DNA of 64,000 nt from Burkholderiales bacterium. Lineage in GTDB: Bacteria > Pseudomonadota > Gammaproteobacteria > Burkholderiales > SG8-41. Below the pieces are notes generated by a model. It was not told the origin of the DNA. It searched no databases and saw nothing but the letters and a program-made list of their open reading frames with translations. This document shows positions 1-64,000 of the stretch, in pieces. Within the stretch, counting starts at the first letter, position 1. Every line of letters begins with the position of its first letter. The position numbers and the translations under genes were made by a program. The stretch is taken from assembly GCA_022841375.1 (NCBI GenBank), contig JALHRQ010000009.1, forward strand, positions 62,001 to 126,000, read 5' to 3'.

Positions 1-23
1 TGATTTGCGCGGGGCGGAAACAA

Positions 24-48
24 CAACGCCCGGCAGAGCCGGGCGTTG
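24..48 (-). terminator. Intrinsic terminator after ctpA
   Basis: A perfect 10-bp GC-rich stem (24-33 paired with 39-48) closes a 5-nt loop, 17 nt past the ctpA stop codon. Read on the minus strand it is followed by TTGTTTCC, a short and imperfect U-tract. It probably ends the gpmI-envC-ctpA transcript. Confidence 0.7.
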
Positions 49-65
49 CGCCGCGCAAGCGTTAA

Positions 66-1514
66 TCAGTTGGGTTTTGCGATGCCGCGGCTTTTCAGGA
101 AAGCAATCGCCTGATTGAGTTCATAATCATTCGGCGACACGATTTCACCGGCTTCGCGCAAAGCCCGTTCCTTTTCCCGCAGTTTCTCCATATCCTTTTC
201 TTCCGGCTCTTTGGGACGCACGGCCGGCGTGAATTTGTATTTTTGCACGGCGCGCGCGGCAGCTTCGGCTTTGTCCTCGGGCTTTTCCGTGGTGGCGACT
301 TCGCCAAGGTGTTTGGTCAGGTCAGCCTCGCGCAGCTTCAGCGTGGTGCGGTCGTTGGCGCCGTCGTCGAGGGGGATGTCCGGTGTGATGCCCTTGGCCT
401 GGATCGAGCGGCCCTTTGGCGTGTAGTAACGCGCCGTGGTCAGCTTGATCGCGGTGTTGTTGCCCAGCGGCAGGATGGTCTGCACCGATCCTTTGCCAAA
501 GGTCTGCTGGCCCATGACTACCGCACGGTCATGGTCCTGCAACGCGCCGGCGACGATTTCGGACGCCGACGCCGACCCGCCGTTAACCAGCACCACCATC
601 GGCACGGTCTTGGCTTCAGCCGGCAGGCGCTTGAGATAATCTTCCTTGCTGCGGCCGCGCAGATAATGTTCGGGGGCCGCATTCAGTTTCATTTTTGCAT
701 CTTCGGTGCGACCGTCGGTGTAGACCACCAGCGCGTCTTTCGGAAGAAAAGCCGCCGACACGGCGACGGCACCGTTGAGCAGGCCGCCCGGATCGTTGCG
801 CAGGTCGAGGATCAGCCCTTTCATCGGACCCTGGTTTTCCTTGAACATGCGTTCGATCGCGCGTGCCATCGTCTCGCCGGTGTGTTCCTGGAATTGCGAC
901 ACACGGACATAGGCGTAACCCGGCTCCATCAGTTTCGACTTGACGCTCTGGATCTTGATCACCGCGCGCGTTAGCGTGACCACGATGGGCTTGGTTTCAC
1001 CCTTGCGCACGATGGTCAGCACGATCGGCGTGTTGGGTTTGCCGCGCATGCGTTTGACAGCATCGTTGAGTGTCATGCCTTTGACCGAGGTGTCGTCGAG
1101 TTTGACGATCAGGTCACCGGCTTTGAGTCCGGCGCGGGAGGCCGGGGAATCGTCGATTGGCGAAACCACGCGCACGAAACCGTCTTCCATGCCGACTTCA
1201 ATGCCGAGTCCGCCGAACTCCCCCTGGGTGCCGACCTGCATTTCCTTGAACGCTTCCTGGTCGAGGTAGGCCGAATGCGGATCGAGGCCGGTGAGCATGC
1301 CGTTGATGGCCTCGGTGATCAGTTTTTTGTCCTCGACAGGCTCGACATAATCGCTTTTCACCCGGCCGAAGACCTCGGTAAACGCGCGCAGTTCTTCAAT
1401 GGGCAACGGCCCGGCAGCACTGCGCTGGGCGATGGCGGAATAATTGAGGCTGATCGCGACACCGATCACAACGCCACCGATGACCAAACCTAACTGCTTG
1501 ATTTTACTGCGCAT
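66..1514 (-). CDS. ctpA: S41-family carboxy-terminal processing peptidase (CtpA/Prc type)
   Basis: Periplasmic Ser/Lys protease of 482 aa that trims or degrades envelope proteins. A hydrophobic signal/anchor spans about residues 5-28. A PDZ domain with GGLGIEVG lies near 100-180, followed by the S41 catalytic core. The nucleophile serine lies in GSASASEI (about 313-320) and the general-base lysine in TFGKGSVQ (K341). The ATG at 1514 is chosen because AGGAG sits about 6 nt upstream; an in-frame GTG at 1550 would touch the envC stop and lacks such a site. It is the third gene of a gpmI-envC-ctpA operon, an arrangement common in betaproteobacteria that joins an amidase activator with an envelope protease. 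The family is certain; the substrate is unknown. Confidence 0.93.
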   Translation of the reverse strand: MRSKIKQLGLVIGGVVIGVAISLNYSAIAQRSAAGPLPIEELRAFTEVFGRVKSDYVEPVEDKKLITEAINGMLTGLDPHSAYLDQEAFKEMQVGTQGEFGGLGIEVGMEDGFVRVVSPIDDSPASRAGLKAGDLIVKLDDTSVKGMTLNDAVKRMRGKPNTPIVLTIVRKGETKPIVVTLTRAVIKIQSVKSKLMEPGYAYVRVSQFQEHTGETMARAIERMFKENQGPMKGLILDLRNDPGGLLNGAVAVSAAFLPKDALVVYTDGRTEDAKMKLNAAPEHYLRGRSKEDYLKRLPAEAKTVPMVVLVNGGSASASEIVAGALQDHDRAVVMGQQTFGKGSVQTILPLGNNTAIKLTTARYYTPKGRSIQAKGITPDIPLDDGANDRTTLKLREADLTKHLGEVATTEKPEDKAEAAARAVQKYKFTPAVRPKEPEEKDMEKLREKERALREAGEIVSPNDYELNQAIAFLKSRGIAKPN

Positions 1515-1549
1515 TTCAACTCCTGCCGCAGGTGCGGCTGACGGTTCCA

Positions 1550-2755
1550 CTAACGTAATTTGACCCAGGTAAGGGGGTCGAAAGGTTTGCCTGCGTGACG
1601 CATCTCAAAGTATAGCCCTGATTCCGCATTGCCGCCGCTGTTACCCACGGTAGCGATGGTGTCGCCACCGCGAATGATTTCGCCAACTTGTTTCAGCAGT
1701 GCTTCCGCATTGGCATATAGCGTCATGTAACTGTCACCGTGGTCCACGATCAGCAGATTGCCGAAACCGCGCAGCCAATCGGCATAAACCACGCGACCGC
1801 TGGCCACCGCTTTGACGTCATCCCCGGACTTCGCGGCAATAAAAACGCCTTTCCAGGTAATGCCGCCGTCTGAACGTGGACTGCCAAACCGGCCTCCAAG
1901 TTCCCCGCGCACCGGCAAAGCCAGTGTTCCGCGCAAGGCGGCGAAGGCGCCGCCGCCGGTGTCGGCGGGCACGGTGTCGTTGCGAGGCCGGGGTTTGCCG
2001 CCGGCTGCAGGTTTTTGCGGCCGTTGCGGCGGCTGCACCAGTTTGGCCAGTTGGTCGATCAGCCGGGTCAGGCGGTTTTCATTATTCTGCATCACCCGGA
2101 TCTGCTGTTGCTGGGCGCGCACGTCGCGTGACACCTTGGTCAGCACCTCGGCGCGCGCGCGTTTTTCCCGTTCCAGCCGCTTTTTCTGGGTTGCCTGTTC
2201 CTGGGCGATGCGGGTGATGGCCTCGGCTTCCTCGGCGATCTCACGGGTCAGCCGGTCGAGTTCGGTCAGATTGTTGCGCAGTCCATCGACCAGCCTTGCG
2301 CGGGCACGGGCGACGTAGGCGAGGTAATGCAGCTGGCGTGCCATGTCGTTGGGATTTTCGCGCGCCAGCACCAGACGCAGCGCGTCGGGTTCGCCCTGCA
2401 GATATTGACGGCGCAACATGCGCCCGAGCATTTCCTGCTGCGACTGCATGCGCGTTTTGGTGTCCTGCGAGGTTTTGCGCAGCGAACCGAGTTTGGCGCC
2501 GGAATCGCGCGCCTGCCGGTTCAGTTCGCGCAGTTCCCGGTTGGCTTCCGAAATCGCCTGTTCGGATTCGCGCAGGGCATCGGAGGCTTCGCTTTTGCTT
2601 TCTTCGGCGGCGGCGAGTTTTTTTTGCAGCGTGGAGATGCGGCCGCGCAGTTCCTTGAGTTCATCCTGCGCCTGGTTTGCCGTGGTCGCCGCCGCGCCGG
2701 CGAGGGCCGGCGCCAGTGCCAGGGCGAGAATCAGCAGCGGCGCGTGGCGGGTCAC
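1550..2755 (-). CDS. envC: Murein hydrolase activator EnvC (degenerate M23/LytM)
   Basis: Periplasmic activator of septal N-acetylmuramyl-L-alanine amidases, 401 aa. An N-terminal signal peptide (about 1-22) is followed by a long coiled coil rich in Glu, Arg and Gln (about 25-225), a Pro/Lys linker, and a C-terminal LytM domain (about 290-401). The zinc-site residues of active M23 peptidases are absent: WKGVFI replaces the HxGxD motif and LYFEM replaces LHFE. The same changes occur in Escherichia coli EnvC, so it is an activator rather than an enzyme. The GTG start overlaps the gpmI stop by 4 nt (GTGA), which implies translational coupling. Confidence 0.93.
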   Translation of the reverse strand: MTRHAPLLILALALAPALAGAAATTANQAQDELKELRGRISTLQKKLAAAEESKSEASDALRESEQAISEANRELRELNRQARDSGAKLGSLRKTSQDTKTRMQSQQEMLGRMLRRQYLQGEPDALRLVLARENPNDMARQLHYLAYVARARARLVDGLRNNLTELDRLTREIAEEAEAITRIAQEQATQKKRLEREKRARAEVLTKVSRDVRAQQQQIRVMQNNENRLTRLIDQLAKLVQPPQRPQKPAAGGKPRPRNDTVPADTGGGAFAALRGTLALPVRGELGGRFGSPRSDGGITWKGVFIAAKSGDDVKAVASGRVVYADWLRGFGNLLIVDHGDSYMTLYANAEALLKQVGEIIRGGDTIATVGNSGGNAESGLYFEMRHAGKPFDPLTWVKLR

Positions 2756-4287
2756 ACAAACTCGAGCAGTGAGCGTCCGGTCATCGCCGGCGGTTTGGGC
2801 AGGCCCATCATGGCGAGCAGCGTCGGCGCAACATCCTGCAATGCACCGCCATCGGCAATTTTTGCCTTACGGCCGATATAAAGCAGCGGCACCAGATTCA
2901 AGGTATGCGCGGTGTGCGGCTGCTGCGAGGCTTCGTCGCGCATGGTTTCGGCATTGCCGTGATCGGCGGTGATCAGCACTTCGCCGCCGGTTTCACGCAT
3001 CGCTTCGACCGCGCGGCCGATGCATTCGTCGAGCACTTCGATCGCCCGCGTCGCTGCTGCAAGATTGCCGGTATGACCGACCATGTCGCCGTTGGCAAAG
3101 TTGCAGACCACCGCATCGTATTGGCGCGAACGAATCGCCGCCACCAGCTTGTCGGTGACTTCGCGCGCACTCATTTCCGGCTGCAGGTCGTAGGTGGCGA
3201 CCTTGGGCGAGGGCACCATGATGCGGTCTTCGCCGGCATAGGGCGTTTCGACGCCGCCGTTGAAAAAATAGGTGACGTGCGCGTACTTTTCAGTCTCGGC
3301 GATGCGCAGCTGCTTCAGTCCCTGCTTGGCGAGGTATTCGCCGAAACCGTCGCGGATCTGCTGCGGGCCGAAGGCGGCCGGTAGGTGCGCGAAATCCTCG
3401 CCGTAACTGGTCAGCGTGCAGTAAAACCCCAGCTTCGGCGTGCGTTTGCGCGCAAATCCGGTAAAGCCCGCGTCGGTCAGCGCGGTGGTCATCTGGCGGG
3501 CGCGGTCGGAGCGGAAATTCATGAAGATCACCGCATCGCCGTCATTCATCTGCACCGGCCGCTGGCCTGCGGGAACGATGGCGGTGGCTTTGACGAATTC
3601 GTCGGTTTCATTGCGCGCGTACGCCGCGCGCAGGCCGGCCACGGCATCCGGCGCAGTGTATGTGCTCCCGCCACCGGTGATCAGATCATAGGCGGTCTGC
3701 ACGCGTTCCCAGCGCTGGTCGCGGTCCATCGCGAAATAACGGCCGCAGATCGATGCGATCCGCGCATTGCCCAACCCCCGGCATTTTTCTTCGAGGGCTA
3801 TTAGCGAGGCCTCGGCGCTTTGCGGCGGGGTGTCGCGGCCGTCGAGGAAAGCGTGCACGCAGATTTTTTTTGCACCGCCCTTGGCGGCGAGGTCGAGCAG
3901 CGCGTGGATCTGCGATTCGTGGCTGTGCACGCCGCCGGGCGAAAGCAGGCCCAGCACATGCAGTGCGCCGTTGCCCGCGGTCTTGATCAAGGTGTTCAGT
4001 ACCGGGTTGCTCGCGAACTCGCCGGTCTCGATCGCGTGTTCGATCTTGGTGTAGTCCTGATAAACGACGCGGCCGGCGCCGATGTTCATGTGACCGACTT
4101 CGGAGTTGCCCATCTGCAGCGCCGGCAGGCCCACCCATTTTTCGGAGGCGTCGATGATGGTGTGCGGGCAGGTATTCCACAGCACATTCCAGTGCGGTTT
4201 GCGCGCCTGGCAGATGGCGTTGTCATCGCAGGCCTCGCGGTGTCCGAAACCGTCAAGCACGATCAGTAATGTGGGTGTTATCTTCAT
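2752..4287 (-). CDS. gpmI: 2,3-bisphosphoglycerate-independent phosphoglycerate mutase
   Basis: Cytoplasmic Mn-dependent iPGM of 511 aa, converting 3-phosphoglycerate to 2-phosphoglycerate in glycolysis and gluconeogenesis. Visible marks are LDGFG at the N terminus (metal Asp12), the phosphoserine nucleophile in QMGNSEVGH (Ser62), the phosphatase-like insertion, and ADHGNAE near the C terminus carrying metal ligands. The length is normal for the family. No clear ribosome site precedes the ATG; the upstream DNA is very AT-rich and shared with the divergent regulator at 4370. First gene of the gpmI-envC-ctpA operon. Confidence 0.96.
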   Translation of the reverse strand: MKITPTLLIVLDGFGHREACDDNAICQARKPHWNVLWNTCPHTIIDASEKWVGLPALQMGNSEVGHMNIGAGRVVYQDYTKIEHAIETGEFASNPVLNTLIKTAGNGALHVLGLLSPGGVHSHESQIHALLDLAAKGGAKKICVHAFLDGRDTPPQSAEASLIALEEKCRGLGNARIASICGRYFAMDRDQRWERVQTAYDLITGGGSTYTAPDAVAGLRAAYARNETDEFVKATAIVPAGQRPVQMNDGDAVIFMNFRSDRARQMTTALTDAGFTGFARKRTPKLGFYCTLTSYGEDFAHLPAAFGPQQIRDGFGEYLAKQGLKQLRIAETEKYAHVTYFFNGGVETPYAGEDRIMVPSPKVATYDLQPEMSAREVTDKLVAAIRSRQYDAVVCNFANGDMVGHTGNLAAATRAIEVLDECIGRAVEAMRETGGEVLITADHGNAETMRDEASQQPHTAHTLNLVPLLYIGRKAKIADGGALQDVAPTLLAMMGLPKPPAMTGRSLLEFV

Positions 4288-4369
4288 GATTTTAATGAAT
4301 TATTTGGCATGTTCTGATAAAGTATAATTCTAATCCATTTCAACCGGGCTGAGTGCGTCAGGGGCCGTC
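4288..4369. promoter_or_regulatory. Divergent AT-rich promoter region, gpmI / ArsR-type regulator
   Basis: 82-nt spacer between divergent starts, strongly AT-rich against a GC-rich background. A TATAAT hexamer lies at 4323-4328 on the plus strand, about 42 nt before the regulator ATG, without a convincing -35. The 18-nt element at 4288-4305 recurs with one mismatch at 28013-28030 between comF and bioB. Promoter assignment is inference. Confidence 0.45.
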
Positions 4370-4696
4370 ATGAACAATGCTGTCGCGTTGCGCGAACAAT
4401 TGCTGAACAAGCAGGAGCATATCGACATGTCGTCGCGCGCGCTGAAAGCCATCGCGCATCCGCTGCGGTTGAAAATCCTGTGCATCCTCGGCAACGAGGA
4501 ATTAAGTGTTCAGGAAATCGTTGATTGCGTCGGTACTTCCCAGAGCAATATTTCCCAGCATCTGGCGATCCTTCGCGAAAAAGACGTTTTGCGCACACGC
4601 AAAGACGCCAACCGGGTGTTCTACCGCATCGGCGATGAACGCATGCTGGCGCTGATCGGCATGATGCGCGAAGTGTTTTGCGGCGCGGAAGACTGA
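4370..4696 (+). CDS. ArsR-family winged-helix repressor with SqrR/BigR-type cysteine pair
   Basis: Winged-helix DNA-binding protein of 108 aa. The recognition helix is in the region SQSNISQHLAILREKDV (about 57-73) and the beta-wing follows. It lacks the CxC metal site of classic ArsR (ELCVC); here the stretch reads ELSVQEI. It does have Cys38 (in RLKILC) and Cys104 (in REVFCG), 66 residues apart. That spacing matches the redox cysteines of the persulfide sensors BigR and SqrR. Cys53 is an extra cysteine. A rhodanese and a glutaredoxin lie a few kilobases downstream, which fits a reactive-sulfur role, though the target genes are not proven. Confidence 0.82.
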   Translation: MNNAVALREQLLNKQEHIDMSSRALKAIAHPLRLKILCILGNEELSVQEIVDCVGTSQSNISQHLAILREKDVLRTRKDANRVFYRIGDERMLALIGMMREVFCGAED

Positions 4697-4750
4697 GCGC
4701 GCAGCTTTGTCCTTGAACGCCGCGGTAAATCACTCCCGGCGTCACCATTC

Positions 4751-6490
4751 ATGAGCTCCCGCTTTTCCCTGCTGCCCACGCGCTGCAGCCTGGTGTGCGT
4801 AGTGCTGCTCTGCGTTATCCCGTTTCTGCAGCCGTATCACCACAATCCGTTGACTTCTTTTCATTCAGAGTGGATCGCCATCCTGTTTGGACTGGGCGTC
4901 ATGACGGTATTGCTGGGTCGAAGGACGTGGACACCCCTGGAAGTGCCATGGGCTGCGTTATCGCCACTGGCACTTGCGTTGCTGGTGCTGGTGCATGGGT
5001 TGCTGGGCTGGTCACCGTATTTCGGTTCGGCACTGACGGCGACGTTGTATCTGATCTGGGCGTCGTTGCTGGTCGTCGCAGCCCGGGCACTGGTGCGCGA
5101 ATGCGGCAGTACGCTGGTCTTTGAAACCATCGCGGCCGGCATTGCTGCAGGTGCCCTGCTGAGCGCATTGATCGGGGTGATCCAGCATCTGCGCATGCCG
5201 ACGCTGCTTGATTTTCTGGTTGCACGGACTACGAGTTCGGCGATTTTCGGCAATCTGGCGCAAGCCAATCATTTTGCTTCCTATACGACCCTGGGCTTGC
5301 TGTCCCTGGCCTACCTGCACGTTCGCAGGAGGGTTGGATGGATGATTGTTGCGCTCGGCGCCGCACCAATGCTGTTTGTACTCGGGGTGTCGGGTTCGCG
5401 GGCCGCAGCGCTTTATCTGCTGGCGGCATTCAGCACCGCCGCCTGGCTGCAGTGGCGTGTTGCCGAACCCGCCGTAAGACGTCTTTTACTAATCGCGGGG
5501 CTTTATCTCGGGATTTATTTTCTGCTGCAAATCGCGGTTGATGCCGGCCTGTTTCGTTCCGCTTCAGGTAATACGGTAACGGCTTTCGAGAGACTGTCGA
5601 CTGGAACAGCGAGCCTTTATGAGCGGGTGCGTCTGTGGCAGACCGCTTGGGCGATGATGCTGGCCCAACCCTGGTTCGGTACGGGTTGGGGCACTTTTGC
5701 GACCGGACATTTTGGAATGGCGGCCGAGCTTTACCCCGGTGGGGGCTACCAGCTTTATCACCACGCCCACAATATTGTGTCCCACCTGGTCGCGGAAACC
5801 GGGCTGGCGGGGCTGGCCTGTTTCGTTCTGCCGCTGCTGATGAGCTTACGGCGGGGTGGTGTGTCTGCCGTTCCGCGCATCGAGCTTTGGCTGCTGCTCG
5901 CGCTGGGGGCGGTGATTGGCTTGCACAGCCTGCTCGAATATCCGCTTTGGTACGCGTATTTCCTGGGAATTGCCGCGCTGCTGCTTGGGGTTGCGCCGCT
6001 GCGGGTTCATGCAATCCCGTTTTCACCGTACTGGCGATGGATTGTTCTCGCCGTGCTGTGCTTCGGGCTATTCAATCTGTACACTTTATTGACCGACTAT
6101 CGCCGCTTTGAGGACTTGTTCCGGGCACGATCCCCACAAGCGGATCGTCACCAACTGCCCGGGTTGATGATGCGGCTGCACCAGAATCCGCTGCTGCGAC
6201 CTTATGTCGAGGTGGCCACGGCAATTCCGATGACACTGGATGAGGCGAGTCTCGACCGTCAGTTGTATGTCAACACCCGGGCCTTGCGTTACGTGCCCGA
6301 AGCTACGTTGGTTTATCGACAGGTGTTGTTGCTGACGCTGGCAGACCGCCTGCCCGAGGCGAAACGGCTGCTGGTGCAGGCCCGACAGGGCTACCCTGCA
6401 GCACCGGCGGAGTTCGAGCGCGATCTTCAGCGTCTCGCGCGGGAGCAGCCGGCACGCTTCCGGCCTCTGCTAGAATCCGGGATTCGTTAG
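4751..6490 (+). CDS. PglL/Wzy-family O-oligosaccharyltransferase (O-antigen ligase-like)
   Basis: Polytopic inner-membrane protein of 579 aa with about ten or more hydrophobic segments, a large periplasmic loop and a soluble C-terminal tail (about 470-579). Characteristic features are NLAQANHFA near residue 170, matching the NxxQxNHxA region of PglL-type ligases, and HAHNIVSHLVAETG, the conserved histidine motif of the Wzy_C domain. PglL enzymes transfer lipid-linked glycans to serine residues of pilins and other periplasmic proteins; WaaL and Wzy relatives act on lipid A core or O-antigen. The MSHA pilin genes start 3.4 kb downstream, so pilin glycosylation is plausible but unproven. Confidence 0.8.
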   Translation: MSSRFSLLPTRCSLVCVVLLCVIPFLQPYHHNPLTSFHSEWIAILFGLGVMTVLLGRRTWTPLEVPWAALSPLALALLVLVHGLLGWSPYFGSALTATLYLIWASLLVVAARALVRECGSTLVFETIAAGIAAGALLSALIGVIQHLRMPTLLDFLVARTTSSAIFGNLAQANHFASYTTLGLLSLAYLHVRRRVGWMIVALGAAPMLFVLGVSGSRAAALYLLAAFSTAAWLQWRVAEPAVRRLLLIAGLYLGIYFLLQIAVDAGLFRSASGNTVTAFERLSTGTASLYERVRLWQTAWAMMLAQPWFGTGWGTFATGHFGMAAELYPGGGYQLYHHAHNIVSHLVAETGLAGLACFVLPLLMSLRRGGVSAVPRIELWLLLALGAVIGLHSLLEYPLWYAYFLGIAALLLGVAPLRVHAIPFSPYWRWIVLAVLCFGLFNLYTLLTDYRRFEDLFRARSPQADRHQLPGLMMRLHQNPLLRPYVEVATAIPMTLDEASLDRQLYVNTRALRYVPEATLVYRQVLLLTLADRLPEAKRLLVQARQGYPAAPAEFERDLQRLAREQPARFRPLLESGIR

Positions 6491-6529
6491 TTCCTGCCGC
6501 ACCCGGCACTCCCCTTGAATCGAGTTTTG

Positions 6530-6964
6530 ATGGAATCTTTTTTCGTTTATCTGCAAAAAAGCCCCTACAACATGATGTTGTTCGGCGGCGCTCTGGCCAG
6601 CGGTGCTTTGCTGCTGTGGCCACTGGTGATGCGGCCGTTCCGCGCCGGCAGCGAAGTGACCGCCTTTGCAGCGGTGCAACTGATCAACCGCAAGGATGCG
6701 GTGGTGATCGATGTGCGCGACATCGGCGAGTACGAGGCCGGGCATATTGCCGGCGCGAAGCATGTGCCGGAAGCGCAACTCGCCGAGCGCATCAAGGAAC
6801 TGGATAAGTTCAAGGATAAACCCGTCATTCTGGCCTGCCGCACCGGCACCCGTTCGGGTTCCGCGGTCAAAATCCTCCGCAGCAACGGATTTACCGAAGC
6901 TGTGCATCTGGGTGGCGGTATTGTTGCCTGGGAACAGGCCGGCATGCCTTTGCAGAAAAAATAA
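6530..6964 (+). CDS. Membrane-anchored rhodanese-domain protein
   Basis: Protein of 144 aa with one N-terminal membrane helix (about 13-31) and a single rhodanese domain. The active-site cysteine lies in ACRTGTRSG, a six-residue loop (CRTGTR) typical of sulfurtransferases. The ATG at 6530 is preferred to the in-frame TTG at 6515; neither has a strong ribosome site. It lies directly upstream of grxC-secB-gpsA, a frequent proteobacterial arrangement (the YibN position). It probably handles sulfane sulfur or thiol chemistry at the membrane. Confidence 0.88.
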   Translation: MESFFVYLQKSPYNMMLFGGALASGALLLWPLVMRPFRAGSEVTAFAAVQLINRKDAVVIDVRDIGEYEAGHIAGAKHVPEAQLAERIKELDKFKDKPVILACRTGTRSGSAVKILRSNGFTEAVHLGGGIVAWEQAGMPLQKK

Positions 6965-6983
6965 CCTTCAGGATGCGATAGCC

Positions 6984-7241
6984 ATGGCCAAGGTCCGCAT
7001 GTATTCCACTCAGGTATGCCCGTATTGCCAGATGGCAGAACGACTGCTGCGCAGCAAGGGTGTCACCGAACTGGAAAAAATATTGATCGACAAGGATCCG
7101 GTGCAGCGCGCGGAGATGATGGAAAAAACCGGCCGCCGCACTGTTCCGCAAATCTACATCGGCGAGACTCATGTCGGCGGTTACGACGACCTGACCGCCC
7201 TTGATCGCGCCGGCGGGCTTGATCCGCTGCTCGCCGCCTGA
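6984..7241 (+). CDS. grxC: Glutaredoxin 3
   Basis: Dithiol glutaredoxin of 85 aa with the CPYC active site at residues 12-15, TVPQIYI with the cis-proline, and the glutathione-binding GGYDDL motif. It reduces disulfides and mixed glutathione disulfides in the cytoplasm. The ATG at 6984 is preceded by AGGA about 10 nt upstream. Second gene of the rhodanese-grxC-secB-SH3-gpsA run. Confidence 0.95.
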   Translation: MAKVRMYSTQVCPYCQMAERLLRSKGVTELEKILIDKDPVQRAEMMEKTGRRTVPQIYIGETHVGGYDDLTALDRAGGLDPLLAA

Positions 7242-7260
7242 CCCCCCGACTGGAACAAAA

Positions 7261-7746
7261 ATGAGTGAATCGCCGCAACCGCAGCAAGCCCCGCAGCCCC
7301 AGTTCAGCATTGAAAAGATTTACCTCAAGGATCTGTCGCTGGAGATTCCCAATGCGCCGCAGATTTTTCTGCAGGTCGAAAACCCGCAGATCGAGATCAG
7401 CGTACACAACGGTGCCGCCCTGCTCGATCAGGCGGGACTGTATGAGGCCGTGCTGACGGTGACGGTGACCGCCAAAGCAGCGGAAAAAACCGTGTTCCTG
7501 GTGGAAGTCGCGCAGGCCGGCATTTTCCGTATCCTCAATCTGCCGCCGGCGGAAATTGACGCCGTGCTCGGCGTGTTGTGCCCGAGCACGCTGCTGCCTT
7601 ATGCCCGCGAGACCGTGGCGAGCCTGCTGGTGCGCGCGGGATTCCCGCCAGTGGTGCTGCAGCACATGAGCTTTGATGCTGCGTATCAGGAACGCCTGCG
7701 CCAGTTGCAGCAGGCGCAGGCGGCGCCTGCCGGAACCATCAACTGA
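7261..7746 (+). CDS. secB: Protein-export chaperone SecB
   Basis: Tetrameric cytosolic chaperone of 161 aa that keeps preproteins unfolded and delivers them to SecA. The body from FSIEKIYLKDLSLEIPNAP through the LPPAEIDAVLGVLCPSTLLPY region is typical of SecB, as is the C-terminal helix with a Gln/Ala-rich tail. The ATG at 7261 follows grxC by 19 nt. Good-quality family match over the full length. Confidence 0.96.
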   Translation: MSESPQPQQAPQPQFSIEKIYLKDLSLEIPNAPQIFLQVENPQIEISVHNGAALLDQAGLYEAVLTVTVTAKAAEKTVFLVEVAQAGIFRILNLPPAEIDAVLGVLCPSTLLPYARETVASLLVRAGFPPVVLQHMSFDAAYQERLRQLQQAQAAPAGTIN

Positions 7747-7756
7747 AGAACGCGCC

Positions 7757-8200
7757 ATGCGCCTTCTGCTGATTGCAGTTGCGCTGGCGTCTGCGCTGGG
7801 CGCCGGCGGCGCCGGTGCAGCCGAGTTTCGTTCGGCGGGTGAATCCGCGGTCATCCTGTATGACGCGCCGTCGGTCAAGGCACGCAAACTTTTTATCGTC
7901 AGTCACGGCTACCCGCTCGAAGTCATGGTGCAGGTCGAGGGTTGGATCAAGGTGCGTGATGCCACCGGCACGCTGGCCTGGGCGGAATCCAAAATGTTGA
8001 ATTCGGCGCGCACCGTGCTGGTTCGCGCAGCTGCGGTGAATATCCGCCAGAAACCCGCCGACGATGCGCCGTTGGTCGTCGAGGTTCGGCGCGACGTGTT
8101 GCTCAATGTGGTCGAATCAGCTGCCGGCGGCTGGATCCAGGTCAGACATCGTGACGGTGCAACGGGATACGTGCGCGTCGCCGACGTCTGGGGCGACTGA
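7757..8200 (+). CDS. Exported SH3-domain protein
   Basis: Protein of 147 aa with a cleavable signal peptide (about 1-22, ending AGAAEF). Two bacterial SH3-like segments follow: one near 25-80 and one near 85-147 beginning AAAVNIRQKPADDAP, which is typical of SH3_3/SH3_4 folds. The likely location is the periplasm or the inner face of the outer membrane. It sits between secB and gpsA, starting 10 nt after secB. The function is unknown; such domains often bind peptidoglycan or proteins. Confidence 0.8.
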   Translation: MRLLLIAVALASALGAGGAGAAEFRSAGESAVILYDAPSVKARKLFIVSHGYPLEVMVQVEGWIKVRDATGTLAWAESKMLNSARTVLVRAAAVNIRQKPADDAPLVVEVRRDVLLNVVESAAGGWIQVRHRDGATGYVRVADVWGD

Positions 8201-8221
8201 AGTGCGCGCCGCCGCACCGTC

Positions 8222-9211
8222 ATGAACATTGTCATACTCGGTGCCGGCGCCTGGGGCACCGCGCTGGGCATCAATCTGAGCGCAGCCCATGCGGTGACGT
8301 TGTGGGCGCGTGACCGGCAGCAGATCGCGGCGATGCGCAGCCATCGCAGCAACCAACGGTATCTTCCCGGTCATGCGCTGCCGCCCGCGTTGTCACTGGA
8401 ACCCGACCTCAGCGCCGCGCTTCACGGTCGCGATGCCGTGATTGTTGCTGCCACCGTTGCCGGTTTGCGTCCTCTACTGCAAATGATTGACGCGACCGGC
8501 TGTAAGACCCCGGTGATCTGGCTGTGCAAGGGCTTCGAACGACCGGATGCTCGCTTGCCGCACGAGGTCTACGCCGAAACGATGGGTAGCGGGTATTGCG
8601 CCGTGTTGTCCGGCCCGAGTTTTGCGCAGGAAGTCGCCGCCGGCCTGCCGACGGCGCTGACGCTGGCCTCGAGCGATCCGGGTTTTGCCACGGCAACCGC
8701 GCAGGCCCTGCACAGCCCGACGCTGCGCGTGTATTCGCATGACGATATCGTGGGCGTCGAGGTCGGCGGTGCGGTCAAAAACGTCATTGCCATTGCCGCC
8801 GGCGTCTGCGACGGTCTTGGCCTGGGACTCAATGCGCGCGCCGCGTTGATCACCCGCGGTCTTGCTGAAATGACGCGGTTCGGCGTCGCGCTCGGCGCGC
8901 GTGCTGAAACGTTCATGGGGCTCGCCGGCATGGGCGATCTGATTCTGACCTGCACCGGCGATCTGTCGCGCAACCGCCGTGTCGGCCTTGCGCTGGCGAA
9001 AGGGACTGCGGTTGCGCAGACCCAGGCCAGTCTCGGCCATGTTGCCGAAGGCGTGTTTACCGCGACCGAGGTGCAGCGCCGGGCGCGCGCCTGCGGCGTT
9101 GAAATGCCGATCACCGATGCGGTTTGTCGCGTGATCGAGCAGCAGGAAAGTGCGGAATCGGTCGCGCGTGAATTGCTCGCGCGCAACGCCAAACCCGAAC
9201 AGCGTCGTTAG
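8222..9211 (+). CDS. gpsA: Glycerol-3-phosphate dehydrogenase [NAD(P)+]
   Basis: Cytoplasmic enzyme of 329 aa that makes sn-glycerol-3-phosphate from dihydroxyacetone phosphate for phospholipid synthesis. The Rossmann motif [10 protein letters not shown] is at 7-16, the substrate region is SGPSFAQEV, the catalytic lysine is in [13 protein letters not shown], and the C-terminal signature [14 protein letters not shown] is present. Last gene of the grxC-secB-gpsA group; it converges on trmL with a 16-nt gap. Confidence 0.96.
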
Positions 9212-9227
9212 GCGCGCCGATCCAAAT

Positions 9228-9695
9228 TCAGGTACCGCCGCTAAAATCGATCTGGCGCCAAGCCTCGTAAACCACGATGGCCACCGCATTGGCCAGATTC
9301 AGGCTGCGGCTGTGTTCGCGCATCGGCAGGCGCAGCCGTTGTCCTGCCGGAAAAGTTTCGAGTACAGCTTGCGGCAGGCCGCGTGTTTCAGGGCCGAACA
9401 CCAGCACGTCATTTTCACTGTACAGCACGCTGTCATAACGGGCCGTGCCGCGGGTGGTCACCGCATACATCCGCCGCGCGTCGCCGAGTGCGCGCACGCA
9501 CGAAGTCCAGTCGTCATGCACCTGCACGCTGGCATGCTCGTGATAATCCAGCCCGGCGCGGGCCAGTGTGCGATCGTTCAGCGTGTACCCAAGCGGACGC
9601 ACCAGATGCAGCCGCGCACCGCTGTTGGCGGCGAGGCGGATCACGTTGCCGGTGTTCGGCGCGATCTCGGGTTCATACAACACAATATCGAACAT
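9228..9695 (-). CDS. trmL: tRNA (cytidine(34)-2'-O)-methyltransferase TrmL
   Basis: SPOUT-class methyltransferase of 155 aa that methylates the wobble ribose of tRNA-Leu isoacceptors. The three SPOUT motifs are visible: EIAPNTGNVIRLAANSG (motif 1, about 9-25), FGPETRGLP (motif 2) and REHSRSLNLANAVAI (motif 3), which forms the S-adenosylmethionine trefoil knot. The length is typical of TrmL (about 155 aa). It is a single-gene minus-strand unit between gpsA and the MSHA locus. Confidence 0.93.
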   Translation of the reverse strand: MFDIVLYEPEIAPNTGNVIRLAANSGARLHLVRPLGYTLNDRTLARAGLDYHEHASVQVHDDWTSCVRALGDARRMYAVTTRGTARYDSVLYSENDVLVFGPETRGLPQAVLETFPAGQRLRLPMREHSRSLNLANAVAIVVYEAWRQIDFSGGT

Positions 9696-9873
9696 GGTTC
9701 AGCAGTGTTGAGCCTGGCCTTTGGTTGTAACCGGAGCGGGAAGAGGATATCCTTAAATATCAATAACATGCGCAATGCGCGCAGATGCGGGGAGGTAGCG
9801 TGCGCCTTTGTTGCTTTGTTTGGTACGATCGGGCTCCAATGGCTCACCCTGCATTATTTTGAGCGAAAAACAT

Positions 9874-11580
9874 ATGGGCCGTCCTGAAAAAATCCGCCTC
9901 GGCGAAATTCTCGTGCAGCAGAAACTGCTCACCGAGGAACAACTGAAGGCTGCTCTCGACGAGCAGAAAAAAACCGGGCGCCGTCTCGGCCGCGTGTTCA
10001 TCGAACGCGGCTTCATCACTGAAGAGCAGATCTCCAAGGCGCTGGCCCGCCAGCTGGGCGCCGATTACATCGACCTGAAGCATTACAACATCAAGCGCGA
10101 TGTGGTGGCGCGGCTGCCCGAAACCCAGGCGCGCCGCTTCCGCGCGATGGTGCTCGAGGATCGCGGCGAAGCTTACCTCGTCGGCATGGCCGATCCCACG
10201 GATCTGGCGGCGTACGATGACGTTGCGCGCATTCTCAAACGCGATATCGAACTGGCGGTGGTCACCGAGACTGAACTGCTGCGCACCATCGACCGCAGCT
10301 ACCGCCGCACCGAGGAGATCACCGGACTCGCGCAGGAGCTGCAGGCCGAGATGGGCGATTCCGGCGCTGTTGATTTCGGCTCCCTGGCGATGACCCCTGG
10401 GCTGGAAGAGGCGCCGGTCGTCAAGCTTCTGCAGACCGTGTTCGAGGACGCCACCCAGGCACGCGCCTCCGACATCCATATCGAGCCGCAGGAGCGGCGC
10501 CTGCAGATCCGTTTCCGCATCGACGGCGTGCTCCATCTGCAGACCGAAGCCGACAGCAAAATTGCTTCCGCCGTGGTGCTGCGCCTGAAACTGATGTCGG
10601 GACTGGATATCGCCGAGAAACGCATGCCGCAGGACGGTCGTTTCAACGTCAAGATCCGCAATGCTGCGGTGGACGTGCGGATTTCGACGATGCCGACCCA
10701 GTACGGCGAATCCATCGTCATGCGCCTGCTCAACCAGGGCAGCGGAATTCTCGGGCTGGAGAACATCGGCATGCCCGAAGTGATGCTTAAAAAGGTGCGC
10801 GAGATCATCCATCGCCCCAGCGGCATGGTGCTGGTGACCGGGCCGACCGGTAGCGGCAAAACCACCACCTTGTATGCCGCGCTCAACGAACTCAATACCG
10901 CGGAACGCAAGATCATTACCGTCGAGGACCCGGTTGAATACCGGCTGCCCGGCATCAATCAGGTCCAGGTCAACGAAAAAATTGAACTGACCTTTGATCG
11001 CGTGCTGCGCTCGGCGCTGCGTCAGGATCCTGACGTGGTGCTGGTTGGCGAAATGCGCGATGAACAAACTGTCGAAACCGGTCTGCGCGCATCGATGACC
11101 GGCCACATGGTGTTTTCGACTCTGCATACCAATGATGCCGTCAGCACCCCGGTGCGCCTGCTCGACATGGGGGCACCGCGCTATATGGTTGCGCTGTCGC
11201 TGCAGCTGGTGGTGGCGCAACGTTTGCTGCGGGTGATCTGCGACAGCTGCAGCGAGGATTACCAGCCGCTGCCGTCCGAACACGAATGGCTGCGCAGCGA
11301 ATTGGGCGACCAGGTCGATCAGCATGTTTATAAACACGGCCGCGGTTGCTCGTATTGCAACGGCACTGGTTTTGTCGGGCGCACCGGCGTCTACGAGATG
11401 CTGGAAATGACCAAGCCGGTGGTAGAGGCCGCCAACCAGGATGACGTGCGCGCATTCATGAAAATCGCCCGCGAGCAGATCGGCCGCGCCACCCTGCGAC
11501 ATCACGCTGCTCAGCTTGCTGCGGCGGGGCGCACTACGCCCAACGAGGCGATGCGCATCAGCAGTCAACTCGACGAGTAA
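9874..11580 (+). CDS. mshE: MSHA pilus assembly ATPase MshE
   Basis: Cytoplasmic hexameric PilB/GspE-type ATPase of 568 aa powering pilus extension. The N-terminal MshEN-type domain (about 1-150, the c-di-GMP-binding region in Vibrio MshE) is followed by the ATPase core. Walker A GPTGSGKT is near 323-330 and Walker B VVLVGEMRDE near 388. A zinc tetracysteine is formed by CDSC (about 455) and CSYC (about 492). The start is set at the ATG encoding MGRPEKIRLGE, matching the family N terminus; an in-frame TTG lies 15 nt upstream. The 178-nt spacer upstream is AT-rich at 9751-9768. First gene of the locus; no MshH homologue is seen. Confidence 0.95.
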   Translation: MGRPEKIRLGEILVQQKLLTEEQLKAALDEQKKTGRRLGRVFIERGFITEEQISKALARQLGADYIDLKHYNIKRDVVARLPETQARRFRAMVLEDRGEAYLVGMADPTDLAAYDDVARILKRDIELAVVTETELLRTIDRSYRRTEEITGLAQELQAEMGDSGAVDFGSLAMTPGLEEAPVVKLLQTVFEDATQARASDIHIEPQERRLQIRFRIDGVLHLQTEADSKIASAVVLRLKLMSGLDIAEKRMPQDGRFNVKIRNAAVDVRISTMPTQYGESIVMRLLNQGSGILGLENIGMPEVMLKKVREIIHRPSGMVLVTGPTGSGKTTTLYAALNELNTAERKIITVEDPVEYRLPGINQVQVNEKIELTFDRVLRSALRQDPDVVLVGEMRDEQTVETGLRASMTGHMVFSTLHTNDAVSTPVRLLDMGAPRYMVALSLQLVVAQRLLRVICDSCSEDYQPLPSEHEWLRSELGDQVDQHVYKHGRGCSYCNGTGFVGRTGVYEMLEMTKPVVEAANQDDVRAFMKIAREQIGRATLRHHAAQLAAAGRTTPNEAMRISSQLDE

Positions 11581-11586
11581 TCAGGC

Positions 11587-12816
11587 ATGCCATTTTTTGC
11601 CTACAAGGGACGTGACGGCCGGGGCGAATCGGTAAAGGGCATCCTGGAAGGCGCAGACAGCGGAGCGGTGGCGGGGCAGCTGTCCGGTCTGGGCATCGTG
11701 CCACTGGATATCCAGCCCTCAGCGCCACCACGCGAAAAAAACGAACTGTTCGAGCGTTTTTTCGGCAAGGAAAAGGTTTCCCACACCGAAGTGCTGCTCT
11801 ACAGCCGGCAGATGTTCACGCTGCTCAAGGCCGGCGTGCCGATCATGGGTGCGCTGAAGGGGCTGGAGGATTCGACGCAGAGCAAGCGTTTTTCCGGCGT
11901 GGTGCGTGATGTGCGCGAAAGTCTCGACACCGGGCGCGAATTGTCGGCTTCTCTGGCGCGGCATCCGGATGTGTTTTCACAGTTCTATACCTCGATGGTC
12001 GGCGTCGGTGAACAGACCGGACGCCTGGAGGAAGTTTTTTTGCGGCTGTTCGAGCATCTTGAATTCGAAAAATTCATGCGCGAACAGATCAAGGCGGCGC
12101 TGCGCTACCCGTCGTTCGTACTGGCGACGATGGGTGTTGCGATCGTGGTCATCAACATCTTCGTCATTCCGGCGTTCGCCAAAGTCTACAAGGGGTTCAA
12201 GACCGAACTGCCCTTGATGACCAAGGTGCTGATCGGATTCTCCAATTTCATGGCCGAGAACTGGTATTTTCTGCTCGCCGTGGCTATTGGTCTGGTGGTT
12301 GCATTTCGCTGGTGGACCGGCACTTCGCTGGGCCGCATGAAATGGGACCGCATGAAACTGCGCATCCCTATTGCCGGGCCGATCGTGCTTAAGGCCACGC
12401 TGGCGCGGTTTGCACGCAGTTTTTCGATGGCGTTTCGCAGCGGCGTGCCGGTTACCCATGCGCTGGCGATGGTCGCCGGCACGGTTGACAACGTTTTTGT
12501 TGCCGACCGCATCAGCAGGATGCGCGAGGGTGTGGAGCGCGGCGAATCGATCCTGCGCACGGCGCGCGAAGCGCAGGTGTTCACCCCGGTGGTTCTGCAG
12601 ATGATTGCGGTCGGCGAGGAATCCGGCGCGCTGGACGACATGACTTCGGAAATCGCCGATCTCTACCAGCGCGAAGTCGAATACGAGATCAAGAATCTCA
12701 GCGCGCAGATCGAACCCGTACTGATCATTACGCTTGGCGTGATGGTACTGATCCTGGCGCTGGGCGTGTTCCTGCCGATCTGGGATCTCGGCAACGCGGC
12801 CCTCGGCAAGAAATAA
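11587..12816 (+). CDS. mshG: MSHA inner-membrane platform protein MshG
   Basis: GspF/PilC-type polytopic platform protein of 409 aa. Two T2SSF domains are visible, about 68-190 and 270-395, each ending in strongly hydrophobic helices. The FAYKGRD start is typical of the family. It couples MshE to the pilin pool in the inner membrane. It starts 6 nt after mshE, so the two are co-translated. Confidence 0.95.
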   Translation: MPFFAYKGRDGRGESVKGILEGADSGAVAGQLSGLGIVPLDIQPSAPPREKNELFERFFGKEKVSHTEVLLYSRQMFTLLKAGVPIMGALKGLEDSTQSKRFSGVVRDVRESLDTGRELSASLARHPDVFSQFYTSMVGVGEQTGRLEEVFLRLFEHLEFEKFMREQIKAALRYPSFVLATMGVAIVVINIFVIPAFAKVYKGFKTELPLMTKVLIGFSNFMAENWYFLLAVAIGLVVAFRWWTGTSLGRMKWDRMKLRIPIAGPIVLKATLARFARSFSMAFRSGVPVTHALAMVAGTVDNVFVADRISRMREGVERGESILRTAREAQVFTPVVLQMIAVGEESGALDDMTSEIADLYQREVEYEIKNLSAQIEPVLIITLGVMVLILALGVFLPIWDLGNAALGKK

Positions 12817-12819
12817 GGG

Positions 12820-13323
12820 ATGAAGCTCCGGCAGCGCGGTTTTTCACTGATCGAGCTGTCCGTGGTGGCGGTGGTGTTGATGGTGCTGCTGGGAATTTTT
12901 CTCGAGCGCCTGACTTTTTACCAGGAAGCGGCCGAACACGCCCGTTTCGAATCGGAACTGCAACAGTTCAAGACGGGGCTGCAATTGCGCATGGCAGAGC
13001 TGATTGCGACCAACCGGGAACGCGGCGTCCGGGAGTTGGAGACGGATAACCCGGTGCGCTGGCTGGACAAGCCGCCGGCCACTTACGCCGGGGAATATCC
13101 GGTTCGCCCCGAAGCCGGGAACTGGTATTTCGATTCGCCCGCCCGGGAACTGGTTTACGTGGTCAATCAGAGCCGGTTTCTGACGGTTCAGGATCCGCGC
13201 CAGCCCAAACAGCTTCGTTTTCGGGTCCGCATCAGCTACCAGCCGGTGGATGCGCCGGGCGGACCGACCAATGGTTTGGCGGGCATCGCGCTTTATCCGC
13301 TCAGTCAGTTTCGCTGGTTATAA
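12820..13323 (+). CDS. mshF: MSHA minor pilin-like protein MshF
   Basis: Protein of 167 aa with a short leader and class III signal RGFSLIELSV (prepilin peptidase cleavage after Gly7). The N-terminal pilin helix continues with VVLMVLLGIFL, then a globular region without obvious cysteines. The order mshG-mshF-mshB matches the Vibrio locus, which is the main basis for the name. It begins 3 nt after mshG. Confidence 0.8.
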   Translation: MKLRQRGFSLIELSVVAVVLMVLLGIFLERLTFYQEAAEHARFESELQQFKTGLQLRMAELIATNRERGVRELETDNPVRWLDKPPATYAGEYPVRPEAGNWYFDSPARELVYVVNQSRFLTVQDPRQPKQLRFRVRISYQPVDAPGGPTNGLAGIALYPLSQFRWL

Positions 13324-13370
13324 CGAAAATTTCACTACACTTTCTGAATATTTCCTGTATTATCAGGGAC

Positions 13371-13883
13371 ATGTGCTTCGAATTTCGTGACAAAGATCAC
13401 ATCAGCGCAAGAGGCCGGGTTTCAGGGTTTACGCTGATTGAACTAATCGTCGTCATCATTATTCTGTCAATACTCGCGGCAACCGCGCTGCCGCGATTCG
13501 CCAATCTGCAGGTGCAGGCGCGTGTCGCCAAACTGAATGGCGCCTTGGGCGCCGTCAAGGGCGCATCGGCGCTGTCCCATGCTGGATGCCTGGCATCAAC
13601 ACCGCAGTGTTCGGCGACATTGTTGATGGAAGGCGTCAACGTGACCATGGTGCATGCCTATCCCACGGCGGACGCCGCGGGCATCATTACCGCGGCCGGT
13701 TTGAACGTGGGCCCGACTTCGCCGGATGGTTACAACATCCAGGGCGGCGGCGCGGCAGCCGGTACGCCGGTGACTGTCATGGTGCTGGGCAACGATCCAC
13801 CCAACTGCAGCTTTACCTACACTTCACCGATTGCGATCAACCAATCGCCGGTGTTCGGAATTCTGGTGACTTCAGGCTGTTAG
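13371..13883 (+). CDS. mshB: MSHA type IV pilin MshB
   Basis: Prepilin-like protein of 170 aa. The 19-residue leader ends in SG, and FTLIELIVVIIILSILAATALPRF begins the mature helix (shown in parts: FTLIE, then a long hydrophobic run). Glu5 is present. Four cysteines occur in the mature part, including a pair near the C terminus that could form the D-loop disulfide. Named from position before mshA. A TATTAT hexamer at 13358-13363, just upstream of AGGGAC, could belong to an internal promoter. Confidence 0.82.
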   Translation: MCFEFRDKDHISARGRVSGFTLIELIVVIIILSILAATALPRFANLQVQARVAKLNGALGAVKGASALSHAGCLASTPQCSATLLMEGVNVTMVHAYPTADAAGIITAAGLNVGPTSPDGYNIQGGGAAAGTPVTVMVLGNDPPNCSFTYTSPIAINQSPVFGILVTSGC

Positions 13884-13950
13884 CCTCATCCTGAATGGAA
13901 TTCAAGGTATTTTCACAACGGCAAATTCTGGTTTGCTTACGGAGGTTCAA

Positions 13951-14397
13951 ATGAAACAGCAACAAGGTTTTACGATTATCGAGCTGATCGTCGTCATCGT
14001 CGTGCTGGGCATACTGGCCGCGACTGCGATTCCGCGTTTTGCCAACATCGGCACGGAAGCGCGCATTGCGTCGATGCGTGGCGTTGAGGGCAGCATGCTG
14101 GCTGCCAAGGAAATCGTCCGTGCCAAATGGTATGCGGCCGGATCGACATCGCTGTCGACCGTGACGACCGCTGATGGCACCTCTGTTGTGGTGACTACCG
14201 GGACTGGTGCTACCGCTGGACTGCCGACGGCTGCCGGAATGGTCAGTGCGCTGAGCGTAAGCGGCAACATTACCTGTGCCGTCTCCGGCGGAAACGCCGT
14301 CTGTAATCCCACAGGTTTCGCTGCCTGTACGATGACCTATGACCCAACTAACGGAGTTGTGACGGCAGCTGTAGCTACGGCAGACTGCGGCGGCTAA
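13951..14397 (+). CDS. mshA: MSHA major pilin MshA
   Basis: Prepilin of 148 aa with a very short leader, MKQQQG, cleaved before FTIIELIVVIVVLGILAATA, then a small, Ser/Thr/Gly/Ala-rich globular domain with a C-terminal disulfide loop of three or four cysteines. The ATG at 13951 follows a strong GGAGG by 6 nt, the best ribosome site in the locus. A terminator-like hairpin follows. Both fit a major subunit made in excess over minor pilins. Low-complexity Ser/Thr stretches are possible glycosylation targets. Confidence 0.88.
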   Translation: MKQQQGFTIIELIVVIVVLGILAATAIPRFANIGTEARIASMRGVEGSMLAAKEIVRAKWYAAGSTSLSTVTTADGTSVVVTTGTGATAGLPTAAGMVSALSVSGNITCAVSGGNAVCNPTGFAACTMTYDPTNGVVTAAVATADCGG

Positions 14398-14440
14398 GCG
14401 TAACCGCGCGATCGGCCCGCATCCGCGGGTGACTGCGCAG

Positions 14441-14479
14441 CGGGTGAGGGTAGCCAACGGCAACCTTCACCCGTTTTCA
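14441..14479 (+). terminator. Attenuator-like hairpin between mshA and mshC
   Basis: An 11-bp stem (14441-14451 with 14463-14473, one G-U pair) is followed by TTTTCATTT. Inside the loop a GCC/GGC pairing extends it. It lies between the major pilin and the minor pilin genes, so a partial terminator that lowers downstream transcription is likely. Confidence 0.6.
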
Positions 14480-14490
14480 TTTGTGGAGCC

Positions 14491-14952
14491 ATGATCAAAC
14501 GCATCGGCAAACGCGCCCGGGGATTCACCGCCATCGAACTGGTCGTGACCATCGTCGTCATCGGCGTGCTGGCGGCGTTTGCGATTCCGCGCTTCCTCGG
14601 CCGGGATACATTCGATTCCCGCGGTTTTTACGACAAGGCGGTCGCCGTGGTTCGGCTGGCGCAGAAGACCGCCGTGGGCTGGCGGCGCGATGTCCATGTC
14701 TGCGTGACGGCGACGCAGGTGACTGCCGGTGCTGCGGCCGGATGCGCTACGCCGCTGACCAATCCGGTGAACGGTGGCCCGGTCACTGAAACCGCCCCTC
14801 CGGGAGTAACGCTGAATACTGTTACCTTCAGCTTTGACCGTCTCGGCCGGCCGAGTGTGGCGAGCACCATTAACTTTTCGACGACGATTCCGGGCGACAT
14901 CACGCGCCAGATCGGCATTGCGGCTGAGACCGGTTATGTCACTGCGAACTGA
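14491..14952 (+). CDS. mshC: MSHA minor pilin MshC
   Basis: Prepilin of 153 aa with leader MIKRIGKRARG and class III signal FTAIELVVTIVVIGVLAAFA, then the IPRF turn shared with the other pilins. Two cysteines (in VCVT and GCAT) may form a disulfide. The 17-nt overlap with mshD and the order C-D-O-P follow the Vibrio locus. It probably forms part of the pilus tip or initiation complex. Confidence 0.85.
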   Translation: MIKRIGKRARGFTAIELVVTIVVIGVLAAFAIPRFLGRDTFDSRGFYDKAVAVVRLAQKTAVGWRRDVHVCVTATQVTAGAAAGCATPLTNPVNGGPVTETAPPGVTLNTVTFSFDRLGRPSVASTINFSTTIPGDITRQIGIAAETGYVTAN

Positions 14953-15550
14953 GCCTCGAACCCTGCTGCGGCGATATGTCCAGCGCGGCGCCTCGCTGAT
15001 CGAACTGGTCATGTTCATCGTGGTGATCGGTGCGGGCCTGGCCGGCATCATCGGCATCTGGCAAACCACAGCTCAGGGCAGTGCCGATCCGCTGATCCAG
15101 AAGCAGGCGCTGGCGATTGCCGAGGCTTATCTGGAAGAAGCGCTGGCGGCGCCTTTCACCTACTGCGACCCCGACGATGCCCATGCCGCGACCGCAGAGT
15201 CCACCGGCGCGGTGAATCCGGCGGATACGACCCGCTGCGCGACAACCCTCGAAGCCATTGGCGCCGAAGTCGGCGAAACGCGCGGCAGCGGCACCACGCC
15301 TTACGACAACGTCAATGACTACAGCAGTCTGGCGACGGCTGCGCCGGCGTCCATCGACGGCACGGCGATCGGCGGGCTGTCGTCTTATCAGGTATCCATC
15401 GCGGTGGTCGGGGAAGCCCTGACCGCCAGCGCGGTGACGGTGCCTTCAGCGGCCAGCCTGCGGGCAACGATAACCGTCACCGGCCCCGGCAGCACCACGG
15501 TCGTGCTCGACGGCTATCGCACCCGTTACGCGCCGAACGCCCTGCCATGA
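14936..15550 (+). CDS. mshD: MSHA minor pilin MshD
   Basis: Prepilin of 204 aa. The class III signal is RGASLIELVMFIVVIGAG, with Ala instead of Phe at mature position 1 and Glu5 retained. A longer reading frame upstream is ignored because the ATG at 14936 gives a normal leader and a short overlap with mshC. The globular region has three cysteines (YCDP and RCAT among them). The stop overlaps the mshO start (ATGA). Confidence 0.83.
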   Translation: MSLRTEPRTLLRRYVQRGASLIELVMFIVVIGAGLAGIIGIWQTTAQGSADPLIQKQALAIAEAYLEEALAAPFTYCDPDDAHAATAESTGAVNPADTTRCATTLEAIGAEVGETRGSGTTPYDNVNDYSSLATAAPASIDGTAIGGLSSYQVSIAVVGEALTASAVTVPSAASLRATITVTGPGSTTVVLDGYRTRYAPNALP

Positions 15551-16356
15551 ATCCGTCCATCAAATCCCAGTGCGGTGTCACGCTGATCGAACTGGTCATG
15601 GTCATCGTGGTCACCGGCATTATTGCCGCCGGTGTCGCGGTATTCATCCAGCGGCCGGTCGAGGGGTATATCGATGCCGGGCGGCGTGCGACGCTGACCG
15701 ACGAAGCCGATACCGCCCTGCGCCGCATCACCCGCGACCTGCGGCTGGCGTTGCCGAACAGCGTGCGCGTCGATGCCAGCGGCAAGTTCATTGAATACAT
15801 CGAAACCACCAGCGGTGGACGTTATCGCGGGGAACTGACGAGTGCTGGAGCGGGTGACATTCTTGATTTCACCGCAGCAGATACCTCCTTCGACGTGCTG
15901 GGTCCGGTTCCCGCTACCGGTAATCACATCGTGGTGTACAACCTGTATGGCTCGGGCTCAACTTCCAACGCCTATTTCGGCGACAACCGCCAGACACTGA
16001 CCAGCGCGGGATCGACCGTGGTATTTCCATCCAAACTGTTTCCGGAGAGTTCGCCCGCACGGCGGTTCCATATCGTCAGCGGGCCGGTGACCTACGGATG
16101 TACAGGCGGGCAACTGGTGCGCTACTCCGGTTATGCGTACAACGAACCGCAGGTGGCGCCGCCGGTGGGCGGCAGCAGCGCGGTACTGGCCAGCGATGTC
16201 GATGTCAGCGCGTGCAGCTTCAGTTATACCGCGGGATCAATCGGCGAGCGCACCGGCACGGTTACGATCGTTTTGCAGATCAACAGTGTTGCGGCTGGCG
16301 GAAACGTCGAGAAAGTGCGCATGTTCCAGCAGGTGCAGATCGGAAACGCGCCATGA
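15547..16356 (+). CDS. mshO: MSHA minor pilin MshO
   Basis: PulJ/PilW-like prepilin of 269 aa with leader MNPSIKSQCG and signal VTLIELVMVIVVTGIIAAG. The mature region has TDEADTALRRITRDLRLALPN, a conserved helix of this minor-pilin class (given here only as its ends, TDEAD and LPN). Starts with an ATGA overlap with mshD and ends with another onto mshP, so the D-O-P genes are translationally coupled. Confidence 0.87.
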   Translation: MNPSIKSQCGVTLIELVMVIVVTGIIAAGVAVFIQRPVEGYIDAGRRATLTDEADTALRRITRDLRLALPNSVRVDASGKFIEYIETTSGGRYRGELTSAGAGDILDFTAADTSFDVLGPVPATGNHIVVYNLYGSGSTSNAYFGDNRQTLTSAGSTVVFPSKLFPESSPARRFHIVSGPVTYGCTGGQLVRYSGYAYNEPQVAPPVGGSSAVLASDVDVSACSFSYTAGSIGERTGTVTIVLQINSVAAGGNVEKVRMFQQVQIGNAP

Positions 16357-16871
16357 AGATCACCCGCAATCCGCAGCGCATTCGTGTACGCGGCTTCAGC
16401 CTGATTACCGCAATTTTTCTGCTGGTGGTGCTCGCGGCGCTGGGGGCTTTCATGGTGATTTTCACCGGTCTGCAGCAAAGCACGGTTCAGGCCGACGTGC
16501 TGGGCGTCCGTGCGTATTACGCGGCGCGGGCCGGCACCGAATGGGCGCTTTATCGCGCGCTGGACCCCGATAACACCATCGCACCGGGCCCGGCCGCGTT
16601 CGTTGCCTGTGCGTCAGCGTCGGGCACGCTCAATGCCATGGGTGGTTCACTGTCGCCGTTTACCGTGGTGGTCGCATGTTCTGCACCGACGGATTACAAC
16701 GAGGCCGGCAAAACCATCCGCGTTTTCCAGATTACGGCCACGGCATGTAACAACGCCACCTGCCCTGCGGTATCGCCGTCGGCAGGTTATGTGGAGCGCC
16801 AGATCGTTGTTACCGTCGCGAAATGCAAGGATCCGACTGCGGCGGCCCCGCGCTACGAGTGCGGTTCATAA
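16353..16871 (+). CDS. mshP: MSHA minor pilin-like protein MshP
   Basis: PilX-like protein of 172 aa. The signal is RGFSLITAIFLLVVLAALG; Glu5 is absent, as is usual for MshP/PilX/GspK relatives, which often sit at the filament tip. The mature part has the YYAARAGTEWA helix and several cysteines. The ATG is chosen because it overlaps the mshO stop (ATGA) and places a basic leader before the cleavage site. Confidence 0.86.
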   Translation: MKITRNPQRIRVRGFSLITAIFLLVVLAALGAFMVIFTGLQQSTVQADVLGVRAYYAARAGTEWALYRALDPDNTIAPGPAAFVACASASGTLNAMGGSLSPFTVVVACSAPTDYNEAGKTIRVFQITATACNNATCPAVSPSAGYVERQIVVTVAKCKDPTAAAPRYECGS

Positions 16872-16889
16872 AATATCAATAAAAACAAT

Positions 16890-19800
16890 ATGTTATATAC
16901 CTTGATCCAAGCCTGTTTCAAACACCGCAAAGTCTTGCGCAAGGTAGATGTCGCTTGCGCTTTGACCCCGTTCATCAGTCGGACCCGGTCTGCAACCGCT
17001 GCCATGATCATCGCGGTCTGTCTGCTGGTCTCACCCGGCATGGCGCATGCAGCGATCACCTATGTCGGCTCGGCGTCCAATCCCGCGGACAACGGCACCC
17101 TGGATCTGACCGTGGTGGCTGTTACACCGCCGGGCGGCATGCAGACGGGTGACCTTGTGGTGCTCGTCGCCAACGCACGCGAAGCCGCTCTGGCGCTCGC
17201 CATTTCAGCCACCGGGGGGCAGACATGGACCACAGAAACGGCCAACACGACCAACACGACGCAAAGAATTTTCTGGGCGCGCTATAACGGTACCTGGGCG
17301 ACCAATCCCAGCGTTTCCTTCCCGGCAGGTGGCAATGGCACGACTTTGGTGATGCATGTGTTCAGGCCGACTTCGGGCGTCAATACCTGGGCTCTGGACG
17401 TAGCGCTGACCAACAGCAGTTTTGCCGCGCCTCCGGCTCCTCGCGACGTGACGATTACAGGAATCAATACCATTACCAACGGCGCCTTGGTACTCGCGAA
17501 CTGGGCGAGCCCGGACGATAATCAATGGGCATTGCAAACCGCTGGCTGGGCAAACGCAGGGAATGCACAGTATCGCAACCTTGACGGAAACGACTCATCA
17601 CAGTCTACGGCTTACAAGATCATGCCAACGGCAGGAGCATCGGGTAACGTGGTTAACCGGCAAACAGCCAATGGCGGCGATGCCGGCAGCGGTGCCATCA
17701 TCGCCTTCAGGGAGGTGCCCCCTGTTTCTGTTGTTTCGATCAACTGCTCAGTCTCCTGTGCTGCGACCAGTGCTGCAACGGTTTCATGGACGGTTGTTTT
17801 CAACCAGAGCGTAACCGGGGTAGATGCCACCGCTTTTTCGCTCGTGGCAAGCGGCTTGAGTGGCGCCTTCATTGCTTCGGTGACGGGCAGCGGCACGACA
17901 TGGACGGTGACTGCCAACACCGGCATAGGCGCCGGCACGCTTGGCCTGGACCAGACCGGCCCCGGGTCGGTGAGTCCGACCTTGACCGGCACTTTCACCG
18001 GGCAGGTTTACACCATCAGCGCCACACCCGCTTTGGCCGAATACCGCATGGATGAAGCAGGCTGGAACGGAACCGCCGGCGAAGTGGTGGATACGTCGGG
18101 CAGCTATCCGGGCACCGCCATTAACAGTGCCAACACGACGGACGGTTCACGTGCGATTCCCGGCAACCCGGGAACCTGTCGCTACGGCGTATTCGACAAC
18201 GGGGGCTCCATCACCCAAGGCTATGTGGCGCTGCCGGGTTTCCCCAACCTGAACACCGATTTCACCATCACTGGCTGGATCCGGTCGACTGACATCACGG
18301 TGGGCGCACAGCGAATTCTGATTGACGATGAAAGCAACACCGGCGGCTACGGCTTGAGCCTGGGGGAAGGCGGTACGGGCATCTTGCGCTTCTATGCGCG
18401 TGGTTCCTCCGTGATCGTTCTCGATACGCCGAACGTTATTAACAACAACACCTGGTATTTTGTTGCGGGTGTAGCCGATATAAGCAATGGCGTACGCAGA
18501 ATTTATGTGTATGACGCGGCAGGCACTCTGTTGACGAGCGTAAATGTGGCCTCGACGGGCTGGGGAATCGATGCCGGGATGGCCTCGATCGGCGGCGAAA
18601 CCAACGCCTCGGGCGAACCGCCTGCAACGAACCACTTCAAAGGCAATATCGACGAGCTACGCGTCTATCCAAAGGTTTTGAGCCAATCCGCGCTGACGGC
18701 GCTTGCGACGCAAACCCACGCCTGCGCTGTCATTGTCCCTACTCCCGGTGGCTTCAATGCTTATGAGACTTCCACGGCTGCCGGAGCGACCACGGGTGTT
18801 ATCCAGACCAAAATTGCCGGCAGCACCGTTAGTCTCGACATGATTGCGCTGAATACGACGAAAACCGCAATCCTGACGGGCTTCGCCGATACGGTGCGTG
18901 TAGAGGTGCTCGACAGCAGCAACAATTCCGGCGTACTTGACGCCAACAGCTGTCGCTCAACCTGGACGACGATTCAGACGCTATCGCCTGATCCTGTATT
19001 TATTGTCAGCGACAATGGCCGCAAGACCATCAGCTTTACCGTGCCTGAAGCCTATAGCGATGTGCGATTGCGCATCACCTATCCGGCAGGCGCGCCGACG
19101 ACGACCGGTTGTTCGACCGACAATTTCGCGATTCGCCCGAATGCGTTAACCGCGCTCAGCGTGAGTGACGCCGACTGGATGACGGCGGGGATCACGCGAA
19201 CGCTCAATGACGTGACGTTCGGCAGCGTAACCCACAAGGCGGGAAGGCCGTTCAGAGTGAGCGCCAATGCCGTGAATGCGGCCGGAGCGCCGGCAATCAC
19301 CGCCAATTACACCGGGGCGCCGACAGCCACGCTCAGTGCGTGTGCGGGTGCCGCCTGCACGGCAACCTTCGGCGCGCTCTCGCTCGGCACGACGTTTGTT
19401 GCCGGGCAGCTCGCGTCCAATGTTGCCACCTATGACAATGTGGGCGCGTTCCAGCTGCAGCTCGTCGACTCGAGTTTCGCCGGCGTGGATGCGAGCGATA
19501 CCGCAGGCGATTGCACGGCCGCCGGGCGCTACGTGTGCAGCGCAAGCATCGCCGTCGGGCGTTTCGTGCCCGATCATTTCGCGGTGTCGTATAACACGCC
19601 CGAATTCGGCACTGCGTGCAGCGCCGGCAACTTTACCTACCTGGGGCAGACGTTCAACTACCGCGTTACGGCCGCGCCGGTGATCACGGTGCTGGCAGAA
19701 AATGCGGCGAACAACCCGACCACGCTCTACTCCGGGAGTTGGTGGCGTATCACCAGCGGCAGCCTTACCGGCAAAAGCTACACTGCAGCGAGCGGCGCAC

Positions 19801-20546
19801 TTGATACCAGTGGCATCACCGGCACCGACCCGGTGATCAACGACGCGGGCTCGGGCAGCGGTTCCCTGAGCTTCAGTTCCGGCACCGGACTGTTTTTTAC
19901 GCGTGCCACGCCGGTGGCGCCGTTCGATGCTGAAATCAGCCTGGCGATCGATGTGATCGATGCCGATGGCGTCGCGTATGCCAGTAATCCCGCGCGTTTC
20001 GGCGCGGCGAGCGCGGGTAATGGCATCGCATTCAGCGACGGCAACGCATTGACTACGAACGACAAACAGATGCGTTTCGGCCGGTTGCGCGTGGGTGGCG
20101 CCAGCGGTTCGCAACTATTGCCGCTACAGGTGCCGTTCGAGGCGCAGTACTGGAGTGGCACGGTTTTTGTGACTAATGCTGAGGACACCTGTACCACGCT
20201 GGCTGCCGCCAACATCGGCCTTGGCAATTACTTAGGCAATCTGAATGCGCCAGAGACCACAGTGACTGCGGTAACCAGCCCGCTGCAAGCAGGGCGCGGC
20301 AGGATCACACTGAGCGCTCCGGGCGCGGGCAATCAGGGCAGTGTCGACGTCACGCTGAATTTGGGCGGCGGCGCAAACGCCGATGCCTGTAATGCTTTTG
20401 CACCGGTGGCAACGGCGGGCAACAAAGCGTATTTGCGTGGCGCCTGGTGCACGCCCCCGGGCACCTATTCCAAGGACCCGTCCGTGCGCGCGCGTTTCGG
20501 CATTAATCGTGGTAGCGACCAGACCATATATCGTAGGGAGCAGTAA
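16890..20546 (+). CDS. mshQ: MSHA biogenesis protein MshQ with LamG-like domain
   Basis: Large exported protein of 1218 aa, by far the longest in the locus. A signal peptide ends near residue 55 (PGMAHA). Repetitive Thr/Ala/Gly beta-rich segments follow (about 56-375), then a concanavalin/LamG domain (about 385-610, containing FTITGWIRS and FKGNIDELRVYPK), then the C-terminal MshQ region (DUF6701 type) with many paired cysteines. The likely location is the cell surface or pilus tip, with an adhesive role. The start ATG lies inside an AT-rich stretch without a clear ribosome site; translation could begin further in, nearer the hydrophobic core. Confidence 0.85.
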   Translation: MLYTLIQACFKHRKVLRKVDVACALTPFISRTRSATAAMIIAVCLLVSPGMAHAAITYVGSASNPADNGTLDLTVVAVTPPGGMQTGDLVVLVANAREAALALAISATGGQTWTTETANTTNTTQRIFWARYNGTWATNPSVSFPAGGNGTTLVMHVFRPTSGVNTWALDVALTNSSFAAPPAPRDVTITGINTITNGALVLANWASPDDNQWALQTAGWANAGNAQYRNLDGNDSSQSTAYKIMPTAGASGNVVNRQTANGGDAGSGAIIAFREVPPVSVVSINCSVSCAATSAATVSWTVVFNQSVTGVDATAFSLVASGLSGAFIASVTGSGTTWTVTANTGIGAGTLGLDQTGPGSVSPTLTGTFTGQVYTISATPALAEYRMDEAGWNGTAGEVVDTSGSYPGTAINSANTTDGSRAIPGNPGTCRYGVFDNGGSITQGYVALPGFPNLNTDFTITGWIRSTDITVGAQRILIDDESNTGGYGLSLGEGGTGILRFYARGSSVIVLDTPNVINNNTWYFVAGVADISNGVRRIYVYDAAGTLLTSVNVASTGWGIDAGMASIGGETNASGEPPATNHFKGNIDELRVYPKVLSQSALTALATQTHACAVIVPTPGGFNAYETSTAAGATTGVIQTKIAGSTVSLDMIALNTTKTAILTGFADTVRVEVLDSSNNSGVLDANSCRSTWTTIQTLSPDPVFIVSDNGRKTISFTVPEAYSDVRLRITYPAGAPTTTGCSTDNFAIRPNALTALSVSDADWMTAGITRTLNDVTFGSVTHKAGRPFRVSANAVNAAGAPAITANYTGAPTATLSACAGAACTATFGALSLGTTFVAGQLASNVATYDNVGAFQLQLVDSSFAGVDASDTAGDCTAAGRYVCSASIAVGRFVPDHFAVSYNTPEFGTACSAGNFTYLGQTFNYRVTAAPVITVLAENAANNPTTLYSGSWWRITSGSLTGKSYTAASGALDTSGITGTDPVINDAGSGSGSLSFSSGTGLFFTRATPVAPFDAEISLAIDVIDADGVAYASNPARFGAASAGNGIAFSDGNALTTNDKQMRFGRLRVGGASGSQLLPLQVPFEAQYWSGTVFVTNAEDTCTTLAAANIGLGNYLGNLNAPETTVTAVTSPLQAGRGRITLSAPGAGNQGSVDVTLNLGGGANADACNAFAPVATAGNKAYLRGAWCTPPGTYSKDPSVRARFGINRGSDQTIYRREQ

Positions 20547-20563
20547 TCGTGACACTAGCAATT

Positions 20564-20587
20564 GTGGCTGTTGAGTAAGCCACTTTT
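20564..20587 (+). terminator. Weak intrinsic terminator after mshQ
   Basis: GTGGCT (20564-20569) pairs with AGCCAC (20578-20583) around an 8-nt loop, followed by TTTTATAAATTTT. It lies 17 nt after the mshQ stop. The stem is only 6 bp, so termination may be partial. Confidence 0.45.
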
Positions 20588-20670
20588 ATAAATTTTCAAT
20601 AAAAACAATGACTTGCAAAAAAGTATAGGTTTGTACGCATGCAAACACATGAGGAAAATGACATAAGTGT

Positions 20671-20698
20671 TTGACAACATTGGAAAATATGATATTTT
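20671..20698 (+). promoter_or_regulatory. Probable sigma-70 promoter of the mshI-N operon
   Basis: A perfect TTGACA (20671-20676) is followed after 16 nt by TATTTT (20693-20698), placing transcription start near 20705, about 28 nt before the mshI ATG. The surrounding 130 nt is unusually AT-rich, and the 14-nt string TCAATAAAAACAAT at 20596-20609 is repeated before mshQ. Confidence 0.6.
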
Positions 20699-20732
20699 TG
20701 GCGCAATTTGGCGCAACTCTGCTCAGGAATTC

Positions 20733-21665
20733 ATGAATCTGTTCGGTAAAAGCCTGCGGCCCGGTTGGTTGTGCTTGAACCTGTATCCCGATCGCGTGGA
20801 TCTTTCGCACGTCCTCGTCGAGGGCAAGCCGCGGCCGGAAGTGTTGCTCTGCGAGTCGTTTCGCAAGGAAGGCGACGACGTGGTGACGTTGAAGCGCTTG
20901 CGCCGTGAACTGAACCTCGACCGGTATCACTGCATGACGCTGCTGAAGCCCCGCGACTATCAGCTGTTCCCGGTGGATGCACCGAAAGTGCCGGCTGCCG
21001 AAGCGCGCAGTGCCGTGCGCTGGTCGATCAAGGACATGCTCGACTACCCGGTCGATGCCGCGATGATTGATGCGCTGCACGTGCCGGCCAGCAATGGCAG
21101 CGGGCAATCCTCGCAAATGCTCGCGGTGGCCGCGCGCAACGAGCTGATTGCAGCGACGGTGAAACCCTTCAACGACGCCGACATCGAACTCGATGTGATC
21201 GATATTCCCGAACTCGCGCAACGCAACATCGCAAAATATCTCGAACAGGAAGGCCGTGGGCTGGCGCTGCTTTGTTTTGACGAAGCTGCGGCAACGCTCA
21301 CCTTCACCAGCGGTGGAGAGCTCTACCAGTCGCGCCGCATCGATGTGGCGCTGAAGGATTTTGCAGACGATGCAGCAGCGGATAGCCTGCACGATCAGAT
21401 CGCGTTGGAGCTGCAGCGCTCGCTCGACCATTTCGACCGCCAGTTCCGCAACGTCGCCGTGTCGCGCTTGGTGATTTCGCAGGTGCCCGGCGGCGAGCGT
21501 CTCGCGGAATATCTGAATACCAACCTGACGCTGCCGGTCGAGATGTTCGATCTCGAAAAAATCATGGATTTCCCGGGCGTGCCGGAACTGCGTGATCCGC
21601 TGCGGCAGACACAGTGCCTGCAGCTGATCGGCGCGGCGATGCGCGAGGGAGTGCCGGCGCGATGA
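20733..21665 (+). CDS. mshI: MSHA biogenesis protein MshI (PilM-like)
   Basis: Cytoplasmic actin-fold, PilM-like protein of 310 aa linking the MshE ATPase to the inner-membrane assembly complex. The N-terminal FGKSLRPGWLCLNL segment and the internal EARSAVRWSIKDMLDYP segment are typical of MshI. The ATG at 20733 has AGGA 5 nt upstream and gives the usual family length, so the longer upstream reading is rejected. First gene of the second msh operon (I to N). Confidence 0.88.
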   Translation: MNLFGKSLRPGWLCLNLYPDRVDLSHVLVEGKPRPEVLLCESFRKEGDDVVTLKRLRRELNLDRYHCMTLLKPRDYQLFPVDAPKVPAAEARSAVRWSIKDMLDYPVDAAMIDALHVPASNGSGQSSQMLAVAARNELIAATVKPFNDADIELDVIDIPELAQRNIAKYLEQEGRGLALLCFDEAAATLTFTSGGELYQSRRIDVALKDFADDAAADSLHDQIALELQRSLDHFDRQFRNVAVSRLVISQVPGGERLAEYLNTNLTLPVEMFDLEKIMDFPGVPELRDPLRQTQCLQLIGAAMREGVPAR

Positions 21666-22348
21666 GCCAGTACATCAATCTCCTCGGCCCGGCATTCCGC
21701 AAACAGCGGCTGATGCTCACGCTGGGCCGTACTGCAGCACTGGCCTGCGTTACCGCCTTGGCGATGCTGGGTGTGCTGGTGTATGACCAGCATCGTGTTG
21801 AAGGCTTGCGCGAGGAACTGGCGTCGGCGCAGGGCTTGATGAAGGCGCAAGGCGTCTACACCAGCCGGCTCAAGGGCGATGGTGCGCAAAAAGGCAATGC
21901 CGTGCTGGATGGTGAAATCCAGCGCTTGGAGATGGATTTGAAATCGGCGCGCGACAGCATGGGGGTGCTGGAGGGCGGTGCGCTCGGCAATCGCGATGGG
22001 TTCGCGCGTTACATGCAGGCGTTTTCGCGGCAATCGCTGGATGGCCTCTGGCTGACCGGTTTTTCCGTCGGCGGCAGCGGTGACGTGATGATCCAGGGGC
22101 GTGTCGTCAGGGCCGAGCTGGTGCCGGCCTACATCCAGCGCTTGAACAGTGAGCCTGCGCTGAAAGGCCGTTCATTTTCGGCGCTGGAGATGCATCGACC
22201 GGCGCCGGCAGTCCCTGCCGACCCGGGCAAGCAGGCAGCTCCTGACAAGCCGGAAGCGCCGCGTTATCTGGAGTTTTCGCTGGCTACATTCGAAGCGCCT
22301 GGTGCGGGTGCGGCGCCGACTGCTGCGACGCCGGGGGACAAGCGCTGA
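21662..22348 (+). CDS. PilN-domain pilus assembly protein (MshI2-like)
   Basis: Bitopic inner-membrane protein of 228 aa. MSQYINLLGPAFRK at the N terminus is the short cytoplasmic NLL/NPFR-type motif by which PilN proteins bind PilM. A single membrane helix (about 20-45) is followed by a coiled-coil and a ferredoxin-like periplasmic domain, with a Pro/Ala-rich C-terminal tail. ATGA overlap with mshI and TGATG overlap with mshJ show tight coupling. Equivalent to PilN of type IVa pili. Confidence 0.83.
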   Translation: MSQYINLLGPAFRKQRLMLTLGRTAALACVTALAMLGVLVYDQHRVEGLREELASAQGLMKAQGVYTSRLKGDGAQKGNAVLDGEIQRLEMDLKSARDSMGVLEGGALGNRDGFARYMQAFSRQSLDGLWLTGFSVGGSGDVMIQGRVVRAELVPAYIQRLNSEPALKGRSFSALEMHRPAPAVPADPGKQAAPDKPEAPRYLEFSLATFEAPGAGAAPTAATPGDKR

Positions 22349-23031
22349 TGCCCGTGCTCAAGGAACAGTGGCGGCAATGGGGCGACAAGTTCGCCGCAAG
22401 GTCGCTGCGCGAACGCGCGCTGATGGCTGCGGGCGGTGTGGCCGTGGTGGTGATGCTGTTTGACACGCTGGCGCTGAGTCCGCTGGCTGTCCAGCACAAG
22501 CGTCTGGCCGGGCAGGTGGCCGAAGCGCGCGCCGCGATCAAGGCGAGCGAACAGGTGCTCGCGTCCGGTCGGGAAGTTATAGACCCGGATGAAGTCAAAC
22601 GCCGTTACCGCGATGGTTTGCGCAAACAGATTGCCGAGATTGATACCAAGCTGCAGGGTTTGCAAAAACAGCTGGTGCCGCCCGATCAGGTGGCCAATCT
22701 GCTGGAGGGGGTATTGGCCCGTGAGCGCGGACTGGCGCTGGTCAGCTTGCGCAAGCTGCCGGTGCAGCAGTTCCAGACTGGCGGTGGCAGTGCGCCGAAG
22801 GGCGATGGCAAGGGAGTGCCCAATGGCGAGCGCAGCATTTACCAGCACAGTTTCGAAATCGAAATTGAAGGTTCCTATACCGAACTGCATGGCTATCTGG
22901 CGCATCTGGAAAAATTGCCCTGGCAGTTGTTCTGGGGCAGGGCCGCGCTGGACGCCACCAAACATCCGCGGCTGAAAATGACGCTCACAGTGCATACTTT
23001 GAGCATGAACAAAGTCTGGCTGGTGGTATGA
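22348..23031 (+). CDS. mshJ: MSHA biogenesis protein MshJ (PilO-like)
   Basis: Bitopic inner-membrane protein of 227 aa with one N-terminal helix (about 26-47), a coiled-coil stretch (about 50-110) and a PilO-like periplasmic domain ending YTELHGYLAHLEKLPW...W, a run conserved in MshJ. It probably dimerises with the PilN-like neighbour to form the alignment complex between the secretin and the inner-membrane platform. Confidence 0.87.
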   Translation: MPVLKEQWRQWGDKFAARSLRERALMAAGGVAVVVMLFDTLALSPLAVQHKRLAGQVAEARAAIKASEQVLASGREVIDPDEVKRRYRDGLRKQIAEIDTKLQGLQKQLVPPDQVANLLEGVLARERGLALVSLRKLPVQQFQTGGGSAPKGDGKGVPNGERSIYQHSFEIEIEGSYTELHGYLAHLEKLPWQLFWGRAALDATKHPRLKMTLTVHTLSMNKVWLVV

Positions 23032-23387
23032 CGCACTGGACCCTACTGTGTTTGGGCTTGATGACCGCAGGTGTGGCGGCTGCCCAGGTTTTGACCGATC
23101 CGACGCGCCCTCCCGGTGGTCAGGCGGAGTCGGCGGAGTCTGTTGGTTCCGGCGGACCGGTGCTACAGTCAGTCATGTTGTCGCCGTCGCGCAAAATTGC
23201 GGTGATCAGCGGTGAAATGGTGGCGCTGGGCGGACGTTACGGGTCATCGAAGCTGGTACGATTAAGTGAAACCGAAGCGGTGCTGAGGAACGGTGCGGAT
23301 GTGACGGTGCTGCGTCTTTATCCGCTGGTGGAAAAACGTGCCGTGGTCCCCGTGGCGGCTAAAAGCGTCAATAAAACAACAAAGTGA
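23028..23387 (+). CDS. mshK: MSHA biogenesis protein MshK (PilP/GspC-like)
   Basis: Small exported protein of 119 aa with a signal peptide (about 1-19) and the DPTRPPG motif at the mature N terminus, then a compact beta domain resembling the HR domain of PilP/GspC. It is expected to contact the N domains of the MshL secretin in the periplasm. ATGA overlap with mshJ and GTGA overlap with mshL. Confidence 0.82.
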   Translation: MTHWTLLCLGLMTAGVAAAQVLTDPTRPPGGQAESAESVGSGGPVLQSVMLSPSRKIAVISGEMVALGGRYGSSKLVRLSETEAVLRNGADVTVLRLYPLVEKRAVVPVAAKSVNKTTK

Positions 23388-25165
23388 ATATGATCAGGCG
23401 GAACAACATACAACGCGGAGTGGTTGTCGCAATCATTGTGCTGATTGCCGGTTGCGCAGAACCGCCCCGGCAGGGCAGCACGCCGACGATGGATTCGATC
23501 CATCGCGAATTGGATAAAGCCGCGCAGACTCGCAAAGCGCCGGCGACCACATCCGATGCGGTGAGCCGCGCGCTGATGCCGCCGCTGATGGTCGAAATGC
23601 CGCGCGCAGACGGGCAGAAACCCGATTCGCGATTCGATCTGTCGGTGAACAATGCACCGGCCAGCCAGGTGTTCCTTGCCATCGTCTCCGGCACCCGTTT
23701 CAGCATGGTGCTGCACCCCGATGTGAAGGGCGAACTGTCGGTCAATCTGAAGGATGTCACGGTAACCGAAGCGCTCGACACCTTGCGCGATCTCTACGGA
23801 TTTGACTACTCCGTTCAGGGCAACCGCATTACGGTGCTGCCGGCGTCGTTGCAGACCCGCATTTTCAAGGTGAATTACCTGCAGGCGCTGCGTCGCGGGC
23901 AGACAGAGACCCGCGTCAGTTCGGGCTCCATCACCGACGGCTCAAGCAGTCCCGGCACGCCGGCCCCCGGTGCGACCCCGGTGCCGACCACCGGGCCGAC
24001 GGGGGCGAGCAACACGCGGGCGACGGAAAGTTCCCGCGTCACCACGACGTCCAACTCCAATTTCTGGGGAGATATCCAGAATTCACTGACTGCCATCCTG
24101 GGCGGTGCCACGGGCCGCAGCGTCGTCGTCAATCCGCAATCCGGCGTGATCGTGGTTCGTGCGATGCCCAACGAATTGCGCGGCGTAGAGCAGTTTCTCA
24201 CCGCGATGCAGTTGATCGTGGAGCGGCAGGTCATGCTCGAAGCCAAGATCATCGAGGTCCGTTTGCGCGATGGTTATCAGGCGGGCATCAACTGGGCGGG
24301 TTTCCGTGACGGCAACACGCGATTCGGCACCGGTGTTGTTTCGCCCGGCACCACACTGCAGCGTGACGGTGCCATCGGCACGGCGACAGCCCGCGGCCCT
24401 GACGGTTCATTGCGTTCGGACTCGGTGTTCTCGGGGGGGAGCGCGGCCGGTGTCGCCAGCGCTCTGGCGCTGGGCACCGGCGCTGCCGGGGGGCTGTTCG
24501 GACTGGCACTGCAGACGCAGGATTTTGCCGCGCTGCTGACTTTCCTCGAGACCCAGGGCGGGGTCAATGTACTGTCGAGCCCGAGGGTTGCCACCATCAA
24601 CAACCAGAAAGCGGTGCTGAAGGTCGGTACTGATGACTTTTTTGTCACCAACGTCAGCACCACGTCGAGCACCAGCGGTACCAGCACCACGGTGACGCCG
24701 ACGATCACCGTCGCACCGTTTTTCTCGGGCATCGCGCTGGATGTGACGCCGCAGATCGACGACAACAGCAGCATCATCCTGCATGTCCACCCTTCGGTGA
24801 GCAATGTTGTCGAGCGCCGCAAGGTCATTGACCTTGGTTCGCTGGGTTCATTCACGCTGCCGCTGGCATCGAGCGACGTTAACGAAACCGATACCATCGT
24901 GCGTGTGACCGACGGCAATATCGTCGCCATCGGCGGTCTGATGCGACAGCAGTCCACCAGCGAACGCAGCCAGGTGCCCGGCGTTGGTGATGCTCCGGGT
25001 GTAGGCAACCTGTTCCGCCAGCGCGACTCCAGTAATTCGAAGAGCGAGCTGGTGATTCTGCTCAAGCCGACCATCATCCACAGCGATCGCAACTGGCAAG
25101 AAGACCTCGAGCAGACGCGCGCACGCATACGGGCCATGACCACCGCGCCTGAGCCGCAACGGTGA
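23384..25165 (+). CDS. mshL: MSHA outer-membrane secretin MshL
   Basis: Secretin of 593 aa forming the outer-membrane pore for the pilus. A lipoprotein signal ends at the lipobox IAGC (Cys24). An STN domain (about 70-160) and an N1-like domain precede a Ser/Thr/Pro/Gly linker (about 185-225). The secretin beta-barrel domain (about 310-580) has VPGVGDAPGVGNLF and the ending ELVILLKPTII. The GTG start overlaps the mshK stop; an in-frame ATG follows 6 nt later, and neither has a good ribosome site, so coupling is likely. Confidence 0.93.
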   Translation: MNMIRRNNIQRGVVVAIIVLIAGCAEPPRQGSTPTMDSIHRELDKAAQTRKAPATTSDAVSRALMPPLMVEMPRADGQKPDSRFDLSVNNAPASQVFLAIVSGTRFSMVLHPDVKGELSVNLKDVTVTEALDTLRDLYGFDYSVQGNRITVLPASLQTRIFKVNYLQALRRGQTETRVSSGSITDGSSSPGTPAPGATPVPTTGPTGASNTRATESSRVTTTSNSNFWGDIQNSLTAILGGATGRSVVVNPQSGVIVVRAMPNELRGVEQFLTAMQLIVERQVMLEAKIIEVRLRDGYQAGINWAGFRDGNTRFGTGVVSPGTTLQRDGAIGTATARGPDGSLRSDSVFSGGSAAGVASALALGTGAAGGLFGLALQTQDFAALLTFLETQGGVNVLSSPRVATINNQKAVLKVGTDDFFVTNVSTTSSTSGTSTTVTPTITVAPFFSGIALDVTPQIDDNSSIILHVHPSVSNVVERRKVIDLGSLGSFTLPLASSDVNETDTIVRVTDGNIVAIGGLMRQQSTSERSQVPGVGDAPGVGNLFRQRDSSNSKSELVILLKPTIIHSDRNWQEDLEQTRARIRAMTTAPEPQR

Positions 25166-25177
25166 TACGCTTGGGCC

Positions 25178-26080
25178 ATGTACGAATCGCACTTCGGCCT
25201 GCGTGAACCTCCGTTCGGCATCACGCCGGACACCAGTTTTGCCTACGCCTGCAACTCCCACCAGGAAGCGTTGAACACGCTGCTGGTAGCGGCGCGCAAC
25301 GGCGAAGGGTTCATGAAGGTGACCGGCGAAGTCGGCACCGGCAAAACGCTGCTGTGCCGGCGATTTCTGGCCACGTTAGATGCCCGCTTTGTCTCGGCCT
25401 ACATCCCCAATCCCTATCTTGAGCCGCGCACGCTGATGTTTGCGCTGGCTGATGAGTTGGGGATTGCGTTGCCGCGCGAAGCCGATCAGCATTTCCTGCT
25501 CAAGGAACTCTCTCGTGCCTTGCTGAATTTCGCCCGCCAGGGCAAAACCGTGGTGGTCTGTCTGGATGAGGCGCAGGCAATGCCGCAGGAAACGCTGGAA
25601 GCCCTGCGCCTTCTGACCAACCTGGAAACCGAGAAACGCAAACTGCTGCAGGTGGTGCTGTTCGGCCAGCCCGAACTCGACCAGCGCCTCGCCCAGGCCT
25701 CGATTCGCCAGTTGCGCCAGCGCATCACTTTCCAGTACCGGCTATCGATGCTGAAGGAAAAAGAAGTGGAACATTATCTCTCGCATCGGCTGCGCGTCGC
25801 TGGTTACCGCGGCGGTCAGCTGTTTGCGCCGGCCGCCGTGCGGCGGCTGCATCGCGCCAGCGGCGGTGTGCCGCGCCTGATCAACATCATGGCGCATAAA
25901 TCGCTGTTGCTGGCATTTGGCGAAGGTGTGCAGCAGGTTCTTCCGCGACATGTGCGCAGCGCCGAGGCGGATACCCCCGTCGCGGGTTCATCCTACCGGC
26001 GGCGGATGGTGGTTCTGCTGGCGATGCTGGTGGCAGTTGCCGCTGTTGCCACCGTGTTTTGGATGGGTTCTCTGCAATGA
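25178..26080 (+). CDS. mshM: MSHA biogenesis ATPase MshM (ExeA-like)
   Basis: AAA-type ATPase of 300 aa. MYESHFGLREPPFGITPD is the hallmark N terminus of the ExeA/MshM family. Walker A GEVGTGKT is at 50-57 and Walker B VVCLDEAQ near 124-131, with sensor region SGGVPRLINIMAHK. A single C-terminal membrane helix lies near 276-296. ExeA homologues help place the secretin, possibly through peptidoglycan remodelling. The stop overlaps the mshN start (ATGA). Confidence 0.9.
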   Translation: MYESHFGLREPPFGITPDTSFAYACNSHQEALNTLLVAARNGEGFMKVTGEVGTGKTLLCRRFLATLDARFVSAYIPNPYLEPRTLMFALADELGIALPREADQHFLLKELSRALLNFARQGKTVVVCLDEAQAMPQETLEALRLLTNLETEKRKLLQVVLFGQPELDQRLAQASIRQLRQRITFQYRLSMLKEKEVEHYLSHRLRVAGYRGGQLFAPAAVRRLHRASGGVPRLINIMAHKSLLLAFGEGVQQVLPRHVRSAEADTPVAGSSYRRRMVVLLAMLVAVAAVATVFWMGSLQ

Positions 26081-27243
26081 GCGTGATCAACCAGATGCTG
26101 CTTGATTTGGAGCGCCGTCGCGCTTCGGGTGAAGAACGCAACCGCATCCCCGATCATGTGCGGGCGTTGCCCGGCCGTGCCGCGGAATCAGGCCCGCATT
26201 CGCCGCTGCTGATGGGTGGCGCGGCATTGGGATTGCTCGTCATGCTGAGCGGTGGATGGTGGTGGTACAAAGGGCTTCCCGGGCTGGAAAAACCGGCAAT
26301 GATTCCGACCGGCTCCGAAATCGAACGTCGCAACGCTGACAGCGCAACGCGACAGATGAGTCTCGATTTGGCGCAGGCGCCGCAGGCCCGCGAGACCCCG
26401 GGTGATGCGACCGCACCGCCAGATCTGGCAACGCAATCGATTATCGTCAACGAACCGCCGTCATGGGCAAGTCCGCGTGGCGAGTCGCCATTGCCGGCGC
26501 GTACGGCGTCTGAACCCTCCCCCACCCGCGAGGCTCCCGCGCAGCCTGCTGCGAGCACCACGGCAGCAGTCGTCACTCCGCCCGCGGCTGCGCCGCAGGT
26601 GGTTACAAAAACGGTTGCGAAATCTGCCACCGCCGCGACCATATCCTCACCCGGGATCGACAAACGCGTGCGCGAGCAGACGCCGCGGCAGCGCGCGGAG
26701 GCGGAATATTCGCGCGCGGCTTCGGCTCTGCAGCAGGGACGAATGTCCGAAGCGCGTAGCGGATTTGAGGCGGCATTGCAGATTGATCCGACCTATCACG
26801 CGGCGCGTCAGGCGCTGGCCGGCGTGCTGATTGATGCGCGGTTGCCGGCGGATGCGATGCTGGTGCTGCACGAGGGTTTGCAGATTGCGCCAGCGCAGTT
26901 CGGATTGGCGATGATGGCGGCGCGTCTGCATGTTGAGCGCGGTGAACTCGATGCCGCCGTGCAGACGCTGGCGCGAAGCGCGGAATACGCCGGCAACAGC
27001 GCTGATTTCACCGGGTTCTACGCCGGACTGCTGCAGCGGCAGAAAAAACATGCCGAAGCGGTGGAGTTGTTTGATCGCGCATTGCGCCTGCGGCCCAACC
27101 ACGGGATCTGGCTGCTCGGCATGGGCATGTCGCTGGAGGCGCTCGGCCGTAACGCCGAGGCGCAGGAAGCCTTCCGCCGCGCCAAGTCCAGCGGCAACTT
27201 GACACCGGAATTGCAGAACTACGCCGACCAGCGCCTGCGCTGA
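26077..27243 (+). CDS. mshN: MSHA biogenesis protein MshN (TPR)
   Basis: Inner-membrane protein of 388 aa. The N terminus MSVINQMLLDLERRRA is typical of MshN/GspB-like proteins. One membrane helix lies near 46-66, followed by a Pro/Ala/Thr-rich linker (about 80-190) and a C-terminal array of TPR-like helices (about 205-388). The TPR region probably binds other periplasmic assembly proteins. Last gene of the operon; it converges on comF with 7 nt between stops. Confidence 0.88.
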   Translation: MSVINQMLLDLERRRASGEERNRIPDHVRALPGRAAESGPHSPLLMGGAALGLLVMLSGGWWWYKGLPGLEKPAMIPTGSEIERRNADSATRQMSLDLAQAPQARETPGDATAPPDLATQSIIVNEPPSWASPRGESPLPARTASEPSPTREAPAQPAASTTAAVVTPPAAAPQVVTKTVAKSATAATISSPGIDKRVREQTPRQRAEAEYSRAASALQQGRMSEARSGFEAALQIDPTYHAARQALAGVLIDARLPADAMLVLHEGLQIAPAQFGLAMMAARLHVERGELDAAVQTLARSAEYAGNSADFTGFYAGLLQRQKKHAEAVELFDRALRLRPNHGIWLLGMGMSLEALGRNAEAQEAFRRAKSSGNLTPELQNYADQRLR

Positions 27244-27250
27244 ACACTTT

Positions 27251-27985
27251 TCATGCCGCGGATCCTCCCGCGGCCACGGTTCGTGCGACAACCCAGCCGG
27301 TGACCGAGGCCGCGCCCGCGTGTTTGAGATTGCGCGCAAGTTCATTCAGTGTCGCGCCGGTGGTCAGTACATCATCAATTACCGCCACGTGACGACCCGT
27401 GACATCGCCGAGTACAACAAATGCGCCGCGGATATTTTTGCGGCGTTCCTTCCAGGGCAGTCGGGTTTGCGGCAGGGTTTCGCGGGTTTTGACGCACAGC
27501 GCTGCATCAACCGGCGCGTGTATGGATGACGCCACTGCGCGGGCCAATTCCAGGGCCTGGTTGAAGCCGCGTTCCCGGAGACGCTGTGGCGACAGCGGCA
27601 TCGGCACAATCAACTCGGTTTGCGGCGGTTTGCACCGGATGAGCATCGCTGTCAGCGCGCGAATGGTGGACAGACGGCCGCCGTATTTGCACGACTGGAT
27701 CACACCGTCGACGGGAAAACGGTAACGCGTGGCGGCAAACACATGATCGAAATGCGGCGGCTCGGCGAGACAGCGGCCGCAGATCCCCGGAGTGGGCAGC
27801 GGGTGGGCGCAGCGCTGGCATCCGGGGCCGGTTAGCCAGGGCAACTCGATCCAGCACGCGTCACACACGCCGCGCGCCGGCGCGGGATTCTCGCAAAGCA
27901 GGCAGTGCGCGGTAAGGACCGCCCCGGACGCGGACCGCCATTTGTTAAGTAAATTCTTTCCAAAATTTGACAAAGGACCGGGCAT
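27251..27985 (-). CDS. comF: ComF-family phosphoribosyltransferase-like protein
   Basis: Protein of 244 aa. The double zinc ribbon has CLLC and CDAC followed by CQRC and CGRC motifs (about 28-75). A type I phosphoribosyltransferase domain follows with the PRPP-binding loop VAVIDDVLTTGATL near the C terminus. ComF proteins act in uptake of transforming DNA in competent bacteria, with biochemical role unsettled. It lies divergent from bioB; comF-bio linkage is common in proteobacteria. Confidence 0.92.
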   Translation of the reverse strand: MPGPLSNFGKNLLNKWRSASGAVLTAHCLLCENPAPARGVCDACWIELPWLTGPGCQRCAHPLPTPGICGRCLAEPPHFDHVFAATRYRFPVDGVIQSCKYGGRLSTIRALTAMLIRCKPPQTELIVPMPLSPQRLRERGFNQALELARAVASSIHAPVDAALCVKTRETLPQTRLPWKERRKNIRGAFVVLGDVTGRHVAVIDDVLTTGATLNELARNLKHAGAASVTGWVVARTVAAGGSAA

Positions 27986-28011
27986 CTGCGACGATAATTA
28001 TATTAAGTATT

Positions 28012-28049
28012 TGATTTTATTGAATTATTTTTATTAAGTTGTATATAAC
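28012..28049 (+). promoter_or_regulatory. AT-rich upstream element of bioB
   Basis: The 77-nt comF/bioB spacer is nearly free of G and C between 27992 and 28048. TTGAAT at 28020-28025 with TATATA at 28042-28047 (16-nt spacing) could form a promoter, but it would leave a very short leader. A TTGACA at 27967-27972 lies further up without a good -10 at standard distance. No clear BirA-type palindrome was found. Confidence 0.3.
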
Positions 28050-28062
28050 ACCCTGGAAACTC

Positions 28063-29073
28063 ATGGATACCTTACCCGTCAATAATCCTGTAAACGAACG
28101 CAAGGCGTCTGCCGCCGACATCGCTGCTGGCGCATCTCCCTGGACCGTTGCGGCCATTGAAGCCCTGTTCGCAATGCCGTTCAACGATCTGCTGTTCCGC
28201 GCGCAGCAGGTGCACCGAGAAAATTTCGACGCCAACGCCGTCCAGCTGTCGACGCTGTTGTCGATCAAGACCGGTGGCTGTTCCGAGGACTGCGGTTATT
28301 GCCCGCAGTCGGCGCGTCATCAGACCGGGGTCGAGAATCAGGACATGCTGTCGGTGGACGAGGTGGTGGCGGCAGCGCGTGCTGCTCGCGAACACGGTGC
28401 CACACGTTTCTGCATGGGCGCGGCGTGGCGCGGTCCGAAGCAGCGCGATCTCGACAAGGTGGTGTCGATGGTCAAGGCGGTGCGCGGGCTGGGCATGGAA
28501 ACCTGCGCGACACTGGGCATGCTCAAGCCCGGCCAGGCCGATCAGCTGCGCGATGCCGGCCTCGACTATTACAACCACAATATCGACACTGCTGAAGACA
28601 ATTACAAAAACGTCATCACCACCCGCGACTATGACGACCGCATCGACACGCTGACCCAGGTCCGCGACGCCGGTCTGCATGTGTGCTGCGGCGGCATCGT
28701 CGGCATGGGAGAAACGCGCACTGCGCGCGCGACGCTGATCGCGCAGTTGGCGAACATGAATCCATATCCGGAATCGGTACCGATCAACAATCTGGTGCAG
28801 GTGCCGGGTACGCCGCTGCATGGCGCGGATAAACTGGATCCGCTGGAATTCGTGCGCACCATTGCCTGCGCGCGCATCACCATGCCCAAGGCGTTTGTGC
28901 GGCTGTCTGCGGGGCGCCAGGAACTCGGCGACGGCGTGCAGGCGCTGTGTTTCCTTGCCGGCGCGAATTCGATTTTTTATGGTGAAAAACTGCTGACCAC
29001 CGGTAACCCCGACGTTGAAAACGACCGCGCGCTGTTTTCACGTCTCGGCCTGAAACCGCTGAATCCCGCCTGA
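28063..29073 (+). CDS. bioB: Biotin synthase
   Basis: Radical-SAM enzyme of 336 aa that inserts sulfur into dethiobiotin. The CX3CX2C cluster [10 protein letters not shown] gives Cys73, Cys77 and Cys80 for the 4Fe-4S centre. Ligands for the 2Fe-2S cluster lie in the later cysteines (for example in [11 protein letters not shown]) and the conserved Arg in the barrel. ATG at 28063 is chosen; an upstream TTG would start inside the AT-rich promoter. First gene of bioB-F-H-C-D. Confidence 0.97.
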
Positions 29074-29084
29074 CGCCGTCAGGC
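29068..29084 (+). repeat. Intercistronic hairpin, bioB/bioF
   Basis: GCCTGAC (29068-29074) pairs perfectly with GTCAGGC (29078-29084) around a 3-nt loop and includes the bioB stop codon. There is no U-tract, so it is not a terminator. It may protect the bioB 3' end or tune bioF translation, whose GTG lies 17 nt further on. Confidence 0.5.
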
Positions 29085-29100
29085 GCGGCAACACCCTACC

Positions 29101-30255
29101 GTGTCACTGCACACCGAGCTGGCTGCCGAACTGGCAGATCGCGAAGTGCGCGGCCTGCGCCGCACGCGGCGTGTGCTCGCCTCGCCGCAGCGCGCGCGGG
29201 TGTCGGTAGACGGCCGTGATTACATCGCATTCTGTTCCAATGATTATCTTGGCCTCGCCGCCGATCCGCGCCTGGCCGCGGCCGCGCGCGAGGGCATTGA
29301 TCGTTACGGCGTCGGCGGCGGCGCATCGCATCTGATTCTCGGCCACAGCACGGCACACCACGAACTGGAAGAGGCGCTGGCGCAGTTTGTACGCCAGCCG
29401 CGCGCGCTGCTGTTTTCCAGCGGCTACATGGCCAACATGGGGGTGGTCAGCGCCCTGGCCGGTCGCGGCGATGCGGTGTTTGCCGACAAACTCAATCACG
29501 CTTCACTGAATGACGCCGCGCTGGTGTCGCGCGCCGCGTTCAAGCGTTACGCGCACAACGATCTCGATGCGCTCGAACGTCTGCTGAAGACTGTGCCAGC
29601 GCGCCGGCGGTTGATCGTCACCGATGCCGTATTCAGCATGGATGGCGACATTGCGCCGGTGGCGGCGCTGCTCCAGTTGTGCGAACGCCATGATGCGTAT
29701 CTGTTCATCGACGACGCCCATGGTTTCGGCGTGCTCGGCGAGGCGGGGCGCGGTACGCTGGCGCATTGCAATGTTGCATCGGATCGCATCATCTACATGG
29801 CGACGCTGGGTAAGGCCGCCGGTGTCGCCGGTGCTTTTGTCGCCGGTGACGAAACGCTGATCGAAACGCTGATCCAGAACGCGAGAACCTACATTTATAC
29901 GACAGCAACACCGCCGCTGCTGGCGCATGCCTTGCTGATGAGCCTGCACATCATCGCGCAGGAAGAATGGCGTCGCGAACGGCTGCGCGCATTGATTGCA
30001 CAACTGCGTGAGGGACTGGCTGCATCGCCTTGGCAACTGATGCCTTCGGATACGCCGATCCAGCCGTTGCTGATCGGCGGCAATGGTGACGCGCTCGCAT
30101 TGTCCGCGCGGATGGCGGAGGCAGGGCTGCTGGTGCCGGCGATACGCCCGCCGACGGTACCCGAGGGGACGGCGCGGCTGCGCATCTCGCTGTCGGCTGA
30201 CCACGAAGCCGCGAATGTGGCGCAGCTGGTCGCTGCACTGGTGCAGCCGGCATGA
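29101..30255 (+). CDS. bioF: 8-amino-7-oxononanoate synthase
   Basis: PLP-dependent alpha-oxoamine synthase of 384 aa that joins pimeloyl-ACP and alanine. The PLP lysine is in ATLGKAAGVAGAF, the Asp/His region is DDAHGFGVLG, and the N-terminal YLGL substrate loop is present. Starts at GTG 29101, following a hairpin. The stop overlaps the bioH start (ATGA). Confidence 0.95.
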   Translation: MSLHTELAAELADREVRGLRRTRRVLASPQRARVSVDGRDYIAFCSNDYLGLAADPRLAAAAREGIDRYGVGGGASHLILGHSTAHHELEEALAQFVRQPRALLFSSGYMANMGVVSALAGRGDAVFADKLNHASLNDAALVSRAAFKRYAHNDLDALERLLKTVPARRRLIVTDAVFSMDGDIAPVAALLQLCERHDAYLFIDDAHGFGVLGEAGRGTLAHCNVASDRIIYMATLGKAAGVAGAFVAGDETLIETLIQNARTYIYTTATPPLLAHALLMSLHIIAQEEWRRERLRALIAQLREGLAASPWQLMPSDTPIQPLLIGGNGDALALSARMAEAGLLVPAIRPPTVPEGTARLRISLSADHEAANVAQLVAALVQPA

Positions 30256-30980
30256 ATCGGTGGCCGCTGGTGTTGCTGCATGGCTGGGGCGCGCATGCCG
30301 GGGTATGGGGCGAGGTGATTGCGCGAATGAATCTGGATCACCAAGTGATCGCGCCGGATATTCCGGGAGGCGATGATTCGATCTCTTCGGTGGATGAAGT
30401 CATAGACCGGCTCTCCGCAACCGCGCCCGAGCGTTGCGTGGTGGCCGGCTGGTCACTGGGCGGACAGTTGGCGCTAACCTGGGCACACCGCCATCCGCAG
30501 CAGGTGGCAAAATTGATACTGGTCTCCACCACGCCGCGCTTCGTCGCAGCACCCGATTGGTCGCAAGGGATGGATGGCGCTGCGTTCAGCGGATTCGCCG
30601 CAGCCGTATCCGCAAATCCGGTTGAAGCCCTGCGCCGTTTTCTAATGCTCGCAACGCAGGGCGATGTTAAGGCGCGCGAAGTCGCCCGCAAACTGGAGGC
30701 TGCACTGACCACGCGACCGGTGGCCGACCGTTCGGTGCTGATGCATACCCTGGACTGGTTGCGTGACACCGATCTGCGCGCGACGCTGTCCGCGATTCGC
30801 CAGCCGGCGCTGGTGGTTCATGGTGATCGTGATCGCATCACGCCGCCGGCGGCGGGCGAGTATCTGGCCCGGCAGCTGCCCGATGCGCATCTCGAGTGGA
30901 TGCCGGGCGCCGCGCATGCGCCGTTTGTTTCAGATCCGGATGGATTCAGCCGCCGGGTCGCGGCGTTCTGTCATGCGTGA
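30252..30980 (+). CDS. bioH: Pimeloyl-[acyl-carrier protein] methyl ester esterase BioH
   Basis: Alpha/beta hydrolase of 242 aa that removes the methyl group from pimeloyl-ACP methyl ester and ends chain elongation. The N-terminal LLHGWG oxyanion motif, the nucleophile Ser68 in GWSLGG, the acid in HGDRDRI and the His in GAAHAPF complete the triad. It overlaps bioC by 8 nt. Confidence 0.93.
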   Translation: MNRWPLVLLHGWGAHAGVWGEVIARMNLDHQVIAPDIPGGDDSISSVDEVIDRLSATAPERCVVAGWSLGGQLALTWAHRHPQQVAKLILVSTTPRFVAAPDWSQGMDGAAFSGFAAAVSANPVEALRRFLMLATQGDVKAREVARKLEAALTTRPVADRSVLMHTLDWLRDTDLRATLSAIRQPALVVHGDRDRITPPAAGEYLARQLPDAHLEWMPGAAHAPFVSDPDGFSRRVAAFCHA

Positions 30981-31848
30981 AGACATCGTGCTCGACAAGC
31001 GCGCGGTACGACGGTCGTTTGACCGGGCGGCGACAACGTACGATGCGACCGCAGTGCTGCAGCACGAGGTGTGCCGGCGCAGCCTGCAGCGCCTTGATTT
31101 CATTCGCCATGCGCCTGCGCGCATCCTTGATGCCGGCTGCGGCACCGGCAATGCATGGCCGGGACTGGCGAAACGGTATCCGTCGGCGCGCATGGTGGCG
31201 CTGGATCTGGCGCCCGGCATGTTGCGGCAGGCCGGGGCTTCGATACCCTGGCACCAGAGATTGTTGCGCAAGGCGCCGCTGGCGGTATGTGGAGATCTGG
31301 AGCGTTTGCCTCTGGCCGGTGGCAGCATTGATCTGGTGTGGAGCAATCTCGCCTTGCAGTGGGTCAACGCGCTGCCGCAGGCGTTTGCCGAGATGCATCG
31401 CGTTCTTGCGTCCGGCGGATTGCTGCTGTTCACGACCTTCGGCCCGGATACGCTGAAAGAGTTGCGCGCTGCACAGGCGGATACCGATGATCATCCGCAT
31501 GTCAGCCGCTTTATCGACATGCACGACATCGGCGACATGCTGGTCGAGTGCGGCTTTGCCGATCCGGTGATCGATATGGAAACCTTCACGCTGACCTACG
31601 ACGATGTGCGGGCGGTGATGCGCGATCTGAAAGCGATCGGTGCGCACAATGCCGCCGCGAACCGGCCTTCGGCGCTCTCCGGCAAGCAGTGGCTGGCCGC
31701 GGTGGAGCAAAAGTACGAGGGCTTTCGCCGCGACGGCAAGCTGCCCGCGACCTTCGAAGTCATTTACGGCCATGCCTGGTGTCCGCTGCCCCGGCTGGGT
31801 CCGGGTGGGCGGCCGGTGATCGAAATCAAACCGGTCGGTGGAACCTGA
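30973..31848 (+). CDS. bioC: Malonyl-ACP O-methyltransferase BioC
   Basis: S-adenosylmethionine-dependent methyltransferase of 291 aa that caps malonyl-ACP to start pimelate synthesis on the fatty-acid machinery. Motif I is LDAGCGTGN (about 47-55). KRAVRRSFDRAATTYD at the N terminus is typical of BioC. The ATG at 30973 overlaps the bioH end; a longer frame further upstream lies within bioH and is ignored. Good length for the family. Confidence 0.94.
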   Translation: MREDIVLDKRAVRRSFDRAATTYDATAVLQHEVCRRSLQRLDFIRHAPARILDAGCGTGNAWPGLAKRYPSARMVALDLAPGMLRQAGASIPWHQRLLRKAPLAVCGDLERLPLAGGSIDLVWSNLALQWVNALPQAFAEMHRVLASGGLLLFTTFGPDTLKELRAAQADTDDHPHVSRFIDMHDIGDMLVECGFADPVIDMETFTLTYDDVRAVMRDLKAIGAHNAAANRPSALSGKQWLAAVEQKYEGFRRDGKLPATFEVIYGHAWCPLPRLGPGGRPVIEIKPVGGT

Positions 31849-31849
31849 G

Positions 31850-32539
31850 ATGACGGGCCGCGGCGTGTTTATTGCCGGCACCGATACCGGCGTCGGCAAA
31901 ACGCTGGTGGCCTGCGCACTGCTGCGCGGCCTCGCGTCCCGGGGTTTGCGGGTTGCGGGCATGAAACCGGTGGCCGCCGGAGCGCGGCACCGCCAGGGCA
32001 TCTGGCTCAACGAAGATGTCGAGCAGTTGCGCGTGGCGGCCAATGTCGATGTGCCGCAGACCGTGATGAATCCGTATTGTTTTGCGCCGCCGATCGCGCC
32101 CCATCTCGCCGCCAGTGAGGCCGGCAAGGCCATCAGCATGGCGGTGATTGCGCGTCATTACGCGCGGATTGCAGCCCGATCCGATGTGGTGGTGGTCGAA
32201 GGCGTCGGCGGTCTGCTGGTGCCGCTGGGGCCCCGGCTGAGCGCTGCGGCGATCCCGGAACGGCTCGATTTGCCGGTGGTGCTGGTGGTCGGATTGCGTC
32301 TCGGCTGCCTCAATCATGCGTTATTGACGGTGGAAGCGATGCAAGGGCGCGGCTTGCGGCTCGCCGGCTGGATTGCCAATGCCATGGATCCGGCGATGGC
32401 GCGGCGTGAGCAGAATCTGGACGCCCTGCGCCAGCGGATAGCGGAACCGCTGTTGGGGATCGTGAAATACGCGGCAAAACCGGTTGCCGACCGCGTGGCA
32501 AAGGCGCTGGACATCAACCGCATTAATGCGGTCATTTAA
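31850..32539 (+). CDS. bioD: ATP-dependent dethiobiotin synthetase
   Basis: P-loop carboxylase-ligase of 229 aa that closes the ureido ring of dethiobiotin. The nucleotide motif GTDTGVGKT is at 10-18, followed by the substrate lysine in GMKPVAAG and VVEGVGGLLVPL. It starts directly after the bioC stop. The operon lacks bioA; the aminotransferase step must be encoded elsewhere. Confidence 0.95.
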   Translation: MTGRGVFIAGTDTGVGKTLVACALLRGLASRGLRVAGMKPVAAGARHRQGIWLNEDVEQLRVAANVDVPQTVMNPYCFAPPIAPHLAASEAGKAISMAVIARHYARIAARSDVVVVEGVGGLLVPLGPRLSAAAIPERLDLPVVLVVGLRLGCLNHALLTVEAMQGRGLRLAGWIANAMDPAMARREQNLDALRQRIAEPLLGIVKYAAKPVADRVAKALDINRINAVI

Positions 32540-32574
32540 GAGGGAAAACAGACTGTTTTTAGAGGGCATTTCGG

Positions 32575-32604
32575 TTGCGACCGTCCCTTCCGGTGTGCTA
32601 AAGT
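32575..32604 (+). promoter_or_regulatory. Possible promoter of the cox operon
   Basis: TTGCGA (32575-32580) and TAAAGT (32599-32604) are separated by 18 nt in the 95-nt gap between bioD and the DUF2244 gene. A small A/T hairpin just after bioD (AAAAC and GTTTT arms, near 32545-32560) may weakly terminate the biotin transcript. Both calls are tentative. Confidence 0.35.
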
Positions 32605-32634
32605 CCGCGCGGTTGAAAAGGATGATCGGCGCGA

Positions 32635-33153
32635 GTGACGACAGACCCCCATTGCGATGCGGATTTGGCGGAAGTCGGCGCCGAATTTACGTATTTCAGG
32701 CGCCATTGCAGTTCTCTGGACTGGCGTTTGCTGCATCTGGTTTTCGGTTCGTTGGCCCTGTTTTTGGTGCTGGTGGCGGTGGGGTTTGCGGTTGCAGGCG
32801 CCTGGTTGATCATCCCGTTTGCCGGTATCGAGATCGCTGGTCTGGGCATTGCGGCGTGGTGGACGTTGAGGCGCTCGGGAGATTTCGAGCGGCTGGCGTT
32901 TGACGGCGACCGCATAGTCGTCGAAATCAGGGAGCAGGGGTTGCTGCGGCAGTTTGAATTCAATCGCTGCTGGGCGCGGCTGGTGACCGGGGATGCAGGT
33001 ACGGTGGCGTTGCGTTCGCACGGCCGGGAAATCGCCATCGGGCGGTTTTGCGGCGAGGAAAGCCGGCAGGCGCTGGCGCGCGAGTTGCGCAACCGCCTGG
33101 ACGGTCATCGGCTTTATCGGATCAATCAGGTTACATCAGCGGGGGAAGCATGA
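32635..33153 (+). CDS. DUF2244 membrane protein of the cox operon
   Basis: Membrane protein of 172 aa with two close hydrophobic segments (about 33-72), then a beta-rich cytoplasmic domain. It matches the DUF2244 family, regularly found before coxB in betaproteobacteria. GTG start at 32635 with AGGATG about 10 nt upstream; the stop overlaps coxB (ATGA). The function is unknown; context suggests oxidase biogenesis or regulation. Confidence 0.8.
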   Translation: MTTDPHCDADLAEVGAEFTYFRRHCSSLDWRLLHLVFGSLALFLVLVAVGFAVAGAWLIIPFAGIEIAGLGIAAWWTLRRSGDFERLAFDGDRIVVEIREQGLLRQFEFNRCWARLVTGDAGTVALRSHGREIAIGRFCGEESRQALARELRNRLDGHRLYRINQVTSAGEA

Positions 33154-34289
33154 GCATCAAGGGGATCAAGCGTTGGGCCGCAGCGGGCGCGCTGTTTTTC
33201 TGGTCATTCGCAGCGTGGGCGGAATACAAGCTCAATCTGCAGACGCCGCATACGCTGCTGGGCGAGAAAATCTACGATCTGCACTCGATCATCACGGCGA
33301 TCTGCTTTGTGGTTTTCGTTGGCGTGTTCGGATTCATGTTCTATGCCGTGTTCAAGCACCGCAAGTCGGTCGGACACAAGGCGGCGCAGTTCCACGAAAA
33401 CACCGCAGTCGAAGTGGCCTGGACCCTGATTCCGTTCGTGATTTTGATCGCGATGGCGGTACCGGCGACCGGAACGCTGATCACCATGCGTGACACCTCC
33501 GAACCCGATCTGACAATCAAGGCGACGGGCTATCAGTGGAAGTGGGGCTACGACTACCTGAAAGGTGAAGGCGAAGGCATCAGCTTCTACAGCACGCTGT
33601 CCACCCCGCGCGCCCAGATTGAGGGCAGCGATGTTGCGGGTCGCAACGCCAACCCGAATTACCTGCTGGAGACCGACAACCACGTGGTTGTCCCGGTCGG
33701 CAAAAAAATCCGCATTCTGACCACCGCAGCTGACGTAATCCACGCCTGGTATGTACCGGCGCTGGCGGTCAAGCAGGATGCCATCCCCGGGTTCATTCGC
33801 GATACCTGGTTCAAAGCTGAAAAAGCCGGAATTTACCGCGGCCAGTGCGCCGAGCTTTGCGGCAAGGATCACGGCTTCATGCCGATCGTTGTTGAGGTGA
33901 TGGAGCCGGCGCAGTACACCGCCTGGGTAGCGACTCAGCAGGTCAAAGTGGCCGCCGCGAAAGTGGATCCGAACAAGACCTGGGCGCTGGATGAGTTGAA
34001 AGCCCACGGCGAGAAGGTTTACGCTCAAAACTGTGTGGCCTGCCATCAGGCGACCGGCATGGGCGTACCCGGCGCGTTCCCGGCTTTGGCCGGTTCAAAA
34101 GTTGTCAACGGTCCCAAGGCCGACCAGATCAAGCTGTTGCTGAACGGCAAGCAGGCCACCGCGATGGCGGCGTTCAAACACCTGTCCGACGCAGATCTGG
34201 CCGGTGTAATCACCTTTACCCGCAACAATTGGTCGAACAAGACCGGTGACGCGGTGGCCCCGGCCGAAATCAAAGCCGCACGGAACTAA
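33150..34289 (+). CDS. coxB: Cytochrome c oxidase subunit II with fused cytochrome c domain
   Basis: Inner-membrane subunit II of 379 aa. A signal peptide ends at AWA (residue 24). Two membrane helices lie at about 42-64 and 82-104. The periplasmic cupredoxin domain has the CuA site CAELCGKDHGFM (Cys233, Cys237, His241, Met244). A C-terminal class I cytochrome c domain has the heme site CVACH (Cys295, Cys298, His299). The fusion makes this a caa3-like oxidase that can carry its own electron-entry heme. ATG overlaps the DUF2244 stop with GGGGGAAG upstream. Confidence 0.96.
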   Translation: MSIKGIKRWAAAGALFFWSFAAWAEYKLNLQTPHTLLGEKIYDLHSIITAICFVVFVGVFGFMFYAVFKHRKSVGHKAAQFHENTAVEVAWTLIPFVILIAMAVPATGTLITMRDTSEPDLTIKATGYQWKWGYDYLKGEGEGISFYSTLSTPRAQIEGSDVAGRNANPNYLLETDNHVVVPVGKKIRILTTAADVIHAWYVPALAVKQDAIPGFIRDTWFKAEKAGIYRGQCAELCGKDHGFMPIVVEVMEPAQYTAWVATQQVKVAAAKVDPNKTWALDELKAHGEKVYAQNCVACHQATGMGVPGAFPALAGSKVVNGPKADQIKLLLNGKQATAMAAFKHLSDADLAGVITFTRNNWSNKTGDAVAPAEIKAARN

Positions 34290-34310
34290 TTCAGGCTCCA
34301 GGAGAACGCA

Positions 34311-35903
34311 ATGGACGCAGCACACGCACACACTCATGACCACGGCCACGACGACCACGGGCACAAGCCCAGCGGGATCATGCGCTGGGTCAAGTCGACC
34401 AACCACAAGGACATCGGCACGATGTACCTGTGGTTCAGCTTTACCATGTTCATGGTCGGCGGCGTCATGGCCATGATCATTCGCGCAGAACTATTCCAGC
34501 CGGGACTGCAGATCGTTCGCCCCGATTTCTTCAACTCGATGACCACCTATCATGGCCTGATCATGGTGTTCGGCGCGATCATGCCGGCGTTTGTGGGTTT
34601 CGCAAACTGGTTGATCCCGATGCAGATCGGCGCGCCCGACATGGCGTTCCCGCGGATGAACAACCTGTCGTTCTGGCTGTTGCCTCCCGCGGCAATGCTG
34701 CTGATCGCTGCCCAGTTCATGCCGGGCGGCGGCGCGGGCGTGGGTTGGACGATGTATGCCCCTCTGTCGACTCAGGCTGGTCCGGCTATGGATCTGACGA
34801 TTTTTGCGGTGCACATCCTCGGCATTTCGTCGATCATGGGTTCAATCAACATCATCACCACCATCCTCAACATGCGCGCCCCCGGGATGTCGCTGATGAA
34901 GATGCCGCTGTTCTGCTGGACCTGGCTGATCACCGCTTACCTGCTGGTCGCAGTGATGCCGGTGCTCGCCGGCGCGGTCACGATGACGCTGACCGACCGC
35001 CACTTCGGCACCCACTTTTTTAACGCGGCCGGCGGCGGCGATCCGGTGCTTTACCAGCATATTTTCTGGTTCTTCGGTCATCCCGAGGTGTACATCATCG
35101 CCATTCCCGCGTTCGGCGTGGTGTCGCAAGTGATTCCTGCATTCTCCCGCAAGCCGCTGTTCGGCTACGCGTCGATGGTTTACGCCACGGCGTCTATCGC
35201 CATCCTCTCGTTCATGGTCTGGGCACATCACATGTACACCGCGGGCATGCCGGTTGAGGCGCAACTCTACTTCATGTACGCAACGGCGCTGATTGCAGTG
35301 CCTACCGGCGTCAAGGTGTTTAACTGGGTGGCGACGATGTGGAAGGGTTCGCTGACATTCGAAACCCCGATGCTGTTTTCCCTTGGTTTCCTGTTCCTGT
35401 TCACTCTGGGCGGTTTCACCGGGCTGGTGCTGTCGATCACCCCGGTTGACGTGCAACTGCATGACACCTATTACGTGGTGGCGCACTTCCATTACGTGAT
35501 GGTTGCCGGCGCGCTGTTCTCCGCTTTTGCCGGAATTTACTTCTGGCTGCCGAAGTGGACTGGCAGGATGTACAACGAGACGCTGGGCAAGTGGCACTTC
35601 TGGCTGTCGCTGATTTTCTTCAATGTCACTTTCTTTGTGCAGCATTTTCTGGGCTTGGCCGGCATGCCGCGGCGGATCCCTGACTACGCGTTGCAGTTCG
35701 CTGAATTCAATGCCATTTCTTCGATCGGCGCCTTCGGTTTCGGTCTGTCGCAGTTGCTGTTCCTCTACATCGTGATCAAGTGCATCACCAGCGGCGATAA
35801 GGCCCCGGACAAGCCCTGGGAAGGCGCCGACAGCCTGGAGTGGACGCATCTGCCCACTCCGGCACCATGGCACAGTTTCGAAACGCCGCCGGTCATCAAG
35901 TAA
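34311..35903 (+). CDS. coxA: Cytochrome c oxidase subunit I
   Basis: Twelve-helix heme-copper subunit of 530 aa that reduces oxygen and pumps protons. The His-rich N terminus (HAHTHDHGHDDHGH) precedes the first helix. CuB ligands are in WFFGHPEVYI and the HH pair of WAHHMYT; heme a and a3 ligands are in DTYYVVAHFHYVM. The type A proton channel is supported by the YASMVYATASIAILSF region (Tyr/Ser K-channel type). Strong ribosome site AGGAG before the ATG. Confidence 0.97.
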   Translation: MDAAHAHTHDHGHDDHGHKPSGIMRWVKSTNHKDIGTMYLWFSFTMFMVGGVMAMIIRAELFQPGLQIVRPDFFNSMTTYHGLIMVFGAIMPAFVGFANWLIPMQIGAPDMAFPRMNNLSFWLLPPAAMLLIAAQFMPGGGAGVGWTMYAPLSTQAGPAMDLTIFAVHILGISSIMGSINIITTILNMRAPGMSLMKMPLFCWTWLITAYLLVAVMPVLAGAVTMTLTDRHFGTHFFNAAGGGDPVLYQHIFWFFGHPEVYIIAIPAFGVVSQVIPAFSRKPLFGYASMVYATASIAILSFMVWAHHMYTAGMPVEAQLYFMYATALIAVPTGVKVFNWVATMWKGSLTFETPMLFSLGFLFLFTLGGFTGLVLSITPVDVQLHDTYYVVAHFHYVMVAGALFSAFAGIYFWLPKWTGRMYNETLGKWHFWLSLIFFNVTFFVQHFLGLAGMPRRIPDYALQFAEFNAISSIGAFGFGLSQLLFLYIVIKCITSGDKAPDKPWEGADSLEWTHLPTPAPWHSFETPPVIK

Positions 35904-35909
35904 TCCGCG

Positions 35910-36023
35910 ATGACGCAGCTTGAAGTCAAACGCAACAACCGTCGCACAGCCACCGTGCTGTGGCTGATTGTTGCTGCGTTTTTCTTTGGCGTGATGATCA
36001 AGTATTACCTGCTGGCAAGATGA
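35910..36023 (+). CDS. Small cytochrome oxidase assembly protein (37 aa)
   Basis: Short gene between coxA and ctaG: 37 codons from ATG 35910 to TGA 36021-36023. The product has a basic N terminus (VKRNNRRT) and one membrane helix (about 15-34). It starts 6 nt after the coxA stop and ends 1 nt before the ctaG start. A small single-helix assembly protein at this position is a recurring feature of betaproteobacterial cox operons. Confidence 0.72.
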   Translation: MTQLEVKRNNRRTATVLWLIVAAFFFGVMIKYYLLAR

Positions 36024-36024
36024 A

Positions 36025-36582
36025 ATGAAAAGCGTGAAAAACGAACGTGCCAATCGCCGTTTGCTGACCCGGCTGTCAATTTTTGCCGTGGCGATGTTTG
36101 GCTTCGGATTCCTGCTGGTGCCGTTTTACGAAAAAATATGTGAAGTCACCGGAATCAACAATCTGATCAAGCCCGCGGCTGCCATCGAGAACACGCAGGT
36201 CGACAAGACGCGCTGGGTGACGCTGGAATTTGATTCCAATGCCCACGGACTTGAGTGGGATTTCAAGCCGGTTCAGCGCAGCGTTCGGGTGCATCCGGGC
36301 GAGATGGTCCAGATTGAATACCAAGTCCGCAACAACGGTGAAAAAGCCATAGTCGGGCAGGCAATCCCGAGCTATGGTCCGAAACATGCAGCGCCGTATG
36401 TGAAAAAACTTGAATGTTTCTGCTTCAAGCAGCAGCCGCTGCAGGCGGGCGAAGGCAAAATAATGCCGGTTCAGTTTGTCATTGATTCGACGCTGCCGGC
36501 CGACCTGAATACGATTACGTTGTCCTACACTTTCTTTGAGGTCAAGGGCGCCGCACTGCCAAAGGCGGGTGGCCAGGGATGA
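36025..36582 (+). CDS. ctaG: Cytochrome c oxidase assembly protein CtaG (Cox11)
   Basis: Membrane-anchored copper chaperone of 185 aa that delivers copper to the CuB site of subunit I. One N-terminal helix (about 16-37) is followed by a periplasmic immunoglobulin-like domain with the copper motif CFCFKQQ (about 132-138). Ends with an ATGA overlap onto the DUF2970 gene. Confidence 0.95.
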   Translation: MKSVKNERANRRLLTRLSIFAVAMFGFGFLLVPFYEKICEVTGINNLIKPAAAIENTQVDKTRWVTLEFDSNAHGLEWDFKPVQRSVRVHPGEMVQIEYQVRNNGEKAIVGQAIPSYGPKHAAPYVKKLECFCFKQQPLQAGEGKIMPVQFVIDSTLPADLNTITLSYTFFEVKGAALPKAGGQG

Positions 36583-36788
36583 TGGATGCCGTGGTAAACG
36601 AAAAACCGCCCAAGGCCACGCTGTTGCAGGTGGTACGCATGCTGTTTTGGGCTTTCTTCGGTGTCCGTAAGCGAGTGGAACACGACAAGATCGAAGTGAC
36701 GCCAGTGCAGGTAGTCATCTTCGGCATTGTTGCCGGAGCGGTTTTTGTGGGAACCCTCGTGACCGTGGTGATTTTGGTCACCCGATGA
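36579..36788 (+). CDS. DUF2970 single-helix protein
   Basis: Protein of 69 aa with a conserved soluble N part (LLQVVRMLFWAFFGVRKR) and a C-terminal membrane helix (about 46-67). DUF2970 proteins occur between ctaG and coxC in betaproteobacteria; function unknown. A second ATG 3 nt in is equally possible as start. Confidence 0.8.
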   Translation: MMDAVVNEKPPKATLLQVVRMLFWAFFGVRKRVEHDKIEVTPVQVVIFGIVAGAVFVGTLVTVVILVTR

Positions 36789-36840
36789 TGGTTGCCGGTC
36801 AAATCAGTATCAAACGCAAGGATTCAGGGGAGAAGTGAAT

Positions 36841-37695
36841 ATGTCGAATCAAGCATCAGGCAACTATTACCTGCCGCAGCCCTCGCACTGGCCGATCGTG
36901 GCCTCGGTCGCGCTCGGCTTTATCGGCTTCGGCGCATCGTTTACGGTCAATCACATGCCGCTGGGCTACGGCCTGCTCGGCATCGGTTTTCTGATCCTGT
37001 TTTTCATGTTTGCCGGCTGGTTCACCACCGTTGCCCATGAGTCCGAGGGCGGAAACTACAACAAGCAGGTCGATATTTCGTTCCGCTGGGGCATGAGCTG
37101 GTTCATCTTTTCCGAAGTCATGTTTTTTGCGGCCTTCTTCGGCGCGTTGTTCTACATGCGCAGCATTTCAGTGCCCGATCTGGGTTCGCTGGAACACCAG
37201 CAACTGCTGTGGCCCGGCTTCAAGCCCGACTGGCCTGCCACCGGACCTGGTATCAAGGAGACGTTTTCGCCGATGGGCGCCTGGGGCATTCCCGCCCTGA
37301 ACACAGCCCTGTTGCTGACTTCCGGCGTCACGCTGACCTGGGCGCATTGGGGACTGCTGAAGAACAACCGCACGCACCTGATCTGGGGCCTCGTCCTGAC
37401 CATCGCGCTGGGCATGGTCTTTCTTGGTTTTCAGATTTATGAGTATGCCCATGCCTACAACGATCTGAATCTCAAGCTGACGATGGGCGCCTATGGCGCG
37501 ACCTTTTTCATGCTGACGGGTTTCCACGGATTCCATGTCACTGTCGGCACCATCATGCTGTGGGTGATCCTGTTCCGCAGCGTCGCCGGTCACTTCAAGC
37601 CCGACAACCATTTCGGTTTCGAGGGCGTGGCCTGGTACTGGCACTTTGTGGACGTGGTCTGGCTGTTCTTGTTCGTGGTTGTTTACTGGCTGTAA
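36841..37695 (+). CDS. coxC: Cytochrome c oxidase subunit III
   Basis: Seven-helix subunit III of 284 aa that stabilises the oxidase and keeps proton uptake active. Typical segments are WFTTVAHESEGG, MSWFIFSEVMFFAAFFGALF, TGFHGFHVTVG and WYWHFVDVVWLFLFVVVY (split motif ends given). The ATG at 36841 is chosen over GTG 36835 because AGGGGAG lies 8-10 nt before it. Confidence 0.96.
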   Translation: MSNQASGNYYLPQPSHWPIVASVALGFIGFGASFTVNHMPLGYGLLGIGFLILFFMFAGWFTTVAHESEGGNYNKQVDISFRWGMSWFIFSEVMFFAAFFGALFYMRSISVPDLGSLEHQQLLWPGFKPDWPATGPGIKETFSPMGAWGIPALNTALLLTSGVTLTWAHWGLLKNNRTHLIWGLVLTIALGMVFLGFQIYEYAHAYNDLNLKLTMGAYGATFFMLTGFHGFHVTVGTIMLWVILFRSVAGHFKPDNHFGFEGVAWYWHFVDVVWLFLFVVVYWL

Positions 37696-37704
37696 GGATT
37701 TAAG

Positions 37705-37816
37705 GCGGCGAGCCGCGCAGTCCGGCAGATTCAGGCCGGCAAAGTACGGTTCGCACGGGGAGGAGGTACCCCCGATACGGGGATTTGGACGCCGCGGGAA
37801 TCGCGGCGTTTTTTTT
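37705..37816 (+). ncRNA. Candidate structured RNA in the coxC 3' region
   Basis: Four stem-loops lie in a row in 112 nt after coxC. GCGG/CCGC occurs at 37705-37716 and CCGGC/GCCGG at 37722-37739. CGGGG/CCCCG at 37756-37774 has a 9-nt loop that displays AGGAGGTAC. The last is a strong terminator at 37789-37816. The exposed AGGAGG could act as a binding element. This could simply be a coxC 3' UTR or a processed small RNA; no known family was recognised. Confidence 0.4.
37789..37816 (+). terminator. Strong intrinsic terminator after coxC
   Basis: ACGCCGCG (37789-37796) pairs with CGCGGCGT (37802-37809) around a GGAAT loop, followed by a run of eight T ending at 37816. It should end the DUF2244-coxC transcript. 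Confidence 0.92.
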
Positions 37817-37864
37817 GATGCAGTCCGGGGGATGACTGCTGGAACGACTGTATGCCGGCCGTGT

Positions 37865-38059
37865 CTATAACCGCGTGGTGATCAGACCGAAATGAAAGCC
37901 CAGCATCAGCAGCAGGAACAGAACCACGGACAACGCAACCCGTAGCGTCAGGGCCTTTGCGGTACGCTCGGTCGTTCCATGGTCGCGGACCATATAAAAC
38001 AGCGCCGAGCCCAGGCTGGCGATGATGACGATGATGAACAGTATGACAATGATGCGCAT
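37865..38059 (-). CDS. Twin-transmembrane protein (DUF2909)
   Basis: Small membrane protein of 64 aa with two hydrophobic helices (about 2-22 and 36-58) joined by a short polar loop with MVRDHGTTERT. It matches DUF2909, a betaproteobacterial companion of cox operons encoded opposite to SURF1. The ATG at 38059 is preferred to an in-frame TTG at 38086. No good ribosome site is visible. Function unknown. Confidence 0.72.
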   Translation of the reverse strand: MRIIVILFIIVIIASLGSALFYMVRDHGTTERTAKALTLRVALSVVLFLLLMLGFHFGLITTRL

Positions 38060-38097
38060 GATGTTATGCGCCGCAGTGTAACCCAACCGGATATTCG

Positions 38098-38826
38098 ATG
38101 GCTGTAATCACCGTGGGCGAGTTTTCGTTCGAGCCCCGTCTGCTGACGACGGTGGCAGCAGTCGCCGGTATTGTGCTGACTTTTTTTCTGGGCGAATGGC
38201 AGGTCGGCCGTGCCGATTACAAACGGGGCTTGCAGGACCGGCAGGATTCGATGGCACGAGAACCGGCGTTCCGTATCAGCGCCACGCCGCTGAAAGTGGA
38301 TGATATTTTGCTGCGCAAGGTCGAAGTGCGCGGGGAGTTTGCGCCGAAATTCACGGTGTTCGTTGATAATCGGTTATACCAACATCAGCCGGGCTATCAC
38401 GTGGCCACGCCGCTGCGCATCGCCGGCTCACAACGTTATGTGCTGGTCAACCGCGGCTGGGTGCCGGCCAGCCGTGACCGCAGCATGCCGGTGATCGATA
38501 CGCCTGCCGGTGAGCAGGTCGTCCGGGGAACGGCAGTAGGTTACAGCGAAAAATTCATGGAGCTGTCGACCAAGGTCGCCGAGGGCAATGTCTGGCAGAA
38601 CCTGGTGTATGAGCGTTATCACCAGGCCACGGGCCTGGAGTTGCAGCCGTTTGTGATCCAGCAGGACAGCGCCGTCGACGACGGCATCAGGCGCGAATGG
38701 AAGCGCCCCGATCTCGGCCGTAATACGCATCTTGCCTACGCGTTCCAGTGGTACGCGATGAGCCTTGCAATACTCATTTATTATCTGGTGACCCATGTCA
38801 AACGACGTCCCGCCGCGCAGCCGTAA
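38098..38826 (+). CDS. SURF1-family cytochrome oxidase biogenesis protein
   Basis: Membrane protein of 242 aa with a helix at each end (about 13-31 and 217-235) and a periplasmic domain between them. Motifs include LGEWQVGRADYK at the N-terminal helix border and VLVNRGWVPASRD in the middle. SURF1 assists heme a insertion into subunit I. The end overlaps the next gene by 32 nt. Confidence 0.92.
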   Translation: MAVITVGEFSFEPRLLTTVAAVAGIVLTFFLGEWQVGRADYKRGLQDRQDSMAREPAFRISATPLKVDDILLRKVEVRGEFAPKFTVFVDNRLYQHQPGYHVATPLRIAGSQRYVLVNRGWVPASRDRSMPVIDTPAGEQVVRGTAVGYSEKFMELSTKVAEGNVWQNLVYERYHQATGLELQPFVIQQDSAVDDGIRREWKRPDLGRNTHLAYAFQWYAMSLAILIYYLVTHVKRRPAAQP

Positions 38827-39370
38827 GACATTGTGGCTTGTTGCCGCAGTCTGCATCGCGCCTTTCATCGCTTCGTTTACCACCTATTATTTTTATCAGC
38901 CCGAGGGGCGGGTCAATTACGGGCAGTTGATGGACGCCAAGCAGTTGCCGCGCACGCCAATGACACTCACTGACGGCACGGCGTTTTCATTGCAGCAACT
39001 GGAAGGTAAGTGGCTGTTTGTCGTTGTCGACGATGCGGCGTGTGACGCCTATTGCGAGAAAAAACTCTGGCAGATCCGCCAGATCCGCAAGACCCAGGGC
39101 AAATATCCCGAACGCATCGAACGCGTGTGGCTGGTCACCGGGCAGGGCGAGCCGGCGCAGCGCCTGCGCAGCGAGTTTGACGGCACCTGGCTGGTCAGGG
39201 CTGGTGGCAGCAAGGTTCTCGCCGCACTGCCGTTCGAGTCAGCAGTCACCGATCATATTTTCCTGGTCGATCCGCTGGGCAATCTGGTGCTGCGGTATCC
39301 GCGCGAAGCGGATCCGAGCCGCATCCGCAAGGATATAGAGCGGTTGCTCAAGGTGTCGCGGATCGGATAA
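38795..39370 (+). CDS. SCO/thioredoxin-fold cytochrome oxidase assembly protein
   Basis: Protein of 191 aa with one N-terminal membrane helix (about 13-32) and a thioredoxin-like periplasmic domain. It keeps a CX3C pair (ACDAYC, about 88-93) and a His before an Asp-rich strand (DHIFLVDPLGN), the same three-ligand layout as copper-binding Sco1, but otherwise diverges from the typical Sco protein encoded at 41307. It probably acts in CuA maturation or thiol reduction. Database names vary for this family. Confidence 0.7.
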   Translation: MSNDVPPRSRKTLWLVAAVCIAPFIASFTTYYFYQPEGRVNYGQLMDAKQLPRTPMTLTDGTAFSLQQLEGKWLFVVVDDAACDAYCEKKLWQIRQIRKTQGKYPERIERVWLVTGQGEPAQRLRSEFDGTWLVRAGGSKVLAALPFESAVTDHIFLVDPLGNLVLRYPREADPSRIRKDIERLLKVSRIG

Positions 39371-39415
39371 AAACATCAGATGAAACGTAACCCGTTGTTA
39401 TTGCTGAGTATTTAA

Positions 39416-40402
39416 ATGTTCCGGAAGCTGGTCTGGTTTGCGGTGATTTACACCTTTGTGGTCGTGCTGGTGGGCGCCTATGTGCGGCTGTCGGATGCCG
39501 GACTGGGTTGTCCTGACTGGCCCGGCTGTTACGGCGAACTGACGCCGCACCACGCCCAGGATGACATCGCCAAGGCGGTCCAAGATCAGGGTGGCACCCA
39601 TGGGCCGGTGTCACTGGGCAAGGCGTGGAAGGAAATGTTCCATCGTTATATCGCGGGCGGACTGGGTGTGGTGATCCTCGCCATTGCCGTCACCGCCTGG
39701 TTGCGTCGCCGTGAACTGCAGCAGTCCCCGCTGTTGGCCGCCAGCCTGCTGGCACTGGTGGTGTTTCAGGCGGCGCTGGGCATGTGGACGGTGACTTTGC
39801 TGCTGAAGCCGGTGATTGTCACACTGCATTTGCTCGGCGGACTGGCGCTGCTGGCGTTACTGGTCTGGTTGGGCCTGCGCCAGGAAAAATTCCAGCCCGT
39901 CCCGGCTGCGTCGATGCGGTTGCGGCCGTGGGCCTTGCTGACCCTGCTGATTGTGATCGCGCAAATCATGCTTGGCGGGTGGGTATCCACCAATTACGCC
40001 GCGCTGGCCTGCGTCGACTTCCCGACCTGCCATGGCCAGTGGCTGCCGGAGATGGATTTCCGCCACGGTTTTCAACTGGTGCGCGAATTGGGCATGACGG
40101 CGGCCGGGACCCATTTGAGTTATGACGCGATTACCGCGATCCATTGGACACATCGGGTCGGCGCGGCGGTGACCTTTCTGTACGTGGGCGGGTTTGCCCT
40201 GGCTTTATTACGGACGGCCGGGCTGGCGCGTTACGGTGCCGTGCTGCTGGCGGTTTTGCTGCTGCAGGTCGCGCTGGGCATCGCCAACGTGATTGCCGGG
40301 TTGCCGCTGGCGGTGGCAGCAGCGCATAACGCCGGTGCCGCAATTTTATTGGTGACCGCGGTGGTGATAAACTTCGCCCTTCGCCGGAAGCCTGTCACCT
40401 GA
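39416..40402 (+). CDS. ctaA: Heme A synthase (Cox15/CtaA)
   Basis: Eight-helix inner-membrane monooxygenase of 328 aa converting heme O to heme [17 protein letters not shown] near the N terminus and the matching [11 protein letters not shown] in the second half reflect the internal duplication. Heme-ligand histidines are in FHRY and HWTHR. It ends one base into the ctaB start (TGATG). Confidence 0.95.
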
Positions 40403-41301
40403 TGTCCTCCACTGTCGCACCAACCTCGCTGTCATCCCGCATCCAGCAGTTCTACGCGCTGACCAAGCCGCGCGTGGTGTCGCTGATCGTCTTTACAGCG
40501 GTGATTGGCATGTTTCTGGCGACTCCGGGCATGGTGCCGCCGGTGATTCTGATCGCCGCCACGCTCGGCATCGCGCTGGTGGCTGGCGCGGCCGCCGCGG
40601 TCAACTGTCTGGTCGAGCAGAAAATCGACGCTCTGATGACGCGCACCAAATTCCGCCCGCTGCCGCGCGGCCAGATCACGCCGCTGGAAACGCTGATTTT
40701 TTCCGGCATCGTCGGCGGCATCGGCCTGGCGCTGCTGTATCACTGGGTCAATGTGCTGACGATGTGGCTGACACTGGCAACCTTTGTCGGTTACGCCGTC
40801 ATCTACACGGTAATTCTGAAGCCGATGACTCCGCAGAACATTGTCATTGGCGGTGCATCGGGTGCGATGCCGCCGGTGCTGGGCTGGGCCGCCGTGACCG
40901 GAGACGTTACGCCGCAGGCGCTGACGCTGTTCCTGATCATTTTTGCATGGACCCCGCCGCACTTCTGGGCGCTTGCGCTGTACCGCAAGCACGAATACGC
41001 AAAGGCCGGCGTGCCGATGCTGCCGGTCACTCATGGCGACAAGTTCACCCGCCTGCACGTGCTGCTCTACACCATCGTGTTGCTGGCCTGCTCGGCGCTG
41101 CCGTTTGTCACCCGCCTTAGCGGGATGACGTACCTTATCGCGGCGATGGTGCTCGGCGCGGTATTCCTGTTTTATGCGGTGAAGATCTATACCGAATACA
41201 GCGATGCGCTGGCCCGGCGCACCTTCCGCTATTCAATTCTTTACCTGACGCTTATTTTTGTCGCGCTGCTGGTCGATCATTACCTGCAGCTGCTTTTCTG
41301 A
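40402..41301 (+). CDS. ctaB: Protoheme IX farnesyltransferase (CtaB/CyoE)
   Basis: UbiA-type prenyltransferase of 299 aa making heme O from heme B and farnesyl diphosphate. The conserved Asp motif is [15 protein letters not shown] (about 69-83). [16 protein letters not shown] is at the N terminus, and [14 protein letters not shown] lies in the middle. About nine membrane helices. Confidence 0.96.
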
Positions 41302-41306
41302 TTGCA

Positions 41307-41894
41307 ATGAGACCCTTTTTTGCGGCACTGCTCACCGGGCTGGCCATCACGCTCGCCGGCTGCGGCGGGCAGGGTGAAAAGCCGGTGTTCAAGCTGACCG
41401 ACGTCACCGGCGCATCGTTCGGTAAAACCCTAGAACTGACCGATCACAACGGCCAGCGGCGCACGCTGGCCGATTTTAAGGGCAAGGTCGTCACGCTGTT
41501 TTTCGGATTTACCCATTGTCCTGACGTTTGTCCGACAACGCTGGTGGAAATGGCCAACGTGATGAAGGAATTGGGCGGTGATGCCGGGCGCGTGCAGGTG
41601 CTGTTCGTGTCGGTTGACCCGGAGCGCGATACCGTGGAAGTGCTCAAACGTTATGTGCCGGCTTTTCACCCTTCGTTCCTGGGGTTGACGGGCAATGCTG
41701 ACGAGATCGCCCGTGCGGCCAGGGAATTCAAGATTTTTTACCAGAAGCAGAAACTGCCGGGCGGCGGCTACACCATGGATCATTCCGCCGGCACGTATAT
41801 TCTCGACAGTGAAGGCCGGCTGCGATTGTTCGCCCAGTACGGTGCCGGCGCGCCGACCCTGCTGCATGACATCCGGCAGTTGCTGAAACCATAA
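41307..41894 (+). CDS. SCO1/SenC copper chaperone, lipoprotein
   Basis: Protein of 195 aa delivering copper to the CuA site of subunit II. The lipobox TLAGC gives a lipidated Cys19. The copper site comprises CPDVC (about 74-78) and the His of MDHSAGTYILD. Last gene of the oxidase assembly run, 5 nt after ctaB, followed by a bidirectional terminator. Confidence 0.94.
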   Translation: MRPFFAALLTGLAITLAGCGGQGEKPVFKLTDVTGASFGKTLELTDHNGQRRTLADFKGKVVTLFFGFTHCPDVCPTTLVEMANVMKELGGDAGRVQVLFVSVDPERDTVEVLKRYVPAFHPSFLGLTGNADEIARAAREFKIFYQKQKLPGGGYTMDHSAGTYILDSEGRLRLFAQYGAGAPTLLHDIRQLLKP

Positions 41895-41897
41895 AAA

Positions 41898-41919
41898 AAG
41901 CCCCGGTTCCCCGGGGCTT
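41898..41919. terminator. Bidirectional terminator between sco and rpoH
   Basis: AAGCCCCGG (41898-41906) pairs with CCGGGGCTT (41911-41919) around TTCC. On the plus strand CTTGTTTC follows. On the minus strand a seven-T run (complement of 41893-41899) follows, making it strongest for rpoH. It serves both converging transcripts. Confidence 0.9.
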
Positions 41920-41941
41920 CTTGTTTCGGCATCAACCGTGT

Positions 41942-42787
41942 TCAGGCGGCAATCAGCGTTTTCATTTTTCCCAGCGCCTTGGCTTCGATCTGGCGGATGC
42001 GTTCGGCAGATACGCCGAACTCGGCGGCCAGATCATGCAGCGTGGCGGCGGCGTTTTCGGTCAGCCAGCGCGCTTCGATGATGCGACGGCTGCGCGGATC
42101 CAGGCTGGCCAGCGCTTTTTCCAGCCCTTCGCCGCGCAGGCGCGCGTTCTGTTCGGTTTCCAGCACGACATCGGGTGTGGCATGGTCCGCAGCGAGATAC
42201 GAGATCGGTGCGAATTGCTCGCGTTCGTCGTCCCCCGCGGGTTCAAGCGCGAGGTCCTGCCCGCCAAGCCGGGTTTCCATTTCAACCACTTCTTCCGGTT
42301 TGACGCCGAGTTCGCGAGCGACTCTTTTCACGTCTTCGGCGCCCAGCGTGCCCAGGTTCTGCTTCATGCTGCGCAGATTGAAGAACAGCTTGCGCTGCGC
42401 CTTGGTGGTGGCGATTTTCACCAGCCGCCAGTTGCGCAGCACGAATTCATGGATTTCAGCGCGGATCCAGTGCATCGCGAACGACACCAGCCGAACGCCG
42501 CGCTCCGGATCAAAGCGTTTGACCGCCTTCATCAGGCCGATGTTGCCTTCCTGGATCAGGTCGGCCTGGGGCAGGCCGTAGCCGACGTAGTTGCGGGCAA
42601 TCGAGACCACCAGCCGCAAATGGGAGAGCACCAGGTGGCGCGCCGCCTCAAGGTCGCCGGTATCACGCAGACGGCGTGCATACTCGGTCTCCTGCTCCAA
42701 GGTAAGCAGCGGGAAACGGTTCACCGCCTGGATATACGTCTCCAGACTGCCGGTTGCCGAGGGGATGGGCAAAGACATGGTGTTCAT
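41942..42787 (-). CDS. rpoH: RNA polymerase sigma factor RpoH (sigma-32)
   Basis: Heat-shock sigma factor of 281 aa. Regions 2.1-2.4 (about 50-125) include DLIQEGNIGLMKAVKRFDP and FAMHWIRAEI. The RpoH-specific box QRKLFFNLR follows, and region 4 at the C terminus holds the HTH (FGVSAERIRQIEAKAL). The ATG at 42787 has AGGAG 6 nt upstream; a longer upstream frame would run through the promoter. A near-perfect CIRCE element precedes it, so HrcA repression is expected. The ftsE-ftsX pair that normally lies just upstream is displaced by about 20 kb. Confidence 0.95.
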   Translation of the reverse strand: MNTMSLPIPSATGSLETYIQAVNRFPLLTLEQETEYARRLRDTGDLEAARHLVLSHLRLVVSIARNYVGYGLPQADLIQEGNIGLMKAVKRFDPERGVRLVSFAMHWIRAEIHEFVLRNWRLVKIATTKAQRKLFFNLRSMKQNLGTLGAEDVKRVARELGVKPEEVVEMETRLGGQDLALEPAGDDEREQFAPISYLAADHATPDVVLETEQNARLRGEGLEKALASLDPRSRRIIEARWLTENAAATLHDLAAEFGVSAERIRQIEAKALGKMKTLIAA

Positions 42788-42812
42788 CGTCAGCTCCTTC
42801 ATGCGTTCAAGT

Positions 42813-42839
42813 TTAGCACTCTCTGCATATGAGTGCCAA
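42813..42839 (-). promoter_or_regulatory. CIRCE operator (HrcA site) in the rpoH promoter
   Basis: On the plus strand TTAGCACTC (42813-42821), a 9-nt spacer, then GAGTGCCAA (42831-42839). The consensus is TTAGCACTC-N9-GAGTGCTAA, so only one base differs. Read toward rpoH, TTGGCA and TAAACT lie 18 nt apart inside the element, so it overlaps a likely -35/-10 pair. The start codon is 25 nt downstream. Confidence 0.85.
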
Positions 42840-43171
42840 CGCGTGGCAGAGTTCACTCGAGGGTCTGCAGAGCCATTTATAGTGTTGAAAACAACAAATT
42901 TATTGAAGTGAAAGGATTAGTAAGTTATTGAAAATAAGAGGATTATTATAATAATGAATTAACCACAATCATATAATGGTTGACTGTCGTTTTCGTAAAA
43001 CGTTGGCATTAGGGTTTGCAAGAACCCCTAAACCGCGTTTCTTCATTACGCCCACCCCCCCCCACGTAAGCAATGAAGCAATCGATCTTGCTCCCAAGCG
43101 ACTCCCAATCGGCCTAGTCAACCACAGGCATCAAAAGCAATGGAAAGAAGGGGTTAGCGCGAGTCGAAAAA
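42840..43171. other. AT-rich non-coding junction at the left edge of the island
   Basis: About 330 nt without a supportable gene. It is AT-rich to about 42980 and holds a palindrome CGTTTT-CGT-AAAACG (42988-43002), an imperfect hairpin with TTAGGG and CCCCTAA arms (43009-43031), and a run of nine C (43055-43063). No tRNA end, integrase remnant or direct repeat matching the right edge was recognised. It is the probable insertion joint. Confidence 0.5.
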
Positions 43172-44059
43172 TCAACGCAGTTTCATTGCTGAGCGGGCAT
43201 TTTTAATAAAAGAAAGTAGTAATGGAGAAGGATTTTTGTGTCTCCATGCAATGGCAATTTCAGTCATAGGTAATGGGCCGGTAATTTTCTTGAACAAAAC
43301 TCCACCACCGCTACCCCTCATTTGAACTGAGGAGGCAACAAGCGCAATGCCGGCGCCTGAACGGACTAAACCCAACAATGTTTCAGGGTGTCTCGCTTCC
43401 TGAACAATCCGAGGCCTGAAACCCGCCTTATAGCAGGCACTCATAATCTGGCTATACAGCACTGATGGTCCTGGCGAGAACATCACGAAAGGTTCTTCTG
43501 CAAGTTCTTTAAGCTGCAATTGCTTCTTTGAACTGAACTTCCCATTTTCTGGAACCGCGGCAACAAAGGGTTCGCGCAACAACACTTCAGTTTCAATTGT
43601 TGAATAAGAAACCGGTGGCCGCAAGATCCCGACATCAATCTCGCCGCTTACTAATGCCTGTGGAACTTGCGTGAGTTCCATTTCCTGAAGAATGAGACGA
43701 ACACCGGGACTTTGGGTCTGAAAGCGGTGAAGGATTTTGGGTAGTAAGGAATAAGTCGCGCCGATAAAGAAACCAACCGTGAGACGACCAATCTCGCCCC
43801 TTCCTGCGCGACGTGCGGCATTTGCAGCCTCATTGACCGAGGCCAGAATCCCTCTGACTTCATCCAGAAATACCTGCCCTGCAGGGGTCAAAGAAACTTG
43901 ACGCTTGGTGCGAAAAAGAAGTTTTACACCAAGCTCATGCTCCAGCTTTCCAAGCTGTCTGCTCAAAGGGGGTTGGGAGATATGCAGTCTTTTTGCCGCA
44001 TGACCAAAATGCAATTCTTCGGCAAGTACCGAGAAGTATCGAAGCGCTTTGATATCCAT
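43172..44059 (-). CDS. LysR-type transcriptional regulator (BenM/CatM-like)
   Basis: DNA-binding regulator of 295 aa. The N-terminal winged HTH (MDIKALRYFSVLAEELHFG, then AAKRLHISQPPLSRQ) is followed by a periplasmic-binding-protein-like effector domain (about 90-290). Sequence style is that of the BenM/CatM branch. The ATG at 44059 is chosen; a longer frame would cross the operator. It is divergent from the Bug gene at 44151, with an ATAC-N7-GTAT palindrome between them, and probably controls the 44.1-52.9 kb unit. Confidence 0.88.
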   Translation of the reverse strand: MDIKALRYFSVLAEELHFGHAAKRLHISQPPLSRQLGKLEHELGVKLLFRTKRQVSLTPAGQVFLDEVRGILASVNEAANAARRAGRGEIGRLTVGFFIGATYSLLPKILHRFQTQSPGVRLILQEMELTQVPQALVSGEIDVGILRPPVSYSTIETEVLLREPFVAAVPENGKFSSKKQLQLKELAEEPFVMFSPGPSVLYSQIMSACYKAGFRPRIVQEARHPETLLGLVRSGAGIALVASSVQMRGSGGGVLFKKITGPLPMTEIAIAWRHKNPSPLLLSFIKNARSAMKLR

Positions 44060-44062
44060 GAT

Positions 44063-44081
44063 TAATACAATAAAAGTATTA
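44063..44081. promoter_or_regulatory. LysR-type operator palindrome ATAC-N7-GTAT
   Basis: TAATAC (44063-44068), seven bases, GTATTA (44076-44081): a perfect 6+6 palindrome that contains ATAC-N7-GTAT, the consensus known for BenM and CatM. It lies 4 nt upstream of the regulator's own start and 70 nt before the divergent Bug gene, fitting autorepression plus activation. Confidence 0.7.
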
Positions 44082-44150
44082 TTGATAGTTAAATTATATA
44101 TTGGACAGTAATTTGGTCCTCCCATAATTTGCAAAAAGGAGGAGCTTGAG

Positions 44151-45119
44151 GTGCGCAGATTATTGGCGATGATGATGTTTTGCGCCTGTTCTTATGCTGT
44201 GGCGCAGCAAACAACTGCAAACTACCCTTCGCGGCCCATAAGGATGGTCTCCCCCTTCGCGCCTGGTGGGGCTACGGAGCCACTTGCTCGCATGATCAAT
44301 CAAGGGCTTACGGAGAAATGGGGGCAACCGGTCATACTGGATTTTCGTCCTGGTGCGGGAACAATGATCGGAACGAATATTGTTCGTGCAGCGGCACCTG
44401 ACGGTTACACCATACTTATCGTCGCCGCATCATTCTCTATAAATCCGAGTCTATACAAAGATGTGAAGTACGAGCCTGTAAGAGATTTCGTACCATTAAC
44501 GATGCAGGTCGAATTTCCATTTTTGTTGACTGTGCATCCCAACAGTCCAGCTGTTAATGTTCAGCAACTCATATCCCAAGCAAAAGCACAACCGGGACGC
44601 CTTACCTTCTCATCCAGCGGGATTGGAAACACAAACCACCTTGCTGGGGAACTTCTCAAGAATATGGCTGGAATAAGCCTCACCCATGTCCCCTACAAAG
44701 GTGGTGGGCCAGCACTGACGGCTGTATTGGGCGGGGAAGTATCGATGCTGTTTACAACGGTTCTTTCATCTTTGCCATTTGTGCAATCCGGGAGATTGAG
44801 GGCGCTCGCAATCAGCAGTTCTGAGCGATCCAGACACCTGCCTAACGTTCCTACAATCACTGAGGCTGCAGCGTTGCCCGGATTTTATGTCAAAGGTTGG
44901 TACGCACTTGTTGTGCACTCTGAAACCGCGCCTCAGATAGTTACAAAGCTCAATCAGGAGATTGTTGCCATCCTGAATAAAGAATCGGTAAAGCAAAAGA
45001 TTATAGATTCGGGTGTCGAGCCATGGCCAACTTCCCCCGAGGTTGCGCGCAAATTCATCGGTGCTGAGTCGATTCGATGGAGAAAAGTTATTGCTCAGTT
45101 GGGTATCAAGCCCGAATAA
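44151..45119 (+). CDS. Bug-family tripartite tricarboxylate receptor
   Basis: Exported substrate-binding protein of 322 aa with a signal peptide (about 1-18, ending AVAQ). Marks of the Bug/TctC fold are YPSRPIRMVSPFAPGGATEPLAR, split here as YPSRPIR and FAPGGATE, then RPGAGTMIG, PDGYT, and HVPYKGGGPALT. It captures a carboxylate in the periplasm. GTG start with AAGGAGGAG upstream. First gene of unit 1; no permease follows directly, but TctB/TctA lie at 50.9-52.9 kb. Confidence 0.9.
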   Translation: MRRLLAMMMFCACSYAVAQQTTANYPSRPIRMVSPFAPGGATEPLARMINQGLTEKWGQPVILDFRPGAGTMIGTNIVRAAAPDGYTILIVAASFSINPSLYKDVKYEPVRDFVPLTMQVEFPFLLTVHPNSPAVNVQQLISQAKAQPGRLTFSSSGIGNTNHLAGELLKNMAGISLTHVPYKGGGPALTAVLGGEVSMLFTTVLSSLPFVQSGRLRALAISSSERSRHLPNVPTITEAAALPGFYVKGWYALVVHSETAPQIVTKLNQEIVAILNKESVKQKIIDSGVEPWPTSPEVARKFIGAESIRWRKVIAQLGIKPE

Positions 45120-45147
45120 GTGAGTTCGTTCAGGAGAGGAATTTAGA

Positions 45148-45585
45148 ATGACTAATGAAAAATCAGGAAACCCGATATGGGATAGCGTAAAAATCGGCGA
45201 CCGTTTTGAAACTTACGAATATGTCATCACTCAAGAAATGCTTGATGAATACAGAGACATTGTCGACAACCCGAACGCAGCATACCCAACAGTAGCGGGG
45301 CGCCACTCCCTTCGGGCGTGGACTAACTTTTATGGGCCCGCAAAGTTGATGAATGTCGGCGCTGAAAGCGAATATTTCAATCCAGTTATTCCTGGAAAGC
45401 GAATACGTGTAGAAGCACAAGTAACGGATAAATACATAAGAAGAGAAAAGCCATACATCATCGTTGATTCGATTGCGATGGACGAGGACGGGCGCCTAAT
45501 TGAAAAAAGTAGATTAATTGGCATGGCCGCTAAACAAGAAAAACCTCTTTTTGCCGAAGTATCTGGTAAGTGGGAGAACAAATGA
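45148..45585 (+). CDS. MaoC-type hot-dog protein, HadA-like (copy 1)
   Basis: Protein of 145 aa with one hot-dog domain resembling the FAS1-like dehydratase half (mycobacterial HadA class). Features are AAYPTVAGRH where the catalytic loop would be, DKYIRREKPY, and DEDGRLIEKSRLIG. It lacks the hydratase His/Asp motif, so it is probably the non-catalytic subunit of a heterodimeric (R)-specific enoyl-CoA hydratase with the next gene. ATGA overlap joins them. Closely related to 47709-48146. Confidence 0.75.
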   Translation: MTNEKSGNPIWDSVKIGDRFETYEYVITQEMLDEYRDIVDNPNAAYPTVAGRHSLRAWTNFYGPAKLMNVGAESEYFNPVIPGKRIRVEAQVTDKYIRREKPYIIVDSIAMDEDGRLIEKSRLIGMAAKQEKPLFAEVSGKWENK

Positions 45586-45983
45586 AAATCGGTGATGAAC
45601 TAATTGGCAAAACTTTCAAAGTAACAGAGGAAAAGTTGGTTGCATTTGAGCGCGTAATTTGGCACCGCGTTGCCAATGTGCATAGCGACAAAGAGGTCGC
45701 CAAGAAAGTCGGGATGTCGAAGACAATCGCCTCCGGGCAAAACCAACTGGCGTTTTTGCATCATTTGATGGAAAGCAATTTTGGTGATGGCTGGGTTCGT
45801 GGCGGGAAAATCGCCGCGCGGTGGGTCTGTCCTGTTTACATTGGCGATGAAATTACTCCATGCGCCAAGGTTAAAAATTTATCTGAACTTGACGGCAAGA
45901 GGGTCGCAGAGATGGAAATATGGTGCACCAATCAAGGGGGCGTCAAAACTGCTCTTGGTATGGCACAGGCGTACATTCAATGA
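45582..45983 (+). CDS. MaoC-type hot-dog protein, HadB-like (copy 1)
   Basis: Protein of 133 aa, single hot-dog domain. NVHSDKEVAKKVGMSKTIASGQ resembles the (R)-hydratase signature D-x-N-P-x-H-x-D; the His and following Asp are kept, but the Asp five residues before the His is Arg. NFGDGWVRGGKIAARWVCPVY follows the usual fold (motif ends NFGD and PVY). Probable catalytic partner of the upstream gene, with altered chemistry or substrate. Related to 48134-48595. The stop overlaps the CoA-transferase start. Confidence 0.75.
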   Translation: MKIGDELIGKTFKVTEEKLVAFERVIWHRVANVHSDKEVAKKVGMSKTIASGQNQLAFLHHLMESNFGDGWVRGGKIAARWVCPVYIGDEITPCAKVKNLSELDGKRVAEMEIWCTNQGGVKTALGMAQAYIQ

Positions 45984-47257
45984 AGACAAACGAAAATTCT
46001 GATTCGATGTCTGCGGGCCGCCTTCCGCTGTCGGGGATGCGTGTTATTGAGTTGACCCACGCGTGGGCGGGTCCTCTTTGCGGGATGATGCTTGCGGACA
46101 TGGGAGCTGAAGTGATCAAGGTTGAGTCTCCGGCTCAGAAAACGGAAGCCCGGGGGGGGTCCCCCTATACCGGCGGGGAAAGCGTCATTTTCATGATGAC
46201 GCATCGAAATAAAAAAAGCGTCACGCTTGACGTCAAATCACCACGGGGTAAGGAAATATTCTTTGATTTGGTGCGAACCGCCGATGCCCTTATTCAGAAT
46301 ATGCGTCCGGGCGCATTAAAAAAAATGGGGCTTTCGTACGAAGATCTAAAAAAGATTAATCCCCGACTAATTTATACCTCTGTTTCTGGATATGGCCGAA
46401 CAGGCCCTGATGCAAACCGTGCTGGTGTTGATCAGGTGGCAATTGCTGCAACCGGACTCGCCGCAACCACTATGGGTGATTCAGTTGATACGCCCGTAGC
46501 ACTTGGCACGCCGGTATGCGATTACATGGCAGCTATGTGGGCGTGTCAGGGAACACTATGTGCCTACATCGCTCGGGGTGCTACTGGTGAAGGGCAAAAA
46601 GTTGATGCTTCCTTACTGGAAGCCGGTTTGTCGCTGATGATTGGACCGATAGCAATGCACTTTCATAACCCGTCATATACGGGTTATCAAACCTGGATCA
46701 ATGGCCCGTCTGAATTTATCTTGGCAGGTGATAACCGATATGTATCGGTTTTCGCCAGTTATCCAGCGTTGTGGGACAGATTTATTGAGGCCATCCAGGT
46801 TCCCGAATTGACGGACGAACCAAAATTCAAATCAAGGGATGGGCGCACAAAGAATGTCAAAGAGCTGCGAGCTGTTCTTCGGAAGATATTTTCCGAGAAG
46901 CCGGCCACTCACTGGGTGAAGTTACTCAGCGAAGCTGGGGTGCCAGTCTCACTCGTAAATACGATCGGGGAGGCCATCGATAATCCTCAGGTTAATGCCC
47001 TTGGTATGCTCAAAGAACAAAATCATCCCACTGCTGGCCCAATTCATGTCCTGGGAGTTCCGGTGACCCTATCTGAAACGCCGGGAACTATCAGAACTCC
47101 GGCACCTTTGCTTGGTGAGCATACATTTGAAGTTTTGTCGTCAGTAGGGTTAAAGGATTCTGAGTTGCAGGATCTGATAAAGCAGCGAGTGATCAGCACC
47201 GCTCAGATGCCCGAAGCGATGACAAACGCAGATCAATTAAAAGGAAAGGTGGCTTAG
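45980..47257 (+). CDS. Class III (CaiB/BaiF) CoA-transferase, copy 1
   Basis: Enzyme of 425 aa in the family that moves CoA between carboxylic acids through an aspartyl-CoA thioester. RVIELTHAWAGPLCGMMLADMGAEVIKVE spans the N-terminal fold (ends RVIELTH and VIKVE). The nucleophile Asp is in GQKVDASLLEAG. VFASYPALWDRFIEA and GVPVSLVNTIGE are in the small domain. Start chosen by ATGA overlap. It probably activates the imported acid. Closest relative in the window is 48617-49810. Confidence 0.9.
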   Translation: MKTNENSDSMSAGRLPLSGMRVIELTHAWAGPLCGMMLADMGAEVIKVESPAQKTEARGGSPYTGGESVIFMMTHRNKKSVTLDVKSPRGKEIFFDLVRTADALIQNMRPGALKKMGLSYEDLKKINPRLIYTSVSGYGRTGPDANRAGVDQVAIAATGLAATTMGDSVDTPVALGTPVCDYMAAMWACQGTLCAYIARGATGEGQKVDASLLEAGLSLMIGPIAMHFHNPSYTGYQTWINGPSEFILAGDNRYVSVFASYPALWDRFIEAIQVPELTDEPKFKSRDGRTKNVKELRAVLRKIFSEKPATHWVKLLSEAGVPVSLVNTIGEAIDNPQVNALGMLKEQNHPTAGPIHVLGVPVTLSETPGTIRTPAPLLGEHTFEVLSSVGLKDSELQDLIKQRVISTAQMPEAMTNADQLKGKVA

Positions 47258-47259
47258 AG

Positions 47260-47673
47260 ATGGGCCTTGATCGAATCAACATCGGATTGACTGGTGAGGT
47301 CAGTTGGAATGTGGACCGTAAATGGTGCACTCAGCGAGGGGATTACCATATCTTTTCAACTCCAAGCATGGTTCAACTTGCAGAAAAGGCTGCTATTGAA
47401 GCATTGCTCCCAGTCTTAGATGAAGGGCAAATTAGCGTTGGAACACGCGTGGATATACGCCATCTCGCGCCCACCCTTGAAGGGATGAAAGTAAGGGCGG
47501 TGGCAAATTTAATTGAGAAAGAGGACGCCCGCCTAAATTTTAAAGTGGAGATCTTCGACGATTTAGTAAAAGTTGGCGAAGCACATCATGAGAGATTTGT
47601 TTTGGATCTTGACCGTTATGTTCGCCGTCTTGAAAAGAAACGCGCTGAAGTGAAGGCGCTGGAGCAGAAGTAA
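47260..47673 (+). CDS. FlK-like hot-dog thioesterase
   Basis: Protein of 137 aa similar to the fluoroacetyl-CoA thioesterase family. Residues matching the FlK triad are visible: Thr in FSTPSM, Glu in QLAEKA and His in IRHLAP. The C-terminal helix is highly charged. It may hydrolyse a dead-end or product CoA thioester. It sits between the two (hot-dog pair plus CoA-transferase) modules. ATG 2 nt after the preceding stop. Confidence 0.75.
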   Translation: MGLDRINIGLTGEVSWNVDRKWCTQRGDYHIFSTPSMVQLAEKAAIEALLPVLDEGQISVGTRVDIRHLAPTLEGMKVRAVANLIEKEDARLNFKVEIFDDLVKVGEAHHERFVLDLDRYVRRLEKKRAEVKALEQK

Positions 47674-47708
47674 GTGCTATTAAAGAATTTGCTTTACTGG
47701 AGGAGTGC

Positions 47709-48146
47709 ATGAGTAACCCTGGGCAAGATAATTCGGTTTGGGAATCAATCAAAGTCGGGGAAGACCTCGGTTCCCTGACCTATTTGTTTACCGAGGAGAT
47801 GGTTGCGGACTATAGGCGAGTTGTTAATAACCCGAGAGCAGCATATCCCACCGTTGCAGGGAGACATCCTGCGCGACTTTTCTACAGAAAGTATGCAAGC
47901 GTAATGCGGGTGCCCAATATGGGCCAAGAGTCTCAGTACCATAACCCTCCATTACCTGGTAAGTCGATTACCATTTCGGCGCATATCGCAGATAAATATA
48001 TCCGCCGTGAAAAAACATATTTGGTTATTGAGGCAAAAGCGACGGATGAAGATGGTCGCTTGATAGAGGTGAGCCGATTGATCGGTCTTGCAAGGCCTGT
48101 TGGCCAACCTGCCCTGGCGGAGGTTACAAAAAAATGGAGCAATTGA
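47709..48146 (+). CDS. MaoC-type hot-dog protein, HadA-like (copy 2)
   Basis: Protein of 145 aa, same length and layout as 45148-45585, sharing AAYPTVAGRH, DKYIRREK and DEDGRLIE. Strong ribosome site GGAGGAG before the ATG. The pairing with the next gene and the overlap with it repeat the copy 1 arrangement. Sequence divergence between copies suggests different substrates or an old duplication. Confidence 0.75.
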   Translation: MSNPGQDNSVWESIKVGEDLGSLTYLFTEEMVADYRRVVNNPRAAYPTVAGRHPARLFYRKYASVMRVPNMGQESQYHNPPLPGKSITISAHIADKYIRREKTYLVIEAKATDEDGRLIEVSRLIGLARPVGQPALAEVTKKWSN

Positions 48147-48595
48147 ATTCAGGGGGGAAGAAGGAAAAGCGCCTCTTGAAGCTCGGTGATCAGCTCCATC
48201 CGATTACCCAGCCTGTTCTTCTTGAAAACATGATCGAATTCGAGAAGATTGTTTGGGATCGAGGAGTTAACTCTCATACCGACACTGACGCCGCGAAGAA
48301 GGATGGGTTATCTAAACCGCTCGCTTCTGGTCAGAATCAAATGGCATTTGTTCACGAGCTCCTTGAAAAAAACTTTGGGGATGCTTGGGTTTATGGCGGA
48401 CGAATTTCAATTCGTTACATTCATCCGGTATATGCGGGTGACAAAATCACAGCCCGAGGGGCTGTTACGGAAATCTCGGATATAAACGGCAAGACGACAC
48501 TCACTTTGATGATTTGGTGTGAGAACCAAGATGAGATTAAAACGGCCGCTGGTACTGCATTTGTTGGCCAGCCAGAAGTTTCATGCAGCTGGTAG
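48134..48595 (+). CDS. MaoC-type hot-dog protein, HadB-like (copy 2)
   Basis: Protein of 153 aa. The N terminus is extended by a basic stretch (GGKKEKRLLK) compared with copy 1. The signature NSHTDTDAAKKDGLSKPLASGQ keeps His and Asp; Arg again precedes where the hydratase Asp is expected, with Asp one residue earlier. NFGDAWVYGGR and HPVYAGDKI match the hot-dog fold. Overlaps copy 2 HadA-like end by 13 nt. Confidence 0.74.
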   Translation: MEQLNSGGKKEKRLLKLGDQLHPITQPVLLENMIEFEKIVWDRGVNSHTDTDAAKKDGLSKPLASGQNQMAFVHELLEKNFGDAWVYGGRISIRYIHPVYAGDKITARGAVTEISDINGKTTLTLMIWCENQDEIKTAAGTAFVGQPEVSCSW

Positions 48596-48616
48596 TACTG
48601 GAACAGGACACAGATC

Positions 48617-49810
48617 ATGAAAAATGCAGGGCCTCTGGAGGGTGTTCGTGTCATTGAGTTGACTCACGCATGGGCTGGGCCATTCTGCGGGATGATGCTG
48701 GGTGACATGGGCGCTGAAGTTATTAAGATTGAAAGCCCGAGACAAAAGACCGAAGCCCGTGGTGGTTATCCCTATGTCGCGGGTGAAAGCGTCATTTTCA
48801 TGATGATTCACCGTAACAAGAAAAGTCTTACCTTGGACTTAAAGCAACCACAAGGAAAGAAGGTGTTTCTCGATCTTGTTCGTTCGGCTGATGTGTTGAT
48901 CCAGAACTTCAGACCGGGATTAATGGAGAAACTGGGCTTGGGCTATGCTGAACTAAAGGAAATAAATCCCGCACTCGTGTATGCGAGTCTGTCGGGATAT
49001 GGGAAATCAGGGCCTAAGGCTAACCACCCAGGCGTAAACATGATTGCCTTGGCGGAAAGTGGACTGGCATCCACGACAATTCATGATGATCAACCGCCAG
49101 TTCCTCTTGGATACGCGCTTTGTGACATCGTGGCTGGAATGTGGGCCAGTCATGGAATACTTTCCGCTTATATCCGTCGTCTTAAAACCGGTATGGGGCA
49201 AGAGGTGGATACCTCCTTGCTGGAGGCTGGAATTTCACTAATGGTTAGCCCGGTGGCCCAGCACTACCACGTACCAGGAAACTGGGTTGCGCAAACCGGA
49301 CGAAATGACAACAACGCCCCGTCCGGATTTTTCCTCTGTTCGGACAATACTTATTTGACTGTGTTCGCCAGCTACCCAGCACTCTGGGATCGTTTCATTG
49401 AAACGATGGATCTGCAACATTTGAATACGGATCCGCGTTTTTCGACACGCGATCAGCGTACGGTCAATGCCGGCGCTTTACATGAACTGTTAGCGAATAT
49501 ATATCGAACAAATACCACTGATCACTGGGTCAAAGTATTAGTCGATGCGGGTATCCCTGCTGCACCCGTAAATACTGTTGGACGGATGATTGATGACGCC
49601 CAGGTAATCGCACGTCAGATGATTGTGGAGCAAGCGCATCCAAAAGCAGGCCCCGTTCATGTCGTTGGCGTTCCTGTAAAGCTTTCCGACACGCCCGGTG
49701 GGGTCCACACCCCGGCACCCCTGCTCGGGGAGCACAATGAAGAAATATTAAAAGGTTTAGGTTACGGCTCTGAAATTGAGGATTTGAAAAAAAATGGCGT
49801 TATTAATTAA
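48617..49810 (+). CDS. Class III (CaiB/BaiF) CoA-transferase, copy 2
   Basis: Enzyme of 397 aa. RVIELTHAWAGPFCGMML at the N terminus and the nucleophile Asp in GQEVDTSLLEAG match copy 1, as does VFASYPALWDRFIE, identical over 14 residues. It ends the second module. Differences lie mostly in the substrate-facing loops, so donor or acceptor preference may differ. Confidence 0.9.
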   Translation: MKNAGPLEGVRVIELTHAWAGPFCGMMLGDMGAEVIKIESPRQKTEARGGYPYVAGESVIFMMIHRNKKSLTLDLKQPQGKKVFLDLVRSADVLIQNFRPGLMEKLGLGYAELKEINPALVYASLSGYGKSGPKANHPGVNMIALAESGLASTTIHDDQPPVPLGYALCDIVAGMWASHGILSAYIRRLKTGMGQEVDTSLLEAGISLMVSPVAQHYHVPGNWVAQTGRNDNNAPSGFFLCSDNTYLTVFASYPALWDRFIETMDLQHLNTDPRFSTRDQRTVNAGALHELLANIYRTNTTDHWVKVLVDAGIPAAPVNTVGRMIDDAQVIARQMIVEQAHPKAGPVHVVGVPVKLSDTPGGVHTPAPLLGEHNEEILKGLGYGSEIEDLKKNGVIN

Positions 49811-49877
49811 GGCTGAGGGAGTAAAGATACTTTTTAACTTTAAAACTGATTGAGTCTTAACGGAGATGGAGGAGATT

Positions 49878-50894
49878 ATGAAAACGATAAATAAAGCAGT
49901 TGCAACATCCCAGTTTAGTTTCTGCAAAATGTTTTTTAGTGCGGCAGCAAGCATCCTGCTGATCGCCGGATTTAACCAAACTTGGGCACAGGACGCCTAC
50001 CCTACAAAAGATATCCAGTTGATCATCCCGTTTGCCCCGGGGGGTGGCGTTGACCAGTTCGGACGAACAGTGGCCCGAGTTCTTAATGATGAAAAGATCG
50101 TCAATAAGCCGATTCAAGTTGCGAACAAACCCGGGGCTGGTGGTGCCAATGGAATGGCTGAAATGGTCAAGAGGAAAGGCGACCCCAACCTGTTGTTGGG
50201 TATCGCGACCCATGCTGTGGTGACCCCTTTGATGTTGGGTACTCCACATTCATACAAGAACATGACTCCTATTGCCAAGATATTCTCTGAATATGTTTTA
50301 CTTGTTGTCAGAACAGAATCCCCGATCAAGACACTTAAGGATCTCGAAGCGCTCATCCGCAAGGATGTTTCCAAAGTAAAGATTGGCGGTGCTTCAATTG
50401 GCAGTTCTGATCACATAACAATTGCGAAATTCGTTCGTGCGGTTGGAGCTGACGCATCAAAAATGACCTTCCTTGCCTATTCTGGTGGCGAGTCCAATGC
50501 CGCCATTCTTGGTGGGCATGTAGATGCTGGAATGGGTGGTCTTGATCTAATCGACCTTGTAACAGCTGGAAAAATGCGGGTTCTGGCGATCAGTTCCGCA
50601 CAAAGGCTTGGGGGTGATTTCAAAGCAATACCTACCTTTGTTGAGCAAGGTTACGATGTGACTCATTCAACGTGGCGCGGTATCTTTGGCCCTCCTGAGA
50701 TGCCCGCACCCGTGGTTCAGTTTTGGCGCGATTCATTGGCAAAAATGGTAAAAACCAATGCATGGAAAGCCGAGCTCACTAAAAATCAATGGGTAGATAC
50801 TTTTGAGTCCTCGGATGCATTTCTTGCCTCACTTAACAAAGACCAAGAGTCCTACAGCGTCTTGCTACAGCAACTGGGTCTTGTGAAAAAATGA
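49878..50894 (+). CDS. TctC/Bug receptor of the TctABC transporter
   Basis: Exported solute-binding protein of 338 aa with a signal peptide ending near TWAQ (about residue 36). YPTKDIQLIIPFAPGGGVDQFGR marks the Bug fold (ends YPTKDI and FAPGGG). ATG at 49878 follows GGAGGAG. It overlaps tctB (ATGA), so this is the dedicated receptor of the permease pair that follows. The ligand is unknown. Confidence 0.92.
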   Translation: MKTINKAVATSQFSFCKMFFSAAASILLIAGFNQTWAQDAYPTKDIQLIIPFAPGGGVDQFGRTVARVLNDEKIVNKPIQVANKPGAGGANGMAEMVKRKGDPNLLLGIATHAVVTPLMLGTPHSYKNMTPIAKIFSEYVLLVVRTESPIKTLKDLEALIRKDVSKVKIGGASIGSSDHITIAKFVRAVGADASKMTFLAYSGGESNAAILGGHVDAGMGGLDLIDLVTAGKMRVLAISSAQRLGGDFKAIPTFVEQGYDVTHSTWRGIFGPPEMPAPVVQFWRDSLAKMVKTNAWKAELTKNQWVDTFESSDAFLASLNKDQESYSVLLQQLGLVKK

Positions 50895-51421
50895 GCCAAC
50901 CTCGCCGTTCAGTGCTTAATGTGCTGAAGGGCACGTGGGGGGAGGCAGCATTTACAGTAATGCTGCCTCTTTTCGCTGGGCTTTATATTTGGCAGGCGAT
51001 GCAGGTGACTGAACCTCCCAGCAATATTTCTATTGGTCCCAGAACATTCCCGCTCTTGGTGGGCTGGGCGATGCTTGCAACATCCCTTCTTCTTTGCTGG
51101 AAACTCTTGGTAAAGATGCTTGGGGGGCAAGCGTCTCAGGATGCTTTTGTGCCTGCGGAGGATGAAGAAACCGCGATCCGAGATTGGCTGGCGGTAGCTG
51201 TTGTGGTCGGCGTGATTGCCTTTCTTTGTGCGGCCTTGGAGCCGATTGGCTTCGTCGTTTCGATATTTATATTTCTATCTGTACTTTCAAACTTTTTTTC
51301 ACCAAGGCGGTGGATTACAAATACAGCAATTTCGATGTTATTCAGCGTGTTCTTTTATTGGCTATTTACTCGCGTCCTTGAGATTCCACTGCCCAACGGT
51401 ATCCTAACCGGTTTATTTTAA
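50891..51421 (+). CDS. tctB: TctB small membrane subunit
   Basis: Protein of 176 aa with four predicted membrane helices (about 18-37, 47-68, 97-118 and 125-165). The GPRTFPLLVGWAM segment is typical of TctB. It associates with TctA to form the secondary carboxylate transporter. Overlaps the receptor gene and precedes tctA by 9 nt. Confidence 0.88.
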   Translation: MSQPRRSVLNVLKGTWGEAAFTVMLPLFAGLYIWQAMQVTEPPSNISIGPRTFPLLVGWAMLATSLLLCWKLLVKMLGGQASQDAFVPAEDEETAIRDWLAVAVVVGVIAFLCAALEPIGFVVSIFIFLSVLSNFFSPRRWITNTAISMLFSVFFYWLFTRVLEIPLPNGILTGLF

Positions 51422-51430
51422 GGGGCTTAT

Positions 51431-52927
51431 TTGGAAAGTTTTTCTGGGGTACTCACTGGATTTGCAATAGCGCTGCAGCCTATGAATCTCCTTTATGCAC
51501 TGTTTGGTACAGTGCTGGGGACGGCAATTGGTGTTTTGCCAGGAATCGGCCCGTCTTTGGCTATATCCCTTCTTCTGCCATTTACCTACAAGCTCGTTGA
51601 TCCCGTTGGCGCATTTATCTTATTTGGTGGAATCTTCTATGGCGCGATGTATGGGGGCTCAACCACCACGATCCTGCTCAACACGCCTGGGGAAAGTTCC
51701 TCGGTAGTGACAGCAATTGATGGTTACCGGATGGCTCGGCGAGGACGCGCAGGAGCTGCTCTGGCCACTGCGGCTATTGGTTCATTTATCGCTGGGACCA
51801 TCGCTACATTTCTTTTGATGATTCTTGCGCAACCCTTGGTGGAGTTTGCGCTTAAGTTTGGTCCATCCGAATATTTTGCATTAATGGTCCTTTCGTTATG
51901 TACCGTCACAGCAATCGGTGGAGGCGTGCCCGTCAAGGCCGCATTCTCGACCCTATTAGGATTGGCCATAGGCACGGTGGGAATCGAAAACACCAGTGGG
52001 CAACTGCGATTTACATTTGGGCAGGCTGCATTATTCGACGGCATCGGTGTTGTCGTCGCTGCAATCGGCTTATTCGCCGTAAGCGAAGTTCTATTCGGAT
52101 TGGGAAATTTACGAAAGCAAACCAGTGCTCGGCTTATAGAAGCCGGTTCACTTTGGATGACCAAGGAAGAGTGGCGCAGATCCGTTTTTCCATGGTTACG
52201 AGGCTCAATGATCGGGTTCATTGTCGGCGTCCTTCCCGGAGCAGGAGCCACGATTGCGACGTTTATGTCATACGGTATAGAGCGCCGTGTATCCAGTCAT
52301 AAAGATGAATTCGGCCATGGCGCCATTGAAGGTGTTGCTGGCCCTGAGGCTGCAAATAATGCTTCAGCTGGAGGGGCGCTTGTTCCTTTATTAACTTTGG
52401 GGATACCCGGGTCTGCGACCGCGGCAGTGATGCTTGCAGCATTTCAAGGTTACGGTATTAACACTGGGCCTTTGCTGCTGCAAAAACACCCGGACTTGGT
52501 GTGGGGACTGATTGCCAGCCTCTACATTGGGAACGTAATGCTCTTAATTCTGAATCTTCCTTTAGTAGGATTGTGGGTAAAACTACTGAAAATTCCAGAG
52601 TCATTGTTGTATCCGATGATTCTTGCGTTCAGTACGTTGGGGGTATACAGCCTGGGCAGGGAGATCGCAGATCTTTATTTGATGTTCGGGATCGGGATTC
52701 TGGGTTTTTTGCTGCGCAGATACTGCTTCCCCCTCGCGCCAGTCATATTGGGGTTGGTTCTTGGTCCGATGCTCGAAACCGAGTTCAGACGTGCGCTTCT
52801 CGGTAGCCAGGGAAATTGGATGGTGTTGTTTGACCGGCCGATGGCAGCAAGCATACTGGTGCTTGCACTAATAATGGTTTTGTTTCCCTTTATTAGCAGG
52901 CTACTTGCAACAAAAAGCAGGTCATAA
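51431..52927 (+). CDS. tctA: TctA large permease subunit
   Basis: Integral membrane carrier of 498 aa with about 11-12 helices. Two repeat motifs are [12 protein letters not shown] (about 37-48) and [28 protein letters not shown] is the substrate region. A TTG start at 51431 is chosen because MES...[17 protein letters not shown] aligns with the family N terminus and AGGGG lies upstream. Together with TctB and the receptor it forms a cation-coupled carboxylate importer. Confidence 0.93.
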
Positions 52928-52946
52928 CGGAAGGTCGAAAATAACC

Positions 52947-53876
52947 TTAAGCACCAGTACTAACTGGGGGGCTTTGAAGACTCGACTTGCTCCATGACGG
53001 CGAGCACATCTGGATAAAGTCATATACGTATTTCTGTAAATGACGTTTGCGATTAATAAGCAGGCTGGTAATTGAAGGCGCGAAAAGATGTTTTGCGGGA
53101 ATTGCACGAAGGCCCGCATCTTTATTGGAGTTGAACGTGACTTCAGACAGCACAGCGATCCCGAGTGATTGCTCAACGCAAGTTTTAATCACATCCGCAT
53201 CAATCGCACTCACCGAAAGCGTGGGATTCAATCCCTCCTTTTCAAAGGCGCGGATTAATTCCCTGCGACCGGTGAATTGCGGTTCATAGGTAATCAAGGG
53301 ATATTGCGCGATGCTTTTAAGGGTAAGCCGGGTTTGCTGCAACAGCTTGTGTCTTCGGGGAACGATGACAACCCGGTCAAATTGACGCCAGGGCACAACG
53401 ATGACACTCCCTTTGTCGGGCGGGGCATCGGTTGTCACACCAATGTCAGCCTCTCCCGAAGCCACCATATTGGTAATTTGTTCCGGATTTCCATGACGGA
53501 GAATCAACTTTACTTTTGGGTGGTAATTCGCAAACAACTTCATGACCTCGGGTAGTACATACCGGGCCTGGGTATGAGTTGTTGCTATTACCAGCGTTCC
53601 TATATTGGGTTGCCGCCGCTCCCTGGCCACAGATTCAATATTCTGGATTTCTTCCAGGACGCGACGTGCATAAGCAACTATTCTTTCCCCGTCGGCTGTA
53701 ACCCCGGAAAGTCTGTTTCCGGCCCTTACAAAAATGTCGAGACCCAGTTCAATTTCCAGTATCCGAACCTGCTTGCTGATGCCCGGCTGCGAGGTATGAA
53801 GGGCTGCAGCAACTTTCGAAATGTTGAGATCGTTTTGCGCGATCTCGACGATGTAGCGGCATTGACGAAGATTCAC
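52947..53876 (-). CDS. LysR-type regulator of the CysB branch
   Basis: Regulator of 309 aa. MNLRQCRYIVEIAQNDLNIS and SQPGISKQVRILE form the HTH region, typical of CysB/Cbl-type LysR proteins. The effector domain spans about 90-290. GTG start at 53876 without a clear ribosome site. It converges on tctA and diverges from the crotonase at 53974, with a palindrome between, so it probably controls the second unit (53.97-62.46 kb). Confidence 0.87.
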   Translation of the reverse strand: MNLRQCRYIVEIAQNDLNISKVAAALHTSQPGISKQVRILEIELGLDIFVRAGNRLSGVTADGERIVAYARRVLEEIQNIESVARERRQPNIGTLVIATTHTQARYVLPEVMKLFANYHPKVKLILRHGNPEQITNMVASGEADIGVTTDAPPDKGSVIVVPWRQFDRVVIVPRRHKLLQQTRLTLKSIAQYPLITYEPQFTGRRELIRAFEKEGLNPTLSVSAIDADVIKTCVEQSLGIAVLSEVTFNSNKDAGLRAIPAKHLFAPSITSLLINRKRHLQKYVYDFIQMCSPSWSKSSLQSPPVSTGA

Positions 53877-53913
53877 GATAGACTATTCCATAAGGTTATG
53901 GCTTGTTCCATTT

Positions 53914-53930
53914 TATTCTTATTAAGAATA
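53914..53930. promoter_or_regulatory. Operator-like palindrome before the crotonase gene
   Basis: TATTCTTATTAAGAATA is a perfect 17-nt palindrome, in the 97-nt gap between the divergent LysR and crotonase starts. Related half-sites CTATTC lie at 53883 and 53942. It is a good candidate for the LysR binding site. Confidence 0.55.
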
Positions 53931-53973
53931 GTTGGTGAATGCTATTCTTTTTAAATATTTCAAGGAGGAATCT

Positions 53974-54768
53974 GTGGATTATTCAAGCTATAAGCATCTC
54001 GACATTCAACGCAACGGCCGGATTCTGACTTTAAAAATAAATCGGCCTCCGATGAATCCGATCCACTTTGATCTCCATAACGAATTTTCGCGGATTTTCT
54101 ACGATGTGCAGGTCGATCACGAATCCGATGTGATTGTTTTGACCGGCGCAGGAAATGTGTTTTCCGCGGGCGGTGACATTCCGATGATGCAGAGGCGCAT
54201 TGATGATCCGGAGCTCTTTAATCGCAAGAATCTGGAGATGAAAAAAATGATCTTCGGCTTGCTGGATCTTGAGAAGCCGATCATTGCCCGCGTCAACGGT
54301 GACTGCATTGGACTTGGGGCGACCCTGGCTTTGCTGTGCGACATCATCATTTCAGTCGATGACGCCCGCTTTGGTGATCCACACGTGAAAATGGGATATG
54401 TGGCCGGCGATGGCGGAGCGGTGATTTGGCCGCAACTCGTGGGCTTCGCACGGGCAAAAGAGTATTTGCTGACTGGCGACATGCTTTCCGCGGTGGAGGC
54501 TGAGCGTATCGGGCTCATCAACCATGCAGTGCCGCGCGACAAATTTGATGAGAAGGTAAACGCACTTACCGCCAAACTGGCTGCCGGATCCACCAAGGCC
54601 ATCAAGTGGACCAAGACTTGCACAAACATCCCGCTTCGACAACTGGCCCACTCGATCATGGATGCTTCTCTTGCCTATGAGGCCATCACCAATATGGGTG
54701 CTGACCACCAGGAGGCCGTGACGGCTTTCCAGGAAAAGCGGAAACCTAAATTTACGGGCGGTTATTGA
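53974..54768 (+). CDS. Enoyl-CoA hydratase/isomerase (crotonase) family protein
   Basis: Crotonase-fold protein of 264 aa. The oxyanion-hole regions are NVFSAGGDI and GDCIGLGATLAL. At the two positions usually held by catalytic glutamates it has FGDPHVKMG (His) and VAGDGG (Asp), so it may not be a plain hydratase; this pattern recurs in a poorly characterised subfamily. GTG start at 53974 is set by AAGGAGGA 5 nt upstream. First gene of unit 2. Confidence 0.87.
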   Translation: MDYSSYKHLDIQRNGRILTLKINRPPMNPIHFDLHNEFSRIFYDVQVDHESDVIVLTGAGNVFSAGGDIPMMQRRIDDPELFNRKNLEMKKMIFGLLDLEKPIIARVNGDCIGLGATLALLCDIIISVDDARFGDPHVKMGYVAGDGGAVIWPQLVGFARAKEYLLTGDMLSAVEAERIGLINHAVPRDKFDEKVNALTAKLAAGSTKAIKWTKTCTNIPLRQLAHSIMDASLAYEAITNMGADHQEAVTAFQEKRKPKFTGGY

Positions 54769-54823
54769 GCCGGGAATTGCCGTCTAAAAAACCCGAATAA
54801 AACCGATTTCAAGAAAAAAATTC

Positions 54824-56044
54824 ATGTCAAAAGCTCTCGAACACCTTCGCGTTCTCGATATGAGTCGCGTGCTTGCTGGCCCCTTTCTGGCGCAGAACCT
54901 CGCCGACTTTGGTGCTGACGTCATCAAGGTTGAGCGTCCTCATCACGGAGATGAGACGCGAACATTTCCTCCTTACCTCAAACGGGCCGACGGCACGCAA
55001 ACGGAGGACTCGGCTTACTATATGTCGATTAATCGGGGAAAACGGTCGGTCACGATCGATATATCCAAACCCCTGGGGCAGGATTTGATCAAACAGCTGG
55101 CGGCCCAGTCGGATGTGCTGATCGAGAACTACAAGGTTGGAGATTTGAAACGCTATGGCCTTGATTACGAAAGCATCAAGGCCGTTAAACCCGACATCGT
55201 TTACTGCTCGATTACCGGCTTCGGGCAAACCGGCCCGTACCGCAACCGGCCGGGGTATGACTATATTTTCCAGGCCATGAGCGGGCTTATGAGCATTACC
55301 GGCGAGCGTGATGATTTGCCGGGTGGCGGCCCGGCCAAGGTCGGGCTCGCGATCTGTGATGTGATCACGGGAATATATTCAAGTTTCGCAGTGATGGCGG
55401 CCTTGGCGTATCGTGACAAGAGTGGCGAAGGTCAGCACATTGACATGTCTCTTCTTGATGTCGCCATCGCAACGATTTCCCACATCAACATGAACTATCT
55501 GGTTGGGGGCATCGTTCCAAAGCGTATGGGTACCGCGCATCCGAGCATTGTTCCCTATCAGGTTTTTAATGCTGCTGACGGACAAATGGTTGTTGCGGTT
55601 GGAAACGATACCCAGTTTTCAAAGTTATGCCAGACCCTCGGATTGGTTGCGCTTCCTGCGGATGAGCGCTTCCGCACCAATGTGAGTCGCGTCAAGAATC
55701 GGGATGAACTGGTGCCGATTATTCAAGCGAAATTCCGGGAAAAACCTGTCGCTTACTGGATCGAAACGCTCACTGGAATTGGTGTTCCTTGCGGACCAAT
55801 CAACAACATCAAGCAGGTCTTTGATGATCCGCACATAAAATACCGGGGCATGCGGGTTGAGGTTGACCATCCGCGAGGTGGAAAGGTTTCGATGCTTGCC
55901 AATCCAGCACGCTTGTCAGTGACCCCGGCTTCATACGATAGAGTCCCTCCGCAGCTTGGCGAGCACACGCATGAAGTGCTGCGTAGCGTATTGAATCTCG
56001 ATGATCAGACGATCGAAGCGTTAACCTGCGCGGGAGTGATTTAG
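54824..56044 (+). CDS. Class III (CaiB/BaiF) CoA-transferase, copy 3
   Basis: Enzyme of 406 aa, more distant from the other two copies. LRVLDMSRVLAGPFLAQNLADFGADVIKVE forms the N-terminal region (ends LRVLDMSRV and VIKVE). The nucleophile Asp is in GQHIDMSLLDVA, and GYDYIFQAMSGLMSITG follows the formyl-CoA/succinyl-CoA transferase style. It could supply the CoA ester acted on by the crotonase encoded just upstream. Confidence 0.9.
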   Translation: MSKALEHLRVLDMSRVLAGPFLAQNLADFGADVIKVERPHHGDETRTFPPYLKRADGTQTEDSAYYMSINRGKRSVTIDISKPLGQDLIKQLAAQSDVLIENYKVGDLKRYGLDYESIKAVKPDIVYCSITGFGQTGPYRNRPGYDYIFQAMSGLMSITGERDDLPGGGPAKVGLAICDVITGIYSSFAVMAALAYRDKSGEGQHIDMSLLDVAIATISHINMNYLVGGIVPKRMGTAHPSIVPYQVFNAADGQMVVAVGNDTQFSKLCQTLGLVALPADERFRTNVSRVKNRDELVPIIQAKFREKPVAYWIETLTGIGVPCGPINNIKQVFDDPHIKYRGMRVEVDHPRGGKVSMLANPARLSVTPASYDRVPPQLGEHTHEVLRSVLNLDDQTIEALTCAGVI

Positions 56045-56211
56045 AGCGGTGAGGAGACTTGATTGAACACTTTTTACGGTTTCCATGCGGATATCGAAAA
56101 ATATCCCCTTGTTTACTGAATAGCTTCCCTGGCTTTCCGAAGAGGATCCGGAGCCAGTGGTCGTGTTTTAAAAGAATATTTAGGTTGGCACTAACAGAAA
56201 AGGACATTCAA
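56045..56211 (+). other. Structured leader before the selenoprotein gene
   Basis: The 167-nt gap holds two hairpins: GGATAT/ATATCC (56089-56106, 6 bp) and a longer one with CTGGCT/AGCCAG arms plus an inner CCG/CGG pairing (56129-56157). No clean U-tract follows, so attenuation or mRNA protection is possible but unproven. AAGGA at 56200-56204 is the ribosome site for the next gene. Confidence 0.4.
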
Positions 56212-56754
56212 ATGAGCGATGAATTGTTACTGCTTGTTCCGGAGGCACCTGCTGCAGAGCCGGAGGCCGTAAGTGCCGGACAGCGCAAGCCTGACGTAAA
56301 TGCTTTGCGAATCGGCTTGCTGGATAACAGCAAGGCAAATGCCGATCATCTGCTGCGGATGCTGTCCGAACATGTCGCTGATGAGATGAGAGTCAAGTCA
56401 GTCACTTCGCTCCGTAAGGGCAGTGTCGCCATCCCTGCAACGGCTCAAGTGCTTGACCAATTGGCGCACGAGTCGGATCTCGTCCTCAGCGCCATGGCCG
56501 ATTGAGGGTCATGCACGTCGTGGAGTGTCCACGACATGTGTGAAATGCGTAAGCGCGGAGTTTCCGCAGCGGTTATTTGCTCGGAACCCTTCGTGAAGCT
56601 CGCAAAAACGCAGGCGAAAGTGTTTGGGGTGCCTGACCTCGCTTTAATTGTCATACCGCATCCTCTGGGTGGATTGGACATTGAAGGGGTCAAGGCCCGC
56701 GTTGAAGTGGCTAATCCACAATTGCTGTCTTTGATCAGGCAGATTTCCAGATGA
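56212..56754 (+). CDS. UGSC-family selenoprotein (in-frame TGA = selenocysteine)
   Basis: Protein of 180 aa if TGA at 56503-56505 is read as selenocysteine (Sec98). The frame is open on both sides, and the codons around it spell A-M-A-D-U-G-S-C-T-S-W, the UGSC motif of a known (seleno)protein family. The N-terminal LLDNSKANADHLL and C-terminal GVPDLALIVIPHPLGG segments agree with that family. Cys101 and Sec98 form a UxxC redox-like pair. A bSECIS hairpin follows the TGA. AAGGA precedes the ATG by 7 nt, and the true stop overlaps the next gene (ATGA). The biochemical function is unknown. Confidence 0.88.
56503..56535 (+). promoter_or_regulatory. Selenocysteine codon and bacterial SECIS hairpin
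   Basis: TGA at 56503-56505. GTCGTGGA (56517-56524) pairs perfectly with TCCACGAC (56528-56535) around a GTG loop. The loop begins 19 nt after the TGA, inside the 16-37 nt window known for bacterial SECIS elements, and opens with G as SelB recognition requires. The stem codes for Thr102 to Asp108 of the protein. Confidence 0.85.
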
Positions 56755-57869
56755 ATTCACTTGAGGCTTGGATCGAGCAACCCGATACGACCGTTCGTTC
56801 CGGGAATGACATCAAGAAGGTCAACAGGTTGTTTCAGCAGCGCGGTTGGAGTGACGGTCTGCCCATTATTCCGCCAACCCCCGAACGGGTTCGGGAAATG
56901 CTGTCTTATTGCGATCGCCCCTGGGATCTTCCCGTCGGGAAAGTGGCGCCACGGTACGGTGAAGCCACGCCGATCCGGCTTGCAATCAATGCGGTGATGG
57001 CAGGATGTGAGCCCGAGTATTTTCCGGTGGTGATGGCTGCCGTCGATGCCATGTGCGATCCCGCCTTCAATCTCTATGCGCTACAGGCCACAACACATCC
57101 TTGCGCCCCTTTGCTGATTGTGAACGGTCCCATCGCGCGCGAATTGAATATCAACGCCGGCATTAACGCATTTGGTCAGGGCAGGCAGGCAAATTCCACC
57201 ATTGGACGTGCAATCCGGCTAACGCTAATGAATATCGGCGGGGGTTATCCCGGAGCCGGAGATATGGCAACCCAGGGCGCCCCATCAAAGTTCAGCTATT
57301 GCGTTGCCGAGAACGAGGCCGAGAACCCGTGGACTTCCTTAAGCCTGGAACGCGGCTTTGACCAAAACACCAGCACGGTCACGGTTGTTGGTGCTGAACC
57401 CCCGCACAATGTTAATGATCACGCCAGCAGCACCGGCACAGGCATTCTGAAAATGGTTGCCGGAACAATGAGAACCACCGGCAACAATGACATTTATAAC
57501 TATCAGGAAGGAACCTATCCGCAGCCACTGGTTATCTTTGGCCCGGAGCACGCGAAAACTGTTTATGCAGACGGATACGGCAAGGAAAAGATACGCGAAT
57601 ACCTGTTTGAGCACGCACGGGTGCCGATGGGGGAATTCTCACAGGAGAACATAGACAGCAGATTTCGCCGCAAGTATGGCGATGCGCCTCTGGAATTGCT
57701 TATTCCGATCTTCAAGCGGCCGGAGGATTTATTGATCGCTGTCGTAGGTGGCCCCGGGAAACATTCGGTTGTCATCCCGACATTTGGGGCGACAAAAGCG
57801 ATAACTCGAGCAATATCCCACGCGGACGGTCGCCCCGCACACTTGATCAGTGATTTGAAAGTTAATTAA
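56751..57869 (+). CDS. Conserved protein of unknown function linked to UGSC selenoprotein
   Basis: Protein of 372 aa, not recognised as any enzyme family. No signal peptide or membrane helix is visible. Conserved-looking blocks are GWSDGLPIIPPTPERV (about 31-46), ATTHPCAPLLIVNGP (about 103-117), NAFGQGRQANSTIGRAIRL (about 124-142) and NIGGGYPGAGDMATQG. Six or so cysteines, including those in TTHPC and SYCVAEN, could pair with the selenoprotein. ATGA overlap with the selenoprotein gene implies a functional pair. Confidence 0.75.
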   Translation: MNSLEAWIEQPDTTVRSGNDIKKVNRLFQQRGWSDGLPIIPPTPERVREMLSYCDRPWDLPVGKVAPRYGEATPIRLAINAVMAGCEPEYFPVVMAAVDAMCDPAFNLYALQATTHPCAPLLIVNGPIARELNINAGINAFGQGRQANSTIGRAIRLTLMNIGGGYPGAGDMATQGAPSKFSYCVAENEAENPWTSLSLERGFDQNTSTVTVVGAEPPHNVNDHASSTGTGILKMVAGTMRTTGNNDIYNYQEGTYPQPLVIFGPEHAKTVYADGYGKEKIREYLFEHARVPMGEFSQENIDSRFRRKYGDAPLELLIPIFKRPEDLLIAVVGGPGKHSVVIPTFGATKAITRAISHADGRPAHLISDLKVN

Positions 57870-57899
57870 AAGATCCAAAAAACCAGCAAGGAGGAGCAT

Positions 57900-58877
57900 A
57901 TGAAACGGTTCAAAAAATCCCTGGTATTTGCATTTATTGGCTTAATTGCATTGCCTGTATTTGCACAGAACGCGGCCAAGGATTACCCAACAAAATCTGT
58001 GCGCTGGATAGTTACGTTCACACCCGGTGCATCCAACGATTTCGTGGCCCGATTAATGGCAGGCAAGCTGTCTGAACTGCTGGGGCAGCAATTCATTGTT
58101 GATAATCGGGGTGGTGCGGGCGGTCTGATCGGGGCCGAAACCGTTGCTATCGCGCAACCCGATGGATATACGCTGCTGTTTACCAACCCGGCCCCGAACA
58201 TCAATGCGCCTTTGATGGCAGCCAAGGCGCCCTACAGCCTTGATGATTTTTCTCCCATTATTTACTTCGGGTTCACACCACTAATTATTGCTGCACATCC
58301 CTCCTTTCCAGCCAAAAATCCCAAGGAATTAATCGCTTCGTTAAAAGCGAATCCGGGCAAATACACCTGGGGTTCATCCGGGAACGGAAGCAGCCTTCAC
58401 ATCGGTCTGGCCCTGTTTCAGGGTGCAACCGGCGTAAACGTGATTCACGTCCCCTACAAGGGCACAGCCCCTGCGCTTTTGGATTTGGTTAGCGGCCAGA
58501 TTCAGCTCATGCACACCACCAAGGTGTCTTCAGATGGCCAGGTTAAGTCCGGGCGCGTAAAAATTCTTGCGGTTGCAAGCGCAAAACGCAGTCAAGGGCT
58601 CCCGGATGTTCCGACTCTCTCTGAATATGGCATTAAGGACGCTGAAGCCGTAACTTGGTTTGGTATGGCCGCCCCTGCCAAAACGCCACGCGCTATTATC
58701 GACAAGCTCAATGCCGCTTCGAATAAGGTGCTTGCAATGCCTGATATAAAGAAGCGCCTTGAAGAAAATGACGTCGATATTCAAGGTGGAACACCCGAGG
58801 AATTCGGCCGTTTTATGAAAAAAGAAGCCGAGCGGCTTAATCAGCTCATTAAAGCGGGTGTCATCAAAAAGGGCTAA
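57900..58877 (+). CDS. Bug-family tripartite tricarboxylate receptor
   Basis: Exported receptor of 325 aa with a signal peptide ending VFAQ (residue 23). YPTKSVRWIVTFTPGASNDF and RGGAGGLIGAE match the Bug fold; HVPYKGTAPALLDLV is the mid-domain signature. AAGGAGGAG precedes the ATG. It lies after the 372-aa gene and has no own permease, so it may use the TctAB pair or serve signalling. Confidence 0.9.
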   Translation: MKRFKKSLVFAFIGLIALPVFAQNAAKDYPTKSVRWIVTFTPGASNDFVARLMAGKLSELLGQQFIVDNRGGAGGLIGAETVAIAQPDGYTLLFTNPAPNINAPLMAAKAPYSLDDFSPIIYFGFTPLIIAAHPSFPAKNPKELIASLKANPGKYTWGSSGNGSSLHIGLALFQGATGVNVIHVPYKGTAPALLDLVSGQIQLMHTTKVSSDGQVKSGRVKILAVASAKRSQGLPDVPTLSEYGIKDAEAVTWFGMAAPAKTPRAIIDKLNAASNKVLAMPDIKKRLEENDVDIQGGTPEEFGRFMKKEAERLNQLIKAGVIKKG

Positions 58878-58936
58878 ATTCATCCGTAATAATTGCCTCT
58901 TTTTTTGTTGGAGGTGATTTCAATGATGAGGGTGAT

Positions 58937-60310
58937 ATGAAATTCCAAAATGCCCGGGATGGACTGGCTTATTTTGTAAGCAGGACGACCTATAAAAAAG
59001 TCAGCCCGGAAGCCATACATGCCTCAAAGCGCTTTTTGCTGGATTCTCTGGCATGCATTGCGGGTGGATGGAACGAACCTTCCGCGAGGATCGCTCGAGA
59101 GGTTTCGGAGGATCTGGGCGGATCAAAAGATGCCCATGTGTTGCTGACCACCAGGAAAACCTCCGTCGTAAATGCAACTCTCGCCAATGGCATTGCTTTG
59201 CGGGCATTGGACTTGATCGATATGTACCATTCTCTTGATCACGCCCATCCCTGCGAAATGACCATCCCGCCGGCCCTGGCCGTCGGACAAAAAATGCATT
59301 CCAGCGGCAAAGACGTATTGACCGCCATCGTGCTTGGTTATGAGATCTGCATGAAATTTGCGGAAATCACCGGGAATACCAGGAAAGGGTGGGCTGGCAC
59401 AGCAACATTAGGGCAATTCGCCACACCCCTTGTGGCTGGATATCTATTGCGGCTCAAGCAATCCCAGTTGGCCGAAGCGGTGTCAATTTCCGGCTCTCAC
59501 AACGTTTCCCTTGCCATTGCTTACAACCTTCCCATAAGCATGACAAAGGATGCCTTGAATACCTTTGCGGCTCAAAGTGGCGTCATGGCCGCATTGTTGG
59601 CCAAAAGAGGATTTACCGGGCCTGCAGGAATTCTGGAGGCGCCCGGTGGCCTGTGGCCACAACTGGAATCGAATGCTACGGTCGAGACCCTGCTTGAGGG
59701 TCTTGGTAAACCGTTTCGAATCACCAAGTGCGGCCTAAAAGATCACAAGTTTGCTGCCATTGCCTGGTCACACCCAGCCATTGAGGCTTTACTTAAACTT
59801 CGCGCGGAGCATGGCTTAACGCCCAAGAACGTGAAGGAGATCAAGGTACGAGCAACGCGTAAGGTGGCCACCCGCATTGGAGATAAGGCTGGGGCAAAGC
59901 TTAGCCCTCTGGATACTCAATTCAGTGGGCAGAATATTCTTGCAACAGCGTTGAAATACGGCGACCTTTTGCCGAAACGGCAGAAAATGTCCGCTGATGC
60001 CGATGTAAGGGCAATTTCGAAGATCGTCAGGATAGAGCACGACCCCGGTCTTGATCATCTTTATCCCGAGAAAATGCCTTCCATTGTCGAGGTGCTTACG
60101 GTGGATGGCAAACGACTCTCATGTCGCGTTGATTATCGCCGTGGCGATCCCAACAACCCGTTGTCAGATAAAGATATTGAAGAGAAGTTTATGGCATTGA
60201 CCGCCAAGCATTTGTCGAAAAGCACAGCCAAGAAAATATGCGGTTTGGTATGGGGGCTGGAGAACATGCGCGACATTAATGAGTTAACTACAAAATTTTC
60301 TAAGAATTAA
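58937..60310 (+). CDS. MmgE/PrpD-family protein
   Basis: Protein of 457 aa in the family of 2-methylcitrate dehydratase, cis-aconitate decarboxylase and iminodisuccinate epimerase. LDSLACIAGG near the N terminus, NGIALRALDLIDMYHS...HP and CGLKDHKFA..HPAIEA are the usual landmarks. It probably acts on a tricarboxylic or branched dicarboxylic acid; the exact reaction cannot be told from sequence. GAGGGTGAT upstream of the ATG. Confidence 0.87.
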   Translation: MKFQNARDGLAYFVSRTTYKKVSPEAIHASKRFLLDSLACIAGGWNEPSARIAREVSEDLGGSKDAHVLLTTRKTSVVNATLANGIALRALDLIDMYHSLDHAHPCEMTIPPALAVGQKMHSSGKDVLTAIVLGYEICMKFAEITGNTRKGWAGTATLGQFATPLVAGYLLRLKQSQLAEAVSISGSHNVSLAIAYNLPISMTKDALNTFAAQSGVMAALLAKRGFTGPAGILEAPGGLWPQLESNATVETLLEGLGKPFRITKCGLKDHKFAAIAWSHPAIEALLKLRAEHGLTPKNVKEIKVRATRKVATRIGDKAGAKLSPLDTQFSGQNILATALKYGDLLPKRQKMSADADVRAISKIVRIEHDPGLDHLYPEKMPSIVEVLTVDGKRLSCRVDYRRGDPNNPLSDKDIEEKFMALTAKHLSKSTAKKICGLVWGLENMRDINELTTKFSKN

Positions 60311-60345
60311 ATCTTGCAAGTCAATCTTTCTCCGTGGAGGGAAGT

Positions 60346-61302
60346 GTGAAATTTCTTTTATTCGTAATTTCGTTTTTTGCATCGTACTCAGCGCTTGCGC
60401 AAAATTATCCAACACGCCCCGTCACTTTGGTCGTGCCGGCGCCAGCTGGTGGGCCAACGGATATTATTGGGCGACAGGCAGCCCATGTATTGACCGGCCA
60501 AATTTCTTACAACGTGATTGTTGAGAATCGCGGAGGTGCCGGTAACACACTGGGCACAGACTTTGTGGCTCGTGCCAAACCCGATGGATATACGCTGGTT
60601 GTAGGCAGTCCCAGTTCACATGCGATCGCCCCCAGCATTTATCCAAAGTTGCCCTATGATCCGGTCAAGGATTTCACGCCAATTATCATGTTAGTCACGG
60701 CGCCATTGGCACTGGTCACGCATCCATCAGTGCCGGCGAAAAACCTTAAGGAATTTATCGCTTTAGCCAAATCCAAACCCGGGCAATTGAATTTTGGTTC
60801 CGGTGGCAGTGGAACTACGTCCCATTTGACAGGTGAATACTTCAATCTGGCGGCTGGAACAAAGATAGTGCACGTTCCGTACAAGGGCAGTGGCCCCGCG
60901 ACGACAGATCTGATGACGGGGCAGATTCAGATGATGTTTATTGGCGTTCATTCCTCTATCCCCTTGATGCAAGCTAAAAAGCTACGGGGATTGGGGGTAA
61001 CCAGCACCAATCGCTCACCCCTGATTAAAGATCTGCCCACCATGGACGAAGCGGGCCTTAAAGGTTTTGTTGTCAACACCTGGTACGGAATCCTGGGGCC
61101 TGCCGGTCTCCCAAAAAATATTGTTACGACATTAAACGACGCCTTCACAAAAGGCATGCGTGATCCGGCGATGCGCCAGCGATTTGCGGATCAGGGTTTT
61201 GATATTACGACTGGGACCCCGGAACAATTCGGTAAAGACCTGGCTCGCGAAGTCGAAACCTGGGGTAAGGTTGTTAAACAGGCTGGCGCAAAAGCGGACT
61301 AA
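60346..61302 (+). CDS. Bug-family tripartite tricarboxylate receptor
   Basis: Exported receptor of 318 aa with a signal peptide ending ALAQ (about residue 19). YPTRPVTLVVPAPAGGPTD, RGGAGNTLG, PDGYTLVVGSPSSHAIAP and HVPYKGSGPATTDLMTGQ mark the fold. The GTG start at 60346 is chosen because GGAGGGA lies about 4-5 nt upstream. Fourth Bug receptor in the island. Confidence 0.9.
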   Translation: MKFLLFVISFFASYSALAQNYPTRPVTLVVPAPAGGPTDIIGRQAAHVLTGQISYNVIVENRGGAGNTLGTDFVARAKPDGYTLVVGSPSSHAIAPSIYPKLPYDPVKDFTPIIMLVTAPLALVTHPSVPAKNLKEFIALAKSKPGQLNFGSGGSGTTSHLTGEYFNLAAGTKIVHVPYKGSGPATTDLMTGQIQMMFIGVHSSIPLMQAKKLRGLGVTSTNRSPLIKDLPTMDEAGLKGFVVNTWYGILGPAGLPKNIVTTLNDAFTKGMRDPAMRQRFADQGFDITTGTPEQFGKDLAREVETWGKVVKQAGAKAD

Positions 61303-61332
61303 CAAGACAACCCGTCGATTATTGGTAAGCAT

Positions 61333-62463
61333 ATGAAAATTACTGAAGTCAAAGGCATCGCTCTTTCTTTCAAGCTGGAAAATGCTCCGCGTCGGGGCAG
61401 TGGACAACCGGTGAAGAAAGATATGGTTATTGTTCGGGTAAAGACGGAGGACGGAATAGTCGGATATGGGGAGGCGCATCATGCGCTTGCACCCACAGTT
61501 GTCGCGGACATCGTTAATTACAACCTGGCGCCGATAGTGGTCGGCCAGGACGCAATGGCGGTTGAGGAGATTTGGCAGAAGATTTACGTAAAGCAGGGCC
61601 AAACCCATGGACCCGGGTGGTCATTTTTCAAGGCCCTCTCCGGCGTTGATATCGCGCTTTGGGATGCGCGCGGCAAGGCTTTGAACCAGCCTGTATACAG
61701 CCTGCTCGGCGGGGTTCGTAAAAAAATCCGCGCCTATGCCGGCGGTGTCTGCCTTGGGTATCAACCGCCACCCCAACTTTTGGAAGAAGCCCAGAAGTTT
61801 GTTGCTGCGGGCTGGACCGCTTTAAAGCTGCGGTTGGGGGATTCTGTCGAGCGGGATATCGAGAGAGTTAAATATATTCGCAAACATCTACCGGCCGCGA
61901 TCGACATCATGGTTGATGTGAACACCCGCTACACGTATCTGGATGCGCAGCGCGTAATACCTACGCTGGAAGAGTGCGGAATTTTTTGGCTGGAGGAGCC
62001 ATTTACACCGGATAATCTTGCCGATTATGCGCGCATCAATGCCTCGACCCGGATTCCATTAGCCGGCGGTGAGAATCACTTTACCCGCTACCAGGCTCGG
62101 GAGTTACTGGAACGATCTGCAGTAGATATTGTGCAACCGGACCCCTGCAAATCCGGGGGCATCACGGAGTGCAAGAGAATCGCGGACCTTGCTTCGGCCT
62201 TCCGTCGCTCGTTTGCTCCGCATACCGGAATGAGTGGGATTGATGGCGCGGCTTGTTTGCACCTGCTTTGCTCCACATCCAACGCACTCGTCTATGAGAG
62301 CGACTGCGCCGCCTTAAATCCATTCCGGGACGAATTAGTACATGGAGGCCCGACTCTGGTGGATGGCTTTGTCGAACCCAACGAAAAACCGGGGTTGGGT
62401 GTAGAAGTTGACGAGTCACTGTTTTCTAAACTGCCGGGTGTTCCAGGTCCTTGCTACATTTGA
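61333..62463 (+). CDS. Enolase-superfamily (mandelate racemase/muconate lactonizing) protein
   Basis: Protein of 376 aa with capping domain (about 1-125) and TIM barrel. ALKLRLG carries the K-x-R pair at the second strand. Metal ligands are Asp in MVDVNTRYT, Glu in WLEEPF and Glu in GGENHF. HTGMSG carries the general-base His of the mandelate-racemase subgroup. It may dehydrate or racemise an acid. Last gene of unit 2. Confidence 0.88.
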   Translation: MKITEVKGIALSFKLENAPRRGSGQPVKKDMVIVRVKTEDGIVGYGEAHHALAPTVVADIVNYNLAPIVVGQDAMAVEEIWQKIYVKQGQTHGPGWSFFKALSGVDIALWDARGKALNQPVYSLLGGVRKKIRAYAGGVCLGYQPPPQLLEEAQKFVAAGWTALKLRLGDSVERDIERVKYIRKHLPAAIDIMVDVNTRYTYLDAQRVIPTLEECGIFWLEEPFTPDNLADYARINASTRIPLAGGENHFTRYQARELLERSAVDIVQPDPCKSGGITECKRIADLASAFRRSFAPHTGMSGIDGAACLHLLCSTSNALVYESDCAALNPFRDELVHGGPTLVDGFVEPNEKPGLGVEVDESLFSKLPGVPGPCYI

Positions 62464-62546
62464 CCGTATTGCTGTGCGATCCCGGGCAATCAACCGGTTA
62501 AATCCGAATGCATGCATCCATCTAAAAATGATTTAAAAGCAATAGG

Positions 62547-63455
62547 TTATACAAGATTGTGGGCGCTAAGATGGCGGCGCACGGAAAGCCAGGCACCGAA
62601 CCAGCCCAGGCCGGCAGCGAACAGCAGGGCAAACAGGCTGTCGGCCCAGGCGAGGTGGGCCAGTTCCAGTGGAACGCCGTAGAGGCTGCTCAGCGGCCCT
62701 AACTGATTGTTGAAGACCAGCAGGGCGAGCGCGGTGAGCAGCCACGCGGCAATCCCGCCGGCCATGCCGATGAGTCCGCCGAAATAAAGAAATGGGCGCT
62801 GGATCCAGCCGTCGGTGGCGCCGATGAGTTTGGCGACTTCGATTTCGTCACGCTGGGTAAGGATCTGCAGGCGGATGGTGTTGAAGGTAATGGCCGCCAG
62901 CGCGAGTGCGAGTGCCGCCGCGAGCATCAGCACCGCATAACGGCCGACCGCCAGCAGCCCGTCCAGCCGCCGTGCCCAGTCCGAATCGACATGCGCCTCC
63001 GCCACTTTGGGCCATGCGGCGAATTCCGCCCGCAGGGTTTCTAAAGCGGCGGCATCGCTGGCGCCGGCGATGACGACAAAAGCGTCGGGCAGCGGATTAC
63101 CGGCAAGCCCGGCGGCGACATCGGCAAGGCCGGCGCGTGACTTCAGCTGTTCCAGTGCCTGTGCGCGCGGCACAAAACGGAAGCCCGCCAGGCCGGAACG
63201 CGACTTGAGCCGGAGTTCGATGATCCGTACCTCCGCAGCCGTCGCTTCGGGGGCGAGGAATATGCTGATTTCCGGCTGTGGCTTCAAATTGCGTGCCAGA
63301 CCCTGCAAATTGGAGAGCACTACAAAAAACCCCAACGGCAGCGCGAGTGCAATGCCGATAACGGAGATGTTCAGCAGGTTAGCCAATGGTGACGCGGCCA
63401 GTCGCGCAAAAGCGCTGATAAAAGCCCGGCGGTGTGCGGAAGCCCAGGCTCTCAT
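62547..63455 (-). CDS. ftsX: Cell division protein FtsX
   Basis: ABC-transporter-like membrane subunit of 302 aa that couples FtsE to periplasmic amidase activators such as EnvC. Four membrane helices lie at about 27-48, 172-198, 222-250 and 268-290, with a periplasmic loop between the first two. QRDEIEVAKLIGATDGWIQRPFLYFG is the typical coupling region (ends QRDEIEV and FLYFG). ATGA overlap with ftsE. Here it is separated from rpoH by the island. Confidence 0.94.
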   Translation of the reverse strand: MRAWASAHRRAFISAFARLAASPLANLLNISVIGIALALPLGFFVVLSNLQGLARNLKPQPEISIFLAPEATAAEVRIIELRLKSRSGLAGFRFVPRAQALEQLKSRAGLADVAAGLAGNPLPDAFVVIAGASDAAALETLRAEFAAWPKVAEAHVDSDWARRLDGLLAVGRYAVLMLAAALALALAAITFNTIRLQILTQRDEIEVAKLIGATDGWIQRPFLYFGGLIGMAGGIAAWLLTALALLVFNNQLGPLSSLYGVPLELAHLAWADSLFALLFAAGLGWFGAWLSVRRHLSAHNLV

Positions 63456-64000
63456 GCGACGAGTCTTCCGCCGCGGATATTGATGATCCGGGGATTGAGT
63501 CTGGCGGCGAGCTGGGCATCATGGGTGGCCAGCACGACGGTGACGCCGACCAGATTGAAATCGCTGAACAGCGTGGCGATTTCGGCGGCGTACTCCGCAT
63601 CAAGATTACCGGTCGGTTCATCGGCCAGCAATACTGCAGGGCGATGCACGATGGCCCGCGCGATGCACAGGCGTTGCTGCTCGCCGCCGGACAGCGTAAT
63701 CGGACGCGCTTTCTCCTTGTGCAGCAACCCGACTTTGTCGAGTGCGGCGCGCGCGCGACGCGCGCCCTCGCGACGGTCAAAACCGGTGATGTCCAACGGC
63801 AGCATCACGTTCTCGAAGGCATTGCGATCGAAGAGCAGTTTGTGGTCCTGGAACACCAGCCCGAAATTGCGCCTGAGGAACGGGATGCCGCGGGCGCGCA
63901 GCGTGCCGATATTCTGGCCGTTGACGATGACCGACCCCGTAGTCGGACGTTCGATGGCCGCCATCAGCTTCAGCAATGTGCTTTTGCCCGCGCCGGAGTG
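63452..64000 (-). CDS. ftsE: Cell division ATP-binding protein FtsE (5' end beyond window)
   Basis: Partial gene: 182 codons plus stop are visible; the N terminus lies beyond the right edge. The remainder of Walker A (HSGAGKST) is at the edge, followed by the Q-loop region VFQDHKLL, the ABC signature LSGGEQQR, Walker B AVLLADEP and the switch His in LATHDAQ. With FtsX it regulates septal peptidoglycan hydrolysis. Upstream ftsY is expected outside the window. Confidence 0.95.
   Translation of the reverse strand, partial: HSGAGKSTLLKLMAAIERPTTGSVIVNGQNIGTLRARGIPFLRRNFGLVFQDHKLLFDRNAFENVMLPLDITGFDRREGARRARAALDKVGLLHKEKARPITLSGGEQQRLCIARAIVHRPAVLLADEPTGNLDAEYAAEIATLFSDFNLVGVTVVLATHDAQLAARLNPRIINIRGGRLVA

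Follow-up and report, generated by a model that had tools for sequence, protein, structure and literature searches.

In a 64,000-nucleotide stretch of a Burkholderiales genome, referred to here as the window, a reading frame is interrupted by a TGA codon and continues beyond it in the same phase, which raises two questions: whether this TGA is read as selenocysteine (Sec), and what the resulting protein does. The frame opens with an ATG at 56212, with AAGGA 9 nt 5' of it, and runs through 97 sense codons to the TGA at codon 98 (56503–56505), after which 82 more codons lead to a TGA stop at 56752–56754 that overlaps the start codon of the following gene (ATG at 56751, reading ATGA). The coordinates of this arrangement agree exactly with those of a preliminary description made from the letters alone, and translation of the frame places the first TGA within a U-G-S-C motif, as that description had read it, in the surroundings LSAMAD-U-G-S-C-TSWSVHD. 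The read-through product passes the curated cut-offs of both family models, NF041046 of NCBIfam (138.5 bits, cut-off 125) and PF24696 of Pfam (153.8 bits, cut-off 25), and it resembles this family in sequence, length, UGSC motif and Sec codon. By these matches the window gene is a further member of the known UGSC family, as had been proposed. The family was also said to be known yet uncharacterised, and the one-line descriptions of the two entries indeed name neither a function nor a partner. According to the 2008 survey, UGSC proteins were among the most abundant selenoproteins of aquatic metagenomes, with 255 in the GOS set, and were the selenoprotein family used most frequently in non-marine samples (PMC2398784); a 2026 review places them in a group with largely uncharacterised functions (PMC13188914). 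The features of the locus are collected in Table 1.

Table 1. Features of the UGSC locus in the window.
Feature	Position	Strand	Basis or remark
Enoyl-CoA hydratase/isomerase family, upstream neighbour	53932..54768	+	PF00378, 171.7 bits
CoA-transferase family III, upstream neighbour	54824..56044	+	PF02515, 435.2 bits
UGSC-family selenoprotein, 180 aa with Sec98, motif at residues 98-101	56212..56754	+	frame and profile matches
TGA as predicted selenocysteine codon (Sec98)	56503..56505	+	relatives with Cys or TAG; genome with selB and tRNA-Sec
bSECIS-like hairpin, 8-bp stem, loop GTG	56517..56535	+	pairing statistics and covariation
Partner protein, 372 aa	56751..57869	+	start codon overlaps the selenoprotein stop (ATGA); found next to UGSC or fused with it
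TctC solute receptor, downstream neighbour	57900..58877	+	PF03401, 247.6 bits
MmgE/PrpD family protein	58937..60310	+	PF03972 and PF19305
TctC solute receptor	60334..61302	+	PF03401, 254.3 bits
Enolase-superfamily protein, dehydratase-like	61333..62463	+	PF13378, 223.3 bits

Mechanical ORF calling halts at the TGA and, as anticipated for a standard gene caller, splits the gene; termination at this point is also what a genuine stop codon would give, with the downstream half a separate or decayed frame. The sequence beyond the TGA, however, argues against such a reading. In a comparison with 10 homologues, two of them paralogues from the source genome, 48–54 of the 82 residues after the TGA are identical, next to 44–55 of 91–96 residues before it, and the nucleotide substitutions lie mostly at third codon positions; the downstream part is coding and is conserved at least as well as the upstream part. 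All 11 UGSC matches in the source genome contain exactly one in-frame TGA, in every case at the UGSC motif. Nor do the homologues all end at this codon. Cysteine stands at the Sec site (CGSC) in four loci (L132, L139, L145 and L182), of which L145 is a haloarchaeon by its record title, and a fused copy in L077 reads CGTS. In Blastococcus (L151), the site is occupied by TAG (7675–7677), followed by the same hairpin with the loop GTC, and the tRNA-Sec of this organism (L198) has the anticodon CUA. UAG-coded UGSC proteins in the family of Blastococcus have already been published (PMC5330540).

The source genome (4.08 Mb, 99% complete) possesses the machinery for Sec insertion. In profile searches, selB (421.5 bits), tRNA-Sec (75.9 bits, anticodon TCA) and selD (419.3 bits) all score above their cut-offs, and the ORF adjoining selB resembles selA, as recognised by eye only. 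This selD gene (L047, G000:C15:11228-12157) is, with its one in-frame TGA, a further selenoprotein gene. The presence of selB follows the codon at the site: it was above the cut-off in all five tested genomes with a stop codon there and in none of the four with CGSC. One of the latter, the L132 genome, contains a sub-threshold match (204.9 bits against a cut-off of 242.25, in a 652-aa frame; G491:C616:5763-6827) that is possibly a divergent SelB or a relic. Among 100 relatives searched at an E-value of 1e-60, selB was found in 58 of the 63 genomes with UGSC and in 9 of the 37 others (Fisher p 3e-12, with relatedness left in); the five UGSC genomes without a selB match are 72–91% complete.

Immediately downstream of the TGA, an RNA element of the expected kind is present. 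The arms of the hairpin, GTCGTGGA at 56517–56524 and TCCACGAC at 56528–56535, form 8 of 8 pairs around the loop GTG (56525–56527); the first stem base lies 12 nt past the TGA and 19 nt separate the TGA from the loop, so the perfect 8-bp hairpin of the preliminary description holds by coordinates. Bacterial SECIS elements carry an apical loop that starts with G and lies 16–37 nt downstream of the TGA, and the window hairpin, with its 8-bp stem, GTG loop and 19-nt gap, falls within this rule. Taken alone, the window gene provides modest evidence, as 528 of 20,000 random synonymous recodings also form all 8 pairs. The family is more telling. In one fixed register, 135 Sec-containing relatives form on average 7.27 of 8 pairs, compared with 4.77 under a synonymous null that ignores relatedness (sd 0.12, maximum 5.24 over 500 rounds), and slid registers give 1.5–3.9 pairs on average. 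At least 7 pairs are formed in 120 of the 135 relatives and fewer than 6 in eight.

The pairs also covary. In 57 distinct rows, 93.9% of the cells are paired, six of the eight pairs have changed on both sides, and none of 500 shuffles reached the observed covariation score. The DNA alignment used here comprised 58 of 64 chosen sequences plus the window and was thus selected favourably: the six omitted sequences (L131:11850, L058, L140:4828, L172:16060, L076:12310 and L059) form at most 5 pairs each, and two of them, L058 and L059, are copies from the source genome, with 5 and 2 pairs of 8, respectively. Four correctly placed Cys rows keep 7 (L145), 7 (L132), 6 (L139) and 6 (L077) of the 8 pairs, so part of the pairing may reflect the encoded peptide or a recent change from Sec to Cys. 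When the 48-nt region was folded by minimum free energy and compared with synonymous shuffles, the signal was noisy (mean z -2.1 for the 135 Sec genes and -1.1 for five Cys rows, with p<0.05 in 54% and 60% of them, respectively); the five Cys rows included L182 at a wrong motif, its true site being CGSC, and the fixed-register pair count replaced this comparison. On computational grounds we conclude that a bSECIS hairpin assists the decoding of the UGA as Sec, and that the locus almost certainly encodes a selenoprotein. Given the single TGA at one motif in all 11 copies, its replacement by Cys or TAG in relatives, the covarying hairpin, the conserved downstream coding sequence and the presence of selB, tRNA-Sec and selD, we reject the reading of the TGA as a real stop, the chance of which we regard as negligible.

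The UGSC family is strongly expanded in the source organism and some of its relatives. The 11 copies in the source genome are divergent, with a median identity of 26%, and 10 of them have their nearest relative in another genome rather than among their own paralogues (three of these by a margin of 0.05 or less), the eleventh being tied; these values mark them as old, distinct paralogues. A relative, G021, has 58 UGSC matches in a 5.7-Mb draft genome, and five other relatives that were recounted have 40, 32, 30, 21 and 19; these are counts from draft genomes, which strain mixing could inflate. At the lower end, some relatives carry only 1 or 2 copies. UGSC occurs in 63 of the 100 relatives, including all 60 genomes of the source organism's family; of 398 genomes sampled evenly across the phylum, just 5 have it, the source genome included. 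The largest whole selenoproteomes given in the 2026 review comprise 57 and 63 genes (PMC13188914). If the UGSC counts hold, a single family would by itself roughly equal the largest known selenoproteomes in size.

The most constant neighbour of these genes is the gene that follows directly in the window, which encodes a protein without a match in Pfam or NCBIfam; among 50 relatives of this partner, no Pfam family matches more than one member. In the source genome, the partner lies beside all 11 UGSC genes. Among 40 short loci selected through UGSC, a partner match was found within the 1.5-kb flanks in 39, and the one miss is at a contig end. The longer loci contain 121 UGSC hits. A partner follows directly in 62 of these cases, 36 times with the two genes overlapping by 4 bp; in 38 UGSC and partner share a single fused frame, in 15 the partner comes first, immediately upstream of UGSC, and for 6 no partner lies within 700 bases. 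Loci L110–L189 were chosen via the partner, so the pairing in them is partly by construction. The six distant hits include the front half of the L151 gene, which its TAG divides so that it counts as two of the 121, and a hit truncated where the L131 stretch ends. Distances among UGSC proteins and among their partners correlate with r 0.89 over 130 pairs (Mantel), a value that includes shared ancestry. It follows by computation that the UGSC gene adjoins, overlaps or is fused to a gene of one partner family, and the two form, with high probability, a two-part unit. A fusion of UGSC to an unknown domain was noted in the 2008 survey (PMC2398784), and this Unknown_1 domain is probably the partner described here.

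Within the partner family, Asp35, Arg153 and Glu187 are invariant in both partner alignments that were made. Cys86 is present in 50 of 50 sequences of one alignment and absent from two members of the other; its candidacy as a second active-site thiol was dropped, as it is Ala in L077:10960 and Gly in L059. Alignment A2 (UGSC) took in 48 of 85 relatives and alignment A3 (partner) 50 of 94. By record titles, the best 80 of at least 585 loci with a partner belong to Proteobacteria, Rokubacteria, Chloroflexi, Blastococcus, Bacillus, Neobacillus, Nitrospinae and Natrialba. Cultured hosts include Natrialba asiatica, with a Cys version, and Bacillus dakarensis, with a fused Sec version. In five loci (L150, L154, L164, L165 and L185), with the titles Rhodospirillaceae, Reyranella, Vineibacter and Acetobacteraceae, a second and often shorter partner gene stands directly behind the first, and the partner may come in two forms. 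No relative of the partner or of GrdB was confirmed in viral contigs.

On the side of the selenoprotein, profile comparison revealed a relationship to GrdB of glycine/sarcosine/betaine reductase and PrdB of D-proline reductase, in each case the Sec-containing subunit. When 48 UGSC sequences were compared by hhalign with a reference set of nine GrdB/F/H and PrdB sequences, which included annotated sarcosine and betaine reductase genes and PrdB, the two profiles matched with an E-value of 1.6e-8 for a single comparison (probability 95.5), with Sec aligned on Sec and HPLG on HPLG. Masking of the four motif columns left a score of 46.2 (E 6.4e-6), and the unmasked score of 63.0 compares with at most 24.7 in 200 column-shuffled controls. 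Control profiles of the partner family and the Grd alpha subunit gave E-values of 0.32 and 0.086, and the three PrdB sequences alone still matched UGSC with 1.1e-4. As judged from these profiles, UGSC is very probably related to the Sec domain of GrdB and PrdB.

GrdB, GrdF and GrdH (PF07355) share with UGSC a strand, U-G-[ST]-C, a helix, an AGIP-type turn and the HPLG region. The third Cys of the U-x-x-C-x-x-C of GrdB is common to several UGSC relatives (e.g. L050, L051 and L056), whereas the window copy has Trp at this position, and the N-terminal half of GrdB is absent from UGSC. PrdB is, like UGSC, a short Sec subunit (U-G-T-C) paired with a larger subunit. In D-proline reductase, a pyruvoyl group is derived from a cleaved proprotein; the loci that supplied PrdB also contain prdA genes. 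The UGSC partner, compared with Grd alpha and GrdB/PrdB only, is not homologous to two Grd alpha subunits (probability 1.0%, E 0.051) nor to GrdB/PrdB, so that we discarded it as a GrdB half or a Grd alpha relative, and pyruvoyl chemistry is unsupported.

The full PF07355 domain has no match in the window selenoprotein, nor does it appear in the list of families matched by the 48 A2 sequences. Its match in L080 (G021:C148:4958-6007) stops at the codon before Sec; the Sec domain is thus unmodelled in the profile, which may explain why the link is invisible in Pfam. L080, from the relative with 58 UGSC matches, is a full-length GrdB-type selenoprotein (UGTC) and the only one in 61 genomes searched. 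In relatives we also noticed a second GrdB/PrdB-like selenoprotein family, of short proteins, which matches the last third of PF07355 and continues with P-V-U-P-x-C-T-C-A-V, present in all 13 sequences examined of 15 chosen (L081, L083–L087, L090, L092, L096, L099–L101 and L105). The source genome has no match to GrdB or to this second family. A search for GrdB at an E-value of 1e-40 in the 398 evenly drawn genomes of the phylum gave no match, but as the control genomes were also without one, this is no evidence of absence. Searches of the PDB by sequence with UGSC, the partner and GrdB returned no credible relative.

The predicted structure of UGSC bears on whether it could be a general thiol-redox or peroxide-reducing selenoprotein of thioredoxin-like fold, with the partner as an accessory. 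The U-x-x-C motif, a thioredoxin-reductase-like ORF beside selB (read by eye) and the thioredoxin-like fold guessed in the survey literature would suit such a role. The model of UGSC, computed with Cys in place of Sec, is nevertheless confident (mean pLDDT 94.7) and predicts a flavodoxin-like alpha/beta domain with the order strand-helix-strand-helix-strand-[Sec]-helix, in which Sec98 lies between strand 3 and the following helix. Among solved structures it comes closest to flavodiiron proteins, flavodoxins and other alpha/beta proteins, with TM-scores of about 0.5, and no thioredoxin is found in the 50 listed of 1813 PDB matches; we therefore rejected a thioredoxin fold for UGSC. Homology to GrdB/PrdB also speaks against the redox role, and so many divergent copies, every one paired with a partner of its own (11 here and 58 in G021), are unlike a general antioxidant, although some relatives have only 1 or 2. 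Taken together, these results make a general redox function unlikely.

We next consider what the surrounding genes say about the substrate. In the window, the pair starts a same-strand run of a TctC receptor, an MmgE/PrpD protein, a second TctC receptor and an enolase-superfamily protein, the last of which scores below the cut-offs of all 17 NCBIfam families listed for it. The preliminary description placed the gene inside a carboxylate-degradation unit and suggested that this context may reveal its role. The first part holds for the window copy, which sits by a CoA-transferase, a hydratase, TctC and MmgE/PrpD; the second holds only in part, as the neighbours of the 11 copies differ greatly and point to no one reaction. 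Within about 7 kb of the other copies in the source genome, on either strand, are genes for an FMN-dependent dehydrogenase, a lipoyl-dihydrolipoamide dehydrogenase, an aconitase and an HpcH aldolase, further for a glutamate-cysteine ligase, a peptidase C26, a ketopantoate-reductase-like protein, a CoA-ligase, an acyl-CoA dehydrogenase and a carboxyltransferase, and also unrelated ones (transposase, glycosyltransferase, DUF2189 and HTH). Of the 119 genes that directly adjoin on the same strand in the longer loci, 25 belong to a TctC cluster and 10 to a cluster of solute-binding proteins of SBP family 5, each cluster being named after one or a few of its members. Genomes of this kind are in any case rich in TctC genes. 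The common context is a solute receptor together with organic-acid catabolism, and no single reaction is singled out; constant across the copies are the next gene, the partner, on which the preliminary description made no comment, and the relation to GrdB/PrdB. In locus L064, a gene for a dihydrolipoamide dehydrogenase with its own lipoyl domain (10187-11950, minus strand) lies near a close paralogue of the window pair, and its product is a candidate dithiol donor.

The same neighbourhoods bear on the idea that the pair acts on inorganic or organometallic compounds of mercury, arsenic or selenium instead of carbon substrates. Selenols bind soft metals, and other selenoprotein families occur in metal pathways. 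Beside one UGSC/partner pair of the source genome, L061 encodes a 436-aa protein with LVIVD repeats (5821-7131, minus strand) that matches SBP56 marginally (35.1 bits, cut-off 34), which would agree with this idea. None of 26 neighbours (6 in the window and 20 of the paralogues) belongs to a metal-resistance Pfam family, however, and those that could be named are mostly solute receptors or carboxylate/CoA enzymes, so a role in metal chemistry seems very improbable.

The fold of the partner gives fewer clues. Its model is confident (pLDDT 95.2, pTM 0.94), and a Foldseek search of the PDB returned no match at an E-value of 0.001 or better, so the partner may represent a new fold. The best, insignificant matches are class I fumarate hydratases and cyclic amide hydrolases (E 2.3e-3, TM-score 0.25), too weak for us to accept kinship with class I fumarases. 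They would nonetheless fit a selenol-assisted lyase, hydrolase or dehydratase without net reduction, in which the large partner with its invariant Asp35, Arg153 and Glu187 is the catalytic body and the selenol activates the substrate or holds it covalently; hydratase-, dehydratase- and aconitase-type genes nearby agree with this. Apart from the weakness of the fold matches, such an enzyme is at odds with the kinship of the selenium side to reductases and with the retention of Sec or Cys together with Cys at +3 in most copies, which suits a redox cycle. We consider a lyase-type reaction doubtful, though a better prospect than general thiol redox. The exceptions to the paired residues are L077 (UGSS and CGTS) and L155, which has neither: in L155 (6044-6607), a UGSC-family protein fused to the partner reads EGGNPTA at the site and so lacks the selenol. 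In the L077 genome, the fused Cys (CGTS), UGSS and UGSC versions occur close together (13849-15393 and 12221-12673, both on the minus strand), and these Sec, Cys and Ser versions offer natural comparisons.

The explanation that we find best overall, with about an even chance of being right as a whole, is that UGSC and its partner form one selenol enzyme acting on imported organic acids. The partner would supply the binding site for a solute imported via a dedicated receptor, often TctC. In GrdB, a selenol attack that expels a leaving group has been proposed. By analogy, Sec98, placed where the helix behind strand 3 begins, would attack the carbon beside the activating group of the substrate and expel an amine or another heteroatom, and Cys101 of U-x-x-C would resolve the selenium intermediate, giving a reduced or cleaved product and an Se-S bond that a thioredoxin- or dihydrolipoyl-type reductant would reopen. 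The selenol attack, the resolution by Cys101 and the reduction by a dithiol are proposed because of the GrdB/PrdB analogy and the conserved U-x-x-C, and reductive cleavage by the selenol is accordingly put forward as tentative, at somewhat less than even chance. Separate paralogous pairs would handle separate substrates, a diversity suggested by the median identity of 26% among the 11 copies, by their closeness to copies in other genomes and by the TctC and SBP family 5 genes among the direct neighbours, and the window copy may act on a carboxylic acid that passes into the adjacent CoA-transferase, dehydratase and hydratase steps.

What was known before is the gene family; of interest here are its constant partner, its kinship to the glycine and proline reductases and the size of its expansion. 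The present analysis adds to the UGSC family the partner family, the GrdB/PrdB relation, a predicted fold and the copy numbers. In a full-text literature search, which was not exhaustive, we found no description of a UGSC–GrdB link, of the partner (bar the Unknown_1 fusion) or of the expansion. It is easy to overlook the proteins as well as their kinship, since gene callers stop at the TGA and the Pfam GRDB profile stops at Sec. The pair and the kinship make the chemistry of UGSC testable, and the receptor gene beside a pair may hint at its substrate. It is conceivable, though short of probable, that UGSC and its partner constitute an unrecognised modular class of selenium-dependent bond-cleaving enzymes, which would exist in substrate-specific versions for many imported organic acids.
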